Shown here piece by piece: positions 1 through 52,289 of a stretch of 52,289 nucleotides of DNA. The DNA comes from Myxococcales bacterium. GTDB taxonomy: Bacteria > Myxococcota > Myxococcia > Myxococcales > Myxococcaceae. How positions within the stretch are numbered: position 1 is the first letter of the stretch; every line of letters begins with the position of its first letter. The DNA lies in the NCBI GenBank assembly GCA_016191815.1, contig JACPVI010000011.1, forward strand, positions 1-52,289, read 5' to 3'. The notes under the pieces were generated by a model, which worked only from the letters and a program-made list of their open reading frames with translations, was not told where the DNA came from and made no database searches. Position numbers and translations under genes: made by a program.

Positions 1-2
1 AA

Positions 3-722
3 AACGCGCGGCTGCTGCAGACCGACCGCTACAAGGACGCCTTCCTGGCTGCCATGGGCCACGAGTTCCGCACGCCGCTGAACGCCATCCTCGGCTACAC
101 CAGCATGCTGCTCCAGGGCGTGTCCGGCACGCTCAACCCCGGCCAGCGGAAGGCGCTCGCCCGGGTCGATTCCAACGGCCGCCACCTGCTTCAAGTCATC
201 AACGAGATTCTCGACATCACTCGCATCGAGGCCGGCCGGATGCCGCTGAACCTGAGCGACTTCCGGCTGCCCGAGTTGTTCCGCGAGGTGATCGCCGAGC
301 TGGAGCCGATCATGTCCAGGAGCCCGGTGCCGGTGGTCATCGAGGTGCGCGACGACGTTCCACCCGTGCGCGGCGACCGTCAAAAAACAAAGCAGATCGT
401 GGTGAACCTCCTCTCCAATGCGCTCAAGTTCACCCACCAGGGCTCGATCCGGATCGAGGCGCGCACCCTGCGAGGGAGGCGGAACATCGCCATCGCGGTC
501 CGGGACACCGGCATCGGCATCGCGCCCGAATACCACCGGATGATCTTCGAGGACTTCAAGCAGGTCGATAACTCCCCCACCCGGGCCTACGGCGGGACCG
601 GGTTGGGGCTGGCGATCTGCCGCCGGCTGGCGAGCATGCTCGGGGGGAGAATCACCCTGGAGAGCGCGCTCGGCATGGGCTCGGCGTTCACCCTTCACAT
701 CCCACGGAAGGCGAAGCGATGA
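3..722 (+). CDS. Histidine kinase, C-terminal part (5' end outside window)
   Basis: This is the transmitter part of a sensor histidine kinase, which autophosphorylates on His and passes the phosphate to a receiver. The frame is open from the first bases of the window, with coding residues before the first Met at position 54, so the gene starts upstream and its sensor domain is not visible. The H-box GHEFRTPLN lies near position 60. The ATPase N-box NLLSNALKFT, G1 DTGIGI, F-box FEDFKQVD and G2 GGTGLGL follow in order, so the catalytic core is complete. The stop overlaps the start of the next gene as ATGA, so the downstream receiver is its likely partner. Confidence 0.93.
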   Translation, partial: NARLLQTDRYKDAFLAAMGHEFRTPLNAILGYTSMLLQGVSGTLNPGQRKALARVDSNGRHLLQVINEILDITRIEAGRMPLNLSDFRLPELFREVIAELEPIMSRSPVPVVIEVRDDVPPVRGDRQKTKQIVVNLLSNALKFTHQGSIRIEARTLRGRRNIAIAVRDTGIGIAPEYHRMIFEDFKQVDNSPTRAYGGTGLGLAICRRLASMLGGRITLESALGMGSAFTLHIPRKAKR

Positions 723-1165
723 CCAGGAAGGCGGTAGGAAGCAGTGTCCAGGCCCAACCGGGTGCGAGGGCGCCGCTGGTGCTGGTGGTGGAAGACTACG
801 CGGACGCACGGGAGATGTACTGCGAGTACCTCCAGTTCTCCGGCTTCCGCGTAGCGGAGGCGCGCAACGGCGCGGAGGCCCTGGAGCGCGCCTTCGCCTT
901 GGGGCCGGACCTGGTCTTGATGGACCTTTCCCTCCCCATCCTCGACGGCTGGGAGGCGACCCGCCGCCTCAAGTCCGACGCCCGCACCCGCCACATTCCC
1001 GTGGTGGCCCTGACCGGCCACGCCCTGGCGGGCTTCTCGGAGGGCGCCAAGGCCGCCGGCTGCGACGGATTCGTCACCAAGCCGTGCCTGCCCGACGCGC
1101 TGGTGGCCGAGGTTCGGCGGATGCTGGACGCCGGACCGGCGGCGCCCAGGGCGAGGCGGAGCTGA
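719..1165 (+). CDS. Single-domain response regulator (CheY-like)
   Basis: A 148-residue protein with one receiver domain after about 20 variable residues. The acidic pair E25-D26, phosphoacceptor D69 (in LMDLSLPILDG), switch threonine T99 and conserved K121 (TKP) are all present, so it should be phosphorylatable. There is no output domain; it probably acts by protein contact or as a phosphorelay intermediate. Its start overlaps the stop of the upstream kinase by 4 bp, which points to translational coupling and cognate pairing. Confidence 0.93.
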   Translation: MTRKAVGSSVQAQPGARAPLVLVVEDYADAREMYCEYLQFSGFRVAEARNGAEALERAFALGPDLVLMDLSLPILDGWEATRRLKSDARTRHIPVVALTGHALAGFSEGAKAAGCDGFVTKPCLPDALVAEVRRMLDAGPAAPRARRS

Positions 1166-1170
1166 CCTCC

Positions 1171-1995
1171 ATGGCCACCGCCCACGCCAGCCGGAAGCCG
1201 CCCCGCCACAAGGCCGCCCCGCACCGGCCGCCCGCCCGCGGCGGGAAGTACGTCTACTGCATCGCCCCCCAAGGCGAACCCCTCGAGATGGGCCGGATCG
1301 GCATCGGCCAGACGCCCTCCGGGGTCTTCACGGTGCCATACCAGCAGCTCGTGGCGGTGGTCTCCGACGTCCCTCGGGCCCTCGAGCCCACCCGCGAGAA
1401 CGTGCTCGCCCACCAGCGCGTCACCGAGGCGGTGATGGCCCGGCGCACCGTGTTGCCGCTGGCCTTCGGGTCGGTGTTCCGGTCTCGAAAGGAAGTCCTC
1501 GACCTCTTGCGCAGCGCCCACGACGCCTTCGGAGAGGTGCTGGCGAAGATGAAGGACAAGCTCGAGCTGGGCCTGAAAGTGCTCTGGGACCGGGAGGAGA
1601 TCATCCGCGAGATCGAATCCGAGGACCCTGCCATCCGCCGGCTGCGCTCGGAGATCTCCCATCAGAAAGGCTCCACCTATTTCGCCCGCACCCAGTACGG
1701 CCGCCTGCTCGAGGCCACGCTCCACGCGAGGTCCGAGCGTTACGCGCGCGACATCTTCGGAGCGCTCCGGCCGGTGTCGGTGGCGGCCCGCTCGCGCAAG
1801 TTGCTGGGGGAAAAGATGATCATCAACGCCGCTTTCCTGGTCTCCCGCGAGCGGGAGAAGGCCTTCGACCGGCAGGTGAGGGAGCTGGGAGAGCGGCTCC
1901 GCGAGCTCACCTTCCGCTACACCGGCCCCTGGCCGCCCTACAGCTTCGCCAACATCCGGCTCAACCTCGAGCGGGTCCGGCCAGCGCACACTTGA
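1171..1995 (+). CDS. GvpL/GvpF-family gas-vesicle-type protein
   Basis: The protein (274 aa from ATG 1171) carries the GvpL/GvpF family signature: an N-terminal YVYCI strand, the AHQRVTEAVM segment followed by VLPLAFGSVF, a charged helical middle, and the C-terminal block YTGPWPPYSF. In gas-vesicle organisms GvpF/L are minor structural or assembly proteins that contact GvpA. No GvpA, GvpN, GvpK or other gas-vesicle gene is in this window, so this is an orphan beside signalling genes and its role here is unknown. I chose ATG 1171, six bases after the previous stop, rather than an earlier in-frame ATG at 1084 that would overlap the receiver gene by 82 bp. The first 25 residues are basic and low complexity. 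Confidence 0.88.
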   Translation: MATAHASRKPPRHKAAPHRPPARGGKYVYCIAPQGEPLEMGRIGIGQTPSGVFTVPYQQLVAVVSDVPRALEPTRENVLAHQRVTEAVMARRTVLPLAFGSVFRSRKEVLDLLRSAHDAFGEVLAKMKDKLELGLKVLWDREEIIREIESEDPAIRRLRSEISHQKGSTYFARTQYGRLLEATLHARSERYARDIFGALRPVSVAARSRKLLGEKMIINAAFLVSREREKAFDRQVRELGERLRELTFRYTGPWPPYSFANIRLNLERVRPAHT

Positions 1996-2065
1996 GGCCG
2001 AAGACCGGGGGCGACCGCGGGCATTTGGGGATATGCTTCCCCGGCCCAGCTCACGGAGAGGGGAA

Positions 2066-2473
2066 GTGCAACTCACGGCGAAGATTCCCGGCCGCATCCT
2101 GGTCATCGACGACGAGAAGTCCGCGCGTCTTCTGCTCGAACGAGTCCTCACCCGGGCCGGCCACGAGGTAGTCCTGGTGGAGACCGGCGAGGAGGGCTTG
2201 GAGCAGCTCGCCAAGCAACCCTTCGACCTGCTGATCAGCGACAAGAACCTCCCCGGCATCGACGGGCTGGAGGTGCTGAGGCTGGCGCGCACCAAGTACC
2301 CGAGGCTGCAGGCCATCGTGATCACCGGCTTCCCCACGCCGGAGACCAAGCACACCACCCAGGACCTGGGCGCTTTCTCCTACGTCACCAAGCCGTTCGG
2401 CATCCTCGACATCCTCGGCACCTGCGATGCCGCCATCGGCGTCGCCAAGGGGCTGGGGCAGCCCTCGCGCTGA
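2066..2473 (+). CDS. Single-domain response regulator
   Basis: A CheY-like receiver of 135 aa from GTG 2066. Acidic residues D15-D16 (VIDDEKS), phosphoacceptor D59 (LISDKNLPGIDG), T87 and K109 (VTKPFG) are present. The GTG is preceded by a strong purine-rich ribosome site (ggagagggga); an ATG at 2033 in the same frame is the alternative. It lies 70 bp after the GvpL/F-like gene and 1 bp before the FecR-type gene, within a run of same-strand genes. No output domain is present. Confidence 0.9.
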   Translation: MQLTAKIPGRILVIDDEKSARLLLERVLTRAGHEVVLVETGEEGLEQLAKQPFDLLISDKNLPGIDGLEVLRLARTKYPRLQAIVITGFPTPETKHTTQDLGAFSYVTKPFGILDILGTCDAAIGVAKGLGQPSR

Positions 2474-2474
2474 C

Positions 2475-3737
2475 ATGCAAGGCGAGCCCAGGGCCGGCGC
2501 TCTCGCCCCCCGCTTCCGGGACCGTGACGCGCTGCTCGCCACCGCCGCGGTGCTGGTGGCGGCCGGCTCGGGGGCCTTGCTCGCCCGCACGGGCCAACCA
2601 GGCGGCGCGGAAGAGGCAGGTCCGGCGATCGCGGAGGTTTCCTTCACCACCTCTCAGGTGCGGCGCCGGCTCGCCCGCACGCTGGTCTGGGAGGAAATCC
2701 GCACCGGCGCGGCGGTGCACGATGGGGACTCCATCTTCGTGCCTCCCCGCGCTTCGGCGAGCATCAGCTTCGTGGACGGCTCGTCGCTGGAGGTCGACGA
2801 GAACTCCCTGGTGGTGCTGCAGCGGCCGGGGGGCGGGGCACCCAACCGGGTCGGCCTGAAGAAGGGGAGCGTCACCGGCGCCACCTCGCAGTCCGGGATG
2901 GCGATCGAAAGCGAGCGCGGCCTCGCCTCCCTCCAGGGAGACACCCAGGCGCGAGTGGATCTCCAGGTGGGGCAGGCGCGGGTCGACGTCTTCTCCGGCG
3001 CGGCCCGGGTGCAGGGCGCGGGCGGGGCCCAGACGGTTCGCGAGAAGCAGGCGGCGATGGCGGGCGCCGACGGCCGCTGGTCGGAGCCGAGGGCGCTGCA
3101 GGTGGAGCTGGTGGCTCCCGCCAGGAACGGCCGCGTGTATTTCCGTGGGAGCCCGCCACCTTTGGCCCTGGGCTGGGTCCACCGCGACGTCGCCGAAGGC
3201 GCCACGCTGCAGGTAGCGCGCGACCGCGGCTTCGGGTTCATCGTCCACTCCGCGCCGGCCAGCTCGGGGACGCACCTGTTCACGCAAGTCTCCCCCGGCA
3301 TCTTCTGGTGGCGGCTGGTCGATGAGGACGGGCAGCCCATCTCCGAGGCGCGCCGGTTCACCATCCTCGAGGACTTGCCTCCCACTCCGCTCTCCCCCGC
3401 CAAGGAGGAGATCGTCTGGGCCACCCCGGAGCACCCGGTGCTCTTCGCTTGGACAAAGGTGGAGGGCTCTGCCGGCTACCGGGTGGAGGTTTCCTCCTCG
3501 GACGACTTCGAACAGACCGTGCTCTCCGAGCTTGCCAACCAGCCGCAGCTATTGCTCGAGGAGCCGCTTCCCGAGGGTCACTACCTGTGGAGAGTCCGGG
3601 TGGAGGACAAGCTCCGCGGCGAATCGAGTTTCTCGAAGGCGCTGGGCTTCCGGCTGATCCACAAGGCGTTGCCCGCCGCACCGGAGCTGTTGAATCCGGA
3701 GATCGAGCTCGAGCCGGACGCCTCGAGCGGAGAGTAG
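2475..3737 (+). CDS. FecR-domain membrane-anchored protein
   Basis: Starting at ATG 2475, one base after the upstream stop, the protein has a hydrophobic N-terminal segment (about residues 18-38, an uncleaved anchor or signal). A FecR-type domain follows: VHDGDSIFVPP, SISFVDGSSLEV, LKKGSVTG and a terminal strand rich in V/Q. Two fibronectin-like segments come next, recognisable by YRVEVSSSDDFEQ and HYLWRVRVEDK. FecR domains outside iron uptake are common in periplasmic or surface proteins of myxobacteria. The stop abuts the start of the next gene, whose product has the same WRV repeats, so the two probably work together at the envelope. Specific function unknown. Confidence 0.8.
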   Translation: MQGEPRAGALAPRFRDRDALLATAAVLVAAGSGALLARTGQPGGAEEAGPAIAEVSFTTSQVRRRLARTLVWEEIRTGAAVHDGDSIFVPPRASASISFVDGSSLEVDENSLVVLQRPGGGAPNRVGLKKGSVTGATSQSGMAIESERGLASLQGDTQARVDLQVGQARVDVFSGAARVQGAGGAQTVREKQAAMAGADGRWSEPRALQVELVAPARNGRVYFRGSPPPLALGWVHRDVAEGATLQVARDRGFGFIVHSAPASSGTHLFTQVSPGIFWWRLVDEDGQPISEARRFTILEDLPPTPLSPAKEEIVWATPEHPVLFAWTKVEGSAGYRVEVSSSDDFEQTVLSELANQPQLLLEEPLPEGHYLWRVRVEDKLRGESSFSKALGFRLIHKALPAAPELLNPEIELEPDASSGE

Positions 3738-5990
3738 ATGCGGCGCGCGAAACCAGATCGCTCACGGGTGGGCCTCGGTGGACTGACGCTCCTCCTCAGC
3801 GTGCTGATCGGCCTGGGGGCCTATGCCCAGACCGCGCGGGTGGCCCTGCGCTGGAAGGCGGTCCCCGGGGCAGCCCGCTACGAGCTGGAGATCGCCCGGG
3901 ACAGCGGCTTCAAGCAAGTGGTGCTCCGCACCGCGGTGGAGACGGCGGGCCACCGGTGGGAAGAGCTACCCGCGGTGACCTACTACTGGCGGGTCCGCAG
4001 CATCGACGCGGAGGGCCGCCTCGGCGAGTGGAGCGCGCCCCAGACCATCGCCCCGGCCGCCGCCGCCCCCAGCCCGGTGGCTCCGGCGAATGGCGAAGTG
4101 GTGGCCTGCTCGGAGAGCGCCCGCTCGGTGCAGCTCACCGTCGAGTCCTCGCGCTTCCTCAAGGAGTACTTCTTCGAGGTCGCCTCGGATGCGCGCTTCA
4201 CCTCGCGCCTCGCCGAACGGAGGAGCACCACGGCCCGCGCGGACTTCCCCCTCACCGCCACCGGAACCTTCTACTGGCGGGCGAGCGGGACGGACCTCGC
4301 AGGCCGCGCCACCGCTTCCGGCGAATCGAGGAGCTTCCGGGTGGCGCTGGGGGCTCCACGCCCCCGCCCCCTGCCGGGTGCGGTTTGGGCGCCTCCGGTA
4401 CCCGGCGAGAGGCGGAGTGCCACCTCGGTGATGCTCTCCTGGGGCGAGCTGCCCTGCGCCGCGGGCTACAAGACTGAGGTGTGGAAGGAAGGCTCCGAAA
4501 GGCGTTCCCCTTTCTCTTCGCCCGGCTCCGCCTTCGCCTACTCCCCGCCTGCACCCGGTGAGTACGCCTTCCGGGTGGCCGCCGTCGACGCGCAGGGCGC
4601 CGCGGGGGAGTGGAGCCCGGCCGCCTCCTTCGCGGTGCGCTTGCCGGGGCCCTCTCTGCTCGGTCCAGCCGACGGCGCAACGGTGGCGAGCCGAAGGGCG
4701 ATTCCCGCCCTGGAGCTGCGCTGGACCGCAGTGCCGGAAGCGGCGGAGTACGAGGTCCAGCTCTCGAAGGACTCTTCCTTCCAAGACCCGCAGGTGGAGC
4801 GAGCCCGGGCCTCGTCGATTTCGATTGCTCCCCCCGAGGCCGGCACCCATCACTGGCGGGTGCTGGCGATCGATTCGTCGGGGCTGCGCTCGGCAGCTTC
4901 GGAGGCTCGTTCGCTCCAGGCGGTGCTGCTCACGCCGCTGCCGGCACCCCGCGCAACTTCGCCGCCGCCGGAGGCGGTGCTCCCTCGTTCCGAAGAGGTG
5001 TCCCTCGGGTGGGAGCCGGTGCCGGAAGCGGCGTCCTACGAGGTCTCAGTTGGCCCGCTGTCCGAGGGTGAGCCGGCGACGCGGACCGCGAAGGCTTCTC
5101 CGCTTCCGGTGGCGGACCTCGCCGATGGAGAGCACGCGTTCCGGCTGCGCGCGGTGGACGCCGAAGGGGCAGCGGGCGAGTGGAGCGCACCGACGAGCTT
5201 CTGGCTGGGTGTGCCGCCCATCAAGCAGGCCGTGCTGGCTCGCCCCGCCGCGCCGCCGGAGGCTGGCTCTGCCTCGCTGGCGGTACTCCACCTCCACCTC
5301 TTGGATTCGAGAGGACGGCCGGTCCGCGGCGCCTCGCCGGAGGCCACTGCCACCCACGGCTCGGTGGAGAAGGTCACCGAGTCAGAAGAAGGCTACGAGA
5401 TCGGCTACCGCCCGCCCGGGGAGCTCCCGGAGGCCGGGGAGGACTCCCTGAGGATTCGGGAGCGGGACTTCGCCGTCGTGGCGCGGGTGCCGCTGACCCG
5501 CGGGGTGCGCCGCCTCAGCGCGGCAGCGCGAGTCGGTTGGAACAGCAACCTGGGCGCGCTCTCCTCGCCCTACTTCTCCGCCGACGTCACCTACCGCACC
5601 GGGGCGTTGTCCGACCGGCTCTTGTTGTCGGTCCGGGCCGGCCTGTACGGCGGCAGGGCGGAGATCGCCGCCGGGCTGCCCGCGCCCGTCCAGGCAAGCG
5701 CGCAGGTCGCCCCCCTCTCCGCACTCGCCCTCTACGCGATGCCCCTCGAGCCAGTGGAGCTGTACGCGGGCCTGGGCCCTTCGGTGCAGCTCGCCAAATT
5801 AGAGCTGGGCGAGAGCTTCGAGCTGCGCCCGGTGGCGGGAGCCCACGCAGTCCTCGGAGGCAGGCGCCGCGTCGGCAACGGCGCCCTCTCGGCCGAGCTG
5901 GGGCTGCTCATGGGCGGTCTGGACGCCTCGCTGGCGAGGCTGCGCACCGGCGGCCTCAACCTCGCGGTGGGGTACGGCGTGGAGCTGTGA
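3738..5990 (+). CDS. Secreted fibronectin type III-like repeat protein with C-terminal beta-barrel-like region
   Basis: A 750-aa protein beginning directly after the FecR gene stop. Residues 12-31 form a hydrophobic signal peptide ending AYAQ. Several Ig/FN3-like units of about 95 residues follow, each with a YELEIARDSGF-type strand and a closing motif such as YYWRVRSIDAEG or FRVAAVDAQG, then GEWSP or GEWSA. After about residue 530 there is a different all-beta segment, and the last 150 residues are rich in alternating hydrophobic strands, glycine and aromatic residues, ending VGYGVEL, as in outer-membrane barrels. I infer an outer-membrane protein with periplasmic or surface repeats. No enzymatic motif is visible. 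Confidence 0.75.
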   Translation: MRRAKPDRSRVGLGGLTLLLSVLIGLGAYAQTARVALRWKAVPGAARYELEIARDSGFKQVVLRTAVETAGHRWEELPAVTYYWRVRSIDAEGRLGEWSAPQTIAPAAAAPSPVAPANGEVVACSESARSVQLTVESSRFLKEYFFEVASDARFTSRLAERRSTTARADFPLTATGTFYWRASGTDLAGRATASGESRSFRVALGAPRPRPLPGAVWAPPVPGERRSATSVMLSWGELPCAAGYKTEVWKEGSERRSPFSSPGSAFAYSPPAPGEYAFRVAAVDAQGAAGEWSPAASFAVRLPGPSLLGPADGATVASRRAIPALELRWTAVPEAAEYEVQLSKDSSFQDPQVERARASSISIAPPEAGTHHWRVLAIDSSGLRSAASEARSLQAVLLTPLPAPRATSPPPEAVLPRSEEVSLGWEPVPEAASYEVSVGPLSEGEPATRTAKASPLPVADLADGEHAFRLRAVDAEGAAGEWSAPTSFWLGVPPIKQAVLARPAAPPEAGSASLAVLHLHLLDSRGRPVRGASPEATATHGSVEKVTESEEGYEIGYRPPGELPEAGEDSLRIRERDFAVVARVPLTRGVRRLSAAARVGWNSNLGALSSPYFSADVTYRTGALSDRLLLSVRAGLYGGRAEIAAGLPAPVQASAQVAPLSALALYAMPLEPVELYAGLGPSVQLAKLELGESFELRPVAGAHAVLGGRRRVGNGALSAELGLLMGGLDASLARLRTGGLNLAVGYGVEL

Positions 5991-6036
5991 GCGCGCTCGA
6001 CCCAGGGAAACGCCTCTGCGAGACTCCGCGCGGAAC

Positions 6037-7857
6037 GTGAGAGTCTCCATCCGCTATCAGATCGTCGGGCTCATGGGCGCGCTGCTGGTGGCGGCGGTGG
6101 CAGTCCATGTCTACCTCGCCACGCGTCTGGTGACGGAAGACAAGCTCGCCTCCATCTACGACGTCAACTCCTTGCTCGCGGGTACCCTCTCGGAGGAGGT
6201 GCGCGCCGGCCTCACCAGCTTGGTGGAGAAGCTGCTCTACCTGGGCGCGGAGCAGGCCGCCGCCCAGGCCGCGGGCGAGGCCACTCCCGACAGGCATGCC
6301 CGCGCCCTCTTCTCCACCGACACCGACGTGCTCTCGCTGGAGATCTGGCGGCGCAGCCCCGAGGCCCAGGCCTTCTCGCGGACCTATCGCTACCTGGATC
6401 GCGATCGGCTGGGCGAGCTGAACCTCACCGAGGCGGAGCTCGAGGAGGCGCGGCGGCAGACCCCCGCGCCGACGGAGGCACTCGCCGCCGAGCGCTTCGC
6501 CCTGCAGAACGCCAGCCTCTCTCCCGACCTGGCCCTGCTCCGGCTCGGGGCCGCCAGCCCCGATGGGCAGATGATCGTCCTCGCCGACCTGCGGCCCGAC
6601 CGCCTGCTGCGGATCTTCGGCCGCTCCGATCTCTACCAGGTCTACCTGGTCGATGCGCGAGGCACCGTGTTGGTGCATCCGGACCCGGCGAAGGTCATCG
6701 ACCACGCCGACCTGAGTGGGGTGCCGGTGGTGCGGGACGCCATCGAGGCCAAGGGCCCTCGCGGGGCGAGGGAGTTCGACCACCAGGGGAGCGCGGTGAT
6801 CGGCTCGTTCGCCCGGGTGGATCCGGGAAGGCTCTCGGTGGTGGTGGAGGTGCCGAAGGCAGAGGCCATGCGCGCCTCGCAGCAGATGACCACCCGCTCG
6901 CTCCTCTTCGCGCTCTTCGTCATCTCGGTGGCGTTGTTTGCCAGCATCTTCTTCTCGCGCCGGCTGTCGGCGCCGCTCCGGCGCCTGGAAGAGCAGATGG
7001 CGCGGATCTCCCGGGGCGAGTTCGGCATCGAGGTGCCGGTCACCAGCCACAACGAGATCGGCGCCCTCGCGGAGGCCTTCAACAAGATGAGCCGCGAGCT
7101 TTCCGAGCGCGAGCGCGCCCTGGAAGAGAAGAACCAGCAGCTCATCCAATCGGAGAAGCTCTCCGCCATCGGCGAGCTGTCCGCCGGGCTGGCCCACGAG
7201 GTGAAGAACCCGATGGTGGGCATCGTGGGCTTCGCGCAGCTCGGGGCCGATTCGACCACGCTCAAGGAGGCGCAGGAGTACTTCGGCCTCATCGAGTCCG
7301 ACGCCCAGCGGGCGAACGGCATCCTGCAGAACTTGCTCGAGTTCGCCCGCCCGCAGAAGGTGGAGATGGAGCCGCTCGAGCCCAACCTGGTGGTGATGGG
7401 AGCGGTTCGCCTGGTGGCGCACCAACTTCAGATCGCGGGAGTGAAGCTGGAGACCAAGCTCGCCGAGGGCCTGCCGAAGATCCGCGGCAACAACAACCAG
7501 CTCAGGCAGGTGCTCTTGAATCTGATGATGAACGCCAACCAGGCGATGGAGTCCTGCAAGGAGAAGCGGCTGGAGGTGAACACCCGGCCGGCCGAGGGCG
7601 GCGTGCTCATCGAGGTGCACGACACCGGCCAGGGGATGGCCGAGGAGGTCCGCAAGAAGCTGTTCCAGCCCTTCTTCAGCACCAAGCCGAAGGGGAAGGG
7701 CACCGGGCTCGGGCTCTCGGTGAGCAACAGCATCATCGCCCACCACAAAGGGGAGATACGGGTGGAGAGCTCCCCGGGAGCCGGAACGGCCTTCTTCATC
7801 CGCCTGCCCGCGGAACAGGCGGAGCGGAAGGAGGAGCCGGCCGCCGCCACCGGCTGA
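6037..7857 (+). CDS. Membrane sensor histidine kinase (Cache-like sensor, HAMP, HisKA, HATPase)
   Basis: 606 aa. A first membrane helix spans about residues 8-28, then an extracytoplasmic sensing region to about 285, a second helix (LLFALFVISVALFASIFF), a HAMP linker, and the phosphoacceptor His in AHEVKNPMVG near residue 387. The N-box LNLMMNANQAM, G1 HDTGQGM, F-box FQPFFSTKPKGKG and G2 GTGLGLSVSNSII are complete. It uses a GTG start at 6037, 46 bp after the repeat protein. The kinase type (NtrB/ZraS-like core) usually pairs with sigma-54 activators, but none is adjacent; the two stand-alone receivers upstream are candidates. Confidence 0.93.
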   Translation: MRVSIRYQIVGLMGALLVAAVAVHVYLATRLVTEDKLASIYDVNSLLAGTLSEEVRAGLTSLVEKLLYLGAEQAAAQAAGEATPDRHARALFSTDTDVLSLEIWRRSPEAQAFSRTYRYLDRDRLGELNLTEAELEEARRQTPAPTEALAAERFALQNASLSPDLALLRLGAASPDGQMIVLADLRPDRLLRIFGRSDLYQVYLVDARGTVLVHPDPAKVIDHADLSGVPVVRDAIEAKGPRGAREFDHQGSAVIGSFARVDPGRLSVVVEVPKAEAMRASQQMTTRSLLFALFVISVALFASIFFSRRLSAPLRRLEEQMARISRGEFGIEVPVTSHNEIGALAEAFNKMSRELSERERALEEKNQQLIQSEKLSAIGELSAGLAHEVKNPMVGIVGFAQLGADSTTLKEAQEYFGLIESDAQRANGILQNLLEFARPQKVEMEPLEPNLVVMGAVRLVAHQLQIAGVKLETKLAEGLPKIRGNNNQLRQVLLNLMMNANQAMESCKEKRLEVNTRPAEGGVLIEVHDTGQGMAEEVRKKLFQPFFSTKPKGKGTGLGLSVSNSIIAHHKGEIRVESSPGAGTAFFIRLPAEQAERKEEPAAATG

Positions 7858-7860
7858 GCC

Positions 7861-8901
7861 TCACTGCCCGGCGGCGACCTTCTCGCCCTCCGCGAGCACC
7901 TCTTCCGCCCCGGCGTAGAGCGAGACCCAGCTCGCGGTCAGCTCGCTCCGCGCCCAAAGCTCGGCGCCCTGGCCGCGGGCCAGCTCCAGCCAACCCAGCG
8001 GCTTTCCCCGGGCCAAGTAGTCGATGCGCAGCTCCACTTTCGGCTCCCCGGACTTCGGCTGCTCCCCGCGACTCAACAGCTCGCTCACCACCAGCCGGGA
8101 CCACACCTTCTCGTGCCAGTTGCGGGCGAACTCGTCAGGCTTGTCCGGCGCGGCCTTGGGGGCGAGCTGCGCTCCGCCGGGCACCTCCGCCTTCGTCTGG
8201 ACGAGCTCACGCTGCTTGTCGCCCGCCTTCAATACGAGGGCGTCGAACTCGCTGGGCTTGAAGGCGTGCAGCCGCCGGTCCACCAACTGCTGCGAGGAGG
8301 GATCCAGATCCGACAGGAGCACGCTGGAGAGGAGGTAGACGTTGCCGTCGCGCTCGTCCTCGAGGTAGGGCGCCATCCCCATCTGGGCGACCGCCACCTT
8401 GAAGCGCCTGCCGCCGCTGGTGGAGGTCACCTCGAGCGAGCGGGGCGTCGAGTCGAGGCCCAGCTCCTTGAGCTTATCGGGGGGCAGCGCCCCGAGGGCG
8501 CGCGCGGCCTTGAGCGGGGCGAAGCGGTCGAAGACCTTGTCTGCGCGCTCGTTGCCGCGAAGCTCCTTGGGCTTCTCTGGGGGAGGGGGCTTCGCCGCTG
8601 AGACGAGCCCGCCGTCGGGCGCGCCGGCGTCCGGGACTCCGGCGTCGGCTTCGGCCTTGGGCGGCTGCTCTAGAGGACCCGAGCGAACCCACACCACCGG
8701 CGAGGGCCCATCCAGGTGGCGGGACAGCTCGATCCAGCGGAGGTCCGTCTGGTAGCGGATTCGCTCCAGCGAGGATTTCTTCGCGTCGATCACCACCGCG
8801 TCGCCCTGGGACTCCTCCGGGGCGCGCTGCCAGGTGAGGTAGGCCGCCCCCAGCCCCAAAAGCGCCAGGGCGCCGTGCACTGCCGCTCCGCGGGCCCTCA
8901 T
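7861..8901 (-). CDS. DUF4340-like membrane-anchored protein of an ABC export locus
   Basis: Start chosen at ATG 8901, which overlaps the stop of the upstream gene by 4 bp. The N-terminus MRARGAAVHGALALLGLGAAYLTW is one membrane helix. The rest is a periplasmic beta-rich region with an Ala/Pro/Asp-rich linker (about residues 95-135), then strands such as RSLEVTSTSGG and VYLLSS, resembling DUF4340 proteins that follow Gld-type ABC transporter genes. It is the last gene of a four-gene operon of transport proteins. The family call rests on the fold pattern and the context rather than on a hallmark motif. Confidence 0.7.
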   Translation of the reverse strand: MRARGAAVHGALALLGLGAAYLTWQRAPEESQGDAVVIDAKKSSLERIRYQTDLRWIELSRHLDGPSPVVWVRSGPLEQPPKAEADAGVPDAGAPDGGLVSAAKPPPPEKPKELRGNERADKVFDRFAPLKAARALGALPPDKLKELGLDSTPRSLEVTSTSGGRRFKVAVAQMGMAPYLEDERDGNVYLLSSVLLSDLDPSSQQLVDRRLHAFKPSEFDALVLKAGDKQRELVQTKAEVPGGAQLAPKAAPDKPDEFARNWHEKVWSRLVVSELLSRGEQPKSGEPKVELRIDYLARGKPLGWLELARGQGAELWARSELTASWVSLYAGAEEVLAEGEKVAAGQ

Positions 8902-10757
8902 GGAGTGCCTCCCTTGGGAGACGCCGAAGGCCGGCCGCGCCGGCGCACCAGCAAGCCGGCGGTCAGCACCACGGCCGGGGCGATGAAGACGGTGGAGAAG
9001 AACCACGCCACGTCCTGGGTCCGGGTGCGGGTGAGGGGGACGTCCTGCTCGGTGTTGGTGGCGCCGGCGATCGCCTCGTCGCCGAGCAGCCACTTGAGGC
9101 CGTCCAGGGCGAACTCGGGGTTGCCGCGCACCCGGGCGGAGGTCAAGACCTCGTCGGCGAGGGCGTCGGAGTCGGCCAAGACGATGGCGCGCCCTTCCTC
9201 CTCGGGCCTGGCGCTGCCCTTGGGCCTCCTGGTCACCGCCGCCGCCACCGCCCAGCTCTTCCGCGTCTCCTCCGGCGGGTCGTGGTTGAAGTTGCCGTTC
9301 TTGTCGTTCCAGGTGGAGTGGTGGGCCCGCACCGAGAAGTCCACCGCCAGCTCGGTGGGCCGGCCGGCCAGCTCTTCGAGAGCGCCGGCGCCCATCAGGT
9401 ACATCGGGTTGCCCATGCGCCCGTTGGCCGTCACCGAGGGGTGGGAGGAGTAGGAGTTGGTGCCGATGATGGTCCGGTCGGAGGGCTGGAACGCCTTGCG
9501 GGCGTGGGCCACGTCCGAGGCCAACTGCTGCGGAGTGAAGGTCAGCCCGAGCGGAGAGAGCAGCTCCTTGAAATCGAGGCCCGCCTCCGGATCCAGCGCC
9601 AAGAGGAGCCTCCCGCCTCGCTCGAAGTACGCCTTCAACGCCTCCCCCTCTCCCGGGAGCAGCCCGCTCTGCGGCCCCAGGACCAGCACCGCCGCCGCGT
9701 CCTTGGGCACCTCGCTGCCCAGTCCTTCGGCCACCGAGAGCGAGCGCAGCTCGTAGTTCTGCGCCCTCAGCTCCTCGCGGAGCAACCGCACCGTCGCCCG
9801 CTGGTCGGTGCTCGAGGAAGGAGACTCGGCGCGCTCGCCGTGGCCGGCGGTGAGGTAGATGGTCTTCCGGGAGCGCGCCACCACCAGGAGCCGCTTCTGC
9901 ACGTCCTGGTCGAGGCTCCGGAGGTTGGTGCGCGCCTTCTCCAGCTCCTGCCCCACGAAGAGCTGCTCCCTCCGGCTACCCTTGGCGAGCACCACCACCC
10001 CGTTTCCGGAGACGGCCAGCTCCTTGGCCTTCCCCGGATCCAGCGCATGGTCGTAGCTCTCGACCGAGAGCTTGGGAGACTCCTTCCGGAGCTCGTCGAA
10101 GTAGGCCTTCACCTGCTCCGCCACCTCGTTGGCGGGTGGGAAGAAGAGCGCCGCGGAGACCGGCTCGTCGAGCGCGGCGACGATGCGCCGGGTTGCCTCT
10201 CCCGGCTTGGCCGCCCGCGCGTAGGAGAGGTCCCACTTGTGATCCCGCTCGGAGGCCACGAAGACGATGGAGAAGACGAGCACCAGCACCGCCGCCAGGG
10301 CCAGGCCGGAGAGCATCGCATCCCGCACCCGCCCCGACTCCACCTGGGGCGCGCGGGCCATCGCGGCGTAGGAAAGCTCCATCAGCGCCGAAGGCAACAG
10401 CGAGCCGGCCATCAGGGCGGGCCAGAGCGCTCCCAGCGCGCCGGAGAGCTTCGGCCAGTCCTGGGCCAGCGAGCGGCCGTCCAGCTTGGCGAGGAGGTCC
10501 GACTGGGCGAAGTAGATGGCAAGCGAGGCGAGGGCGGTGATGCCCAACCCGAGCAGCGCCCGCTCCACGGCCTTTCGTTCGCCCTCGGCGGAGCGCAGCC
10601 GCACCGTGCGGAGCGAGAGCGCCAGCACCAAAAGCGCGAGCCCGATCCCGTCCAGCACCAGCCGGGTGGTCCCGGGGTTGACCACCCGCTCGCCGAGGAA
10701 GGCCAAAAGGAGCCCGGCGGCGAGGCAGAGGGAGACCAGGTAGCTCGGCCCGCGCAT
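8898..10757 (-). CDS. GldG-family ABC transport system substrate/auxiliary protein
   Basis: About 619 aa with several N-terminal membrane helices, a large extracytoplasmic domain (DEPVSAALFFPP, VKAYFDELRKESPKLSVE, IYLTAGHGE, AVLVLGPQSGLLPGE) and a final helix before RRRGRPSAS. This matches GldG/ABC-type uncharacterised transport proteins, which act with an ABC-2 permease. ATG 10757 is preferred over a GTG at 10766: it is 8 nt downstream of a gaggagg ribosome site and overlaps the permease stop by one base. Substrate unknown. In Bacteroidetes GldAFG takes part in gliding; in myxobacteria such loci are of unknown function. Confidence 0.85.
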   Translation of the reverse strand: MRGPSYLVSLCLAAGLLLAFLGERVVNPGTTRLVLDGIGLALLVLALSLRTVRLRSAEGERKAVERALLGLGITALASLAIYFAQSDLLAKLDGRSLAQDWPKLSGALGALWPALMAGSLLPSALMELSYAAMARAPQVESGRVRDAMLSGLALAAVLVLVFSIVFVASERDHKWDLSYARAAKPGEATRRIVAALDEPVSAALFFPPANEVAEQVKAYFDELRKESPKLSVESYDHALDPGKAKELAVSGNGVVVLAKGSRREQLFVGQELEKARTNLRSLDQDVQKRLLVVARSRKTIYLTAGHGERAESPSSSTDQRATVRLLREELRAQNYELRSLSVAEGLGSEVPKDAAAVLVLGPQSGLLPGEGEALKAYFERGGRLLLALDPEAGLDFKELLSPLGLTFTPQQLASDVAHARKAFQPSDRTIIGTNSYSSHPSVTANGRMGNPMYLMGAGALEELAGRPTELAVDFSVRAHHSTWNDKNGNFNHDPPEETRKSWAVAAAVTRRPKGSARPEEEGRAIVLADSDALADEVLTSARVRGNPEFALDGLKWLLGDEAIAGATNTEQDVPLTRTRTQDVAWFFSTVFIAPAVVLTAGLLVRRRGRPSASPKGGTP

Positions 10758-11479
10758 CAGCGCCACCTCCTCGCCTCGAGCACCCTGGTGGCGGAGAACA
10801 GCCCCACGTAGGTGACGGCGACGAAGTAGACCACGTGCTTGAGGTGCACCAGCCCCTGCTCGAAGGGTTTGAAGTGCCCGTAGAAAGAGGCCTCCATGAA
10901 GATTTCCGAGAACGGCCGCTCGGTCACCCGCGAGAGCAGCCAGCAGATGGTGAGGGAGACCGCGATCACCCCCGAGACGATCGCCGCCAGCACCTGGCTC
11001 TTGGTGAGCGAGGAGCCGAAGGTGCCGATGGCGAGGGTGGCGCTGCCTACCAGGAACAGGCCCAGGTAGCCCGAGGCGACGTGGCCGAGCGACACCTTGC
11101 CGTAGGCCATCACCAGCGCCGGCATGTAGGAAGTGGAGACGAGGAAGAAGGCGAGGAAGCCCAGGGCGGAGAGGAACTTCCCGAGGACGATCTCCTCGTC
11201 GCGGATGGGCGAGGAGTAGAGCAGCTCGATGGTGCGCGTCTGCCGCTCCTCGGCCAACAGCCGCATCGAGAGCAGGATGGCGCAGAACATGGTCAGTCCG
11301 CTCGACCAGTAGAAGAAGTCCGCCAGGATGTCCGAGGACTTCTTCCCGGCGCCGTAGAGGGCGAAGGCGTTGAACGCCAGGCCCTCCATGAAGAGGACCC
11401 CCGCGATGATCACGTACCCGCTCATGGTCCTCAGGTATGCGGCCAGCTCGCGCCGGGCGATGAGGAGCACCGTTCGCAT
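10757..11479 (-). CDS. ABC-2 type transporter permease (GldF-like)
   Basis: 240 aa with six hydrophobic segments. The N-terminus has the ABC-2 permease pattern LIARRELAAYLRTMSGYVI, and the coupling region reads LLAEERQTRTIELLYSSPI followed by EIVLGKF, which is characteristic of NosY/GldF-type permeases. It is translationally linked to both neighbours: its start lies inside the ATPase stop codon region and its stop overlaps the GldG-like start. It should form the membrane channel with the ATPase encoded just upstream. Confidence 0.92.
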   Translation of the reverse strand: MRTVLLIARRELAAYLRTMSGYVIIAGVLFMEGLAFNAFALYGAGKKSSDILADFFYWSSGLTMFCAILLSMRLLAEERQTRTIELLYSSPIRDEEIVLGKFLSALGFLAFFLVSTSYMPALVMAYGKVSLGHVASGYLGLFLVGSATLAIGTFGSSLTKSQVLAAIVSGVIAVSLTICWLLSRVTERPFSEIFMEASFYGHFKPFEQGLVHLKHVVYFVAVTYVGLFSATRVLEARRWR

Positions 11480-12414
11480 CAGGCGGCCTCCTTTCCTTCG
11501 GTGAGCTTGAGGAAGATGGACTCCAGCTTCTCCACCGCGCGGTCGACCCTCAGCACATCCATCTCCGCCGCCACCAGTGCGCGGACGATGGCCGGCCTGG
11601 CATCGGGTGGGGCCTCCGCCCTGAGCACCGCCACTCCCGCCGACTCGCGCACCACCTCCGCTCCGGCCACTCCCGCGACCTTCTTGAGTGCCGCCGCCGC
11701 CGCCACTCCCGCGGCGCGGACCTCCACCTCCACCGCACCCCTGCCGCCGAAGCGGCGCGCCAGCTCCTCCTCGGTGCCCTGGGCGACGATCTCCCCGTCC
11801 TGGATGATGAGCAGCCGGTCGCAGATCTGGCTGAGCTCCGAGAGGATATGGCTGGACACCAGCACGGTGTGCGACTGCCTGAGCCCGCGGATCACCGCGC
11901 GCATCTCGACGATCTGCTTGGGATCCAACCCGGCGGTCGGCTCGTCGAGGATGAGCAGCTTCGGCTTGTGCACCATTGCCTGGGCCACGCCCACCCGCTG
12001 CCGGAAGCCGTGGGAGAGCCGGCCGATCAGCTCCCGGTCGACCTCCTCGAGGGCGGTCTGCCGCTGCACCTCCACCACCCGGGCGCGGGCTTCCGAGGTG
12101 GGCACCCCGCGGAGCTGGGCCACGAAGGACAGGTACCCGCCGACGGTCATCTCGTCGTAGAGCGGGGGCAGGTCCGGCAAGAAGCCGATGCGCTTTCGGA
12201 TCTCGTGCGGGTCGCGCACCACGTCGAACCCGTCCACCAGGGCCTTCCCCGCGGTGGGCAAGAGCACACAGCCCAGGATTTTCAGCGCGGTGGTCTTCCC
12301 GGCGCCGTTGAGGCCGAGAAAGCCAATCACCTCACCGCGTTCGATGGTGAAGGCGAGGTCGCGAATCGCGGCGCGCTCGCCGTAGTACTTCGTCAACCCT
12401 TCGACCTGGATCAT
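11479..12414 (-). CDS. ABC transporter ATP-binding protein (GldA-like)
   Basis: 311 aa. It has Walker A GLNGAGKTT, a Q-loop region GFLPDLPPLYDEMTV, Walker B LLILDEPTAGLDP and the switch His in VSSHIL. The signature motif is LSHGFRQR, the variant seen in GldA/NatA-type export ATPases, in place of LSGGQ. A C-terminal extension of about 90 residues, Ala/Val rich, is typical of DrrA/GldA regulatory tails. First gene of the operon that continues with the permease, GldG-like and DUF4340-like genes; a promoter-like TTGACA lies about 50 bp upstream. Confidence 0.93.
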   Translation of the reverse strand: MIQVEGLTKYYGERAAIRDLAFTIERGEVIGFLGLNGAGKTTALKILGCVLLPTAGKALVDGFDVVRDPHEIRKRIGFLPDLPPLYDEMTVGGYLSFVAQLRGVPTSEARARVVEVQRQTALEEVDRELIGRLSHGFRQRVGVAQAMVHKPKLLILDEPTAGLDPKQIVEMRAVIRGLRQSHTVLVSSHILSELSQICDRLLIIQDGEIVAQGTEEELARRFGGRGAVEVEVRAAGVAAAAALKKVAGVAGAEVVRESAGVAVLRAEAPPDARPAIVRALVAAEMDVLRVDRAVEKLESIFLKLTEGKEAA

Positions 12415-12435
12415 CAGCTCGCTCGCAAGAAAGGG

Positions 12436-12469
12436 GGCCGTAGATTGAACGGCCGGGGCGATCTGTCAA
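12436..12469 (-). promoter_or_regulatory. Candidate promoter and inverted repeat of the ABC operon
   Basis: On the minus strand a perfect TTGACA (12469-12464) lies about 50 bp before the ATPase start. At 17 nt spacing there is only a weak -10 (AATCTA). Between them and the gene is a 6-bp inverted repeat, GGCCGT/ACGGCC (12436-12441 and 12449-12454), with a 7-nt loop overlapping the -10 region, a possible operator. The rest of the 144-bp gap shows nothing recognisable. Confidence 0.35.
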
Positions 12470-12558
12470 GACGATCGGCAACTCGGGGTGCAACAGCGGC
12501 TGCACCGGGCGCCCGCCGGGCTGGTCCACGAGCCTGCGAATGCGACCCGACTCGAACG

Positions 12559-12969
12559 TTAAAGGGCGAAGGGGTCGATTACCTGTACTCCGGCCGCCTC
12601 GAAATCAGCGCGGTTGCGGGTCGCGATCTTCAGGCGGTGAGCGAGCGCGGTGGCCGCGATGAGGCTGTCCTTGAGAGGCATCGCGCGCCCGGAAGCGCGC
12701 AGTGATGCCAAGAGCTCGGCCCAGCGCAGGCCGGTGTCTGCGGTCCACGGCACGCAGTGTAGCCGCCTCACCACGCCGCCAAACCACCGGTCGAGGCGCT
12801 CGCGCCGCCTCCCCCTGGGCAAGAGCAGGACGCCGAAGCGGACCTCGCCCAAGATGATCGGGTCGACTACCAACTCGCGCTCGTTCTCGCGCAGCCAGTC
12901 CACGACTCCCACCGCGGGCTGCGGGCGGGTGGCCTCGCTCAGCACGTTGGCATCGACCAGGTAACTCAC
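12559..12969 (-). CDS. PIN-domain toxin (VapC/FitB-like ribonuclease)
   Basis: 136 aa, the usual PIN toxin length. The metal-binding acidic residues are visible: D6 in YLVDANVLSE, E in ILGEVRFG, D in MPLKDSLIAA, and the terminal ATRNRADF block. Such toxins cleave RNA, often tRNA or rRNA loops, with Mg2+. The start overlaps the stop of the AbrB-type antitoxin gene by 4 bp, the standard arrangement for these modules. The protein ends DPFAL. RNA target not predictable. Confidence 0.92.
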   Translation of the reverse strand: MSYLVDANVLSEATRPQPAVGVVDWLRENERELVVDPIILGEVRFGVLLLPRGRRRERLDRWFGGVVRRLHCVPWTADTGLRWAELLASLRASGRAMPLKDSLIAATALAHRLKIATRNRADFEAAGVQVIDPFAL

Positions 12970-13193
12970 AGGGTGTCGGTCGACTCGGACTCGATCGGCA
13001 AGAAGTAGCCCTTCTCCGGACAGGCGAGCAGCCAGTCGACCAGGCCCTCGTTCAGCGCGGCGCGGCGCACCAGCCGGTACTCTCCACGCCTGACGCGCTC
13101 GACCTCGAACTCGTCGCCGACCTCGATGCGGTCTTGCCGGCGGATCCCTGCCGGCAGAACGAGCTGGCCCTTGGATGAGAGAGTCGTCTTCAT
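12966..13193 (-). CDS. AbrB/SpoVT-type antitoxin of the PIN toxin
   Basis: 75 aa. The N-terminal swapped-hairpin DNA-binding motif MKTTLSSKGQLVLPAGIRR is typical of AbrB-family antitoxins (VapB-like). The C-terminal half, with NEGLVDWLLACPEKGYF, is the likely toxin-binding tail. It precedes the toxin with a 4-bp overlap and presumably represses its own promoter; an inverted repeat lies immediately upstream. Confidence 0.9.
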   Translation of the reverse strand: MKTTLSSKGQLVLPAGIRRQDRIEVGDEFEVERVRRGEYRLVRRAALNEGLVDWLLACPEKGYFLPIESESTDTL

Positions 13194-13199
13194 CGCCTA

Positions 13200-13216
13200 G
13201 TAAGGTAGCGTCTTAC
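13200..13216. promoter_or_regulatory. Inverted repeat upstream of the AbrB/PIN module
   Basis: GTAAG (13200-13204) and CTTAC (13212-13216) form a short inverted repeat with a 7-nt spacer, starting 7 bp upstream of the antitoxin ATG. Position and symmetry suggest an autoregulatory operator. The arms are only 5 bp, so chance is possible. Confidence 0.35.
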
Positions 13217-13253
13217 ATCCTCGGGCGCAACCGGCCGGGTTGGGGAACCCGCC

Positions 13254-14465
13254 TCAGTTGATACCGCTCGGCTCGCAGGTGAAGAAGACGTTGACCTTGG
13301 CGGCCAGGTCCGCCTTCACCGCGGTGCAGGCGTCCGGGCAGAGGATGACGCGCCCCGCCTCCACGTAGAAAGAGGCGCTCGCGCAGGCCTGCAGCGAGGC
13401 GACCTGGTTGAACAGCTGTGGCGCGCCGCCCCCGCTCGGCGAGTACTCGACGTAGATCCGGTTCGAGAGCGAATAGCCCGCCGGGGGCGGAGGAATGGCG
13501 AAGTCGCAGGCCACCTGGGCGCCTTTCACCACCCCCTGGGCGACGGTCTGGAACACCGTGCCGTACCTGCTCGGATCGCATACCGGGAAGCGCAGCCCTC
13601 CCACGGTCTTGCTCAGCGCCTGATAGGTGAGGCCCGCGTTCACTGCGCTCGGGCACAAGGACGGCACCGTGGGCTCGCCCGGCTGGTACGCGTCGGATGG
13701 GTTGGGCTTGGCCGCCACTCCGATGATCGAGTGGAACAGGTAGTTCCGGGCCTGGGCGTCCCCGAACATCTTGGGCGTGAGGGCGAACAGCTGCGTCTCG
13801 AACGCCTGGGAGGTGATGCCGGTCTCGTTGTCGTCGGTGATCTCCACGAAGGTCTTCACCGCGTCGGCGCGGAGCCACTGCGACCAGCCGCTGGGGGCCA
13901 GGTTGTACAGGTCGGGCGCGTTGTAGGTGGTGAGGATCTTCCGCAGCGAGTTGGTGCTGGCGATTGGCGTGCTGTAGTGAAAGAAGTTGGCAGTGTTGGC
14001 CGGCTGGCTCGGCGGAGGTGAGCAGCTGGCGTTGCCCGAGAGGGGGGCCCGGATGCAGATGGACTGGTCGGCGGTGGCGCTGCCGTGCTCCGAGAGCATG
14101 ATGACTCGGTAGTCGAGCCCGCTCGCGGCGATGATCTGGGCGAAGTTGGTGTTGATGTTGTCCTCGACGCCGATGATCTCCAGGGTCATGCTGCCGGAGT
14201 TGTCGATGACGAAGATGATGTCGACCGGCTTCTTGGCCAGGGTGGCCTCGGCGCTCACGCGGGCGCAGGCCGCGTCGGGGTTGAAGCCGCCGTCCTCTCC
14301 GGTGCCGCCTCCGGAGCCACCTCCCCCGCCGGAGCCTTGACCCCCTCCGCCGCCGTCGGAGGAGCCGCCGTCACCATCCGCGTTCACCTTCGGCCCGCAG
14401 TCGCAGCCTGCCGAGGCGACCAGCAAGGCCCCGACCGAGAAGAGAGCGATGGAAGACTGCCGCAT
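13254..14465 (-). CDS. VWA-domain lipoprotein
   Basis: 403 aa. A lipoprotein signal ends in the lipobox VASAGC. A Gly/Ser/Asp-rich linker (about residues 28-60) leads into a von Willebrand A domain whose MIDAS motif DNSGS follows VDIIFVI, with a supporting acidic site at EITDDNE. Several cysteines after residue 100 can form disulfides. Surface VWA lipoproteins of this architecture are abundant in myxobacteria and are thought to mediate metal-dependent adhesion. It is a single gene; about 140 bp without features separate its start from the CPBP gene behind it. Confidence 0.87.
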   Translation of the reverse strand: MRQSSIALFSVGALLVASAGCDCGPKVNADGDGGSSDGGGGGQGSGGGGGSGGGTGEDGGFNPDAACARVSAEATLAKKPVDIIFVIDNSGSMTLEIIGVEDNINTNFAQIIAASGLDYRVIMLSEHGSATADQSICIRAPLSGNASCSPPPSQPANTANFFHYSTPIASTNSLRKILTTYNAPDLYNLAPSGWSQWLRADAVKTFVEITDDNETGITSQAFETQLFALTPKMFGDAQARNYLFHSIIGVAAKPNPSDAYQPGEPTVPSLCPSAVNAGLTYQALSKTVGGLRFPVCDPSRYGTVFQTVAQGVVKGAQVACDFAIPPPPAGYSLSNRIYVEYSPSGGGAPQLFNQVASLQACASASFYVEAGRVILCPDACTAVKADLAAKVNVFFTCEPSGIN

Positions 14466-14605
14466 GCTTCACCTCGCTGTGGCCGGCACCTCCGGCATTG
14501 TACGACGAGTGAGGCCGCGGCGTTTGCGGGCGCCCAAGCGGCGCACCCGGCAGGGAAGCGGCGGGGGCCGGGCGGCGAGCCTTGGGCTTCACCGGTCGTG
14601 ATGGC

Positions 14606-15547
14606 TCATTCACCACCCCGCGGCTGTTCCTGCGGGCCGGCTTCTCCAGGATCTTCCCGGCCCCCTCCACCCCGAGCCGCATCGGGGCCCCGGCGCGGCC
14701 AGGGAAGCACGAGCGAGAGGGCGATCGCCGCGAGCAGCAGAGCGCAGGCAGGCCCTCCGGCTTCTGGCCCGAAGGAGCCGCCGGTCCAGGCGCCGTCATC
14801 GAGCGCGCGATGCAAGAACAGCGAGGGCCCCGGTGCGAGCCCGCTCACCGGCTGGCCGAAGACGAAGCCCTCGAACCAGTTCCAGCTCGCGTGCGCACCG
14901 ATGGCGAGCCACAGCGAGCCGGAGCGAAGGGTCAGCGCCGCCAGCCAGACGCCGACCAGGGTGATGTTGGCGAGGGCGAGCCAACCGGCGCTCGGGTTGT
15001 CCAGGTGCCCCAGGCCAAACAGCGCGCTGGTAGCCCCGACGGCGATCGGCCGGTTGGTGCCGCGGACGAGCTGCTGGAGGACGAAGCCCCGCAGGGCGAT
15101 CTCCTCGGCGATCGAGCTGGGCCCAAGCGCGGCGAGCTGGCTCAGCGCGGACTTCAAGAGCACGGGCGGGGGCGCGACGGACAGCTCGAACTCACCTCGG
15201 CCGACGAGCGCCGGCACTGCGGAGGCCAGGCCGACGAGACCGGCCCCGATGCCAGCGCCGGCGAGCAACCGCTTGAGGGGCCGAGGGCCGCCGAGTCCGG
15301 CGGAGACAAAAGGCTGGCGCACTGCCAGGCAGCCGGCCGCGGTCGCCGCCAGCACCGCTAGCAGAAAGGCGCCCGACTGCGCTCCGAAGCGCGGCTCGTC
15401 CACGGCCCACCGCTCGGGCACGAAGCCGGCTAGCTGGATGAGGAGAACGAGCGGACCGCCCACCGCCAGCGCGGTGATTGCGAACACGCAGATCGCCCAG
15501 CCCGACCGCAGCCGGCCATCCGAGCTGACGAGGAGCGCGCGAAGCAC
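14606..15547 (-). CDS. CPBP-family intramembrane metalloprotease
   Basis: 313 aa with about eight hydrophobic segments. The CPBP (Abi/Rce1-like) motifs are in order: EEIALRGF (EExxxR), FGLGHL (FxxxH) and the final HASWN. These residues bind the catalytic metal or water in this family, which includes CAAX-type proteases and bacteriocin-immunity proteins. The start is GTG 15547 with only a weak ribosome site. The last 40 residues are Gly/Arg/Pro rich and extend past the last helix. Substrate unknown. Confidence 0.9.
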   Translation of the reverse strand: MLRALLVSSDGRLRSGWAICVFAITALAVGGPLVLLIQLAGFVPERWAVDEPRFGAQSGAFLLAVLAATAAGCLAVRQPFVSAGLGGPRPLKRLLAGAGIGAGLVGLASAVPALVGRGEFELSVAPPPVLLKSALSQLAALGPSSIAEEIALRGFVLQQLVRGTNRPIAVGATSALFGLGHLDNPSAGWLALANITLVGVWLAALTLRSGSLWLAIGAHASWNWFEGFVFGQPVSGLAPGPSLFLHRALDDGAWTGGSFGPEAGGPACALLLAAIALSLVLPWPRRGPDAARGGGGREDPGEAGPQEQPRGGE

Positions 15548-15556
15548 CGGGCCATC

Positions 15557-15848
15557 TCACCACCGATCGGTGAGCCCCGCCTCTTCCACAGCCGGTGTCC
15601 GGCTGCGCAGCGGCTCGCTGACCAGGGGCAGGCGCAGCTCGAATGCCGACCCGCGTGTCCTTCTCGCCGGCACGCGCGACGCGGCACAGAACCGCTGCCT
15701 CGGCGGGTGTGGTGACAAAGCGCCTGGCCTCCTGCAGGTTGCCGAGCAGATCGGCGTCGAGCGAATCGCGAATCAGCCGGCGCGCGGTCGCGGCCAACAA
15801 AGCCAGGCCCGCCCGGTCACCGTAGCCATCGAGAAGGCACGCGGAGAC
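15557..15848 (-). pseudogene. Frameshifted small ORF of unknown function
   Basis: On the minus strand two overlapping frames together read as one plausible protein of about 95 residues. The first (down to about 15645) contains RRLIRDSLDADLLGNLQEA and FVTTPAEAAVL; the second continues FELRLPLVSEPLRS and ends LTDRW before a TGA at 15557. Neither frame alone is protein-like across the whole region, and I find no ATG or GTG in frame at the 5' side. I read this as a gene broken by a frameshift near 15645, or a sequencing error. The family is not recognised. Confidence 0.4.
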
Positions 15849-15932
15849 TCACCCTATTTACGCACGCGGAGGCCTCGCACTTCCCGCTTGCGGCGTTTGC
15901 TCCGCGCCCCGGGTAGCTGGCATTCTTGCGGA

Positions 15933-16151
15933 GTGAAGCAAGCGATCGGGAAGCTGGCGAGGGTCGGAATCGGAGCCGTGCTCGGGGCGGTGGGCCTGCT
16001 GGTCGCCACCCAGCTCTTCGCCCTGACAGGCGTGGCCTGACGCACCCTCTGCAACCCGGCGGTCGCCGGGACGCTCGGGGCGCTCGGAGGCATCTTCTAC
16101 GCGCTCAGCCTCGCCCCCAGGCCGCGCGATGGCCACGATTCCGCGGCGTGA
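15933..16151 (+). CDS. Candidate selenoprotein: small two-helix membrane protein with in-frame UGA (DUF6132-like)
   Basis: From GTG 15933 the frame encodes a membrane helix (GIGAVLGAVGLLVATQLFAL) and meets TGA at 16038. Read through, it continues in the same frame as RTLCNPAVAG, then a second hydrophobic helix, and stops at 16149 after 72 residues. That final TGA overlaps the GTG start of the Sua5 gene (GTGA), the spacing normal for genes here. The residue at UGA would sit in TGVAU-RTLCNP, resembling the Cys-pair/NP motif between the two helices of small DUF6132-type proteins; this family link is from memory and tentative. A GC-rich hairpin with a GGTC loop lies 20 nt after the UGA. If UGA is a true stop, only a 35-aa peptide is made. 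Confidence 0.6.
16055..16070 (+). promoter_or_regulatory. SECIS-like hairpin downstream of an in-frame UGA
   Basis: CCCGGC (16055-16060) and GCCGGG (16065-16070) form a perfect 6-bp stem closing the 4-nt loop GGTC; a further GC/GC pairing flanks an AA/AC internal loop. The first loop G is 21 nt after the last base of the UGA at 16038-16040, within the distance known for bacterial SECIS elements, whose apical loop carries the GG/GU bases bound by SelB. Confidence 0.55.
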
Positions 16152-17113
16152 CCGACGAGCTGATCGCGAGGGCGGTGGAGATCCTCCGGCGGGGCGGGCT
16201 GGTCGCCTTCCCCACGGAGACGGTCTACGGCCTCGGCGCAGACGCGGAGAACGAGCTGGCCGTGCGGCGCATCTTCGCCGTGAAGGGCCGGCCGGCTACC
16301 CACCCGCTCATCGTCCACCTGCCCGGCGCGCCGGCGCTCGGAGCCTGGGCGAGCCGCGTCCCTGAGGAGGCGCAGGCTCTCGCGAAGGCGTTCTGGCCGG
16401 GGCCGCTGACCCTGGTGCTGCCCAGAACCGGCCGGGCCTCGGACGCGGTCACCGGCGGACAGGAGACGGTGGCCCTGCGCGTCCCTGCCCACCCGCTGGC
16501 GCTGGAGCTGCTGCACGCCTTCGGTGGAGGCCTGGCGGCGCCCTCGGCCAACCGCTTCGGCGGAGTCAGCCCTACCACCGCCGGGCACGTGCGAGCTGAC
16601 CTGGGAGACGAGGTGGACCTCATCCTCGACGGCGGTCCGTGCGCGGTGGGAGTCGAGTCGACCATCGTGGACCTTGCCTCCGAGGAGCCGGCGATCCTCC
16701 GTCCTGGGGGAGTGCCGCGAGAGGAGCTGGAGCGGGTGCTCCGGCGACCCTTGCCAGTGCGAGGGGCGGGCGCGGTGAGGGTTCCCGGCACGCGGGAGTC
16801 CCATTACGCGCCTCGCGCCGGCCTGGTGGTGGCGCCACTGGCCGAGCTTGCCCGAAGGGCACGAGCGCTCGCCGCGCAGGGGAAGCGGGTGGCGGTGATG
16901 TCGCCGAGCCGCGGCGAGTTGCCTGGCACGATCGCTCACTTCCAGGTCCCAGCCGATCCGGCCGGCTTCGCCCGGGCGCTCTACGCCACGCTGCGGGAGA
17001 TCGACCAGGCGGGCTTCGAGGTAATCGTTGCGCCAGAGCCTCCGCCCGAAGGAGTCGGCCTCGCCGTCAGGGACCGGCTGGCCAGGGCCTCCGCACCGCG
17101 CCGTCTCTACTGA
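16148..17113 (+). CDS. L-threonylcarbamoyladenylate synthase (Sua5/YrdC/YwlC family)
   Basis: 321 aa from GTG 16148. This enzyme makes threonylcarbamoyl-AMP from threonine, bicarbonate and ATP for the universal t6A37 modification of ANN-decoding tRNAs. The YrdC domain is clear: FPTETVYGLGADA, KGRPATHPLIVHL, FWPGPLTLVL, LRVPAHPLA and APSANRFGGVSPT. After a linker, a Sua5-type C-terminal domain begins with VPGTRESHYAPR. The start overlaps the stop of the small membrane ORF; the 3' end overlaps the convergent ferrochelatase gene by 7 bp. Confidence 0.95.
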   Translation: MTDELIARAVEILRRGGLVAFPTETVYGLGADAENELAVRRIFAVKGRPATHPLIVHLPGAPALGAWASRVPEEAQALAKAFWPGPLTLVLPRTGRASDAVTGGQETVALRVPAHPLALELLHAFGGGLAAPSANRFGGVSPTTAGHVRADLGDEVDLILDGGPCAVGVESTIVDLASEEPAILRPGGVPREELERVLRRPLPVRGAGAVRVPGTRESHYAPRAGLVVAPLAELARRARALAAQGKRVAVMSPSRGELPGTIAHFQVPADPAGFARALYATLREIDQAGFEVIVAPEPPPEGVGLAVRDRLARASAPRRLY

Positions 17114-18132
17114 AGCGGCTCGCCGCCGTTTCGGGCCAGCTCGGCCACCGCCCGCACCCAGGCGGGGTGCGCGTTCAAAGACGGCACCAGTGTCAGCTCC
17201 CGGCCCCCCTCGGCGAGGAAGCTCTCCCTCCCGCGGATGCCGATCTCCTCCAGCGTCTCCAGGCAATCCGCCACGAAGGCCGGGCAGACGACCGCCAGGC
17301 GGCCCACGCCGCTCCTCGCCAGCGCGCGGATGCGGACGTCCGTGAACGGCTCGATCCACCTGGCTCCGAAGCGCGACTGGAACGACACCCCGTAGCGGTC
17401 CGGCGGAAGCTCGAGCCTCACCGCGAGCCTCCGGGCGGTCTCGAACGCCTGCGCCCGGTAGCAGCCGCGATTCGCCTCGGAAATCCGCTCGCAGCAGGAG
17501 GGAGAGGAGAGGCAGTGCTTCCCGCCCGGATCCATTCGCCGGAGCTGCCGCACCGGCAAGCCGTGGAAGCTGAACAGCACCTGCTCCGGCCGGCCAGACT
17601 CGAGCACCGGCCGGGCGACCTCCGCGAAGGCGTCCAGAAACCCACTCGACGCGTAGAACGGCGGCACCCACTTCGCCCGAGCGCCCGGCCACTCGCTCGT
17701 GAGCAGCCCCTTCACCCGCTCCACCGTGGACTGCGTGGTGGAGAGGGAGAGCTGCGGATAGAGGGGAAGCACCGTCAACTCCTCCACGCCCCTCCCCCGA
17801 AGCGCCGCGAGCGCCGAGGACACCGACGGGCTGCCGTATCGCATCCCCAGCTCGACGTGGTACTCGGCGGCCAGCTCTTTCGCCACCGCCTCCGCCAGGG
17901 CGCGCCCGTGCACGAGCAAGGGCGAGCCTCCCTCCGTCCAGATTTTTCGGTAGGCCTCCGCCGACCTCGAGGGCCGAAATGGCAGGATGACGAGCTGCAA
18001 CAACGCCCACCGAGCCGGGGGACTCAGGTCGATGACGAGCGGATCGGAGAGGAACTCCCGAAGGTAGCGGCGAACCTCGGGCGCCCGCGGCGCGTCGGGC
18101 GTGCCCAGGTTGACGAGCAAGAGCCCCTTCAT
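17107..18132 (-). CDS. hemH: Ferrochelatase
   Basis: 341 aa, the normal length. It inserts Fe2+ into protoporphyrin IX (or coproporphyrin III, depending on the pathway) in the last steps of heme synthesis. Hallmarks are LLVNLGTPDAP, GLLQ-type helices, the metal-ligand loop FSFHGLPVRQL, YGVSFQSRFG, and CPAFVADCLETLEEI. A Cys-rich stretch, CLSSPSCCER, is typical of many proteobacterial enzymes. The ATG at 18132 overlaps the apaG stop by one base (TGATG); an upstream TTG at 18135 is less likely. Confidence 0.95.
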   Translation of the reverse strand: MKGLLLVNLGTPDAPRAPEVRRYLREFLSDPLVIDLSPPARWALLQLVILPFRPSRSAEAYRKIWTEGGSPLLVHGRALAEAVAKELAAEYHVELGMRYGSPSVSSALAALRGRGVEELTVLPLYPQLSLSTTQSTVERVKGLLTSEWPGARAKWVPPFYASSGFLDAFAEVARPVLESGRPEQVLFSFHGLPVRQLRRMDPGGKHCLSSPSCCERISEANRGCYRAQAFETARRLAVRLELPPDRYGVSFQSRFGARWIEPFTDVRIRALARSGVGRLAVVCPAFVADCLETLEEIGIRGRESFLAEGGRELTLVPSLNAHPAWVRAVAELARNGGEPLQ

Positions 18133-18512
18133 CAATGCAGCGCGTACGGAAGCGTGAGGGGGAACTCGCCGATCTGCGCCTCGAACTGCTCGGCCGAGCG
18201 GCGGGCCATCTGGTAGCTGCCTCGCATGGTGCCGAAGGGGGTGCGAAGCATCACCCAGCTCGTGTAGCGAAAGCGCTGCCCGGGAGCCAGCTCCGGCTTT
18301 TGCCCGACCACGCCCTCTCCCCTCACCTCTTCCACCCGGCCGTCGGCGTCAGTGATCACCCAGTGGCGGCTCTGCAGCCGCGCCGGCTCGGTCCCCAAGT
18401 TGGCGATCTCCACCGTGTAGGTGAAGGCGAACTGCCCGGCCTCGGGCAACGAGCGCTCTGCCCAGTACTCCGGCGTCACCGTCACCTCGATTCCCTCGGT
18501 GGTGGTCTTCAT
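18132..18512 (-). CDS. apaG: ApaG-domain protein (Co2+/Mg2+ efflux-type name)
   Basis: 126 aa from ATG 18512, matching the size of E. coli ApaG. Conserved blocks are FTYTVEIANLG, QSRHWVITDADG, EVRGEGVVGQKPELAPG and TPFGTMRGSYQM. The fold is a fibronectin-type beta sandwich; the biochemical role is not established. It is translationally coupled to hemH. An in-frame TTG at 18524 is an alternative start. Confidence 0.95.
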   Translation of the reverse strand: MKTTTEGIEVTVTPEYWAERSLPEAGQFAFTYTVEIANLGTEPARLQSRHWVITDADGRVEEVRGEGVVGQKPELAPGQRFRYTSWVMLRTPFGTMRGSYQMARRSAEQFEAQIGEFPLTLPYALH

Positions 18513-18627
18513 CCGAACCGGCAATGTCTCAAGCCGGGAGGCGCGGGCGCAAGCCTCAGCGGGCCTGGGCGGGCGGATCCTCGCGGTCCTGCCGGTCGCG
18601 GTCGCGCCCGTCCACCCGCACGCTCGC

Positions 18628-19578
18628 CTAGGGGTGGCCGTTGGGGCCTGGAGGAGGCCACACCACCGAGAACACCACCGAGGCGGTCAGGGTCACCCCG
18701 ATGAATCCGAGCGAGCCAAGGATCATCTCCGTCTGGTACGCCTCGCCCAGGTCGAAGAACGTCTCGACGATCATCTTCACGCCGACGAACGCCAGCACCA
18801 CCGACAGCCCCACCTTGAGGTAGTGGAACTTGTCCATCAGCGAGGCCACCAGGAAGAACAGCGAGCGCAGGCCGAGGATGGCGCAGGCGTTCGAGGTGTA
18901 GACGATGAAGGGATCCTGGCTGATCCCGAGGATGGCCGGGATGGAGTCCAGCGCGAACAAGAGGTCGGTGGTCTCGACCACGATGAGGATGAGGAACAGG
19001 GGCGTCGCCATCAGCCGCCCGGCCTGCCGCACGAAGAACTTCTTCCCGCTTTCGCCGGAGGAGATCGGCAGGTAGCGCCGTGCCAGCTTGAGGACCCGGT
19101 TCTGCTCGGGGTCCACCCCTCCGTCGTCCTTGGAGAAGGCCATCTTCCAGGCGGTCCAGGTGAGGAAGACCCCGAACCCGTACAAAAGCCAGTGGAAGCG
19201 GGCCACCAGCGCGGTGCCGGCCAGGATCAGCGCCCCCCGCATGATCAGCGCCCCCAGGATCCCCCAGTACAGCAGGTGGTGCTGGTGCTCGTGCTTGACC
19301 TTGAAGAAGGCGAACACCATCAGGAAGACGAAGAGGTTGTCGACCGAGAGCGCCTTCTCCACCACGTACCCGGTGAAGTACGGCACCGCCAGCTTCATCC
19401 CCGAGTGCCACCAGATGAGGCCGCCGAAGGCCACCGCGATGCTGATCCAGATCGCCGACCAGACCGCCGCGGCCCTGGTGGTGACGATCCCTCCCCTCCT
19501 CTGGGTGACCCCGAGGTCGAGGGCGATCATCCCCAGCACCGCTACGTTGAAGGCTACCCAATGCGCCGCAGTTCCCAA
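18628..19578 (-). CDS. TerC-family integral membrane protein
   Basis: 316 aa with about eight to nine membrane helices. TerC hallmarks include EKALSVDNLFVFLMVFAFF and VVETTDLLFALDSIPAIL, whose Asp residues are thought to bind metal. TerC/Alx/MeeF proteins export Mn2+, protecting metallated enzymes, and were first linked to tellurite resistance. The start is TTG 19578, supported by a gagaggag ribosome site 4 nt upstream. No riboswitch is apparent in the short upstream gap (19579-19635). Confidence 0.94.
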   Translation of the reverse strand: MGTAAHWVAFNVAVLGMIALDLGVTQRRGGIVTTRAAAVWSAIWISIAVAFGGLIWWHSGMKLAVPYFTGYVVEKALSVDNLFVFLMVFAFFKVKHEHQHHLLYWGILGALIMRGALILAGTALVARFHWLLYGFGVFLTWTAWKMAFSKDDGGVDPEQNRVLKLARRYLPISSGESGKKFFVRQAGRLMATPLFLILIVVETTDLLFALDSIPAILGISQDPFIVYTSNACAILGLRSLFFLVASLMDKFHYLKVGLSVVLAFVGVKMIVETFFDLGEAYQTEMILGSLGFIGVTLTASVVFSVVWPPPGPNGHP

Positions 19579-19635
19579 GCTGCTCCTCTCAAGCGGGGCC
19601 GGGCACAGTAGCCGTTTTGGCCGTCATGCGGGCCA

Positions 19636-21776
<2,141 letters not shown>

Positions 21777-21780
<4 letters not shown>

Positions 21781-24700
21781 TCCCCTCTTTGTAGAGGAGG
21801 GCGACCCTCAAGGCTATCTTCCCCGTAGAGAAGAGCCACCGGGAATGCCGAGAGCAGCTCGCTCGCCATGAGGCGGCTCATGCCCGCTCCCCGCTCGGGG
21901 CGGTGCGCCCTTCCGGTGAAGACGTCCCTCAGGGCCTTCCCGGACAGCTCCTCGGGCAGCTCGGCGAAGGTGCCCGAGAAAGCGCCGGAGAGCCCTCCGC
22001 GGCCGTTGAGCAGGTGGACCACCAGCCGGGGCGCCACCGCCACCGCCCACCCCTCCGGCCCGCGGCGGCAGAGGCCGACGAGGTGCGAGGAGCGCGGCCC
22101 CCCGAAGTCCAGCGGAAGGTAGGCGCCGGTGTTGAACAGCGCCCCCATCCTCCGCCGGAGCCGAAGAGCCTGGGCGGTGAGGTACAGCTTGGCCCTCCCG
22201 TCGTCCAGCTCGGCGAACAACTCTCGGCAGAGCCCCTCCCGGTCGCGCTCGGCCGCACGGTCCAGCTCCTCGAGCAGCCTCCACCGCAGCTCGTAGTCCA
22301 CCGGCCTTCGGTTGTCCGGATCCACCAGCGAGAGGTTCCAAAGCTCGCAGCCCTGGTAGAAGTCCGCCGTGCCGGGAGAGGCGGCCTTGAGCAGCACCTG
22401 CGAGAGCGAGTTGAGCTGCCCGGGCCGCTCGATGCGTCGCTTGAAGCGGAACGCCTCCTCGACCAGCTCGCCGCCCGACTTGGGATCCAAGCACCCCTCC
22501 ACGAAGCGCTCCACCGCCGCCTCGTAGGCGCGGTCCGGATTCACCCAGCTGGAGTTGACCTTCGCCTCCCGGACCGCCTTGAGCATGTAGTCCCGAAGCC
22601 TCAGGCGGAAGCTCTCTAGGCCCGCCTCGTCAAGCGGCCCGCCCATCGGCCAGGCCCCCACCACCGTCTGGTAGAAGTGGTACTCCTCGTTCCGATCGGG
22701 CGCCAGCCACTCCTCCACCCAGCTCTTGTGGCGCTGGCAGAGGCGGGAGAAGGCCTGCACCCGCTCCTCCCACTCCGAGGGCAGCTCCGAGAGCACGTGC
22801 AGCCGGGCGCGGACGTCCTCGCTGCGCTTGGTGTCGTGGGTGGAGGTGCACAACAGCGACGCCGGCCAGCTCTCCACCCGCTCCTGGTTTCGCAGGTGGA
22901 AGGTAGCCACCGCGGTGCCGAACCTCTCGGGCTCGCCGCCCACCTCGTTGAGCGAGATGAGCCGGTTGTAGACGTAGAACGCGGTGTCCTCGACGCCCTT
23001 GGCCATCACCGGCCCGGTCACCTGCTGGAGCTTCTGGGCGAAGCGCAGCATCACCTTTCGCTCTCGCTCGTCGACGTGCTCGGGGTAGCGGCGGAGCAGC
23101 ACGTCTCTGAGGAAATCGAAGATGGAAACGTTGATGCTCGGGTCCTCCTGCTTCGCCCGGGCGATGGTCCACTCGATGTACTGGACGTCGCGCTCGTCCA
23201 CCTCCGGCCGCCAGTCGTCGACGTAGGTCCGGTACACCGGGAAGAGGGCGATCAGCTCCACCAGGGCCTTCCGCAGGCTGTTCAGGGTGAAGTCCCTGGT
23301 GTGGCGGTTCATCTCCGAGATGCGGTTCAGCTCGCGGGCGAGGACGTTGATCTCGCTCGCCATCGAGGCGCTCATCACCAGCCGCTTCTTCTCGACCACC
23401 AGCCGCCGGTAGTCGAAGGAGCGCCCCACGAAGCGCTGGTACACCTCGGTCATCGCCCGCTCCTGGCCGCGGTCCACCAGCACGCCCCCGACGGAGTTGG
23501 CGAACCGGTAGCCAGTGGTGCCGTGCACCGCCCAGGCGTCGGGGATCCGCTCCCTTCCGCCCTGGATCTTCTCCAGCACCACGTACAGGCTACGCCGGAG
23601 CGGCGAATTGGGGTCCGACCGGACCTCTTCCCGAAAGCGTGCCCGGAGCGGCCGCTCGAGCTCTGCCCACTCCTCATCGGCGCGGGGCAGAAGGCGCCGG
23701 CGGCAGCGCTCCAGGAAGAAGCTCTCTTGGAGGTCCAGGAAGTAGGCGGTCGGGTCAAACAGGCCGTCGGGGTGATCGATCCGCACCCCGGTCACCTTCC
23801 CTTCCCCGAGCCAGCGGAGCAAGAGCTGATGGGTGTGGGAGAAGACCTCTGGATCCTCCACCCGGATGGCCGCCAGGCTGTTGATGTCGAAGAAGCGGCG
23901 GTAGTTGATCTCCTCCCCCGCCACTCGCCAATGGGCGAGCCGATGGCAACAGGCGCTCAGCACCTCATCGAGGCGGTCGAACGACCGGGGGTCTCCCACC
24001 TTCCCGTTGATGGTGGCGACGCTGGACTCGATGAAGGACTTGATCGCCGCGCTTCGCTCCGCGAGGGCGGCCAGCCTCCGCTTGACGACCTCTTTCTCCC
24101 GGCTGCGTTCGGCCACCTTCTCGGCTTCGGTCTCGGTGCGCGCCGGCAGGTGCTCGACCGCGGTGAGGACGGACTGCAGCTCGATGAAGTCGAGGTCCGT
24201 GCGCCCGAGGGTGCGCTCCAGCTCCTCCAGCCCCGGTCCCAGCAGCAGGCGGTAGGCCCTGGGAGCGACGGGGAAGGAGAGGTCCTGGTAGCGCACCTCG
24301 AAGCCGCCGTCGGCGAACGCGAGTCTCAGCTCAGCTCGCTCGAGCACCGCCCCGTACTGGTCTCCCAGGATGGGGAGGAGGACCTTGTTCTTGAGCTGCT
24401 CCTTCACCGGGTCCCAGTCCACGTCGAAGAACTTGGCGTAGCGGGAGGAGGGGCCGTTCTCGAGCAGGTCGCGCCACAGGGCATTGCCCCGCTCGATGCC
24501 CATGTGGTTGGGGACGAAGTCCTGCAAGAGCCCCATCCCGTGCTCGGCGAGCGCGGCGCAGAGCTCTTCGTGCTCGGCCTCGCTGCCCAGCTCGGGGTTG
24601 AGGCGGGTGTGGTCGACCACGTCGTACCCGTGGGTGCTTCCCGGCTGAGCGGCGAGGCAGGGAGACGAGTAGAGGGTCGAAACCCCCAGCCGCGAGAGGT

Positions 24701-24839
24701 AGGGCACCACCGCGCGCGCGTCGGAGAAACGGAAGCTGCGGTGGAGCTGCACCCGGTAAGTGGACTGGGGGAGCCGGGAGCGGGCGAGCTCGGACCTCAC
24801 CTGGTCGAACAGCTCGTCGACGCCCTTCGGCGCGGCCAT
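21777..24839 (-). CDS. treY: Malto-oligosyltrehalose synthase TreY
   Basis: 1020 aa from ATG 24839. It converts the reducing end of maltodextrins from alpha-1,4 to the alpha,alpha-1,1 linkage of trehalose. Family features are STYRVQLHRSFRFSDAR, YLSRLGVSTLYSSPCLAA, GSTHGYDVVDHTRLNPE, FVPNHMGIERGN, VTGVRIDHPDGLFDP and GVEDTAFYVYNRL. GlgX follows with a 4-bp overlap. The partner hydrolase TreZ is not in the window. An upstream extension to 24938 exists in frame but lacks family similarity. Confidence 0.96.
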
Positions 24840-24914
24840 GGCGCGTGCATAGCCCGCCGCGAGAGGTGCCGCACCGCGCGCCTCTCCGATGCGACCACTG
24901 CTGGACGCAAGCAA

Positions 24915-24947
24915 AGAGGGCCTGTCCTTTCGGAGCACAGGCCCTCT
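24915..24947 (-). terminator. Rho-independent terminator after the SWIB gene
   Basis: An 11-bp perfect inverted repeat (AGAGGGCCTGT at 24915-24925 and ACAGGCCCTCT at 24937-24947) with an 11-nt loop. On the minus strand the stem is followed by TTTGCTTGC. It lies 24 bp beyond the SWIB stop and before treY, so it separates the two units. Confidence 0.8.
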
Positions 24948-24970
24948 CGGGAGAAACGATCAACGAACCG

Positions 24971-25270
24971 CTAGCTGAGGTGCTTGGCCACCAGGGCGGT
25001 CATCTTGAACATGTCGACCGACGACTTGCCGCCGAAGATGGGCCGCAGCTTGTCGTCCGCGTGGATGATCTTCCTCTGCTGGGGATCCTGCAGCTTGTTC
25101 TTCTTGATGTAGTCCCACACGCGGCTGGTGACCTCGGTCCGCGGGATGGGCTTGTCGCCGACAATCGCGGCCAGCTCTGGTGAGGGCTGGAGCGGCTTCA
25201 TGAAGGCGGCATTGGGCTTACGCTTGGTGGTCTTCTTCGCGGTCTTCTTCGCTGTCTTCTTGGCGGGCAT
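24971..25270 (-). CDS. SWIB/MDM2-domain protein
   Basis: 99 aa. A lysine/alanine/threonine-rich histone H1-like N-terminus (AKKTAKKTAKKTTKRK) precedes a SWIB domain: MKPLQPSPELAAIVG, VTSRVWDYIKKNKLQDP, RKIIHADDKLRPIFG and FKMTALVAKHL. Bacterial SWIB proteins occur in chlamydiae and myxobacteria and are thought to be chromatin- or topoisomerase-associated. ATG 25270 is used, with a ggggaggag ribosome site 11-12 nt upstream. An open frame continues upstream across the divergent repeat gene but is a low-complexity shadow. Confidence 0.93.
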   Translation of the reverse strand: MPAKKTAKKTAKKTTKRKPNAAFMKPLQPSPELAAIVGDKPIPRTEVTSRVWDYIKKNKLQDPQQRKIIHADDKLRPIFGGKSSVDMFKMTALVAKHLS

Positions 25271-25529
25271 TCTCGTTGAGTCTCCTCCCCTCAAGGGGAC
25301 GTTAGCGGCTTCGTGCACGAAAGCCGGGAGGCGCCTCCTAGCAGACGCGGCCGGCGAAAAACAGCCCTTCGTGGGACTTTTTTGAGGGCGGACCCGGCGG
25401 AGTGCACAAATCCGCAGGCTGTGCAAGGGTCCCTTACAAAAGCGGCGCACAACCGCGACGGACGGGCCGCGACAATTTGACCAAGGTAACAACCGACTGG
25501 TACGCAGACAGGAGCCCAGGGGGACGTCC
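25271..25529. other. Divergent intergenic region
   Basis: This 259-bp gap carries the regulatory regions of the SWIB gene (-) and the repeat-protein operon (+). It contains a 12-bp palindrome GGAGGCGCCTCC (25327-25338) and a TTGACC (25477-25482) that could be a -35 for the plus operon, though no good -10 follows. No gene or RNA is recognisable. Confidence 0.4.
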
Positions 25530-26243
25530 ATGGCAAAAATCACTCGCAAGAGCCCGAGCATGCCGAAGTTTCCGCGGGAGCTGCCGAAGAAGCCGCGGAC
25601 GGAGAGCCCGAAGAAGCCGGTCACGCCGAAGCGGCCGAAGGTGAGCATTCCGAAGCCGGGCAGGCCGGAGAAGCGGCCGCCGCGGCCAATCCCGGAGATT
25701 GCGCCCGACAGACCAGGCAAGCGGCCGCCGAAGCCGCGGCCGATTCCCGAGGTGGCTCCGGAGATTCGTCCCCCGCGGCCGCCGCGCCCGCCGAGGCCGG
25801 AGATTCGGCCTATTCCGGAGATTCGTCCGGAAATCCGCCCGGAGATCCGACCCGAGATCCGGCCCATCCCCGAGATTCGTCCGGAGATCCGGCCCCTCCC
25901 CGAGATCCGGCCCCTCCCCGAGATTCGTCCGGAGATCCGGCCCCTCCCCGAGATCCGGCCCATCCCCGAGATTCGTCCGGAGATCCGGCCCCTCCCTGAG
26001 ATCCGGCCCATCCCCGAGATACGGCCGGAGATCCGGCCCCTCCCTGAGATTCGGCCCATCCCCGAGATCCGTCCGGAGATCCGCCCCCTCCCCGAGGTCG
26101 CGCCGGAGATCCGGCCCATCCCGGAGATTCGTCCAGAGATCCGCCCCATCCCGGAAGTGGCCCCCGAGATACGGCCGGAGATCCGCCCGATCGCCGAGGT
26201 CGCGCCAAATCGGCCGATCCGCCGGAGGGGCGACGACACCTAG
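25530..26243 (+). CDS. Proline-rich EIRP-repeat protein (candidate modified-peptide precursor)
   Basis: 237 aa. The first 50 residues are Lys/Pro/Arg rich (MAKITRKSPSMPKFPREL). From about residue 78 the sequence is almost entirely EIRP units joined by LP, IP or directly, about 25 copies, with three PEVAP/AEVAP variants near the end and a tail RPIRRRGDDT. There is no signal peptide, membrane helix, Cys or Trp and no family I recognise. ATG 25530 has a strong agggggac ribosome site; the stop is 18 bp before the next gene. The following genes encode an AMMECR1 fusion and a RiPP-type radical SAM enzyme, so I infer it may be their substrate. A structural proline-rich protein is the alternative. 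Confidence 0.75.
   Translation: MAKITRKSPSMPKFPRELPKKPRTESPKKPVTPKRPKVSIPKPGRPEKRPPRPIPEIAPDRPGKRPPKPRPIPEVAPEIRPPRPPRPPRPEIRPIPEIRPEIRPEIRPEIRPIPEIRPEIRPLPEIRPLPEIRPEIRPLPEIRPIPEIRPEIRPLPEIRPIPEIRPEIRPLPEIRPIPEIRPEIRPLPEVAPEIRPIPEIRPEIRPIPEVAPEIRPEIRPIAEVAPNRPIRRRGDDT
25875..26106 (+). repeat. Tandem repeat, 48-bp higher-order unit
   Basis: Within the repeat gene, DNA units coding EIRPLPEIRPIPEIRP recur in tandem about three times with few changes, flanked by shorter 12-bp and 15-bp units. Synonymous changes (gagatccgg versus gagattcgt) alternate regularly, which suggests recent duplication of a 48-bp block. It is coding, not a CRISPR: there are no unique spacers. Confidence 0.75.
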
Positions 26244-26261
26244 GCGGAAAAAGGTCCAAGC

Positions 26262-29174
26262 ATGAGGGACGCCGCGCCGCGCAAGGTGGCCAGGAGCATG
26301 CGCGGCGATCGGGCGCCCTCCCTGCACCTGCCTGCCCCACGAGCGACTGAGCGGGAAGCACTGCTCGATCTGCTCCGGCGCGACGGCATCCTCTACCGCT
26401 CAGAGACGCAGCCCGTCCTCTCCCGCGACGGCACCTCAGCGAGGTGGATGCTGGACTCGCTCAAGGTGACGCTCACCCCGCGCGGCGCGGAGCTTGCGGG
26501 CCAGTGCCTCTTGCAGTTGCTCGAGCAATTCCAGGGGCGTCAGCTCGCCACCTACGGCACCACCGGCATTCCTCTGCTGCAATCGTGCGTGCTCCAGTCG
26601 AACGGGCGCTACCGCGGCCTCCTGGTGCGGAAAGAGCGAAAGCCGCACGGCTCGCGGAAGCTCATCGAGGGGCCGATCGACCCGAGCGAGCCGGTCGTCA
26701 TCGTCGACGACTCGGTGAGCTCCGGGCTGTCGGTGACCGAGTGCGCCTCCAGACTCGAGGAGGCCGGGCTGTGGGTCGAAGGAGGAGTCTGCCTGGTCCG
26801 CTTCGGCTGGAACGGCGGCTTCTCGCGGATGGCCGGCACCGGCTACCGGATGGCGGCGGTGTTCGACATCTGGGACGACTTCATCAACCACATGCCGGAC
26901 GAGGAGCCCATCCCCGCCAACCCGAGCCGCGTCATTCCCCCGTTCGAGTGGAGCCCGAAGCGGGCCGCCGAAGGCCGGCACCCCGCCTCGCTCATGCGAG
27001 AGGTGATCGCCGAGTGCTTGCGCTCCGGGAAGCTCTTGCTCCCGCCTCGGCGCCTGGACCGCCCCTATGACGGCGCCGGCGGAGTCTGGGTGAGCGTGCG
27101 CGCGAGAGAGAACCTGCACCACCGCCACGCCCGGGGCGGCTTCTGGCACTTCCCCGGTGAGGAACGCGGCCCGTTGCCCCACGAGCTGACCCTTTCGGCG
27201 TACCTCACCGCCCGCGAGCTGGCGCAAAAGGAGGCCGACCCCGCCGCCGCCCTCGGCGCCAGCGCCATCGCAGTCACCTTCTTCTCCGCCCTCGAGGAGT
27301 GCTCCGCCGGCGAGCTGGACAACGACCGCTACGGCATCGTGGTGCGAAGCCGCGAGCGCCCCTCCTGGATGGGCGGGGCGCTGCCCAGGATGCCCGGCAT
27401 CGAAGGCGAGTGGCATCAGCTCCACCACGCGCGCATCCGCAACGCCGGGCTGGACCCTTGCGAGCCGTACGCCATCTTCCGCCATGAGGTCTACAAGGTC
27501 GTCGAACCCGGAGCGGCATGGCAGAAGACCGGCGTCCCGCTCGGCAACTCCCTCGCCTGGCACGACGACCCGGCCGTATGCGGCGCGGTGTCCCTGCGCG
27601 CCCGGGCGCTGGTGCTCTCGAGGCTCGGCGCCAAGCTGGACTCGGCTCCGCTGCCCGAGGGCCTGCTGCCGAAGTCCGTCGACTCGCTCTACGTGAGCAT
27701 CTACTCCGGCGGCCGGCTCTCCGGCTGCATGGGCGGGACGGTGCGAGAGCCGGAGCGAGACCTCGAGCGCCTCTGCGCCGCCGCGGTCGATGATCCACGC
27801 TTTGGCAAGGCGGCGGGGGCTGATCCCCAGGCGCTCGCGGTGGCGGTGGCCTTCCTCCACGAGCCTTTGGAGATGGGAGAGGCCTCACCCGAGGAGGCGG
27901 TCTACCCGGTCCGCCACGCCGAGCAAGCCCTGATGGCCTACCAGGGAGAGCGGGTGGGGCTCTTGCTGCCGCACGTGGCGATCTCCTCCAACCTCGGCCC
28001 GGCCGACTACGCCCGGGCGGTGCTGGAGAAGGCCGGCATCTCGCAGCCGCCCTATCGCTGGGTCCGCTTCGACTGCCAGAGCTGGCTTTGCGACGAGGGC
28101 GGCCCGCGCAAGCTGGACCGCCTCTGGGTTCCCGGCGAGCCGCCGCGCTCCGCCGACGCTGGCGTCGCCAAGCTGGCGCCCCTGCTCGCCGGCTACCTGC
28201 TCAAGCACCAGCGGCCCCACGGAGAGCCATTCGGCCATTACGATCCTTTCGCCGACGTGCTCACGCCCGGCCTCGAGCCTCCGCGGCTCGCGCACCTCGC
28301 CTGGACGCTGGAGCGCGCCCACCGGAGGCTCAAAGACCCGGCGCTGAGCAAGACCGCGCGCGCGGTTGGAGGCCGACTCGCAGGTACGCTGAAGGACGCC
28401 GAAGATGGGCTGTGGCTCGAGACCGAGGAAGAGACGATCTCGGAGCTGTCTTTCCTTCTCCTCGCCCATTGCGACGGGCTGAAGGCGCTCTTGCGCGAGC
28501 AGGCCAAGAGGCTCGCCGCCACACTCTGGTCGCGCATCGACGCCCACGGCCGCCTCCGGACTCACCGGAACCCCGCCCTCGGGCACGACGCTTTCCAGGA
28601 CTACTACCCCGGGCAGGCGCTTCTGGCGCTCGCCCGCGCCGCCGGTTCCGGGCTCTGCGAGGTTGATCAGCCGGCCATCGATCGCGCGTGGCGCTTCTAC
28701 CGCCACCGCTTCGGAGTGCGGCACTCGTGGGGCTCGGCCTCCTGGCTGCTCCAGGCCTGCGAGGCGTGGCATCGGCTCACCCGGGACGACCGGCTCGCGT
28801 CGCTCGCGGAGGAGATCTGCTCGTTCGCGCTCTGGCACCAGCAGGCTGCCGGCGGCTTCATCAACGACCACCAGCGGGACTCGCCGGGGTTCACCACCGC
28901 GCTCTACCTGGAAGGGATCGCCGCGGCCGCGATGCTGGCGAGGGATCGCCGCGACCGTTCGCTCCGAAGGCGCTGCCTCGACTCCTGCGAGCGGGGGCTC
29001 AGGTTCGTCGACCGGCTGGTCTACCAGGAGCGCGACTTTCCGCTCTTGCCCAACCCGGATTGGGCGCTGGGTGGAGTGAAGGCCAGCCTGGTCTCGGCGG
29101 AGGTGCGGCTGGACTTCGTGCAGCACACCCTGCTCGCGGTGCTGGGGATCGGCGAGGCCCTACAGGAGCGATGA
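26262..29174 (+). CDS. Fusion protein: phosphoribosyltransferase-like, two AMMECR1-like domains and helical toroid
   Basis: 970 aa. Residues about 45-235 resemble an orotate-type phosphoribosyltransferase, with PRPP loop VVIVDDSVSSG (145-155). Residues about 244-413 look like a degenerate AMMECR1 domain (GVWVSVR start, end MGGALPRMPG and HEVYKVV). Residues about 445-610 are a clearer AMMECR1 domain with LSGCMGG (485-491, the RGCIG-motif position) and LLLPHVAISS. The last 330 residues have repeated Trp/His helix pairs (HDAFQDYYPGQALLAL, WGSASWLLQACEAW, GFTTALYLEG) as in alpha/alpha-toroid hydrolases or cyclases. The next gene, a radical SAM enzyme, overlaps by 4 bp. AMMECR1 proteins are genomically tied to radical SAM enzymes, but their reaction is unknown. 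Confidence 0.82.
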   Translation: MRDAAPRKVARSMRGDRAPSLHLPAPRATEREALLDLLRRDGILYRSETQPVLSRDGTSARWMLDSLKVTLTPRGAELAGQCLLQLLEQFQGRQLATYGTTGIPLLQSCVLQSNGRYRGLLVRKERKPHGSRKLIEGPIDPSEPVVIVDDSVSSGLSVTECASRLEEAGLWVEGGVCLVRFGWNGGFSRMAGTGYRMAAVFDIWDDFINHMPDEEPIPANPSRVIPPFEWSPKRAAEGRHPASLMREVIAECLRSGKLLLPPRRLDRPYDGAGGVWVSVRARENLHHRHARGGFWHFPGEERGPLPHELTLSAYLTARELAQKEADPAAALGASAIAVTFFSALEECSAGELDNDRYGIVVRSRERPSWMGGALPRMPGIEGEWHQLHHARIRNAGLDPCEPYAIFRHEVYKVVEPGAAWQKTGVPLGNSLAWHDDPAVCGAVSLRARALVLSRLGAKLDSAPLPEGLLPKSVDSLYVSIYSGGRLSGCMGGTVREPERDLERLCAAAVDDPRFGKAAGADPQALAVAVAFLHEPLEMGEASPEEAVYPVRHAEQALMAYQGERVGLLLPHVAISSNLGPADYARAVLEKAGISQPPYRWVRFDCQSWLCDEGGPRKLDRLWVPGEPPRSADAGVAKLAPLLAGYLLKHQRPHGEPFGHYDPFADVLTPGLEPPRLAHLAWTLERAHRRLKDPALSKTARAVGGRLAGTLKDAEDGLWLETEEETISELSFLLLAHCDGLKALLREQAKRLAATLWSRIDAHGRLRTHRNPALGHDAFQDYYPGQALLALARAAGSGLCEVDQPAIDRAWRFYRHRFGVRHSWGSASWLLQACEAWHRLTRDDRLASLAEEICSFALWHQQAAGGFINDHQRDSPGFTTALYLEGIAAAAMLARDRRDRSLRRRCLDSCERGLRFVDRLVYQERDFPLLPNPDWALGGVKASLVSAEVRLDFVQHTLLAVLGIGEALQER

Positions 29175-31003
29175 GTCCCAAGCCGGTGGCGCTGGTGAGC
29201 ATGCCGACCCTCTCGGCGCGCTTTCCGTCGTTCCAGCTCGCCCTCCTCCAGCCGGCGCTGGAGCGCGAGGGCATCGAGGTGAAGCCCTTCTCGCTCTTCC
29301 TCTACTTCGGGGCCCACGTGGGCTGGGAGCTGAACGAGACCATCTCCAACGTCTACCCGAGCATGGTCGGCGAGTGGGTCTGGTCGAAGGCGACCTTCGG
29401 CGATTTCGCGGATCCGCGAGGCTACCGCTCGCTCTACCGGGAGGAGCTGGAGGAGATCTGCGCGCTGGCAGGTTGCACCTTCGCGGATCTGCTCCGGGTG
29501 CGTGAGGAGCTGACCTTCTCCTTCCTCGACCGGATGCTGGAGGCCGTCGACTGGTCGCGCTTCGAGCTGATCGGCTTCAGCGTCTGCTTCCAGCAGATGC
29601 TGGCCAGCCTGGCGATGGCCCGCTGGCTCAAGAAGAAGCACCCGGACATCCCGATCGTCTTCGGCGGGGCGACCTTCGAGGACGACATCGCCCATGAGGT
29701 GCTGCGCGGCAGCCCCCAGGTCGACTTCGTCCACTGCGGCGATGCAGAGAGCTCGTTCCCCGAGCTGGTGAAGCGGCTTCGCGAAGGCCGCCCGCTCTCG
29801 GGCCTGCCGGGGCTGATGCGGCGCGAAGGCGGCCAGCTCTCCTACGCCGGCCGCTCGCCGAACCTGGAGGATCTGGACCAGACGCCGGTGCCGGACTTCG
29901 ACGAGTACTTCTACGCGCGGGAGCGGAGCGGCTACGAGCGCCATCCGGGGGCGAAGGAGGTGCTCCTGCCCATCGAGACGGCCAGAGGCTGCTGGTACGG
30001 GATGAAGAACCACTGCACCTTCTGCGGGCTCAACCGAGCGGGCCTCCAGTTCCGCGCCAAGAGCCCCGAGAAGGTGCTGGAGATGTTGAAGGCGCTCTCG
30101 CGCCGGTACGGGGCTTTGCACTTCAACGCCATCGATAACATCCTGGCGCCGGAGTACGCGGGCGAGTTGTTCGGCCGGCTGGCCGAGGCGCACACCGACT
30201 TGCGGTTGCACTACGAGATTCGCCCCAACACCTCGCGCGCGCTGCTCAAGAAGATGAAGCTGGGGGGGCTGGTCTCGGTGCAGCCGGGAGTGGAGAGCTT
30301 CTCCACCCACGTGCTGTCTTTGATGAGAAAGCACACCACCGCGCTCCGAAACCTCGAGCTGGTGAAGTGGACCACCTATTACGGCATCGAGAACTACTAC
30401 AACGTGCTGGTGGGCTTCTCCGGCGAGACCGCGGAGGACTATCGCGCGCAGGCGGAGCTGATGCGGAAGCTCTTCCACCTGCAGCCACCATACGCCATCG
30501 CCCGGGCGCGCCCCGACCGCGGCTCGCCGATGTTCGAGCAGCCCAAGGAGCACGGCATCCGCGTGCTGAGGCCTTCGCCCTGCTACGCGCACCTCTACCC
30601 GAAGGACCGCTTCAATCTCTCGCAGGTGTCGTACTTCTTCGAGCACGAGGTGGAGGACACCCCGACGGCCGAGCAGTACCAGGAGTGCTTCGAGGTGGTG
30701 GCGGAGTGGCAGCGCCGGTGGAAGGGGGCTCCGCCCTTCCTCCGCTACCGGAAGAGCTGGGAGACCATCAGCCTCGAGGATGGCAGGGGCGACACTCCGC
30801 ACCTGTGGCGCTACGACGACCGCGAGGCGGAGCTGTACGAGCTATGCGCCGACGGCAAGCGGCGCGAGGATCTGGCCGACCACTTCAAGGGTGACGCCCA
30901 CTGGCTGGAGGGAGCGCTGCGGGACTTCTTGGCGAAAGACCTGATGGTCTTCCTCGACGGCCGCTACCTCGCGCTGGCTTTGCCGGTGAACCCCTCGTTT
31001 TGA
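29171..31003 (+). CDS. B12-binding radical SAM enzyme, RiPP maturation class (rSAM_ocin_1-like)
   Basis: 610 aa. The N-terminal part is a cobalamin-binding-like Rossmann domain (ELIGFSVCFQQMLASL, IVFGGATFEDD, VHCGDAESSFPELV). The radical SAM core has C274-x7-C282-x2-C285 in ARGCWYGMKNHCTFCGLN, then FNAIDNIL, VSVQPGVESFS and YYNVLVGFSGE. This layout matches the family annotated as ribosomal peptide maturation radical SAM protein 1. Such enzymes bind a 4Fe-4S cluster and SAM; B12-dependent members usually methylate unreactive carbons of peptides. The C-terminal 90 residues may be a peptide-recognition segment. It overlaps the AMMECR1 fusion gene by 4 bp (ATGA). Confidence 0.88.
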   Translation: MSPKPVALVSMPTLSARFPSFQLALLQPALEREGIEVKPFSLFLYFGAHVGWELNETISNVYPSMVGEWVWSKATFGDFADPRGYRSLYREELEEICALAGCTFADLLRVREELTFSFLDRMLEAVDWSRFELIGFSVCFQQMLASLAMARWLKKKHPDIPIVFGGATFEDDIAHEVLRGSPQVDFVHCGDAESSFPELVKRLREGRPLSGLPGLMRREGGQLSYAGRSPNLEDLDQTPVPDFDEYFYARERSGYERHPGAKEVLLPIETARGCWYGMKNHCTFCGLNRAGLQFRAKSPEKVLEMLKALSRRYGALHFNAIDNILAPEYAGELFGRLAEAHTDLRLHYEIRPNTSRALLKKMKLGGLVSVQPGVESFSTHVLSLMRKHTTALRNLELVKWTTYYGIENYYNVLVGFSGETAEDYRAQAELMRKLFHLQPPYAIARARPDRGSPMFEQPKEHGIRVLRPSPCYAHLYPKDRFNLSQVSYFFEHEVEDTPTAEQYQECFEVVAEWQRRWKGAPPFLRYRKSWETISLEDGRGDTPHLWRYDDREAELYELCADGKRREDLADHFKGDAHWLEGALRDFLAKDLMVFLDGRYLALALPVNPSF

Positions 31004-31023
31004 GCATCAACCCCACAGCTCGC

Positions 31024-31326
31024 TCACCCGGACAGTGACTCCGGGGAGCAACGCCGGCGAGAGCACGTCCTCCAAGCGACGCTGATTGCTTGAATCGTGA
31101 GCAGCGGGTGATTGCTCTCCTCGCCCCTGATCTCGGGGCAACGTCGCCAGAACGAGTCCCGAATGGGAAGTGCGTGCGACTGTCCGTCCAACTCGATGAT
31201 CACCTCGGACCACGCCGGGTCGACGAATCTGCGCGCGTTCTCGGCACCGAAACGAAAGCCGAGCGTCACGCCACGAGTGCTCTTCCAGCCGGCTACTTCA
31301 AATCCGACTGCCTGGGTCCTGGTCAT
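31024..31326 (-). CDS. Hypothetical protein, possibly frameshifted at its 3' end
   Basis: 100 aa. The first 70 residues look well-formed (AVGFEVAGWKSTRGVTLG, SEVIIELDG, IRDSFWRRCPEIRG) and suggest a small beta-rich domain; the family is not recognised. The last 30 residues are Arg/Ser/Cys rich and unlike coding sequence, while the neighbouring frame reads LEDVLSPALLPGVTVRVSELWG to a stop at 31007. A one-base shift near 31080 would restore that ending. It lies 21 bp after the ORF6N gene in the same direction. Confidence 0.5.
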   Translation of the reverse strand: MTRTQAVGFEVAGWKSTRGVTLGFRFGAENARRFVDPAWSEVIIELDGQSHALPIRDSFWRRCPEIRGEESNHPLLTIQAISVAWRTCSRRRCSPESLSG

Positions 31327-31347
31327 GTTGGTCCGCCCTCGCGATGG

Positions 31348-31950
31348 TCAAGGCTCGTCGCGACCGCCGAACCCAATTCGCCGCCTCGGCGTCTCGGGCG
31401 GTTCCATCAATTGGCGGATGGCCTCGAACACCACCCTGAACTGCGCGTCGTACCTCTTCTCAAACGCAGCGAACTTCCGCGCCAACTCGTGGTTCGAGGC
31501 GAGCATCTCGCGGAGCCGAACGAAGGCGCGCATGATGGCGATATTCACGTGGGCGGCTCGCTTGCTGTGGAGCACGCTGGAGAGCATCGCCACTCCCTGC
31601 TCGGTGAAGACATGGGGTGGATACTTCTGATGCTGTCCGCGCCCTGGGTGCGCCCCGGGCTTTAAGATCACGATTTGTGATCTTAGACGCGCGACCTCCT
31701 CGGCGTTGAGCTGGAACATGAAGTCGTCGGGGAATCGGTCCAGGTTGCGCTTCACCGCCTGGATCAGCGCCCGAGGCTCGACCTCGTACAGCTCGGCAAG
31801 GTCCGTGCTGAGCATCACCCGCTGGCCGCGTAGGAGGTAGATGCGGCGCGCAACTCGGGAGAGCGGAACGATCTCGTTCACGGGCCGGAGACGGTACTCC
31901 AACTGCGCAGAGCAGGTCGTCGAGTCGAGCGAGAAGGCGTTGTTGTTCAA
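31348..31950 (-). CDS. ORF6N-domain protein
   Basis: An ORF6N domain is clear: [54 protein letters not shown] and [14 protein letters not shown] coiled C-terminal helix and a basic tail follow. ORF6N proteins come from large DNA viruses, phages and mobile elements and are presumed DNA-binding. The longest frame starts at a TTG (31950); a GTG at 31881, closer to the domain, is a likely alternative. Together with adjacent gene fragments it marks a patch of horizontally acquired DNA. Confidence 0.85.
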
Positions 31951-32051
31951 CGCGAGGCCAGAGCCGGCCGTTGCTCGGTGTAGACCTCGATGCTGCGGTT
32001 CTGGGCATTGGCCACCCAGTGGTGCCGTTCGGCTTTGTCCTCGTGATCCGT
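31947..32051 (-). pseudogene. Fragment resembling the C-terminus of an Uma2-type endonuclease
   Basis: A short open stretch on the minus strand reads [20 protein letters not shown] before a TGA at 31947. Uma2-family proteins have a similar block (YWVVD...RxIEVY) near their C-terminus. Upstream, the FHA-protein gene begins its stop within 12 bp, so only a remnant of about 35 codons can remain. It is too short for certainty. Confidence 0.3.
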
Positions 32052-32062
32052 TGACCGAACTC

Positions 32063-33781
32063 TCAGCGGAACATCCGACCGTGCAGCTCGGCGACGAGCT
32101 TCGCCGTCTTGCGGAAGACCTCCGCCTCGCGCAGCCGCTCGTTCACCTTCGCCAGCGACGGGTCCTTCCGCGTCTGCTTCGCGTACTGCTGATCCACCTC
32201 GTGGGTCGCCTTCACCAGCCTCCGGTAGAGGCCGAGGAGCTGCTTGTCCTCCAGCACCGTCGGGTCCTCGGCGATCGCCTTCTCCACCGCCTGCCGCTGG
32301 GCGAAGTACTCCTTGTAGCTGACCGGCGCCGGCTCGGGCGCCTTCTTCGCCACCGGAGGAGGTGCCACCGGCTCTACCTTCGCCGGCTGCGCCGCCGCCA
32401 CCAGCGTCTCGGGAGCCTTCGGCTCCGGGACCTTCTCGGGTGGAGCCTTCTCCGGCTGCGACTTGTCCGGAGGGGCCTCGGACGTCCTTTCCACCGGCTT
32501 CGCGGCGCCTTCCACCTCGGCCGCCGCCTCCATCGCCGCCTTGGTCGCCTCCGCCGCCCGGGCCTCGGCATCCTTGAGAGCGTCCACCGCCTCCGCGTCC
32601 ATCGCCACCGGCACCCCGCCCCGGAGCGCCTGAATGTTCAACCGGGTGGCCTGCACCAGACTGACCGCCGCGCCGACACAGGCCAGCGCCCCGAGCGCGA
32701 GAATCGCCATGCGGAACCACTTCACCACTCCGAAGTGGACGAACCAGGAGAAGACCACGAACGCGACGATCAACGTCCCCGCGAGCGAGAGCAGGATCGG
32801 CAACAGGTTCACGAACGGGACCGGCACCAACGCGATCAGCGTCCCCAGCGCGCCGGGAATGGCCGCCAGGACCGAGGCCGCGGTCGACATCAGGAAGAAG
32901 TTGGTCCGCGACCGCTCGTCGGACTTCCCCTTGAGAAAGCGAACCAGCCAGCCCAGCACCGGGTGCAAAAGGAAACCCGTGAGCACGCTCGCCACCACCG
33001 CCACCGCCAAGGGCACGATCGGCAAGATCGCCAGCACCGACAGCTTGCCTGCGACCAACTGGACGATCAGCCCACAGATGAAGGCGAGCAGCACCGTGAA
33101 GAGGTTGGCCGGTAGGGCAAAGGCGATGATCTCGATGGGCCCCATCGCCGAGTGGGGCTGATCGGCGATCCCCTTGCGCACGTAGCCGATCGGGTTCACC
33201 GCCATCAGCGGCACTGCCTTGGCGTACAAGCCGAACGCCTTCACCGCGGCGCGGGCGAAGCCCTGCCGCCCCTCAGGAGCTCCGGTGACCACCGAGTCGC
33301 CCATCGCGGGGGCCGGCGCGCCGGTGGCCGAAGCTTCGTCTTCGTCCGAGGGCCGCTCGTCGCGGGTGGGGGGCGGGGTGGCTTCATCCTCGGGCAGCGC
33401 GGTGGGCACGTTCGACTCGGACTGGGCCATCCGCCGCTTGAGCCCCGAATTGCTCACCTCCCCCAGCGAGGCCCGGGTGGTCTTCTCGTCCGGGTGGACG
33501 AGCACCACCTCGTACTGCTGCTCGGACATCGCGAAGGTCGACCCGACCTCGAGCTGCACCGCGCCTCGGATCCGCTGGTCGTTCACGTAGGTGCCGTTGG
33601 AGGAACCCAGATCCTCGATGAACCACTCGCCCTTCTTGGCGTACACCCGGGCGTGCTTCTTCGAGACGCCCATGTCCCGGAGCTTGATCTGCGCGTCGCC
33701 CCCCTCGCGCCCGAACACCGCTCCGCCCTCCTCGATGAGGAGGCTCTTCGACGTCTTGACTTCGCGCAGCTCCAACCTCAT
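32063..33781 (-). CDS. FHA domain protein with Yip1-like membrane domain
   Basis: 572 aa from ATG 33781. The N-terminal FHA domain shows [19 protein letters not shown] and [10 protein letters not shown], the phosphothreonine-binding loops. A Pro/Glu/Asp-rich linker leads to a Yip1-type region with about five membrane helices (residues about 210-390: [26 protein letters not shown]). A long Ala/Pro/Glu/Lys-rich linker and a charged helical tail ([15 protein letters not shown]) close the protein. I infer that it docks phosphorylated partners of Ser/Thr kinases at the membrane; which is unknown. It is divergent from the SDR gene, with a 75-bp gap. Confidence 0.85.
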
Positions 33782-33856
33782 GCGGGCTCGTCCTTCGCCG
33801 GGCGCCGCATCATCGCCCACTGCGGCCACTCTTCCAATCTGCTAAAGGGGCCTGCC

Positions 33857-34837
33857 ATGCGAGCATTCGTCACCGGCGCCAACGGCTTTTTGGGCTCTCA
33901 CCTCACGCGGAGGCTCCTGGAGCGGGGCCACTTCGTCCGCTGCCTCATCCGCCCGGGAGGAGACGCCGCCCCCCTCTCCGGCCTCGCCGTGGAGCTGGTC
34001 CACGCGGACGTGACCGACGGCGCCGCGCTCCGCCCCGCCGTCGCCGGCATCGAGGTGGTCTTCCACCTCGCCGGCATCCGGAGGACCCCCACCCGCGACA
34101 CCTTCTTCCGCGTCAACGCGCTCGGCACCCGGAACGTCTGCGAGGCGATGGCCACCGCGGGCGAGGGCAAAAAGCGGCTGGTGCTGTGTAGCTCGCTCGC
34201 CGCCTCGGGCCCCTCCTCGCCCTCGCGGCCCAAGCGCGAGGACGACCCCTTTGCCCCCGAGGAGTGGTACGGCGAGAGCAAGGCCGAAGCCGAGCGGATC
34301 GCCTTCTCCTACGCGGACCGCCTGGAGGTCGCGGTGGCCCGCCCGGCGCGCATCATCGGCCCTGGCGACCGCGAGAACGCGGTCTTCTTCCGCATGGTGA
34401 ACAAGGGGCTCCGGTTGAAGATCGGCGGCGGCGAGCGGCCGCTCTCCACCATCGACGTGAGCGACGCGGTGGAGCTGCTCCTCCTTTTGGCCGAGAAGCC
34501 TGAGGCGGTCGGCCAGGCCTTCTTCGCCGCCTCCACCGAGACCACCACCCTCGAGCACCTCCAGGACGCCATCGCCAACGCCCTGGGAGTCTCCCCCCGG
34601 ACGCTGTTCCTCCCCGCACCGCTGTTGAAGGGGTTGGGCGCCGCGGCGGACGTCGCCTCCAAGGTGTCCGGGCGGCACCTCCCGCTCAACCGCAAGCTCG
34701 CCCGGCAGCTCCTGGCGCCGGCCTGGACCTGCTCGATGGACAAGGCCTTGCGGCTCCTGGGCTACCGGCCGGCGACGCCCCTGGCCGACTCCATCCGCCG
34801 CAGCGCCGACTGGTACCGCCATCAGGGCTGGCTGTAA
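33857..34837 (+). CDS. NAD-dependent epimerase/dehydratase family (extended SDR)
   Basis: 326 aa from ATG 33857, with an aaagggg ribosome site. The Rossmann motif TGANGFLGSH, VFHLAGI, and the active-site YGESKAEAER (YxxxK) identify an extended SDR of the 3-beta-HSD/cinnamoyl reductase type; SSLAAS carries the active Ser. The C-terminal third (LPAPLLKGLGAAADV, ADWYRHQGWL) is as in flavonol reductase-like proteins. It is the first gene of a three-gene unit with a HAD phosphatase and a LarA-like protein. Likely acts on a lipid or polyketide-derived carbonyl, by analogy. Confidence 0.92.
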   Translation: MRAFVTGANGFLGSHLTRRLLERGHFVRCLIRPGGDAAPLSGLAVELVHADVTDGAALRPAVAGIEVVFHLAGIRRTPTRDTFFRVNALGTRNVCEAMATAGEGKKRLVLCSSLAASGPSSPSRPKREDDPFAPEEWYGESKAEAERIAFSYADRLEVAVARPARIIGPGDRENAVFFRMVNKGLRLKIGGGERPLSTIDVSDAVELLLLLAEKPEAVGQAFFAASTETTTLEHLQDAIANALGVSPRTLFLPAPLLKGLGAAADVASKVSGRHLPLNRKLARQLLAPAWTCSMDKALRLLGYRPATPLADSIRRSADWYRHQGWL

Positions 34838-34848
34838 GAAGGCGCGCG

Positions 34849-35520
34849 ATGCCCTCCTGGACCAAGGCGGCGTTCTACGACGTGGACGGCACCCTGGTGT
34901 CGACCAACATCGTGCACGCCTACGGCTACTACGCGATGAACCGGGGCTCCCTGTTGGGCATCGCCGGGCGCACCCTCGCGGCGGTGGCGTCGATCCCCGC
35001 CTTCGCCGCGCTGGATATCCTCAACCGCAAGGCCTTCAACGAGTTCTTCTACCGCTACTACGCGGGGCTGTCCGAGGACCGGCTGGTCACCCTCGCCGAA
35101 GACATGTTCGAGGACATGATGAGGCCGGCCATCTTCCCCAAGGCGAAAGACCTCATCGATGAGGCCGGGCGGTCCGGGTGCAAGATTGTCCTCGTCTCCG
35201 GCGCGCTGGACTTCACCATCAGGCCGCTCGCCCGCCACCTGGGCGCCGACGATCTCATCGCCAACAAGCTCCAGTACGTGGGCGGCATCGCCACCGGGAA
35301 GGTGATCCCGCCGATCATCGAGGGCGCCAACAAGGCCAACGCCATCCGCGACTACTGCGTGCGCCAAGGGCTGGCGCTGGACAAGAGCCACGCCTACTCC
35401 GACAGCCTCTCCGACTACCCGATGCTCTCGGTGGTCGGCCGGCCCACCGCGGTCAACCCCGACTGGCGGCTGAGGAACATGGCCCGCGCCTACAACTGGC
35501 CCATCCTGGACTTGCGCTGA
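34849..35520 (+). CDS. HAD-IB family hydrolase (SerB/PlsC-linked type)
   Basis: 223 aa. The HAD motifs are motif [10 protein letters not shown] (D11, D13), motif II VLVSGA, a Lys in the NKANAIRDY segment, and motif [13 protein letters not shown]. Subfamily IB members dephosphorylate phosphoserine or lysophosphatidic-type substrates; the helical cap (about residues 25-95) includes a hydrophobic stretch compatible with a lipid substrate. It lies 11 bp after the SDR gene and its stop overlaps the next start by one base. Confidence 0.92.
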
Positions 35521-37163
35521 TGCGTCCTTTGAAGACCCTGAAGAGGCTCTACGACGAGGAATCACACGTCGTCCTCACCGAGAAGGGCTCGCCGCCGAGA
35601 GTGATCTTCTCCGGGGAGGACTTCCTGCTCGAGGACCTGCCGATCGGCACCCGGGTCATCTTCCCCCGGCCGCCGCTGGAGGGAGTGCCCAACCTCAAGG
35701 CCGCCATCCGCTGGGCGATCAACCACCCGGAGGGCATGGAGCCCCTGCACGCGCTGCTTCGGCCGGGGATGAAGGTGACGGTGGCCCTTGACGACATCTC
35801 GCTGCCGCTCCCCCCGATGCGCACTCCGGACGTGCGGCAGACCGTGCTGGAGATCGTCCTCGAGCTGTTGGCCGACTCGGGAGTCGACGACGTGCATCTG
35901 GTGATCGCCAACGCGCTCCACCGGCGGATGACCGAGGCCGAGATGCGGCGGATGGTGGGCCAGAAGATCTTCGACGCCTTCCATCCCGACCGCTACTACA
36001 ACCACGACGCGGAGGATCCCGACGGCATCGTCGAGCTGGAGCGCACCGCGCAGGGCGAGGTGGTGGCGCTCAACCGGCGGGCGGCGGAGTCGGACCTGCT
36101 CGTCTACCTGAACATCAACCTGGTGCCGATGGACGGGGGCCACAAGTCGGTGGGCACCGGGCTGGCGAATTACGCCTCGCTGAGGGCGCACCACAACCCG
36201 CGCACCATCCGCGACTCCGAGAGCTACATGGAGCCCAGGTGCTCGGCGCTGCACCGCTCCACCGAGCGGATCGGCCGGGCGATCGACAAGCACCTCAAGG
36301 TGTTCCACATCGAGACCGCGCTCAACAACCGGATGTTCGGCGGGCCGCTCGCCTTCCTGGGTCAGAAGGAGGAGGACTACACCGAGGTCGACCGCCTCAA
36401 GTTCCAGGCCACCCGCTACGCGCTCTCCAAGATGCCCCGGGCGGCCAAACGGAAGCTGTTCTTCTCGGTCCCGGCGGCCTACGAGGTGATCGGCGTCCAC
36501 GCCGGCGCCACCGAGGGCTGCCACGAGAAGACGCTGGAGCTGTGCTGGAAGCAGTACTCGGTGCCGGTGGAGGGCCAGTCGGACATCGTGGTGTTCGGAG
36601 TGCCCTACGTCTCCCCGTACAACGTGAACTCCATCCTGAACCCGCTCCTTTTGCAGGTGATGGGGCTCGGCTACTTCTACAACCTCAACCGCGGGGTGCC
36701 GCTGGTGAAGAAGGGTGGAGTGATCATCCTCTGCCACCCGGCCTACGACGAGTTCGACCCCGAGCACCACCCGAGCTACATCGAGTTCTTCAACCGGCTC
36801 CTGCCCGAGACACGCGACGCGATGGCGCTGGAGCAAAAGTACGAGCGGGAGTTCGCCGAGAACCCCTCGTACGTCCACCTCTACCGGAAGGCGAACGCCT
36901 ACCACGGCGCTCACCCCTTCTACATGTGGTACTGGGGCGAGAACGGCCGGCAGCAGGTGGGGAAGGTGATCGTCGCCGGGGCCGAGAACAACCACGTCCC
37001 CGAGCTCTTGGGCTGGGAGCGCACCGACACCCTGGCCGAGGCAATCGACTCGGCGAGGGGCTTCATGGGCCGGAGCGCCACCATCTCGCTGGTGCACATG
37101 CCGCCCATCCTCCAGACCGACGTGCGCCTGGGCCGCGAGGCCAAGCCGGAGACGCGCGGGTAG
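35520..37163 (+). CDS. LarA-like (DUF2088) lactate racemase-domain protein
   Basis: 547 aa, longer than the 420-residue LarA. The N-terminal domain has [11 protein letters not shown] and [13 protein letters not shown], corresponding to the LarA motifs that hold substrate-binding Arg and His. [12 protein letters not shown] and [14 protein letters not shown] match the region carrying the Lys that binds the nickel-pincer cofactor. The C-terminal part ([32 protein letters not shown]) is conserved-looking but unassigned. No LarB, LarC or LarE cofactor genes are in the window. Translationally coupled to the HAD gene (TGATG). Reaction unknown; a racemase or an acyl-processing enzyme are both possible. 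Confidence 0.85.
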
Positions 37164-37231
37164 TGGCCCGCATCAGAGGGCTTCCACCCAAGCCCTCTGC
37201 CACCCGCGGGAGAGGACTTCCCGGGTTGTCC

Positions 37232-37256
37232 TCGATGCAATCATTGATTGCATCGA
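37232..37256. promoter_or_regulatory. Perfect 25-bp palindromic operator of the FitAB module
   Basis: Two 12-bp arms, TCGATGCAATCA (37232-37243) and TGATTGCATCGA (37245-37256), are exact reverse complements separated by one T. The site ends 28 bp before the antitoxin ATG and overlaps the -35 region. Such symmetry fits binding by the ribbon-helix-helix FitA-type dimer of dimers, giving autorepression. Confidence 0.8.
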
Positions 37257-37276
37257 CGGCACAGGGAGCTTATTCT
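37248..37276 (+). promoter_or_regulatory. Candidate promoter of the FitAB module
   Basis: TTGCAT (37248-37253) and TATTCT (37271-37276) are 17 bp apart, just before the FitA start. The hexamers match the sigma-70 consensus at 3 and 4 of 6 positions; the -35 lies inside the palindrome. Confidence 0.4.
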
Positions 37277-37284
37277 CTTGGGTG

Positions 37285-37539
37285 ATGCCGGCGCACACGA
37301 GTTTGACGATCAGGAAGCTCGCTCCGGAGGTGAAGCAGAGGCTCCGGGTCAGGGCGGCGGAGCACGGCCGCTCGATGGAGGAGGAGGCGCGCGAGATTCT
37401 CCGCGCCGCCCTCTCCGGTCAGCCCGGATCGGGCCGGCGGTTGGTGGAATCGATCCGCCGGAGGTTCGCCGCCGCCGGCTACGTCGAGCTGGCTCCGCCG
37501 CCGCGAGGCCCGATGCGGGAGCCTCCGGACTTCTCATGA
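37285..37539 (+). CDS. FitA-like ribbon-helix-helix antitoxin
   Basis: 84 aa. The N-terminal RHH motif SLTIRKLAPEVKQRLRVRA with GRSMEEEAREILR is the FitA/Arc-type DNA-binding fold. The C-terminal tail, with VELAPPPRGPMREPPDF, is the toxin-binding segment typical of FitA. ATG 37285 is used; a GTG three bases upstream is possible. The stop overlaps the toxin ATG by 4 bp. A 25-bp perfect palindrome upstream is its likely operator. Confidence 0.93.
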   Translation: MPAHTSLTIRKLAPEVKQRLRVRAAEHGRSMEEEAREILRAALSGQPGSGRRLVESIRRRFAAAGYVELAPPPRGPMREPPDFS

Positions 37540-37955
37540 CCGTGCTGGACACCAACGTGCTCTCCGAGTTGATGCGCGAGAGTGCGTCGAAGCCGGTCCT
37601 CGAGTGGCTGAGCGCACAGACGCCGGCCAGCCTGTTCACCACCACCATCACCGAGGCCGAGGTTTTCCTCGGGCTGGCGCTTCTTCCCTCCGGGAAGCGT
37701 CGAAGGGCGCTGGAAGGCGCGGCAGCAGGGTTGTTCGCGGACTTCGAGGGCCGGGTGCTCGCCTTCGATTCACCCGCGGCCAAGGCGTTCGCGGAGATCG
37801 GGGCTGCGCGGCGGAGGGCCGGCCGGCCGATCTCTCACGCGGATGCGCAGATTGCCGCCATCGTGCGCTCGCGGGGCGCCCGCTTGGCGACGCGCGACGG
37901 AAACGACTTCGGCGGCTGCGGCATCGAGGTGGTCGACCCCTGGAGCTCCGGCTAG
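37536..37955 (+). CDS. FitB-like PIN-domain toxin
   Basis: 139 aa PIN ribonuclease. Metal-binding acidic residues are D5 in TVLDTNVLSELM, E in TEAEVFLGL, D in SHADAQIAAI and the final TRDGNDF. FitB-type toxins pair with RHH antitoxins, as here. It belongs to the same toxin family as the minus-strand PIN gene near 12.6 kb, but that one pairs with an AbrB-type antitoxin, so the two modules are distinct. Confidence 0.93.
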   Translation: MTVLDTNVLSELMRESASKPVLEWLSAQTPASLFTTTITEAEVFLGLALLPSGKRRRALEGAAAGLFADFEGRVLAFDSPAAKAFAEIGAARRRAGRPISHADAQIAAIVRSRGARLATRDGNDFGGCGIEVVDPWSSG

Positions 37956-38204
37956 CTGTTCGGTGCGAGATCCCGGACCGAGCAGGGGCGCATGTCGGAA
38001 GACGTTCGCAGCCCCGGTTGGAGGTGCATGCCTTTCTCGGCGCTGCGCGTGGCGCGAACGCGAGCGGTGAGTCTCTGGCAGGTTCGCGGGGGCGCCTCCT
38101 GTGGCCCCCCGGAGCGGGATTCTGCGGGTGATGTGCAGAGGGCCTCGGCCAGGGTGGAGCCTCCCGAGAAGCGTGGGCAGCCGCAGCTCCAGTTGGCACC
38201 CGGT

Positions 38205-39350
38205 TCAACGACAGCGAGCGGGGCGCCGGCGTGCCTCTTCGGGGGCGTCGCGGAGGAGGAACCGGTTGGTCAACCGCACGCGCGTCAGTCCCGCCTTCCG
38301 GGCAGCGGCGAGGCAGCGCCGGGCCTGCTGGCGCGAGGTACTCGGAAGATCCGACATGAGGTAACAAGAGAAGAAGCCAATGAGCAGGTAGGGGATGTCG
38401 GGGCCGACCGAGGCGATGAAGCGCGCGAGGGCGGAGACCTCTTCGAAGTCGACGTAGCCGGGGACGAGAGCGGTGGCGGCGACGGCGAGCGGCACCTCCG
38501 GGCGCTCCAGCCGGCGCGAGGCGAGATAGGCGAAGTTCTCCAGGGTCCTCTCGTTGCTGGTGCCGCACAGCGCCAGGTGAACGTCGGGATGGTGCGCCTT
38601 GAGGTCGAACTTCACGCAGCCGCCGGTCTCGAGCGCCAGGTTCGCGGCGGCGCGCAAGAGTGAGCGGTCCATCGCGCCGTTGGTCTCGAAGCAGAACCGC
38701 AACAGCCGCCCCTGCTCCGTGGCCCGCCTCCGGGCGATCTGCGCCGCGGCCAGCGCGTGCCCGAGCTGAGGGGTCGGATCTCCTCCGTAGAAGCAGACGC
38801 AGCTCGTCTTCTCGTCCACCGCGTCCGCCAGCTCGCGGGCGGTGTGGACGGTGGCGCTGTCGATGGTGCGCGCCTCCCAGCTCTGGCAGTAGAGGCAGTC
38901 GAAGGTGCAGCCGTAGTAGCCGACCGCGAGGTTCGACAAGCCGCGCTCCGCCCTCGGCGCGTAGGAGAAGTTCGGGTAGCCCGACGAGCTGCAACCCGGG
39001 CAGACCCAGCTCGCGCAGCAATTGGTGGGCAGAGGCGAGTGGCGGTAGCTCAGCGCCGCGCCCCGGGCGGTTCCCACGATCGGCCGCACTCGCCCGCCCT
39101 GGGCCAACCGGGTGCCGCAAAGGCCGATCATCCCTTCCCCCGGGCGGCATCGATTGACACAGACTGGGCAGGCCTGGCTGCTCGGGTCCTGCGGGGCCAG
39201 CTCCGGGAGCCCGATCGAGGCCCGGGCCTTCCTATGGGCGCGGATCGCCAGCTCCCGGCTCCCGGGCAGCCTCGCCCGCAAGCAGGCGCCGCAGACCTCG
39301 AGGGCCTCGGCCACGAGCTTCCGCGTTCCACAGAGGCGACAGCGGGCCAC
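38205..39350 (-). CDS. Radical SAM protein, AmmeMemoRadiSam-like
   Basis: 381 aa from GTG 39350 (ggagg ribosome site 4 nt upstream). An N-terminal zinc-ribbon-like part has CRLCGTRK and CGACLR, then CPVCVNRCRPGEGMIGLCG, the Cys-rich block seen in AMMECR1-associated radical SAM proteins. The catalytic cluster is GYYGCTFDCLYCQSWE (Cx3Cx2C), followed by FYGGDPTPQ and CVKFDLKAHHPDVHL. These PFL-activase-like enzymes form the radical SAM part of the uncharacterised AmmeMemoRadiSam system; MEMO is absent here. The 249 bp between this gene and FitB show nothing recognisable. Confidence 0.85.
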   Translation of the reverse strand: MARCRLCGTRKLVAEALEVCGACLRARLPGSRELAIRAHRKARASIGLPELAPQDPSSQACPVCVNRCRPGEGMIGLCGTRLAQGGRVRPIVGTARGAALSYRHSPLPTNCCASWVCPGCSSSGYPNFSYAPRAERGLSNLAVGYYGCTFDCLYCQSWEARTIDSATVHTARELADAVDEKTSCVCFYGGDPTPQLGHALAAAQIARRRATEQGRLLRFCFETNGAMDRSLLRAAANLALETGGCVKFDLKAHHPDVHLALCGTSNERTLENFAYLASRRLERPEVPLAVAATALVPGYVDFEEVSALARFIASVGPDIPYLLIGFFSCYLMSDLPSTSRQQARRCLAAARKAGLTRVRLTNRFLLRDAPEEARRRPARCR

Positions 39351-39372
39351 GCGTCCTCCCACCCGAGTGTCT

Positions 39373-39978
39373 CTACAAGCCGTACTTCCCAAGCAGGCGG
39401 TGCAAGTAGACGCGATCGATGCCCGCCTCCCGGGCGGCGCGCGAGACGTTTCCCTCGCATCGGCGGAGGAGGTCCTCCACGTAGTCGCGCTCGAATGCGG
39501 CCACCAGCTCGTCCTTGGCCTGCTTGAAGGGGCGCGCCGAGTCCACCGCAACCTTGGGGCGAAAGACGGCTCCCACCGCCGGCAGGGCCGCGTCGGTGCC
39601 CAGGCTCACCGCGCGCTCCACCACGTTCCTGAGCTCCCGCACGTTCCCCGGCCAGGAGTGCTCGCGGAGCAGCGCCCGCGTCTGCGCGGACATCGCGCCC
39701 GGCTCCTTGCCGATCGCGCGGAGGAACTCGTCCACCAGGAGCGGGATGTCGTCGGCCCGCTCCCTCAGCGGAGGGAGCGCCACCTTCACCACCGCCAGCC
39801 GGTGGTAGAGGTCCTCGCGGAAGGTCCCTTGGGCGACTTCGCGCTCGAGGGACTTGTGCGTCGCGGAAATCACCCGCAGGTCCATTTTCCTAAAGTCGTT
39901 GGCGCCGACCCGTTTCACCTGCCGGCGCTCGACCGCGCGGGGCGCGGCCGCGGCCAAGGGCGCGCTGAGAATCGGCAC
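39373..39978 (-). pseudogene. Truncated sigma-54-dependent regulator (3' half)
   Basis: The frame enters the AAA+ domain midway: VERRQVKRVGANDFRKMDLR, ISATHKSLEREV and FREDLYHRLAVV match the second half of sigma-54 activators, then PPLRERADDIP, HSWPGNVREL and a C-terminal Fis-type helix-turn-helix (GNVSRAAREAGIDR). The Walker A, GAFTGA loop and Walker B region, and any receiver or FHA domain, are missing; the frame closes about 50 codons upstream. Without these parts it cannot hydrolyse ATP or contact sigma-54, so it is a remnant, though the DNA-binding domain is intact. Confidence 0.85.
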
Positions 39979-40046
39979 GTCCGGACGGTAGATTCGCCTC
40001 CCTTGGCGGTCAAGGCGCGGCGTTCTCGCGGCTAGAATGGCCTCGA

Positions 40047-40465
40047 ATGTCGGGGCCCGTCTCCTTCGGCCGCTACGTCCTGCTCGACAAGCTCGCGGTG
40101 GGCGGGATGGCGGAGATCTTCCTCGCCAAGGCGACCGGGGAAGCTGGCTTCGAGAAGGCTTGCGTGGTCATCAGAGAGGTGCTGGACGCCCCCATCGAAA
40201 GCCCGAGGAAACGTCGCCCCGAGGTGCCGGAGGATCTCGAGGCGGCGGTGATGGGCGCATTGGAGCGGGACCTCGATCGGCGCCTCCCTTCCGCGGAGGC
40301 GTTCCGGGCGGCGCTGGACCGCTCGCTGTGTCGCGCTCGGTGCGAGTCTCGGTCGAGCCCGGGCAGGAACTGGTTCATCGCGCCAAGTTCGAGAAGGGAA
40401 AGCTCACGGTGGTGGTGGAGATCTTGCCGGGCAAGACCGCCATCGTCCGCGAGACGCTGCCCTGA
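40047..40465 (+). pseudogene. Deleted and frameshifted Ser/Thr protein kinase
   Basis: The N-terminus FGRYVLLDKLAVGGMAEIFL is the glycine-rich loop region of a Hanks-type kinase of myxobacterial form. After about 45 residues it jumps to the end of a kinase domain (RPEVPEDLEAAVMGALERD, PSAEAFRAAL), so about 200 residues including the catalytic HRD and DFG motifs are deleted. From about 40325 the sensible reading moves to another frame (VRVSVEPGQELVHRAKFEKG to a TGA at 40465), a beta-rich tail. It is divergent from the truncated sigma-54 activator; both are evidently decayed. Confidence 0.8.
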
Positions 40466-40470
40466 ACGCG

Positions 40471-40503
40471 TCAAGTTTTCGCTACAGCCGGCCACAAACT
40501 TGA
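40471..40503. promoter_or_regulatory. Inverted repeat between kinase remnant and secreted protein gene
   Basis: TCAAGTTT (40471-40478) and AAACTTGA (40496-40503) are perfect 8-bp inverted arms with a 17-nt spacer. They lie 6 bp after the kinase-remnant stop and 45 bp before the next ATG. It could be an operator or a weak terminator; there is no T-run. Confidence 0.35.
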
Positions 40504-40548
40504 TCAGCCCGGTAGCGCGGTGATCCTCACGGGTGGAGGGAGCACCGC

Positions 40549-41289
40549 ATGAAAAATGGTTGGCGCATTCTTCTCTTCGCGATCGTCCTCGTGGCCACGA
40601 AGGCGTGGGGCCGCCCGCCCGCGGGTGGCCCGGAGGCGAAAGGGGGCCCTCCTCCCGACCGGAGGGCCTCGGCGCTGGCGTGGGTGGAGGCCAGCGTCGA
40701 CATGCCGCCCACCATCACCGCCGAAGCGGAGTGGCTGCTCGCCATCGACGGAGAGCCGCTCGCCAAGGACGCCGACGCCGATCCGTCGCTGCCCAGCTCG
40801 AGCGCCCTCTTCTCGCGGGCGGTCACGCCGGGCGAGCACATCCTCAGCGCGCGGGTGGTGTACCGCGAGCGGCTCCAGACCGAGACCGCCTTTCTGGAGG
40901 GGTACCGGGTCGGCTTCACCTTCGTCGCGGGGAAGGAGTGGGCCCTCACCGGCCAGGTACCCTTCGAGGCCAAGGAGGGCGACGCCGTGCGCGTGCTCGC
41001 CAAGGTGACCTCGGGAGGAACCGGGCCGCTCGGGCCTCGTCTAACGCTGGCGCCGGACAGCGAAGCTCCTGGCGGTGTCGCCTTCGCCGCCAACTCACGG
41101 TCCGCTGGCGGAGCGGTGGCGAAAGCCCGGCCTTCGCCGGCCGAGGAGGAGGACCGGGTCGCTCCGGCGACGCCCTGCAGGGCCGGGAACCAGACCGCCT
41201 GCGTCCTGGAGAATTTCGAGCGGCTCTTCTTCCGCCGGTCCTTGGCCTCGCGCGCCCGGGGGCCGGTGCGCTCCTGGACCGGGTTGTAG
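40549..41289 (+). CDS. Hypothetical secreted protein
   Basis: 246 aa. A signal peptide (MKNGWRILLFAIVLVATKAWG) is clear. The middle reads as a beta-sandwich (AEAEWLLAIDGEPL, HILSARVVYRERL, VGFTFVAGKEW), possibly an Ig-like or PEGA-like fold. The C-terminal 80 residues are Ala/Pro/Arg rich with one Cys pair (PCRAGNQTACVLENF). No family is recognised. The gggtggaggg element just upstream of the ATG serves as ribosome site. Confidence 0.7.
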   Translation: MKNGWRILLFAIVLVATKAWGRPPAGGPEAKGGPPPDRRASALAWVEASVDMPPTITAEAEWLLAIDGEPLAKDADADPSLPSSSALFSRAVTPGEHILSARVVYRERLQTETAFLEGYRVGFTFVAGKEWALTGQVPFEAKEGDAVRVLAKVTSGGTGPLGPRLTLAPDSEAPGGVAFAANSRSAGGAVAKARPSPAEEEDRVAPATPCRAGNQTACVLENFERLFFRRSLASRARGPVRSWTGL

Positions 41290-41350
41290 GCGACGCTCGG
41301 GCGAGCGGTCTCTGGCGCCGGGCCTTCACGCATGAAAAGGTTCCGCACCC

Positions 41351-42052
41351 ATGCCGCTTGCCGCCGCCATCGTCGGGATTCTGCTCGCCGCCGCACCCGT
41401 CCCGGCTGAGGGCGACGGACTCATGGCGGTGGTTCACAAGACACTCGATGCCCACGGCGGTGAGAAGGCGCTCTTGAAGGCCCGGACGATGCGCCAGGTC
41501 GGCACGGTTGCCTCCACGGTGAGAGGCGGGACCTCCGGACGGATGACCCGCATCTTTCAGCACCCGGACCGGCTCCGGGTGGAGATTGCCTACCCGGGAG
41601 AGGAGCTGGAAGTCCGCGTGCTCGACCGCGACCGCGGATTCCGGCGAGGCACCGCGGTGCGTGGCCCACCGCTGGAGGCGATGGTGCTCCAGGCCGCCCG
41701 CATGGCGTTGCCGCTGTTGCTCCAGGAACGCAGGAACGAGCTCGTCGACCTGGGCAATCAGACCGTGGGCGGCAAGAGCTACCGCGCGATCGAGCTTCCG
41801 CTCTCCAAAGGCCTCCGGCTGACGGCGTACGTCGATCCGGCGACCGGGCTCATCTTTCGAAGCGGCGGGAGGGCCGGGCACGGCCCCAGCGAGATTGAAT
41901 TCGCCACCGCCTACGCTGACTTCCGCAAGGTGGACGGGGTGCTGATCGCCTTCCAGGAGAAGACGTACGCCCTCGGGCGCCACACCGGAAACACCGCGCT
42001 CGAAAAGGTGGAGCTGCTCTCGGCTCCGCCCGAGGGCGCCTTCCGGCCCTAG
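41351..42052 (+). CDS. LolA-like periplasmic protein
   Basis: 233 aa with a short signal peptide (MPLAAAIVGILLAAAPVPAEG). The mature part has the pattern of LolA/outer-membrane lipoprotein-sorting-like proteins: a helix VVHKTLDAHGGEKAL, strands in TRIFQHPDRLRVEIAY, YRAIELPLSKGLRLTAYVD-type antiparallel strands and DFRKVDGVLIAFQEKTY. It could bind a lipid or lipoprotein moiety. It lies 61 bp after the secreted protein gene and overlaps the convergent padR gene by 4 bp. Confidence 0.72.
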   Translation: MPLAAAIVGILLAAAPVPAEGDGLMAVVHKTLDAHGGEKALLKARTMRQVGTVASTVRGGTSGRMTRIFQHPDRLRVEIAYPGEELEVRVLDRDRGFRRGTAVRGPPLEAMVLQAARMALPLLLQERRNELVDLGNQTVGGKSYRAIELPLSKGLRLTAYVDPATGLIFRSGGRAGHGPSEIEFATAYADFRKVDGVLIAFQEKTYALGRHTGNTALEKVELLSAPPEGAFRP

Positions 42053-42690
42053 CGAGCGGCGCGTGCGGCGGCCGCGCGCTCGAGCGGAACCCCGGTGCGC
42101 TTCACGAAGTCGCCGATACGCTGCTTGCCGAGGAAGGCGCCCCAGCGCGGCTGTGCCTCAAGCTCCCGCGCCGCTCGGGAGGTGAACTCCGCCTCTCCCT
42201 CGAGGTGCTGGATGCGGTGATCCATCACCAGCCGGCCCACCGCCGGAACGTGCGCGGACATCGTCTCCCGCAACGCCCTCGCCTCGGCCAGGTGGGTCCG
42301 GAGTCGCCGAGTGCGGCCCTCGAGGATCCGCACCACCTGCGCCTGCTCCATCAGGTAGCAACCGGCGAGGAAGAGGTCGAGGTCGAAGTAGGTCGCGTCC
42401 TCGCCGTCGCCGATCTCCCAAAGCGCGGCCTTGACCCGCCTGAGCCCAGCCGGAGTGATTCGGTAGACCCGGCGCGAGCCGGAGTCGGTGGCGCTCACCT
42501 GCGCCACGAAGCCCCTCCGCTCGAGCCGCGAGAGCGCGGCGTACAGGTGCCCGTGCTCGCACTTCGCCCACCAACGTACGTGGCGGTAGCGAAGCTCGGT
42601 CTTCAGCTCGTAGCCGTGGAGCGGCAGCCGGGCCAAGGTGGAGAGGACCAGGATCTCGATCCGCGAGGGCGCGTCGGTGCTGCGTGCCAT
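42049..42690 (-). CDS. PadR-family transcriptional regulator
   Basis: 213 aa from ATG 42690. The winged helix has ILVLSTLARLPLHGYEL, then GHLYAALSRLERRGFV and RRVYRITPAGLRRVKAAL, the PadR hallmark. A long helical C-terminal dimerisation domain follows (FDLDLFLAGCYLMEQ). It is divergent from the PAF-acetylhydrolase-like gene, and two copies of a GTCAAYGATKGAC element lie in the intergenic region, probably its operator. An upstream in-frame start at 42729 would overlap the control region. Confidence 0.92.
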   Translation of the reverse strand: MARSTDAPSRIEILVLSTLARLPLHGYELKTELRYRHVRWWAKCEHGHLYAALSRLERRGFVAQVSATDSGSRRVYRITPAGLRRVKAALWEIGDGEDATYFDLDLFLAGCYLMEQAQVVRILEGRTRRLRTHLAEARALRETMSAHVPAVGRLVMDHRIQHLEGEAEFTSRAARELEAQPRWGAFLGKQRIGDFVKRTGVPLERAAAARAAR

Positions 42691-42734
42691 GGGCGCGAAA
42701 AAGTACCCGAAGGGCCGGGCTGCGTCCACCGCTG

Positions 42735-42762
42735 GTCAACGATGGACTAGTCAATGATTGAC
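42735..42762. promoter_or_regulatory. Double operator, candidate PadR site
   Basis: GTCAATGATTGAC (42750-42762) is a perfect palindrome around a central G. GTCAACGATGGAC (42735-42747) is a near-copy, 15 bp earlier. Both lie between the divergent padR gene (start 42690) and the hydrolase gene (start 42813), well placed to control both. Confidence 0.6.
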
Positions 42763-42812
42763 TTACGCCCGCCGGCGGGCTACGAAGCCGCCTGCCCGGG
42801 GGAGGAGCGGCC

Positions 42813-43997
42813 ATGAAGAGACTTCGCCTGGCGGTGGCAGCAGCGGCCCTCGCGTGGGCGTGCGGGGGAACGCTTGCGGAATCCAGCGAGCGGGAGCCCG
42901 CTCCGGCGAGGCCGGCGGCCTCCGATGCGAGCGTCACCTGGCTCCCGCCCCCGAAGGCTTCGACAAAGGATGCGGGGACGGCGCTTCCCGAAGGACCTTT
43001 CGCTCGGGACGCCGGCCAGCCGGCGCCTGCGGCGATCGACCCTGGCGCGGCCGGACCGTATCTGGCGGGAGTGCGGACGGTGACGCTCACCGACGCTTCG
43101 CGCAGCCGCAAGCTGGCGGTGGACGTGTGGTACCCGGTCGACCGGGGCAACACTGACGGAAAGGCCAACGAGTACCGGCTGGACGGGCTGTTCGGACCGA
43201 TCGCGTCGATCAAGAGCTCCGCCCGGCGCGATGCGACTGCGGCGTCATTGGGCGCCCGAGGGCTGGTGCTCTTCTCGCACGGCTACGGGGGCATCCGGTT
43301 CCAGTCGTACTTCCTCACCGAGCACCTGGCGAGCCACGGGTACGCGGTGGCGGCCCCCGACCATCCCGGCAACACCCTCGCCGACTTCGGGCAACTCGGC
43401 AGCGACGCGGCGGCGGCGCAGTCCGCGGTGGACCGACCGCTCGATATGCTCTTCGTGCTCGGCCACATGCTCGCCGGAAGCGCCGGGGTGGCAGTGAGCG
43501 TGGATCCAGCGCGCATCGCGGCGACCGGCCACTCCTTCGGCGGGTGGACCGCGCTCGAGGTGGCCCGCCGCGACGCCCGCATCAAGGTGGCCTTTCCGAT
43601 GGCGCCCGGGTTCAAGAAGGGCGCCAGCCCCAGCTTCGTCGCCACGCTGGCGAGGCCACTCCTCTTCTTCGGCGGCTCCAAGGACTCCACCACCCCGTTC
43701 GAGACTGATCAGCGGGCCCCCTACGAGCTGGCCCAACCGCCGAAGGCGCTGGTGAAGGTGCTCGGCGCGGGCCACCTAGACTTCTCGAACCTCTGCGAGG
43801 TGCCGGCGGCGTCGCTCTTGGTCGACGACGGATGCGACCCGCAGAGCATCGACCCGAAGGAGGTCCACGCCCGGGCGCGGACCCTCTCGGTGGCGTTCCT
43901 CGGCCGCTACCTCGACGGCGCCCAGAGCTACGAGCCCTACCTCGAGCCGACCTACGCGGCCGGGCTGGGAAAGCTCGAGTACTGGCGGGCGCCGTGA
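42813..43997 (+). CDS. Lipoprotein alpha/beta hydrolase (PAF-acetylhydrolase-like)
   Basis: 394 aa. The N-terminus MKRLRLAVAAAALAWACGG ends in a lipobox (WAC), so the protein is probably lipid-anchored. After a linker the domain starts with VDVWYPVDR; oxyanion region LFSHGYGGIRFQSYF and nucleophile elbow GHSFGG (S241) are clear, with acid region FFGGSKDS and a final His in AGHLDFSNLC. This is the pattern of PAF-acetylhydrolase/dienelactone hydrolase proteins, which cleave short acyl esters. The stop overlaps the GTG of the protease gene by 4 bp. Probably controlled by the divergent PadR protein. Confidence 0.88.
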   Translation: MKRLRLAVAAAALAWACGGTLAESSEREPAPARPAASDASVTWLPPPKASTKDAGTALPEGPFARDAGQPAPAAIDPGAAGPYLAGVRTVTLTDASRSRKLAVDVWYPVDRGNTDGKANEYRLDGLFGPIASIKSSARRDATAASLGARGLVLFSHGYGGIRFQSYFLTEHLASHGYAVAAPDHPGNTLADFGQLGSDAAAAQSAVDRPLDMLFVLGHMLAGSAGVAVSVDPARIAATGHSFGGWTALEVARRDARIKVAFPMAPGFKKGASPSFVATLARPLLFFGGSKDSTTPFETDQRAPYELAQPPKALVKVLGAGHLDFSNLCEVPAASLLVDDGCDPQSIDPKEVHARARTLSVAFLGRYLDGAQSYEPYLEPTYAAGLGKLEYWRAP

Positions 43998-45190
43998 CCG
44001 GCCGCCTTTCCGCGAACGCCCGGTGGCTCCTGGCCGCGCTGGCCTTTGCGGCCGGGTGCGGGCCCTCGGCAGAGCTTTCGCTCGAACCGCCGGGCAGCTC
44101 GCGGAGGGAGATCGTCGGGGGCCAAGTGGACTCGGCGGACCCGGAAGTCTTCATGATCGAGTTCAAGGTCTTCGGAGTCCCCAGCATGTGCTCGGCGACG
44201 CTGATCGGCCGCCGAACGCTGCTCACCGCCGCCCACTGCGTGGACAGCTCCCTCTTCCCGGGCGCGGGGCAGCTCTCCTTCCGCGCCACCAACCAGACCC
44301 AGGCGAAGATGGCGGCGGCGGCGGACTACACCGAGGTGACGGAGGTGCGCATCCACTCCGGATGGGGAGGGGGCAACGCGGCGAACGACATCGCCCTGAT
44401 GCTGCTCAAGTCCGAGCCGGCCGGCGCCTCGGGCAAGCCGTGGAACACCGCCAACCTCTCCGGGCTTGCCGGCCAGCCGCTCCGGGTGGTGGGCTACGGC
44501 TACACCGACCCCGACGACTACAACAGTTGGGGCACCAAGCACTCGGTGGACCTCTCGATGCGCGCCATCAGCAGCGCCTTCATCACCACCGGGGACCGCA
44601 CCAGCCGCGGCTTCTGCAGCGGGGACTCCGGCGGGCCGTCCTTCCACACCTTCCCCGACGGAGTGGAGCGCCTGGTGGGAGTCCACTCCAACGGACCAAC
44701 CTGCTACGACGGAGACGACGTGCGGGTAGACGCGCACGCCTCCTTCCTCCAGGCCTGGCTGAACGAAAAGGAAGCTCTCGCCGCTCCATGCGGGAAGGAC
44801 GGCCAGTGCGACCAGGGCTGCGCGACCGACCCCGACTGCTCGGCCGAGTGGTCCCCTTGCCTTTCCGAGCTGGGCTGCCGCTCCAGGTTGTGCGTCCCTC
44901 ATCCGCAAGGGGGCGGTTTTTGCTCGCGGCCTTGCGCGGCGTCCGCCGACTGCCCGCCGGCGATGGCCTGCCTTGCCGGTGCCTGCGGCTTCCCACCGGC
45001 GGCTGAGGAAGCACCCGCGCAGCCGCCTAGCGCCGCCACCCCACCGCAAGAGGAAGCCAGGCCAGGGCCGATTCCGAGCCTCCGGGACACTCCCTCTTGC
45101 GCCTCCGCCGGAACGGGAAGGTTCCCGACCATTCTCTGGCCGGTGCTCCTCGGCGCCTCCTTCGGGCTTCGCCGCCGTTTCCGCCGCTAG
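43994..45190 (+). CDS. Secreted trypsin-like serine protease with Cys-rich tail and MYXO-CTERM-like end
   Basis: 398 aa from GTG 43994, overlapping the upstream stop. A lipoprotein-like signal ends AAGC. The S1 domain starts after an activation-type site REIVGGQ; the triad is H81 (LTAAHC), D132 (NDIALM) and S212 (GDSGGP). A Cys-rich module follows (CGKDGQCDQGC, CLSELGCRSRLC, CSRPCAASADC), similar to domains in other myxobacterial surface proteases. The end, SCASAG then a helix (ILWPVLLGASFG) and RRRFRR, fits a MYXO-CTERM/myxosortase sorting signal. Likely surface-anchored. Coupled to the PAF-acetylhydrolase-like gene. Confidence 0.9.
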   Translation: MTGRLSANARWLLAALAFAAGCGPSAELSLEPPGSSRREIVGGQVDSADPEVFMIEFKVFGVPSMCSATLIGRRTLLTAAHCVDSSLFPGAGQLSFRATNQTQAKMAAAADYTEVTEVRIHSGWGGGNAANDIALMLLKSEPAGASGKPWNTANLSGLAGQPLRVVGYGYTDPDDYNSWGTKHSVDLSMRAISSAFITTGDRTSRGFCSGDSGGPSFHTFPDGVERLVGVHSNGPTCYDGDDVRVDAHASFLQAWLNEKEALAAPCGKDGQCDQGCATDPDCSAEWSPCLSELGCRSRLCVPHPQGGGFCSRPCAASADCPPAMACLAGACGFPPAAEEAPAQPPSAATPPQEEARPGPIPSLRDTPSCASAGTGRFPTILWPVLLGASFGLRRRFRR

Positions 45191-45238
45191 GCGGCTGGAT
45201 TTCACGCCCGAGCGGGGGTAGGGATCCTCGGCTCGCGC

Positions 45239-48200
45239 ATGAATGACCTTCCAAAGCTCGATGTATCGGCGGCCCTCACCGGCAAGCGGGTGCTCTTCAC
45301 CGGAGGCACCGGCTTCGTGGGGAAGGTCGCCCTCTCGATGCTCCTCCACCGCTACGGCCACCAGCTGTCCAAGGTGTTCGTGGTGGTACGGAAGGGCTCC
45401 TCTCCTTCCGCCGGGCGGCGCTTCTTCGACAAGGTCGCCCAGAGCGAGCCCTTCCAGCCGATCCGCGAGGCCTTGAGCGAGGAGGGCGCGCTCGCCTTCC
45501 TGCGTGAGAAGTGCGAGGTGCTGGAAGGCGACGTCACCCTTCCGCTGGTCGGCCAAAGCGAGGAGAAAGTCCGCTCCCTCCAGGGGAAGGTGGACGTGTT
45601 GCTCAACTGCGCCGGGCTGGTCTCCTTCAATCCCTCCTTGGAAGTGGGGCTGAACGTCAACACCGTGGGGGTGAAGAACACGGTCGACCTCTGCCTCGCC
45701 ATCTGTGCGCCGGTGGTGCACATCTCCACTGCCTTCGTGGCCGGCAACCGCTCCGGCCTGGTCTTCGAGGACGAGGAGGTTTCCGGCTACTTCCCCAAGA
45801 AGGACGAGCTGGACGGGCGCGATTTCTCGCTCGAGCAGGAGCTGGCCGATTGCAAAAAGCTCATCTCCCGCTTGAGGGAGATGGCCGACGACAAGGCGCT
45901 CACCTCCACCTTCCGCCAGAAGGCCCTCGAGCGGCTGGCCGAGGAGGGCCGCGACCCATCCGACGAGAAAGCGCTCCGGCTGGCGGTGGGGCGGGAGCGC
46001 AAGCTCTGGCTCTCCAGCGAGCTGACCAAGGCGGGAATGGACCGCGCCCAGCACTGGGGCTGGCCCAACACCTACACCTACACCAAGTCCCTGGGCGAGC
46101 AGGTGATGGCGGCGGCGAAGGAGCTGCGCTACGCCATCGTCCGGCCCTCCATCGTGGAGAGCTCCCTGCGCTACCCGTTCCCCGGCTGGAACGAGGGCTT
46201 CACCACCTCCGCGCCGCTGTGCTTTGCGGGCATCAAGGGGCACCGCGGGATCCCCGCCGGAGAGAAGACCATCCTCGACATGGTGCCGGTGGACTTGGTG
46301 GCGGGCGCCCTGATCGCCATCGCGGCGCAGGCCATCACCACCTCGGAGCGGCGGGTCTACCAGCTCGCCTCCGGCGACAAAAACCCGTTCATCGCCAGCC
46401 GCTCGGTGGAGCTGGTCGGCCTCTACAAGCGGCGGCACTACCGCCAGAAGTCGTCCGGCAACCGCTTCTGGAACGAGCTGCTCTCCCGGGTGGAGCCGCA
46501 GCCCGTCTCCAAGGCCGCCTTCGAGACCCGCTCCGCGCCGCTCTTCGCCAAGGGGGCAAGGCTGCTCAAGTCCGCGCTGGAGGAGGTGAAGCCCCGCTGG
46601 GGCGCGCCCTCCTTGAGCGCGCTCTTGGACAAGGCGGCGGACAGGCTCGGTGAAGTCGAAGAGCAGGCCAGCTCCCTCACCGCGCTGGTGGAGCTGTTCC
46701 TCCCCTTCGTGTGGGAGAACCGCTACGTCTTCCGGTGCGACCACACCCGCTCGCTCTACGCGCGGATGCCGGAGGCGGATCGGGCGAAGATTCCCTGGGA
46801 CCCCGAGGCGATCGACTGGCGCAGCTACTTCCTCGAGGTGCACCTGCCCGGGTTGGAGAAGTGGGTCTTCCCGGGCCTGGAAGAGGAGACCGAGCGGCGC
46901 AAAGTCATCCATGCGCACCGCGACCTGGTGGAGCTGTTCGAGGCGTCGGTGCACGCCTTCAGGCACCGGGTGGCCTTCCGGATGGTGGAGGGCGACAAGG
47001 AGGAGCGCTTCACCTACCGCGACGTGCACCGCTACGCAGGCAGGGTCGGCTCCTTCCTCATCCGGAGCGGGGTCAAATCCGGCGACCGGGTAATGCTGGT
47101 CTCCGAGAACCGCCCCGAGTGGGGGATGAGCTACTTCGGAATCCTCCGCGCCGGCGCCACCGCGGTCCCATTGGACCCCACCTCGAGCGAGGCGGAGGTG
47201 GTGAACATCGCCCGCCGCTCCAGAGCGGTGGTGTGCCTCCTCTCCGAGGAGTCCGCTGGCTCTTTGCCCGGGCTGTTCCGGGCGCTCACCGAGGCGGGGC
47301 TTTCCACCCAGGTGCACTCGCTCGCGCAGGCGATGGCGGGTGACGACTCGCAGCCGGACCACATCGGCCCGCTCCGCAGGACCTTGGCGCCCGATGGCGT
47401 GGCCTCGCTCATCTTCACCTCCGGCACCACCGGCAATCCCAAGGGAGTGGTGCTCACCCACCGGAACTTCGCCTCGCTGGTGGCCAAGCTCGCCGGGGCT
47501 TTCGAAGTGGGGGTTGGCGACGGGCTGCTCTCGGTCTTGCCGCTCCACCACACCTTCGAGTTCTCCTGCGGCTTCCTCATGCCCTTCTCCCGCGGAGCGG
47601 AGATCACCTACATCGACGAGCTGACCGCCGACCGGCTGGGCGAGGTGTTCGAGACCGGGCGGGTCACCGCGATGATCGGCGTCCCCGCGCTCTGGCAGCT
47701 CCTCCACCGGAAGATCACCCAGGAGCTGGCCGCCAAGCCGGCCTTCGTCGAGCAGGCGATGCGGGCGCTGATGTCGGCGCACGGAGAGCTGCGGAACCGC
47801 TCCGACTTGAACCTGGGGAAGCTGCTCTTCTGGCCGGTGCACCGGAAGCTGGGCGGGAAGATGAAGTTCTTGGTCTCCGGCGGCTCGGCCCTGCCCGACG
47901 AGGTCCACAAGGCGTTCCACGCGCTCGGCTTCAACATCACCGAGGGCTACGGGCTCACCGAGGCCGCTCCGGTCCTGTCGGTGGCGGAGCTGTCCAACCG
48001 CCGCCGGCCGGGCACCGTGGGCAAGGCGCTCCCCGGGATCGAGCTGAAAATCGCCGAGCCGGACCAGGACGGCATCGGCGAGGTGTTGGCGCGCGGGCCC
48101 AACGTGATGGCCGGCTACTTCGAGGACCGCGAGTCCACCGAGGCGGTGCTCAAGGACGGCTGGCTGTACACCGGAGACCTGGGGAGGCTCGACGAGGAGG

Positions 48201-49630
48201 GCCGCCTCTACCTGGTGGGCCGCAAGAAGGACGTCATCATCGACGCCAACGGAAAGAACGTGTACCCGGACGAGCTCGAGGAGCTGTACTCCGGCCATCC
48301 GCACCTCAAGGAGCTGTCCATCGCCGGGCTGCCCGACGACTCCGGCGACGAGAAGGTGGCCTGCCTGTGCGTGCCCGACTACAAGAGCCGCCCGCGCGAA
48401 GAGGTGCGAAAGGAGCTGGAGGAGCACTTCCGCAAGGTTTCCTCCGAGATGCCCTTCTACCGGAGGGTGAAGGTGCTCCGGCTGTGGGACGGCGAGCTGC
48501 CCAGGACCTCCACCCGGAAGGTGAAACGGAAGCTGGTGGTGGAGGAATTGAGGCGGCTCGAGCGCGCGGCCTCCTCGGGAGAGAAGCTGCGGGAGCGAAT
48601 CCAGACCCCGAGCGGGGGCGACTGGCTCCTTCCCCTCATCGCCGAGGTGGCGCAGAAGCCAGTGGGCGAGGTGCGAGCCGACACCCGCCTCTCCGCCGAC
48701 CTGGGCTTCGACTCGCTCATGCTCACCGAGCTGTCGGTGGCCCTCGAGCAGGCGGGGGTGCCCGCCTCCGCGGTGGACGACCTGGCGCAGATCCAGACGG
48801 TGGAGGACCTCCGCCGGCTGATCGCCGCCTCCGGCCGCCGGCCCTCGCCCGAGGTGCGGGCGAAGGAAGCGGCCGCCGTCTCCTCCGAGGAGAAGGAGCT
48901 GCCGGTGCCCGAGCTGGTCTCCTCGCTCGGCCGTTCGCTCCTCGGACTCGGCCAGAGGCTCTTGTACGGCGGGGTGTTCGAAGTGGAGGTGAAGGGAAAG
49001 AGCTTCATCCCCCAGAACCGGAACTTCCTGGTGGTGGCGAACCACGCCAGCCACCTCGACATGGGGTTGGTGAAGGTGGTCTTGGGAGACCAAGGCGAGC
49101 GGCTGGCCGCGCTGGCGGCGAAGGACTACTTCTTCGACACTCCGCTCAAGCGCGCCTACTTCGAGAACTTCACCAACCTCATCCCGATGGAGCGGCAGGG
49201 CTCGCTGCGCGAGTCTCTGCGCATCGCCGGGGAGGCTTTGAACCAGGGCTACAACCTGCTCATCTTCCCGGAAGGCACCCGCTCGGTGAGCGGCGAGATG
49301 GCCGAGTTCAAGCCCACCCTGGGCTACCTCGCCTTGACCTACAAGGTCGACGTCTTGCCGCTCTTCCTCGAGGGCACGCAAAAGGCGCTCCCCAAAGGGG
49401 CCATCTTCCCCAAGGGCAAGGAGCTGGAGGTGCGCATCGGCCCGGTGCTCGCGTACGAGGAGCTCAAGGGGAGGACCCTGGGAATGGCCCGCTCGGAGAG
49501 CTACCGGGTGGTGACGAAGATGGCGGAGGAGGCGGTGCGCGCCCTCAAGGAGGGCACGGTGTACAGCCCGGGGCCTGTGCGCGAAGCGGTGAGCCGAAGC
49601 CGCAAGACCTCCGGCCGGGGGGAGCCGTGA
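45239..49630 (+). CDS. Multidomain ElbD-like enzyme: fatty acyl reductase, AMP ligase, ACP, PlsC acyltransferase
   Basis: 1463 aa. Residues 1-560 are an alcohol-forming fatty acyl reductase-type SDR (G22-x2-G25-x2-G28 in TGGTGFVG; YTYTKSLGE near 280) with a FAR C-terminal domain. Residues about 565-1100 are an AMP-dependent acyl ligase (SGTTGNPKGV near 725; YGLTEAAPVLS; YTGDLG). An ACP follows, with S1159 in LGFDSLM for the phosphopantetheine. The C-terminal 250 residues are a PlsC acyltransferase (H1269-x4-D1274 in NHASHLD; FPEGTRS). This domain set is that of Myxococcus ElbD, known to make ether lipids. It would activate, reduce and esterify fatty chains at the membrane. Confidence 0.9.
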   Translation: MNDLPKLDVSAALTGKRVLFTGGTGFVGKVALSMLLHRYGHQLSKVFVVVRKGSSPSAGRRFFDKVAQSEPFQPIREALSEEGALAFLREKCEVLEGDVTLPLVGQSEEKVRSLQGKVDVLLNCAGLVSFNPSLEVGLNVNTVGVKNTVDLCLAICAPVVHISTAFVAGNRSGLVFEDEEVSGYFPKKDELDGRDFSLEQELADCKKLISRLREMADDKALTSTFRQKALERLAEEGRDPSDEKALRLAVGRERKLWLSSELTKAGMDRAQHWGWPNTYTYTKSLGEQVMAAAKELRYAIVRPSIVESSLRYPFPGWNEGFTTSAPLCFAGIKGHRGIPAGEKTILDMVPVDLVAGALIAIAAQAITTSERRVYQLASGDKNPFIASRSVELVGLYKRRHYRQKSSGNRFWNELLSRVEPQPVSKAAFETRSAPLFAKGARLLKSALEEVKPRWGAPSLSALLDKAADRLGEVEEQASSLTALVELFLPFVWENRYVFRCDHTRSLYARMPEADRAKIPWDPEAIDWRSYFLEVHLPGLEKWVFPGLEEETERRKVIHAHRDLVELFEASVHAFRHRVAFRMVEGDKEERFTYRDVHRYAGRVGSFLIRSGVKSGDRVMLVSENRPEWGMSYFGILRAGATAVPLDPTSSEAEVVNIARRSRAVVCLLSEESAGSLPGLFRALTEAGLSTQVHSLAQAMAGDDSQPDHIGPLRRTLAPDGVASLIFTSGTTGNPKGVVLTHRNFASLVAKLAGAFEVGVGDGLLSVLPLHHTFEFSCGFLMPFSRGAEITYIDELTADRLGEVFETGRVTAMIGVPALWQLLHRKITQELAAKPAFVEQAMRALMSAHGELRNRSDLNLGKLLFWPVHRKLGGKMKFLVSGGSALPDEVHKAFHALGFNITEGYGLTEAAPVLSVAELSNRRRPGTVGKALPGIELKIAEPDQDGIGEVLARGPNVMAGYFEDRESTEAVLKDGWLYTGDLGRLDEEGRLYLVGRKKDVIIDANGKNVYPDELEELYSGHPHLKELSIAGLPDDSGDEKVACLCVPDYKSRPREEVRKELEEHFRKVSSEMPFYRRVKVLRLWDGELPRTSTRKVKRKLVVEELRRLERAASSGEKLRERIQTPSGGDWLLPLIAEVAQKPVGEVRADTRLSADLGFDSLMLTELSVALEQAGVPASAVDDLAQIQTVEDLRRLIAASGRRPSPEVRAKEAAAVSSEEKELPVPELVSSLGRSLLGLGQRLLYGGVFEVEVKGKSFIPQNRNFLVVANHASHLDMGLVKVVLGDQGERLAALAAKDYFFDTPLKRAYFENFTNLIPMERQGSLRESLRIAGEALNQGYNLLIFPEGTRSVSGEMAEFKPTLGYLALTYKVDVLPLFLEGTQKALPKGAIFPKGKELEVRIGPVLAYEELKGRTLGMARSESYRVVTKMAEEAVRALKEGTVYSPGPVREAVSRSRKTSGRGEP

Positions 49631-50676
49631 AGGTCCTGGTCACCGGAGGCACCGGTTTCTTGGGGAGCCACCTGGTCCCCAAGCTGGTCGGCGCCGGCCA
49701 TTCGGTGCGGCTGCTCGCGAGAAGCAAGCGCCACCTCGCGGAGCCTTTGGAGCTCATCGAGGGAGACTTGCGCGACCGGGAGGCGGTCCGCCGGGCGGTG
49801 GCCGGAGTCGAGGCGGTCTACCACCTCGCCGGCCGGGTCTCCTTCCGGGCGGAGGACGCGCGGCAGCTGTACGAGCTGCACGTGGACTGCACCCGCGAGC
49901 TGTTGGCGGAGCTGGCGCGGCTCAAGACGCGGCCACGCCTCATCCTTGCCTCCACCTCGGGGACCATCGCCGTCTCCCGCGAGGAGCGCATCGGCACCGA
50001 GGCCGATGACTACCCTCTCACCGTGGTCGGCCGCTGGCCGTACTACCTCTCGAAGATCTACCAGGAGAAGCTCTCGCTCGAGCTTTGCCGGCGGGAGGAG
50101 ATCCCGCTGGTGGTGCTCAACCCGAGCCTCCTGCTCGGGCCGGGCGACGAGCGGCTCTCCTCCACCTGGACGGTGCTCAAGTTCCTCAACCGGGAGATCC
50201 CGGCCATGCCGCGCGGAGGGCTTGCCTTCGTGGACGTGAGGGACGCGGCGGAGGCCTTCCTCCGGGCGCTCACCAAAGGAGAGCTGTACGGCCGCCACCT
50301 CTTGGGCGTGAACATGCCGATGGAGGAATTCTTCTCCCGCCTGGAGCGGCTGACCGGGGTGCCGGCGCCCAGGCTCAAGCTGCCCTCGGCGATGAACGTC
50401 CTCGGTGCGCGCTTGCTCGACCGGGTCGCCAGGGCCCGCGGCTCCGAGGCGAAGCTGGACCCGATGGAGGTGGAGGTCGGCGAGCACTTCTTCTACCTGG
50501 ACGCTTCCAAGGCGGCCGGCGAGCTGGGATTCGCCGCCCGCGATCCGCACCAGACGCTCTTCGACACCGTGCAGTACCTGCTCTCGCAGATGCCCAATCC
50601 CCTCTCCCGCGAGCGGGAGAAGGCTAGGGTGAGGGTGAGCTTGCCCCCTCGGCCGCCTCCACCACGAAGCTCCTGA
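49627..50676 (+). CDS. NAD-dependent epimerase/dehydratase-family SDR coupled to the ElbD-like gene
   Basis: 349 aa from GTG 49627, overlapping the ElbD-like stop by 4 bp. Extended SDR: TGGTGFLGSH, VYHLAGRVSF, ASTSGTIAVS and YYLSKIYQEKLSLEL (YxxxK). The core resembles hopanoid-associated and 3-beta-HSD-like SDRs. The last 25 residues (NPLSREREKARVRV then Pro/Arg) are encoded by a hairpin repeat and look like an accreted tail; the gene overlaps the convergent receiver gene by 53 bp. Probably acts on the ElbD-like product or its ketone intermediate. Confidence 0.9.
   Translation: MKVLVTGGTGFLGSHLVPKLVGAGHSVRLLARSKRHLAEPLELIEGDLRDREAVRRAVAGVEAVYHLAGRVSFRAEDARQLYELHVDCTRELLAELARLKTRPRLILASTSGTIAVSREERIGTEADDYPLTVVGRWPYYLSKIYQEKLSLELCRREEIPLVVLNPSLLLGPGDERLSSTWTVLKFLNREIPAMPRGGLAFVDVRDAAEAFLRALTKGELYGRHLLGVNMPMEEFFSRLERLTGVPAPRLKLPSAMNVLGARLLDRVARARGSEAKLDPMEVEVGEHFFYLDASKAAGELGFAARDPHQTLFDTVQYLLSQMPNPLSREREKARVRVSLPPRPPPPRSS
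50601..50622. repeat. Hairpin repeat element at the 3' end of the SDR gene
   Basis: CCTCTCCCGC (50601-50610) and GCGGGAGAAG (50613-50622) pair with one mismatch around GA, followed by tagggtgagggtgagc. This looks like the CTCTCCCGC hairpin/GGGTGAGGG motif found as scattered extragenic repeats in many proteobacteria (recalled, not searched). It lies between convergent genes and may also terminate transcription. Confidence 0.55.
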
Positions 50677-51010
50677 ACGCCTCGGGGTCGCAGGGCTTGC
50701 CGATGACTCGCAGCCCGAGGCCTCGTGCCCCGGGTGGGGGATCGGCGGTGTGCAGCGCGCAGCGCACCTGGGGGAAGCCGGCGCGGATGCGCGAAATCAG
50801 CTCCAGCCCGTCGAGGCCGCCCATCCGGTAGTCGGAGATCACCAGCCGCGGGCACTCGGAGGCGACCATCGCCAAGGCCTCGTGGCCGCTGGTGGCGAAC
50901 AGCGGGCGGATGGGCAGGTCCCGCACCAGCCGCCGGATGCTGTTCAAGATGTTCTGCTCGTCGTCGACGAACAGGACGGCCGGCAGTGCCTGCGCGGCGA
51001 GGGGGGACAT
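50624..51010 (-). CDS. Single-domain response regulator
   Basis: 128 aa receiver. D16-D17 (LFVDDEQN), phosphoacceptor D60 (VISDYRMGGLDG) and K105 (VIGKPCD) are present; the usual switch Thr/Ser region is LHTADPP. No output domain. It is monocistronic, with its 3' end overlapping the convergent SDR gene by 53 bp. The final EGASSPSP is a low-complexity tail encoded in the repeat region. Confidence 0.9.
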   Translation of the reverse strand: MSPLAAQALPAVLFVDDEQNILNSIRRLVRDLPIRPLFATSGHEALAMVASECPRLVISDYRMGGLDGLELISRIRAGFPQVRCALHTADPPPGARGLGLRVIGKPCDPEAFRSFVVEAAEGASSPSP

Positions 51011-51103
51011 GACCCGTTAGATTCTACTCGCGCTTCCTACCCGTTACATCCTGGCCCGGAGACCGATGCGGACATACCCACTCCGGCTAAGCCGGGAGAG
51101 GAA

Positions 51104-51529
51104 ATGGACAAGGGGCTGGCCGCCTTGCTCGGAGCCACCGCCCGCGAGGCGCGGCGCCTGGCGGGGCTTACGCAGGCCGAGGTCGCCGAGAGGATCGACC
51201 TCTCTCCCGAGGTCTACGGTCGGATCGAGCGGGGAGGGATGCTCCCCAGCGTGGAGACGCTGCGGAGGATTTCCAGGGCGCTCGCGGTGCCGGCCGACCG
51301 GCTGCTCGGGTTGGGCGAGGCGCCACTGCCGATGGCCGAAGAGGCCCCGGCGCCCTTTCGCCCCGACCCCGAGCTGAGACGACTGCTGCGCCGTGCCCGG
51401 GCGCTGGACCACAGGCGGCTGCGGCTCTTGGCACAGGTAGCCGCGGAGTTGGGCCGCCCGCGTGGAGGACGGCCGAGGAAAAGGTCGAAGGGGCGGAAAC
51501 CCTCTGGACGAAGCGGCGAGCGGGAATGA
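51104..51529 (+). CDS. XRE-family helix-turn-helix regulator
   Basis: 141 aa from ATG 51104 (gggagaggaa ribosome site). The HTH is AREARRLAGLTQAEVAERI then SPEVYGRIERGGMLPSVETL. After an Ala/Pro hinge, the C-terminus has a helical segment (ELRRLLRRARALDHRRLR) and a basic AT-hook-like tail, RGGRPRKRSKGRKPSG. Such short XRE proteins with basic tails are numerous in myxobacteria; the target is unknown. Confidence 0.9.
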   Translation: MDKGLAALLGATAREARRLAGLTQAEVAERIDLSPEVYGRIERGGMLPSVETLRRISRALAVPADRLLGLGEAPLPMAEEAPAPFRPDPELRRLLRRARALDHRRLRLLAQVAAELGRPRGGRPRKRSKGRKPSGRSGERE

Positions 51530-51876
51530 TGGCAAAAGCGCCAGCCCGCCGTGGCTGCCGGGCGATGGAGCACGGCTGCGAATGGTGGACGACCGACAAG
51601 GGGGTGTGGATCTGATCCTGAGCGCTCCCGGCTTCGATTCGGTTGGGGTTTCGCCGCGACCTGGCTCGGTGCGGTGTCGCGCCGCGCGAGGCGAACGGGT
51701 GGCATCGATGCGCTTGCGGCGGCGGGCTCCTGTGGCGGAGGACTGGGACTGTCAGCAATGCACCTGCTCGATGCCCCGGCCCGGCCTCCAACTCGGGGCC
51801 GGCTCGACTCGACGCGACGTCGCGCCCCACGGCCGCCTCCGGAGGCACCCAGAAAAAATACATCGGCCGTACGAAT
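51530..51876. other. Intergenic region without recognised features
   Basis: About 350 bp. No frame has family-like sequence, codon pattern or ribosome site, and no tRNA fold is evident, although one stretch (51639-51648) looks superficially like a T-loop. Confidence 0.4.
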
Positions 51877-52078
51877 TCAGTTGACGCCCATCCGCTCGAG
51901 GATGCCGCCGTCGAGACTGAGGCATCCGCAAGAGCCTCCCTCGCGCTCCGCGCCGCTCGGTGCTCGACGAAGTCGGCTTCCCTCCCGCGTCGCGGCCACC
52001 ACGCTGCGGACTTCCCCCCTCGTAGCCCCCAGGGCCCTCGAAACCGCCCCGAAAAACTCGTGGTAGTAGCTGCGTCAT
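51877..52078 (-). pseudogene. Frameshifted small ORF, unknown family
   Basis: On the minus strand a frame reads YYHEFFGAVSRALGATRGEV and later SLDGGILERMGVN to a stop at 51877, plausible protein of about 65 residues. Its only good start, an ATG at 52078, is in a different frame three or four codons earlier, so a one-base shift near 52065 is implied. The start would be divergent from the HNH-type gene. Family not recognised. Confidence 0.35.
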
Positions 52079-52289
52079 GAATCCTCGCCTCGATGAATTG
52101 TCCTCGCTGTCCTCCGACGTCCTCGACGCCCGGCTCCGGCAGATGCTGGCCCGGGAGCGTGCCTCCCTCATCGACTTCCTCTGGCACCTCGCCGAAGTCG
52201 AGCGGCGCCAGCTCGACGCACAGCTCGGCTACGAGTCGGCCTTCGCCTACTGCAACCAGCACCTCCGCATGTCCAAGGCCAGCTCCTTC
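52077..52289 (+). CDS. DUF222/HNH-endonuclease-type protein, N-terminal part (truncated by window)
   Basis: 71 residues from ATG 52077 to the window end. The start, LSSDVLDARLRQMLARERA, and LIDFLWHLAEVERRQL, AYCNQHLRMSKASS are typical of the N-terminal region of myxobacterial DUF222-like HNH endonucleases, a multi-copy family. The HNH motif would lie beyond the window, so nuclease activity cannot be confirmed. Confidence 0.75.
   Translation, partial: MNPRLDELSSLSSDVLDARLRQMLARERASLIDFLWHLAEVERRQLDAQLGYESAFAYCNQHLRMSKASSF

What the first reader, a model, noticed from the sequence alone, without database searches (positions are those of the whole stretch)
25530..31003. Possible undescribed peptide-modification (RiPP-like) system with a repetitive precursor
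Seen: a three-gene unit of a 25-copy EIRP-repeat protein, a PRTase/AMMECR1 fusion and a radical SAM enzyme with C274-C282-C285 and a B12-like domain, spaced 18 bp and -4 bp. Known: the rSAM_ocin_1 class matures ribosomal peptides, and precursor genes sit next to the enzymes; some RiPPs have many cores in one precursor. Inferred: EIRP units are cores modified by the radical SAM enzyme (for example C-methylation), with the fusion protein as nucleotide-dependent partner. I know of no described system with this composition.
Basis: partly seen in the sequence, partly recalled or inferred. Interest (0 to 1): 0.85.

Follow-up and report, generated by a model that had tools for sequence, protein, structure and literature searches.

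The report
Enzyme cassette modifying proline-rich repeat proteins
Three neighbouring genes, found together in scattered bacteria of three phyla, encode a highly repetitive proline-rich protein and two unusual enzymes that probably decorate its repeats chemically, one of them a fusion of enzyme domains for which I found no described counterpart.

Summary
The window holds a three-gene unit: a 237-aa protein with 25 EIRP units, a 970-aa fusion protein and a 610-aa B12-type radical SAM enzyme of family TIGR03975 (523.9 bits, cutoff 281.85). New here: (i) the radical SAM enzyme ends in an RRE-like leader-binding domain (match to lasso RRE TbiB1, Z 8.8); (ii) the fusion also has a sugar-epimerase-like barrel (Z 28); (iii) its PRPP-binding and AMMECR1-cysteine motifs are intact in complete cassettes and decayed in three stand-alone copies; (iv) some loci add other tailoring enzymes (LxmK-like/HopA1 pair, 2OG oxygenase, second TIGR03975). 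Most likely a RiPP-like system that modifies the repeats, probably by C-methylation plus a PRPP-dependent step. The chemistry and any release of small peptides are unproven; no protease or transporter is conserved beside it. I found no described system of this composition.

The parts
25530..26243 (+). Pro-rich repeat protein, 237 aa, 25 EIRP / 30 E[IV]xP units; likely substrate
   Evidence: ORF and count; same kind of gene beside the enzymes in 14/14 loci
25530..25694 (+). N-terminal Lys/Pro-rich segment (aa 1-55) before the first unit; possible leader. No leader motif shared between loci was seen.
   Evidence: sequence; leader role inferred
26262..29174 (+). 970-aa fusion protein (OPRT-like, AMMECR1, epimerase-like barrel)
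26343..26885 (+). OPRT-like phosphoribosyltransferase domain (about aa 28-208), loop RKE-x-K-x-HG (aa 123-130) and PRPP motif VIVDDSVSSG (aa 146-155)
   Evidence: pyrE 3.6e-14; 5hki fold match; motifs conserved
26886..27536 (+). Middle region (aa 209-425), possibly a degenerate first AMMECR1-like copy
   Evidence: order of secondary-structure elements; profile score 18.1 vs 17.0 for the best shuffle, so weak
27669..28097 (+). AMMECR1 domain (about aa 470-612) with invariant Cys489
   Evidence: PF01871 6.7e-13; 1zq7 1.3e-18 by profile; Cys in 14/14 cassette copies
28140..29171 (+). (alpha/alpha)6 barrel (aa 627-970), fold of cellobiose 2-epimerase / N-acylglucosamine 2-epimerase family
   Evidence: Z 28.1, rmsd 3.0, 320 aligned to 9l8i
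29171..31003 (+). B12-dependent-type radical SAM enzyme, TIGR03975, 610 aa
   Evidence: 523.9 bits; folds of OxsB/TokK/TsrM/CysS
29990..30025 (+). CX7CX2C cluster motif C274-C282-C285 (CWYGMKNHCTFC)
   Evidence: invariant in 12 relatives
30737..30973 (+). C-terminal RRE-like (PqqD/lasso leader-binding type) domain, aa 523-601
   Evidence: 5v1v TbiB1-leader complex Z 8.8, rmsd 2.3, 73 aligned; PqqD profile 26.5 vs <=15.0 for shuffles

Best explanation
A three-gene cassette, apparently spread horizontally, that post-translationally modifies a repetitive protein in a RiPP-like way. The radical SAM enzyme docks on the repeat protein through its C-terminal RRE-like domain and works along the E-[V/I]-x-P units, most likely C-methylating an unactivated carbon of Val/Ile or Pro (or of Glu). 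The fusion protein acts on the same protein or supplies a group for it: its OPRT-like domain uses PRPP, and its AMMECR1 cysteine site and epimerase-like barrel act in linked steps. Glu is the one polar residue fixed in the shared motif, so it is a natural attachment point for a PRPP-derived group. Shown: conserved association, domain anatomy, RRE-like fold (predicted model), motif conservation, co-inheritance. Inferred: the enzyme-substrate relation, the chemistry, the target residue, the order of steps. The product may stay full length.
For: 14/14 assessable loci in 13 genomes of three phyla carry the repeat gene beside the enzymes, in three different gene orders; none in 324 kb of controls. 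[DE][VILM]xP is enriched at least 4-fold over shuffles in all 14 proteins without imposing it. TIGR03975 membership. RRE-like domain. OPRT, PRPP and AMMECR1-Cys motifs kept in 14/14 cassettes, decayed or deleted in 3/3 stand-alone copies. Fusion and radical SAM divergence correlate, r 0.84, Mantel p 0.0002. Tailoring enzymes vary around the constant core: LxmK-like + HopA1 with a Ser/Thr-containing repeat, 2OG oxygenases, a second TIGR03975.
Against: No modification was observed. No conserved protease, transporter or leader motif. Not every B12 radical SAM enzyme in RiPP pathways methylates: one forms a cross-link (PMC12257519). The N-terminal segments of the repeat proteins are very different, so what the RRE-like domain would bind is unclear. 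Only single-chain models were made.
Confidence: 0.72

Rival explanations
1. Classical multicore RiPP pathway: the modified repeats are cut out and exported as many small peptides, with protease and transporter encoded elsewhere in the genome.
For: TIGR03975 and the RRE-like domain are RiPP hallmarks; a relative at 40% identity sits in an ordinary RiPP-type cluster with a 128-aa candidate precursor, a SPASM enzyme and a YcaO protein (L119); repeats are regular.
Against: No protease or transporter recurs beside the cassette; unit spacing in several loci is irregular and no constant cleavage site is evident.
Confidence: 0.3
2. The repeat protein is not modified but is a scaffold or carrier (polyproline rod) that organises the two enzymes, whose real substrate is a small molecule or another protein.
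For: Pro-rich repeats make stiff rods (general knowledge); the fusion has domains known from small-molecule chemistry: OPRT and sugar epimerase folds.
Against: RRE-like domain and a radical SAM family named for RiPP maturation; fixed E-[V/I]-x-P units rather than just Pro-rich composition; Ser/Thr in the repeat of the locus that has the Ser/Thr-dehydration pair.
Confidence: 0.17
3. The neighbourhood is accidental: a low-complexity high-GC ORF that happens to lie beside two enzymes.
For: Low-complexity proteins are common in high-GC genomes (general knowledge).
Against: 14/14 loci in three phyla and none in 324 kb of controls; 11 of 13 genome-wide pattern hits lie in this one gene; silent-site drift under a constant peptide.
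Confidence: 0.02

Closest known systems
RiPP pathways with TIGR03975 (rSAM_ocin_1) B12 radical SAM enzymes
   Same: Same enzyme family by curated cutoff, candidate precursor gene adjacent, leader-binding-type domain.
   Different: Substrate is a long Pro-rich repeat protein instead of a short peptide, and the partner is an OPRT-AMMECR1-epimerase-like fusion; no conserved protease or transporter.
Bottromycin (BotRMT1-3) and polytheonamide (PoyB, PoyC) radical C-methylation (PMC11285071)
   Same: B12-type radical SAM enzymes acting on ribosomal peptides; Val and Pro are known targets there and are constants of the motif here.
   Different: Different enzyme families and short precursors; methylation is not shown here.
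AmmeMemoRadiSam system (AMMECR1 + Memo + radical SAM)
   Same: An AMMECR1 domain travels with a radical SAM enzyme.
   Different: AMMECR1 score 47.9 is below the cutoff of 99; no Memo gene is shared by the loci; the radical SAM enzyme is of TIGR03975.
Class V lanthipeptide dehydration pair (LxmK/CaoK + HopA1-like LxmY/CaoY; PMC9486802)
   Same: One locus (L122, G009) has an LxmK-like kinase and a HopA1 protein between repeat and fusion genes, and its repeat carries Ser/Thr.
   Different: Absent from the window; that repeat has no Cys, so lanthionine is not expected; the kinase is below the LxmK cutoff.
Cellobiose 2-epimerase / AGE family (fold of the fusion C-terminus)
   Same: (alpha/alpha)6 barrel, Z 28.
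   Different: 10-15% identity and fused to other domains; activity unknown.

Membership tests
TIGR03975 rSAM_ocin_1 | score over the curated model cutoff | tested here: met
   523.9 vs 281.85 bits over the full model
TIGR03975 rSAM_ocin_1 | B12-binding plus radical SAM domains with cluster cysteines | tested here: met
   PF04055 1.3e-12; PF02310 31.0 bits, just under cutoff 32.1; whole-chain fold match to B12 radical SAM enzymes; Cys invariant
TIGR03975 rSAM_ocin_1 | C-methyltransferase activity | not testable with these tools
   needs biochemistry
RiPP system | gene for a ribosomal precursor beside the enzyme | tested here: met
   repeat gene in 14/14 loci, taken as candidate precursor
RiPP system | leader-recognition domain (RRE) | tested here: met
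   5v1v match Z 8.8, 73 aligned; PqqD profile above controls; both from a predicted model and profile, binding untested
RiPP system | post-translational modification of the core | not testable with these tools
   needs mass spectrometry
RiPP system | proteolytic release and export | tested here: inconclusive
   no protease or transporter recurs nearby; it could be encoded elsewhere
AmmeMemoRadiSam system | AmmeMemoSam_A over the TIGR04335 cutoff | tested here: not met
   47.9 vs 99 bits
AmmeMemoRadiSam system | Memo gene and cognate radical SAM gene alongside | tested here: not met
   no further shared neighbour family; the radical SAM protein hits TIGR03975, with no AmmeMemoRadiSam model listed
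Class V lanthipeptides | LxmK kinase and HopA1-type lyase | tested here: not met
   no such genes among the cassette genes of the window; present in L122 only
AGE / cellobiose 2-epimerase family | (alpha/alpha)6 barrel fold | tested here: met
   Z 28.1, 320 aligned
AGE / cellobiose 2-epimerase family | catalytic His/Arg set | tested here: inconclusive
   R685 in all 19 and H955 in all 18 readable sequences, near where the family's N-terminal Arg and C-terminal His would lie; no residue-level superposition was available
Orotate phosphoribosyltransferase | score over the pyrE equivalog cutoff | tested here: not met
   52.9 vs 106.8 bits; the active-site motifs are nevertheless conserved, so it works like a PRTase but is not filed as PyrE

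The most novel reading that the evidence does not exclude
A new type of protein modification: in addition to radical C-methylation, a PRPP-derived phosphoribosyl group is attached to the repeated Glu (or Arg) side chains by the OPRT-like domain and rearranged by the epimerase-like barrel, giving a hypermodified, sugar-decorated polyproline protein that stays full length.
Probability: 0.2. Interest if true: 0.95.

Novelty: new variant of a known kind. Interest (0 to 1): 0.78.

Why it matters
It ties three enzyme domains not known to work together (PRPP-dependent transferase, AMMECR1, sugar-epimerase-like barrel) to a B12 radical SAM enzyme and a defined repetitive protein. AMMECR1 is conserved in humans and, as far as I know, has no established biochemical function; a bacterial cassette with a co-encoded likely substrate offers a direct way to test one. 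If the units are modified dozens of times on one chain, it would be a new type of hypermodified protein. A cultured Mycobacterium isolate with two copies makes it testable.

Tried and rejected
Chance or low-complexity explanation: rejected by the neighbourhood survey. Anti-phage defence: no PADLOC match. Phage records gave no match for the radical SAM protein; plasmid records gave only pyrimidine-pathway matches to the OPRT part of the fusion. AmmeMemoRadiSam membership: not met. Pfam gave nothing for the middle or C-terminal parts of the fusion or for the C-terminus of the radical SAM protein, and a PDB sequence profile of that C-terminus gave no meaningful hit; structure comparison identified the RRE-like and epimerase-like domains instead. 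The idea that the middle region is a second AMMECR1 copy stays weak: profile score 18.1 against 17.0 for the best shuffle. No sigma-70-type promoter was found by consensus scan, which says little in this organism. Literature searches for AMMECR1 with radical SAM, RiPP or phosphoribosyltransferase found no described system; the library holds open papers only, so absence of a description is not proven.

Full report
What is there. The three genes are real and exactly where stated: repeat protein 25530-26243, fusion 26262-29174, radical SAM 29171-31003, spaced 18 bp and -4 bp. The repeat protein has 25 EIRP and 30 E[IV]xP units; Ile, Arg and Pro codons differ between copies while the residues stay the same, so the repeats are under selection as protein. 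It has no Cys, Tyr or Trp, and no Ser or Thr within the repeats. In the 6.77-Mb genome the tandem motif is essentially confined to this gene (11 of 13 hits; 2 control hits).

Neighbourhood test. I collected relatives with both enzymes from the genome collection and by searches of 144 relatives, 195 Myxococcota, 347 Acidobacteriota, 248 genomes of the Mycobacterium isolate's genus, 345 of the Acidimicrobiaceae MAG's class and 346 Actinomycetota; the sets overlap in part. The cassette is rare and scattered over three phyla, as a horizontally moving unit would be. In every locus with readable flanks a Pro-rich protein with E-[V/I]-x-P repeats sits beside the enzyme genes: window, L066, L067, L069, L070, L071, L072, L073, L075, L110, L111, L112, L118 and L122, i.e. 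14 loci in 13 genomes. Two of these are in one Mycobacterium isolate. In L118 the radical SAM gene lies about 21 kb away on the same contig (L074). In G009 the two halves are on two contigs (L122, L065) that split the fusion gene. Gene order varies (usually repeat-fusion-radical SAM; repeat-radical SAM-fusion in L066 and L110; radical SAM divergent in L070), which speaks for a functional rather than a merely inherited link. One further relative (L068) is cut by a contig end. A scan of 324 kb of control loci, including more distant TIGR03975 loci, found no such ORF. All-against-all comparison of the neighbours found no fourth family shared by more than two loci.

Shared motif. Without imposing a motif, the pattern [DE][VILM]xP is enriched at least fourfold over shuffles in each of the 14 proteins, the best worst-case value among the top patterns. 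Typical units are PEVAP, TEVAP, VEVAP, REIGP, MEVGP and EIRP. The position before Pro varies (A, G, R, K, H, S), so it is unlikely to be the target; Glu, the aliphatic residue and Pro are the constants.

Radical SAM enzyme. It scores 523.9 bits against TIGR03975. Its model (mean pLDDT 80, weak around the cluster loop) matches the B12-dependent enzymes OxsB, TokK, TsrM and CysS. Its last 80 residues fold as three strands, three helices and a wing, and match TbiB1 bound to a lasso leader peptide (5v1v: Z 8.8, rmsd 2.3, 73 of 88 residues). A profile comparison with PqqD proteins from relatives gives score 26.5, against at most 15.0 for column-shuffled controls and 17.9 for the best other segment. 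This is an RRE-like domain, the usual leader-binding module of RiPP enzymes.

Fusion protein. Its model (mean pLDDT 85) comprises an OPRT-like PRTase (5hki, TM 0.83 of target), an AMMECR1 domain (1zq7, 1vaj) and a C-terminal (alpha/alpha)6 barrel closest to cellobiose 2-epimerase (Z 28.1, rmsd 3.0, 320 aligned). The middle region may be a degenerate AMMECR1 copy, mainly by element order. The OPRT loop (RKE-x-K-x-HG), the PRPP motif and the AMMECR1 cysteine are kept in 14 of 14 cassette copies, with small local substitutions. In three stand-alone copies (L115, L116, L117), which have neither repeat nor radical SAM gene nearby, the motifs are decayed or deleted, although one of them still reads RKE. 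Fusion and radical SAM divergences correlate (r = 0.84, Mantel p = 0.0002).

Accessory enzymes. L122 inserts an LxmK-like kinase (NF038156, 97 bits, below cutoff 315) and a HopA1 protein (PF17914, 5e-31), the type of pair that dehydrates Ser/Thr in class V lanthipeptides (PMC9486802), and its repeat carries Ser/Thr (PTSIRP, KSIRP). L066 and L110 have a 2OG-Fe(II) oxygenase next to the repeat gene. L112 has a second TIGR03975 enzyme (712 bits). Changing tailoring enzymes around a constant core is typical of RiPP clusters. L113 and L114 show a possible second flavour: a fusion without the AMMECR1 domain, a borderline TIGR03975 enzyme (282.1 bits) and a different protein with QIKHKLQLGDE-like repeats.

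Mechanism. Best reading: the radical SAM enzyme binds the repeat protein through its RRE-like domain and modifies the units, most likely by C-methylation as in bottromycin and polytheonamide (PMC11285071), and the fusion adds a PRPP-dependent step. Caution: not all B12 radical SAM enzymes in RiPP pathways methylate; one in a biphenomycin-like pathway forms a cross-link (PMC12257519). Whether peptides are released is open, since no protease or transporter is conserved beside the genes.

Novelty. No paper found in the library links AMMECR1 with RiPPs or describes this composition; one paper mentions Memo-AMMECR1 systems with a radical SAM enzyme in another context (PMC7159879). The radical SAM part belongs to a known kind; the partner enzyme and the substrate type are new. 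I rate it a new variant of a known kind with high interest, and the PRPP-dependent protein modification as the more novel, unproven reading.

Noticed in passing
L113:1605-9812 (-) and L114:350-8112 (+), Acidobacteriota: A fusion relative lacking the AMMECR1 domain sits with a borderline TIGR03975 enzyme (282.1 bits, cutoff 281.85) and a different repetitive protein (DLQIKHKLQLGDE-like units): possibly a second flavour of the same system.
   Followed up: partly
L122:361-3257 (G009): LxmK-like kinase and a HopA1 protein with a further C-terminal part between repeat and fusion genes; the repeat there carries Ser/Thr but no Cys.
   Followed up: partly
L115:5995-8898, L116:8409-11267, L117:8045-10306: Stand-alone copies of the fusion in other myxobacteria, with decayed OPRT, PRPP and AMMECR1-Cys motifs and no repeat or radical SAM gene nearby, often near a glutathione-S-transferase-like gene: the fold seems to have been kept for another use.
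   Followed up: partly
L066:12770-14533: Directly downstream of the cassette lies a GDL-motif-type radical SAM/SPASM maturase (TIGR03913, 652.9 bits) with a 97-aa Lys-rich small protein (DUF1843 hit): a second peptide-modification system side by side.
   Followed up: no
L119:5055-10618 (G050): A TIGR03975 enzyme (40% identical) in a cluster with a DarW-like SPASM enzyme, a YcaO-type protein and a 128-aa candidate precursor: an uncharacterised RiPP-type cluster.
   Followed up: no
L121:7752-9671 (G183): 639-aa protein whose C-terminal part matches the epimerase-like barrel of the fusion, with no Pfam or NCBIfam match.
   Followed up: no
window 24971-25270 (-) and 21777-24938 (-): Upstream neighbours are a Lys-rich protein with a SWIB-like C-terminus (best hits are topoisomerase/SWI fusion models) and malto-oligosyltrehalose synthase; ordinary, apparently unrelated to the cassette.
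   Followed up: no
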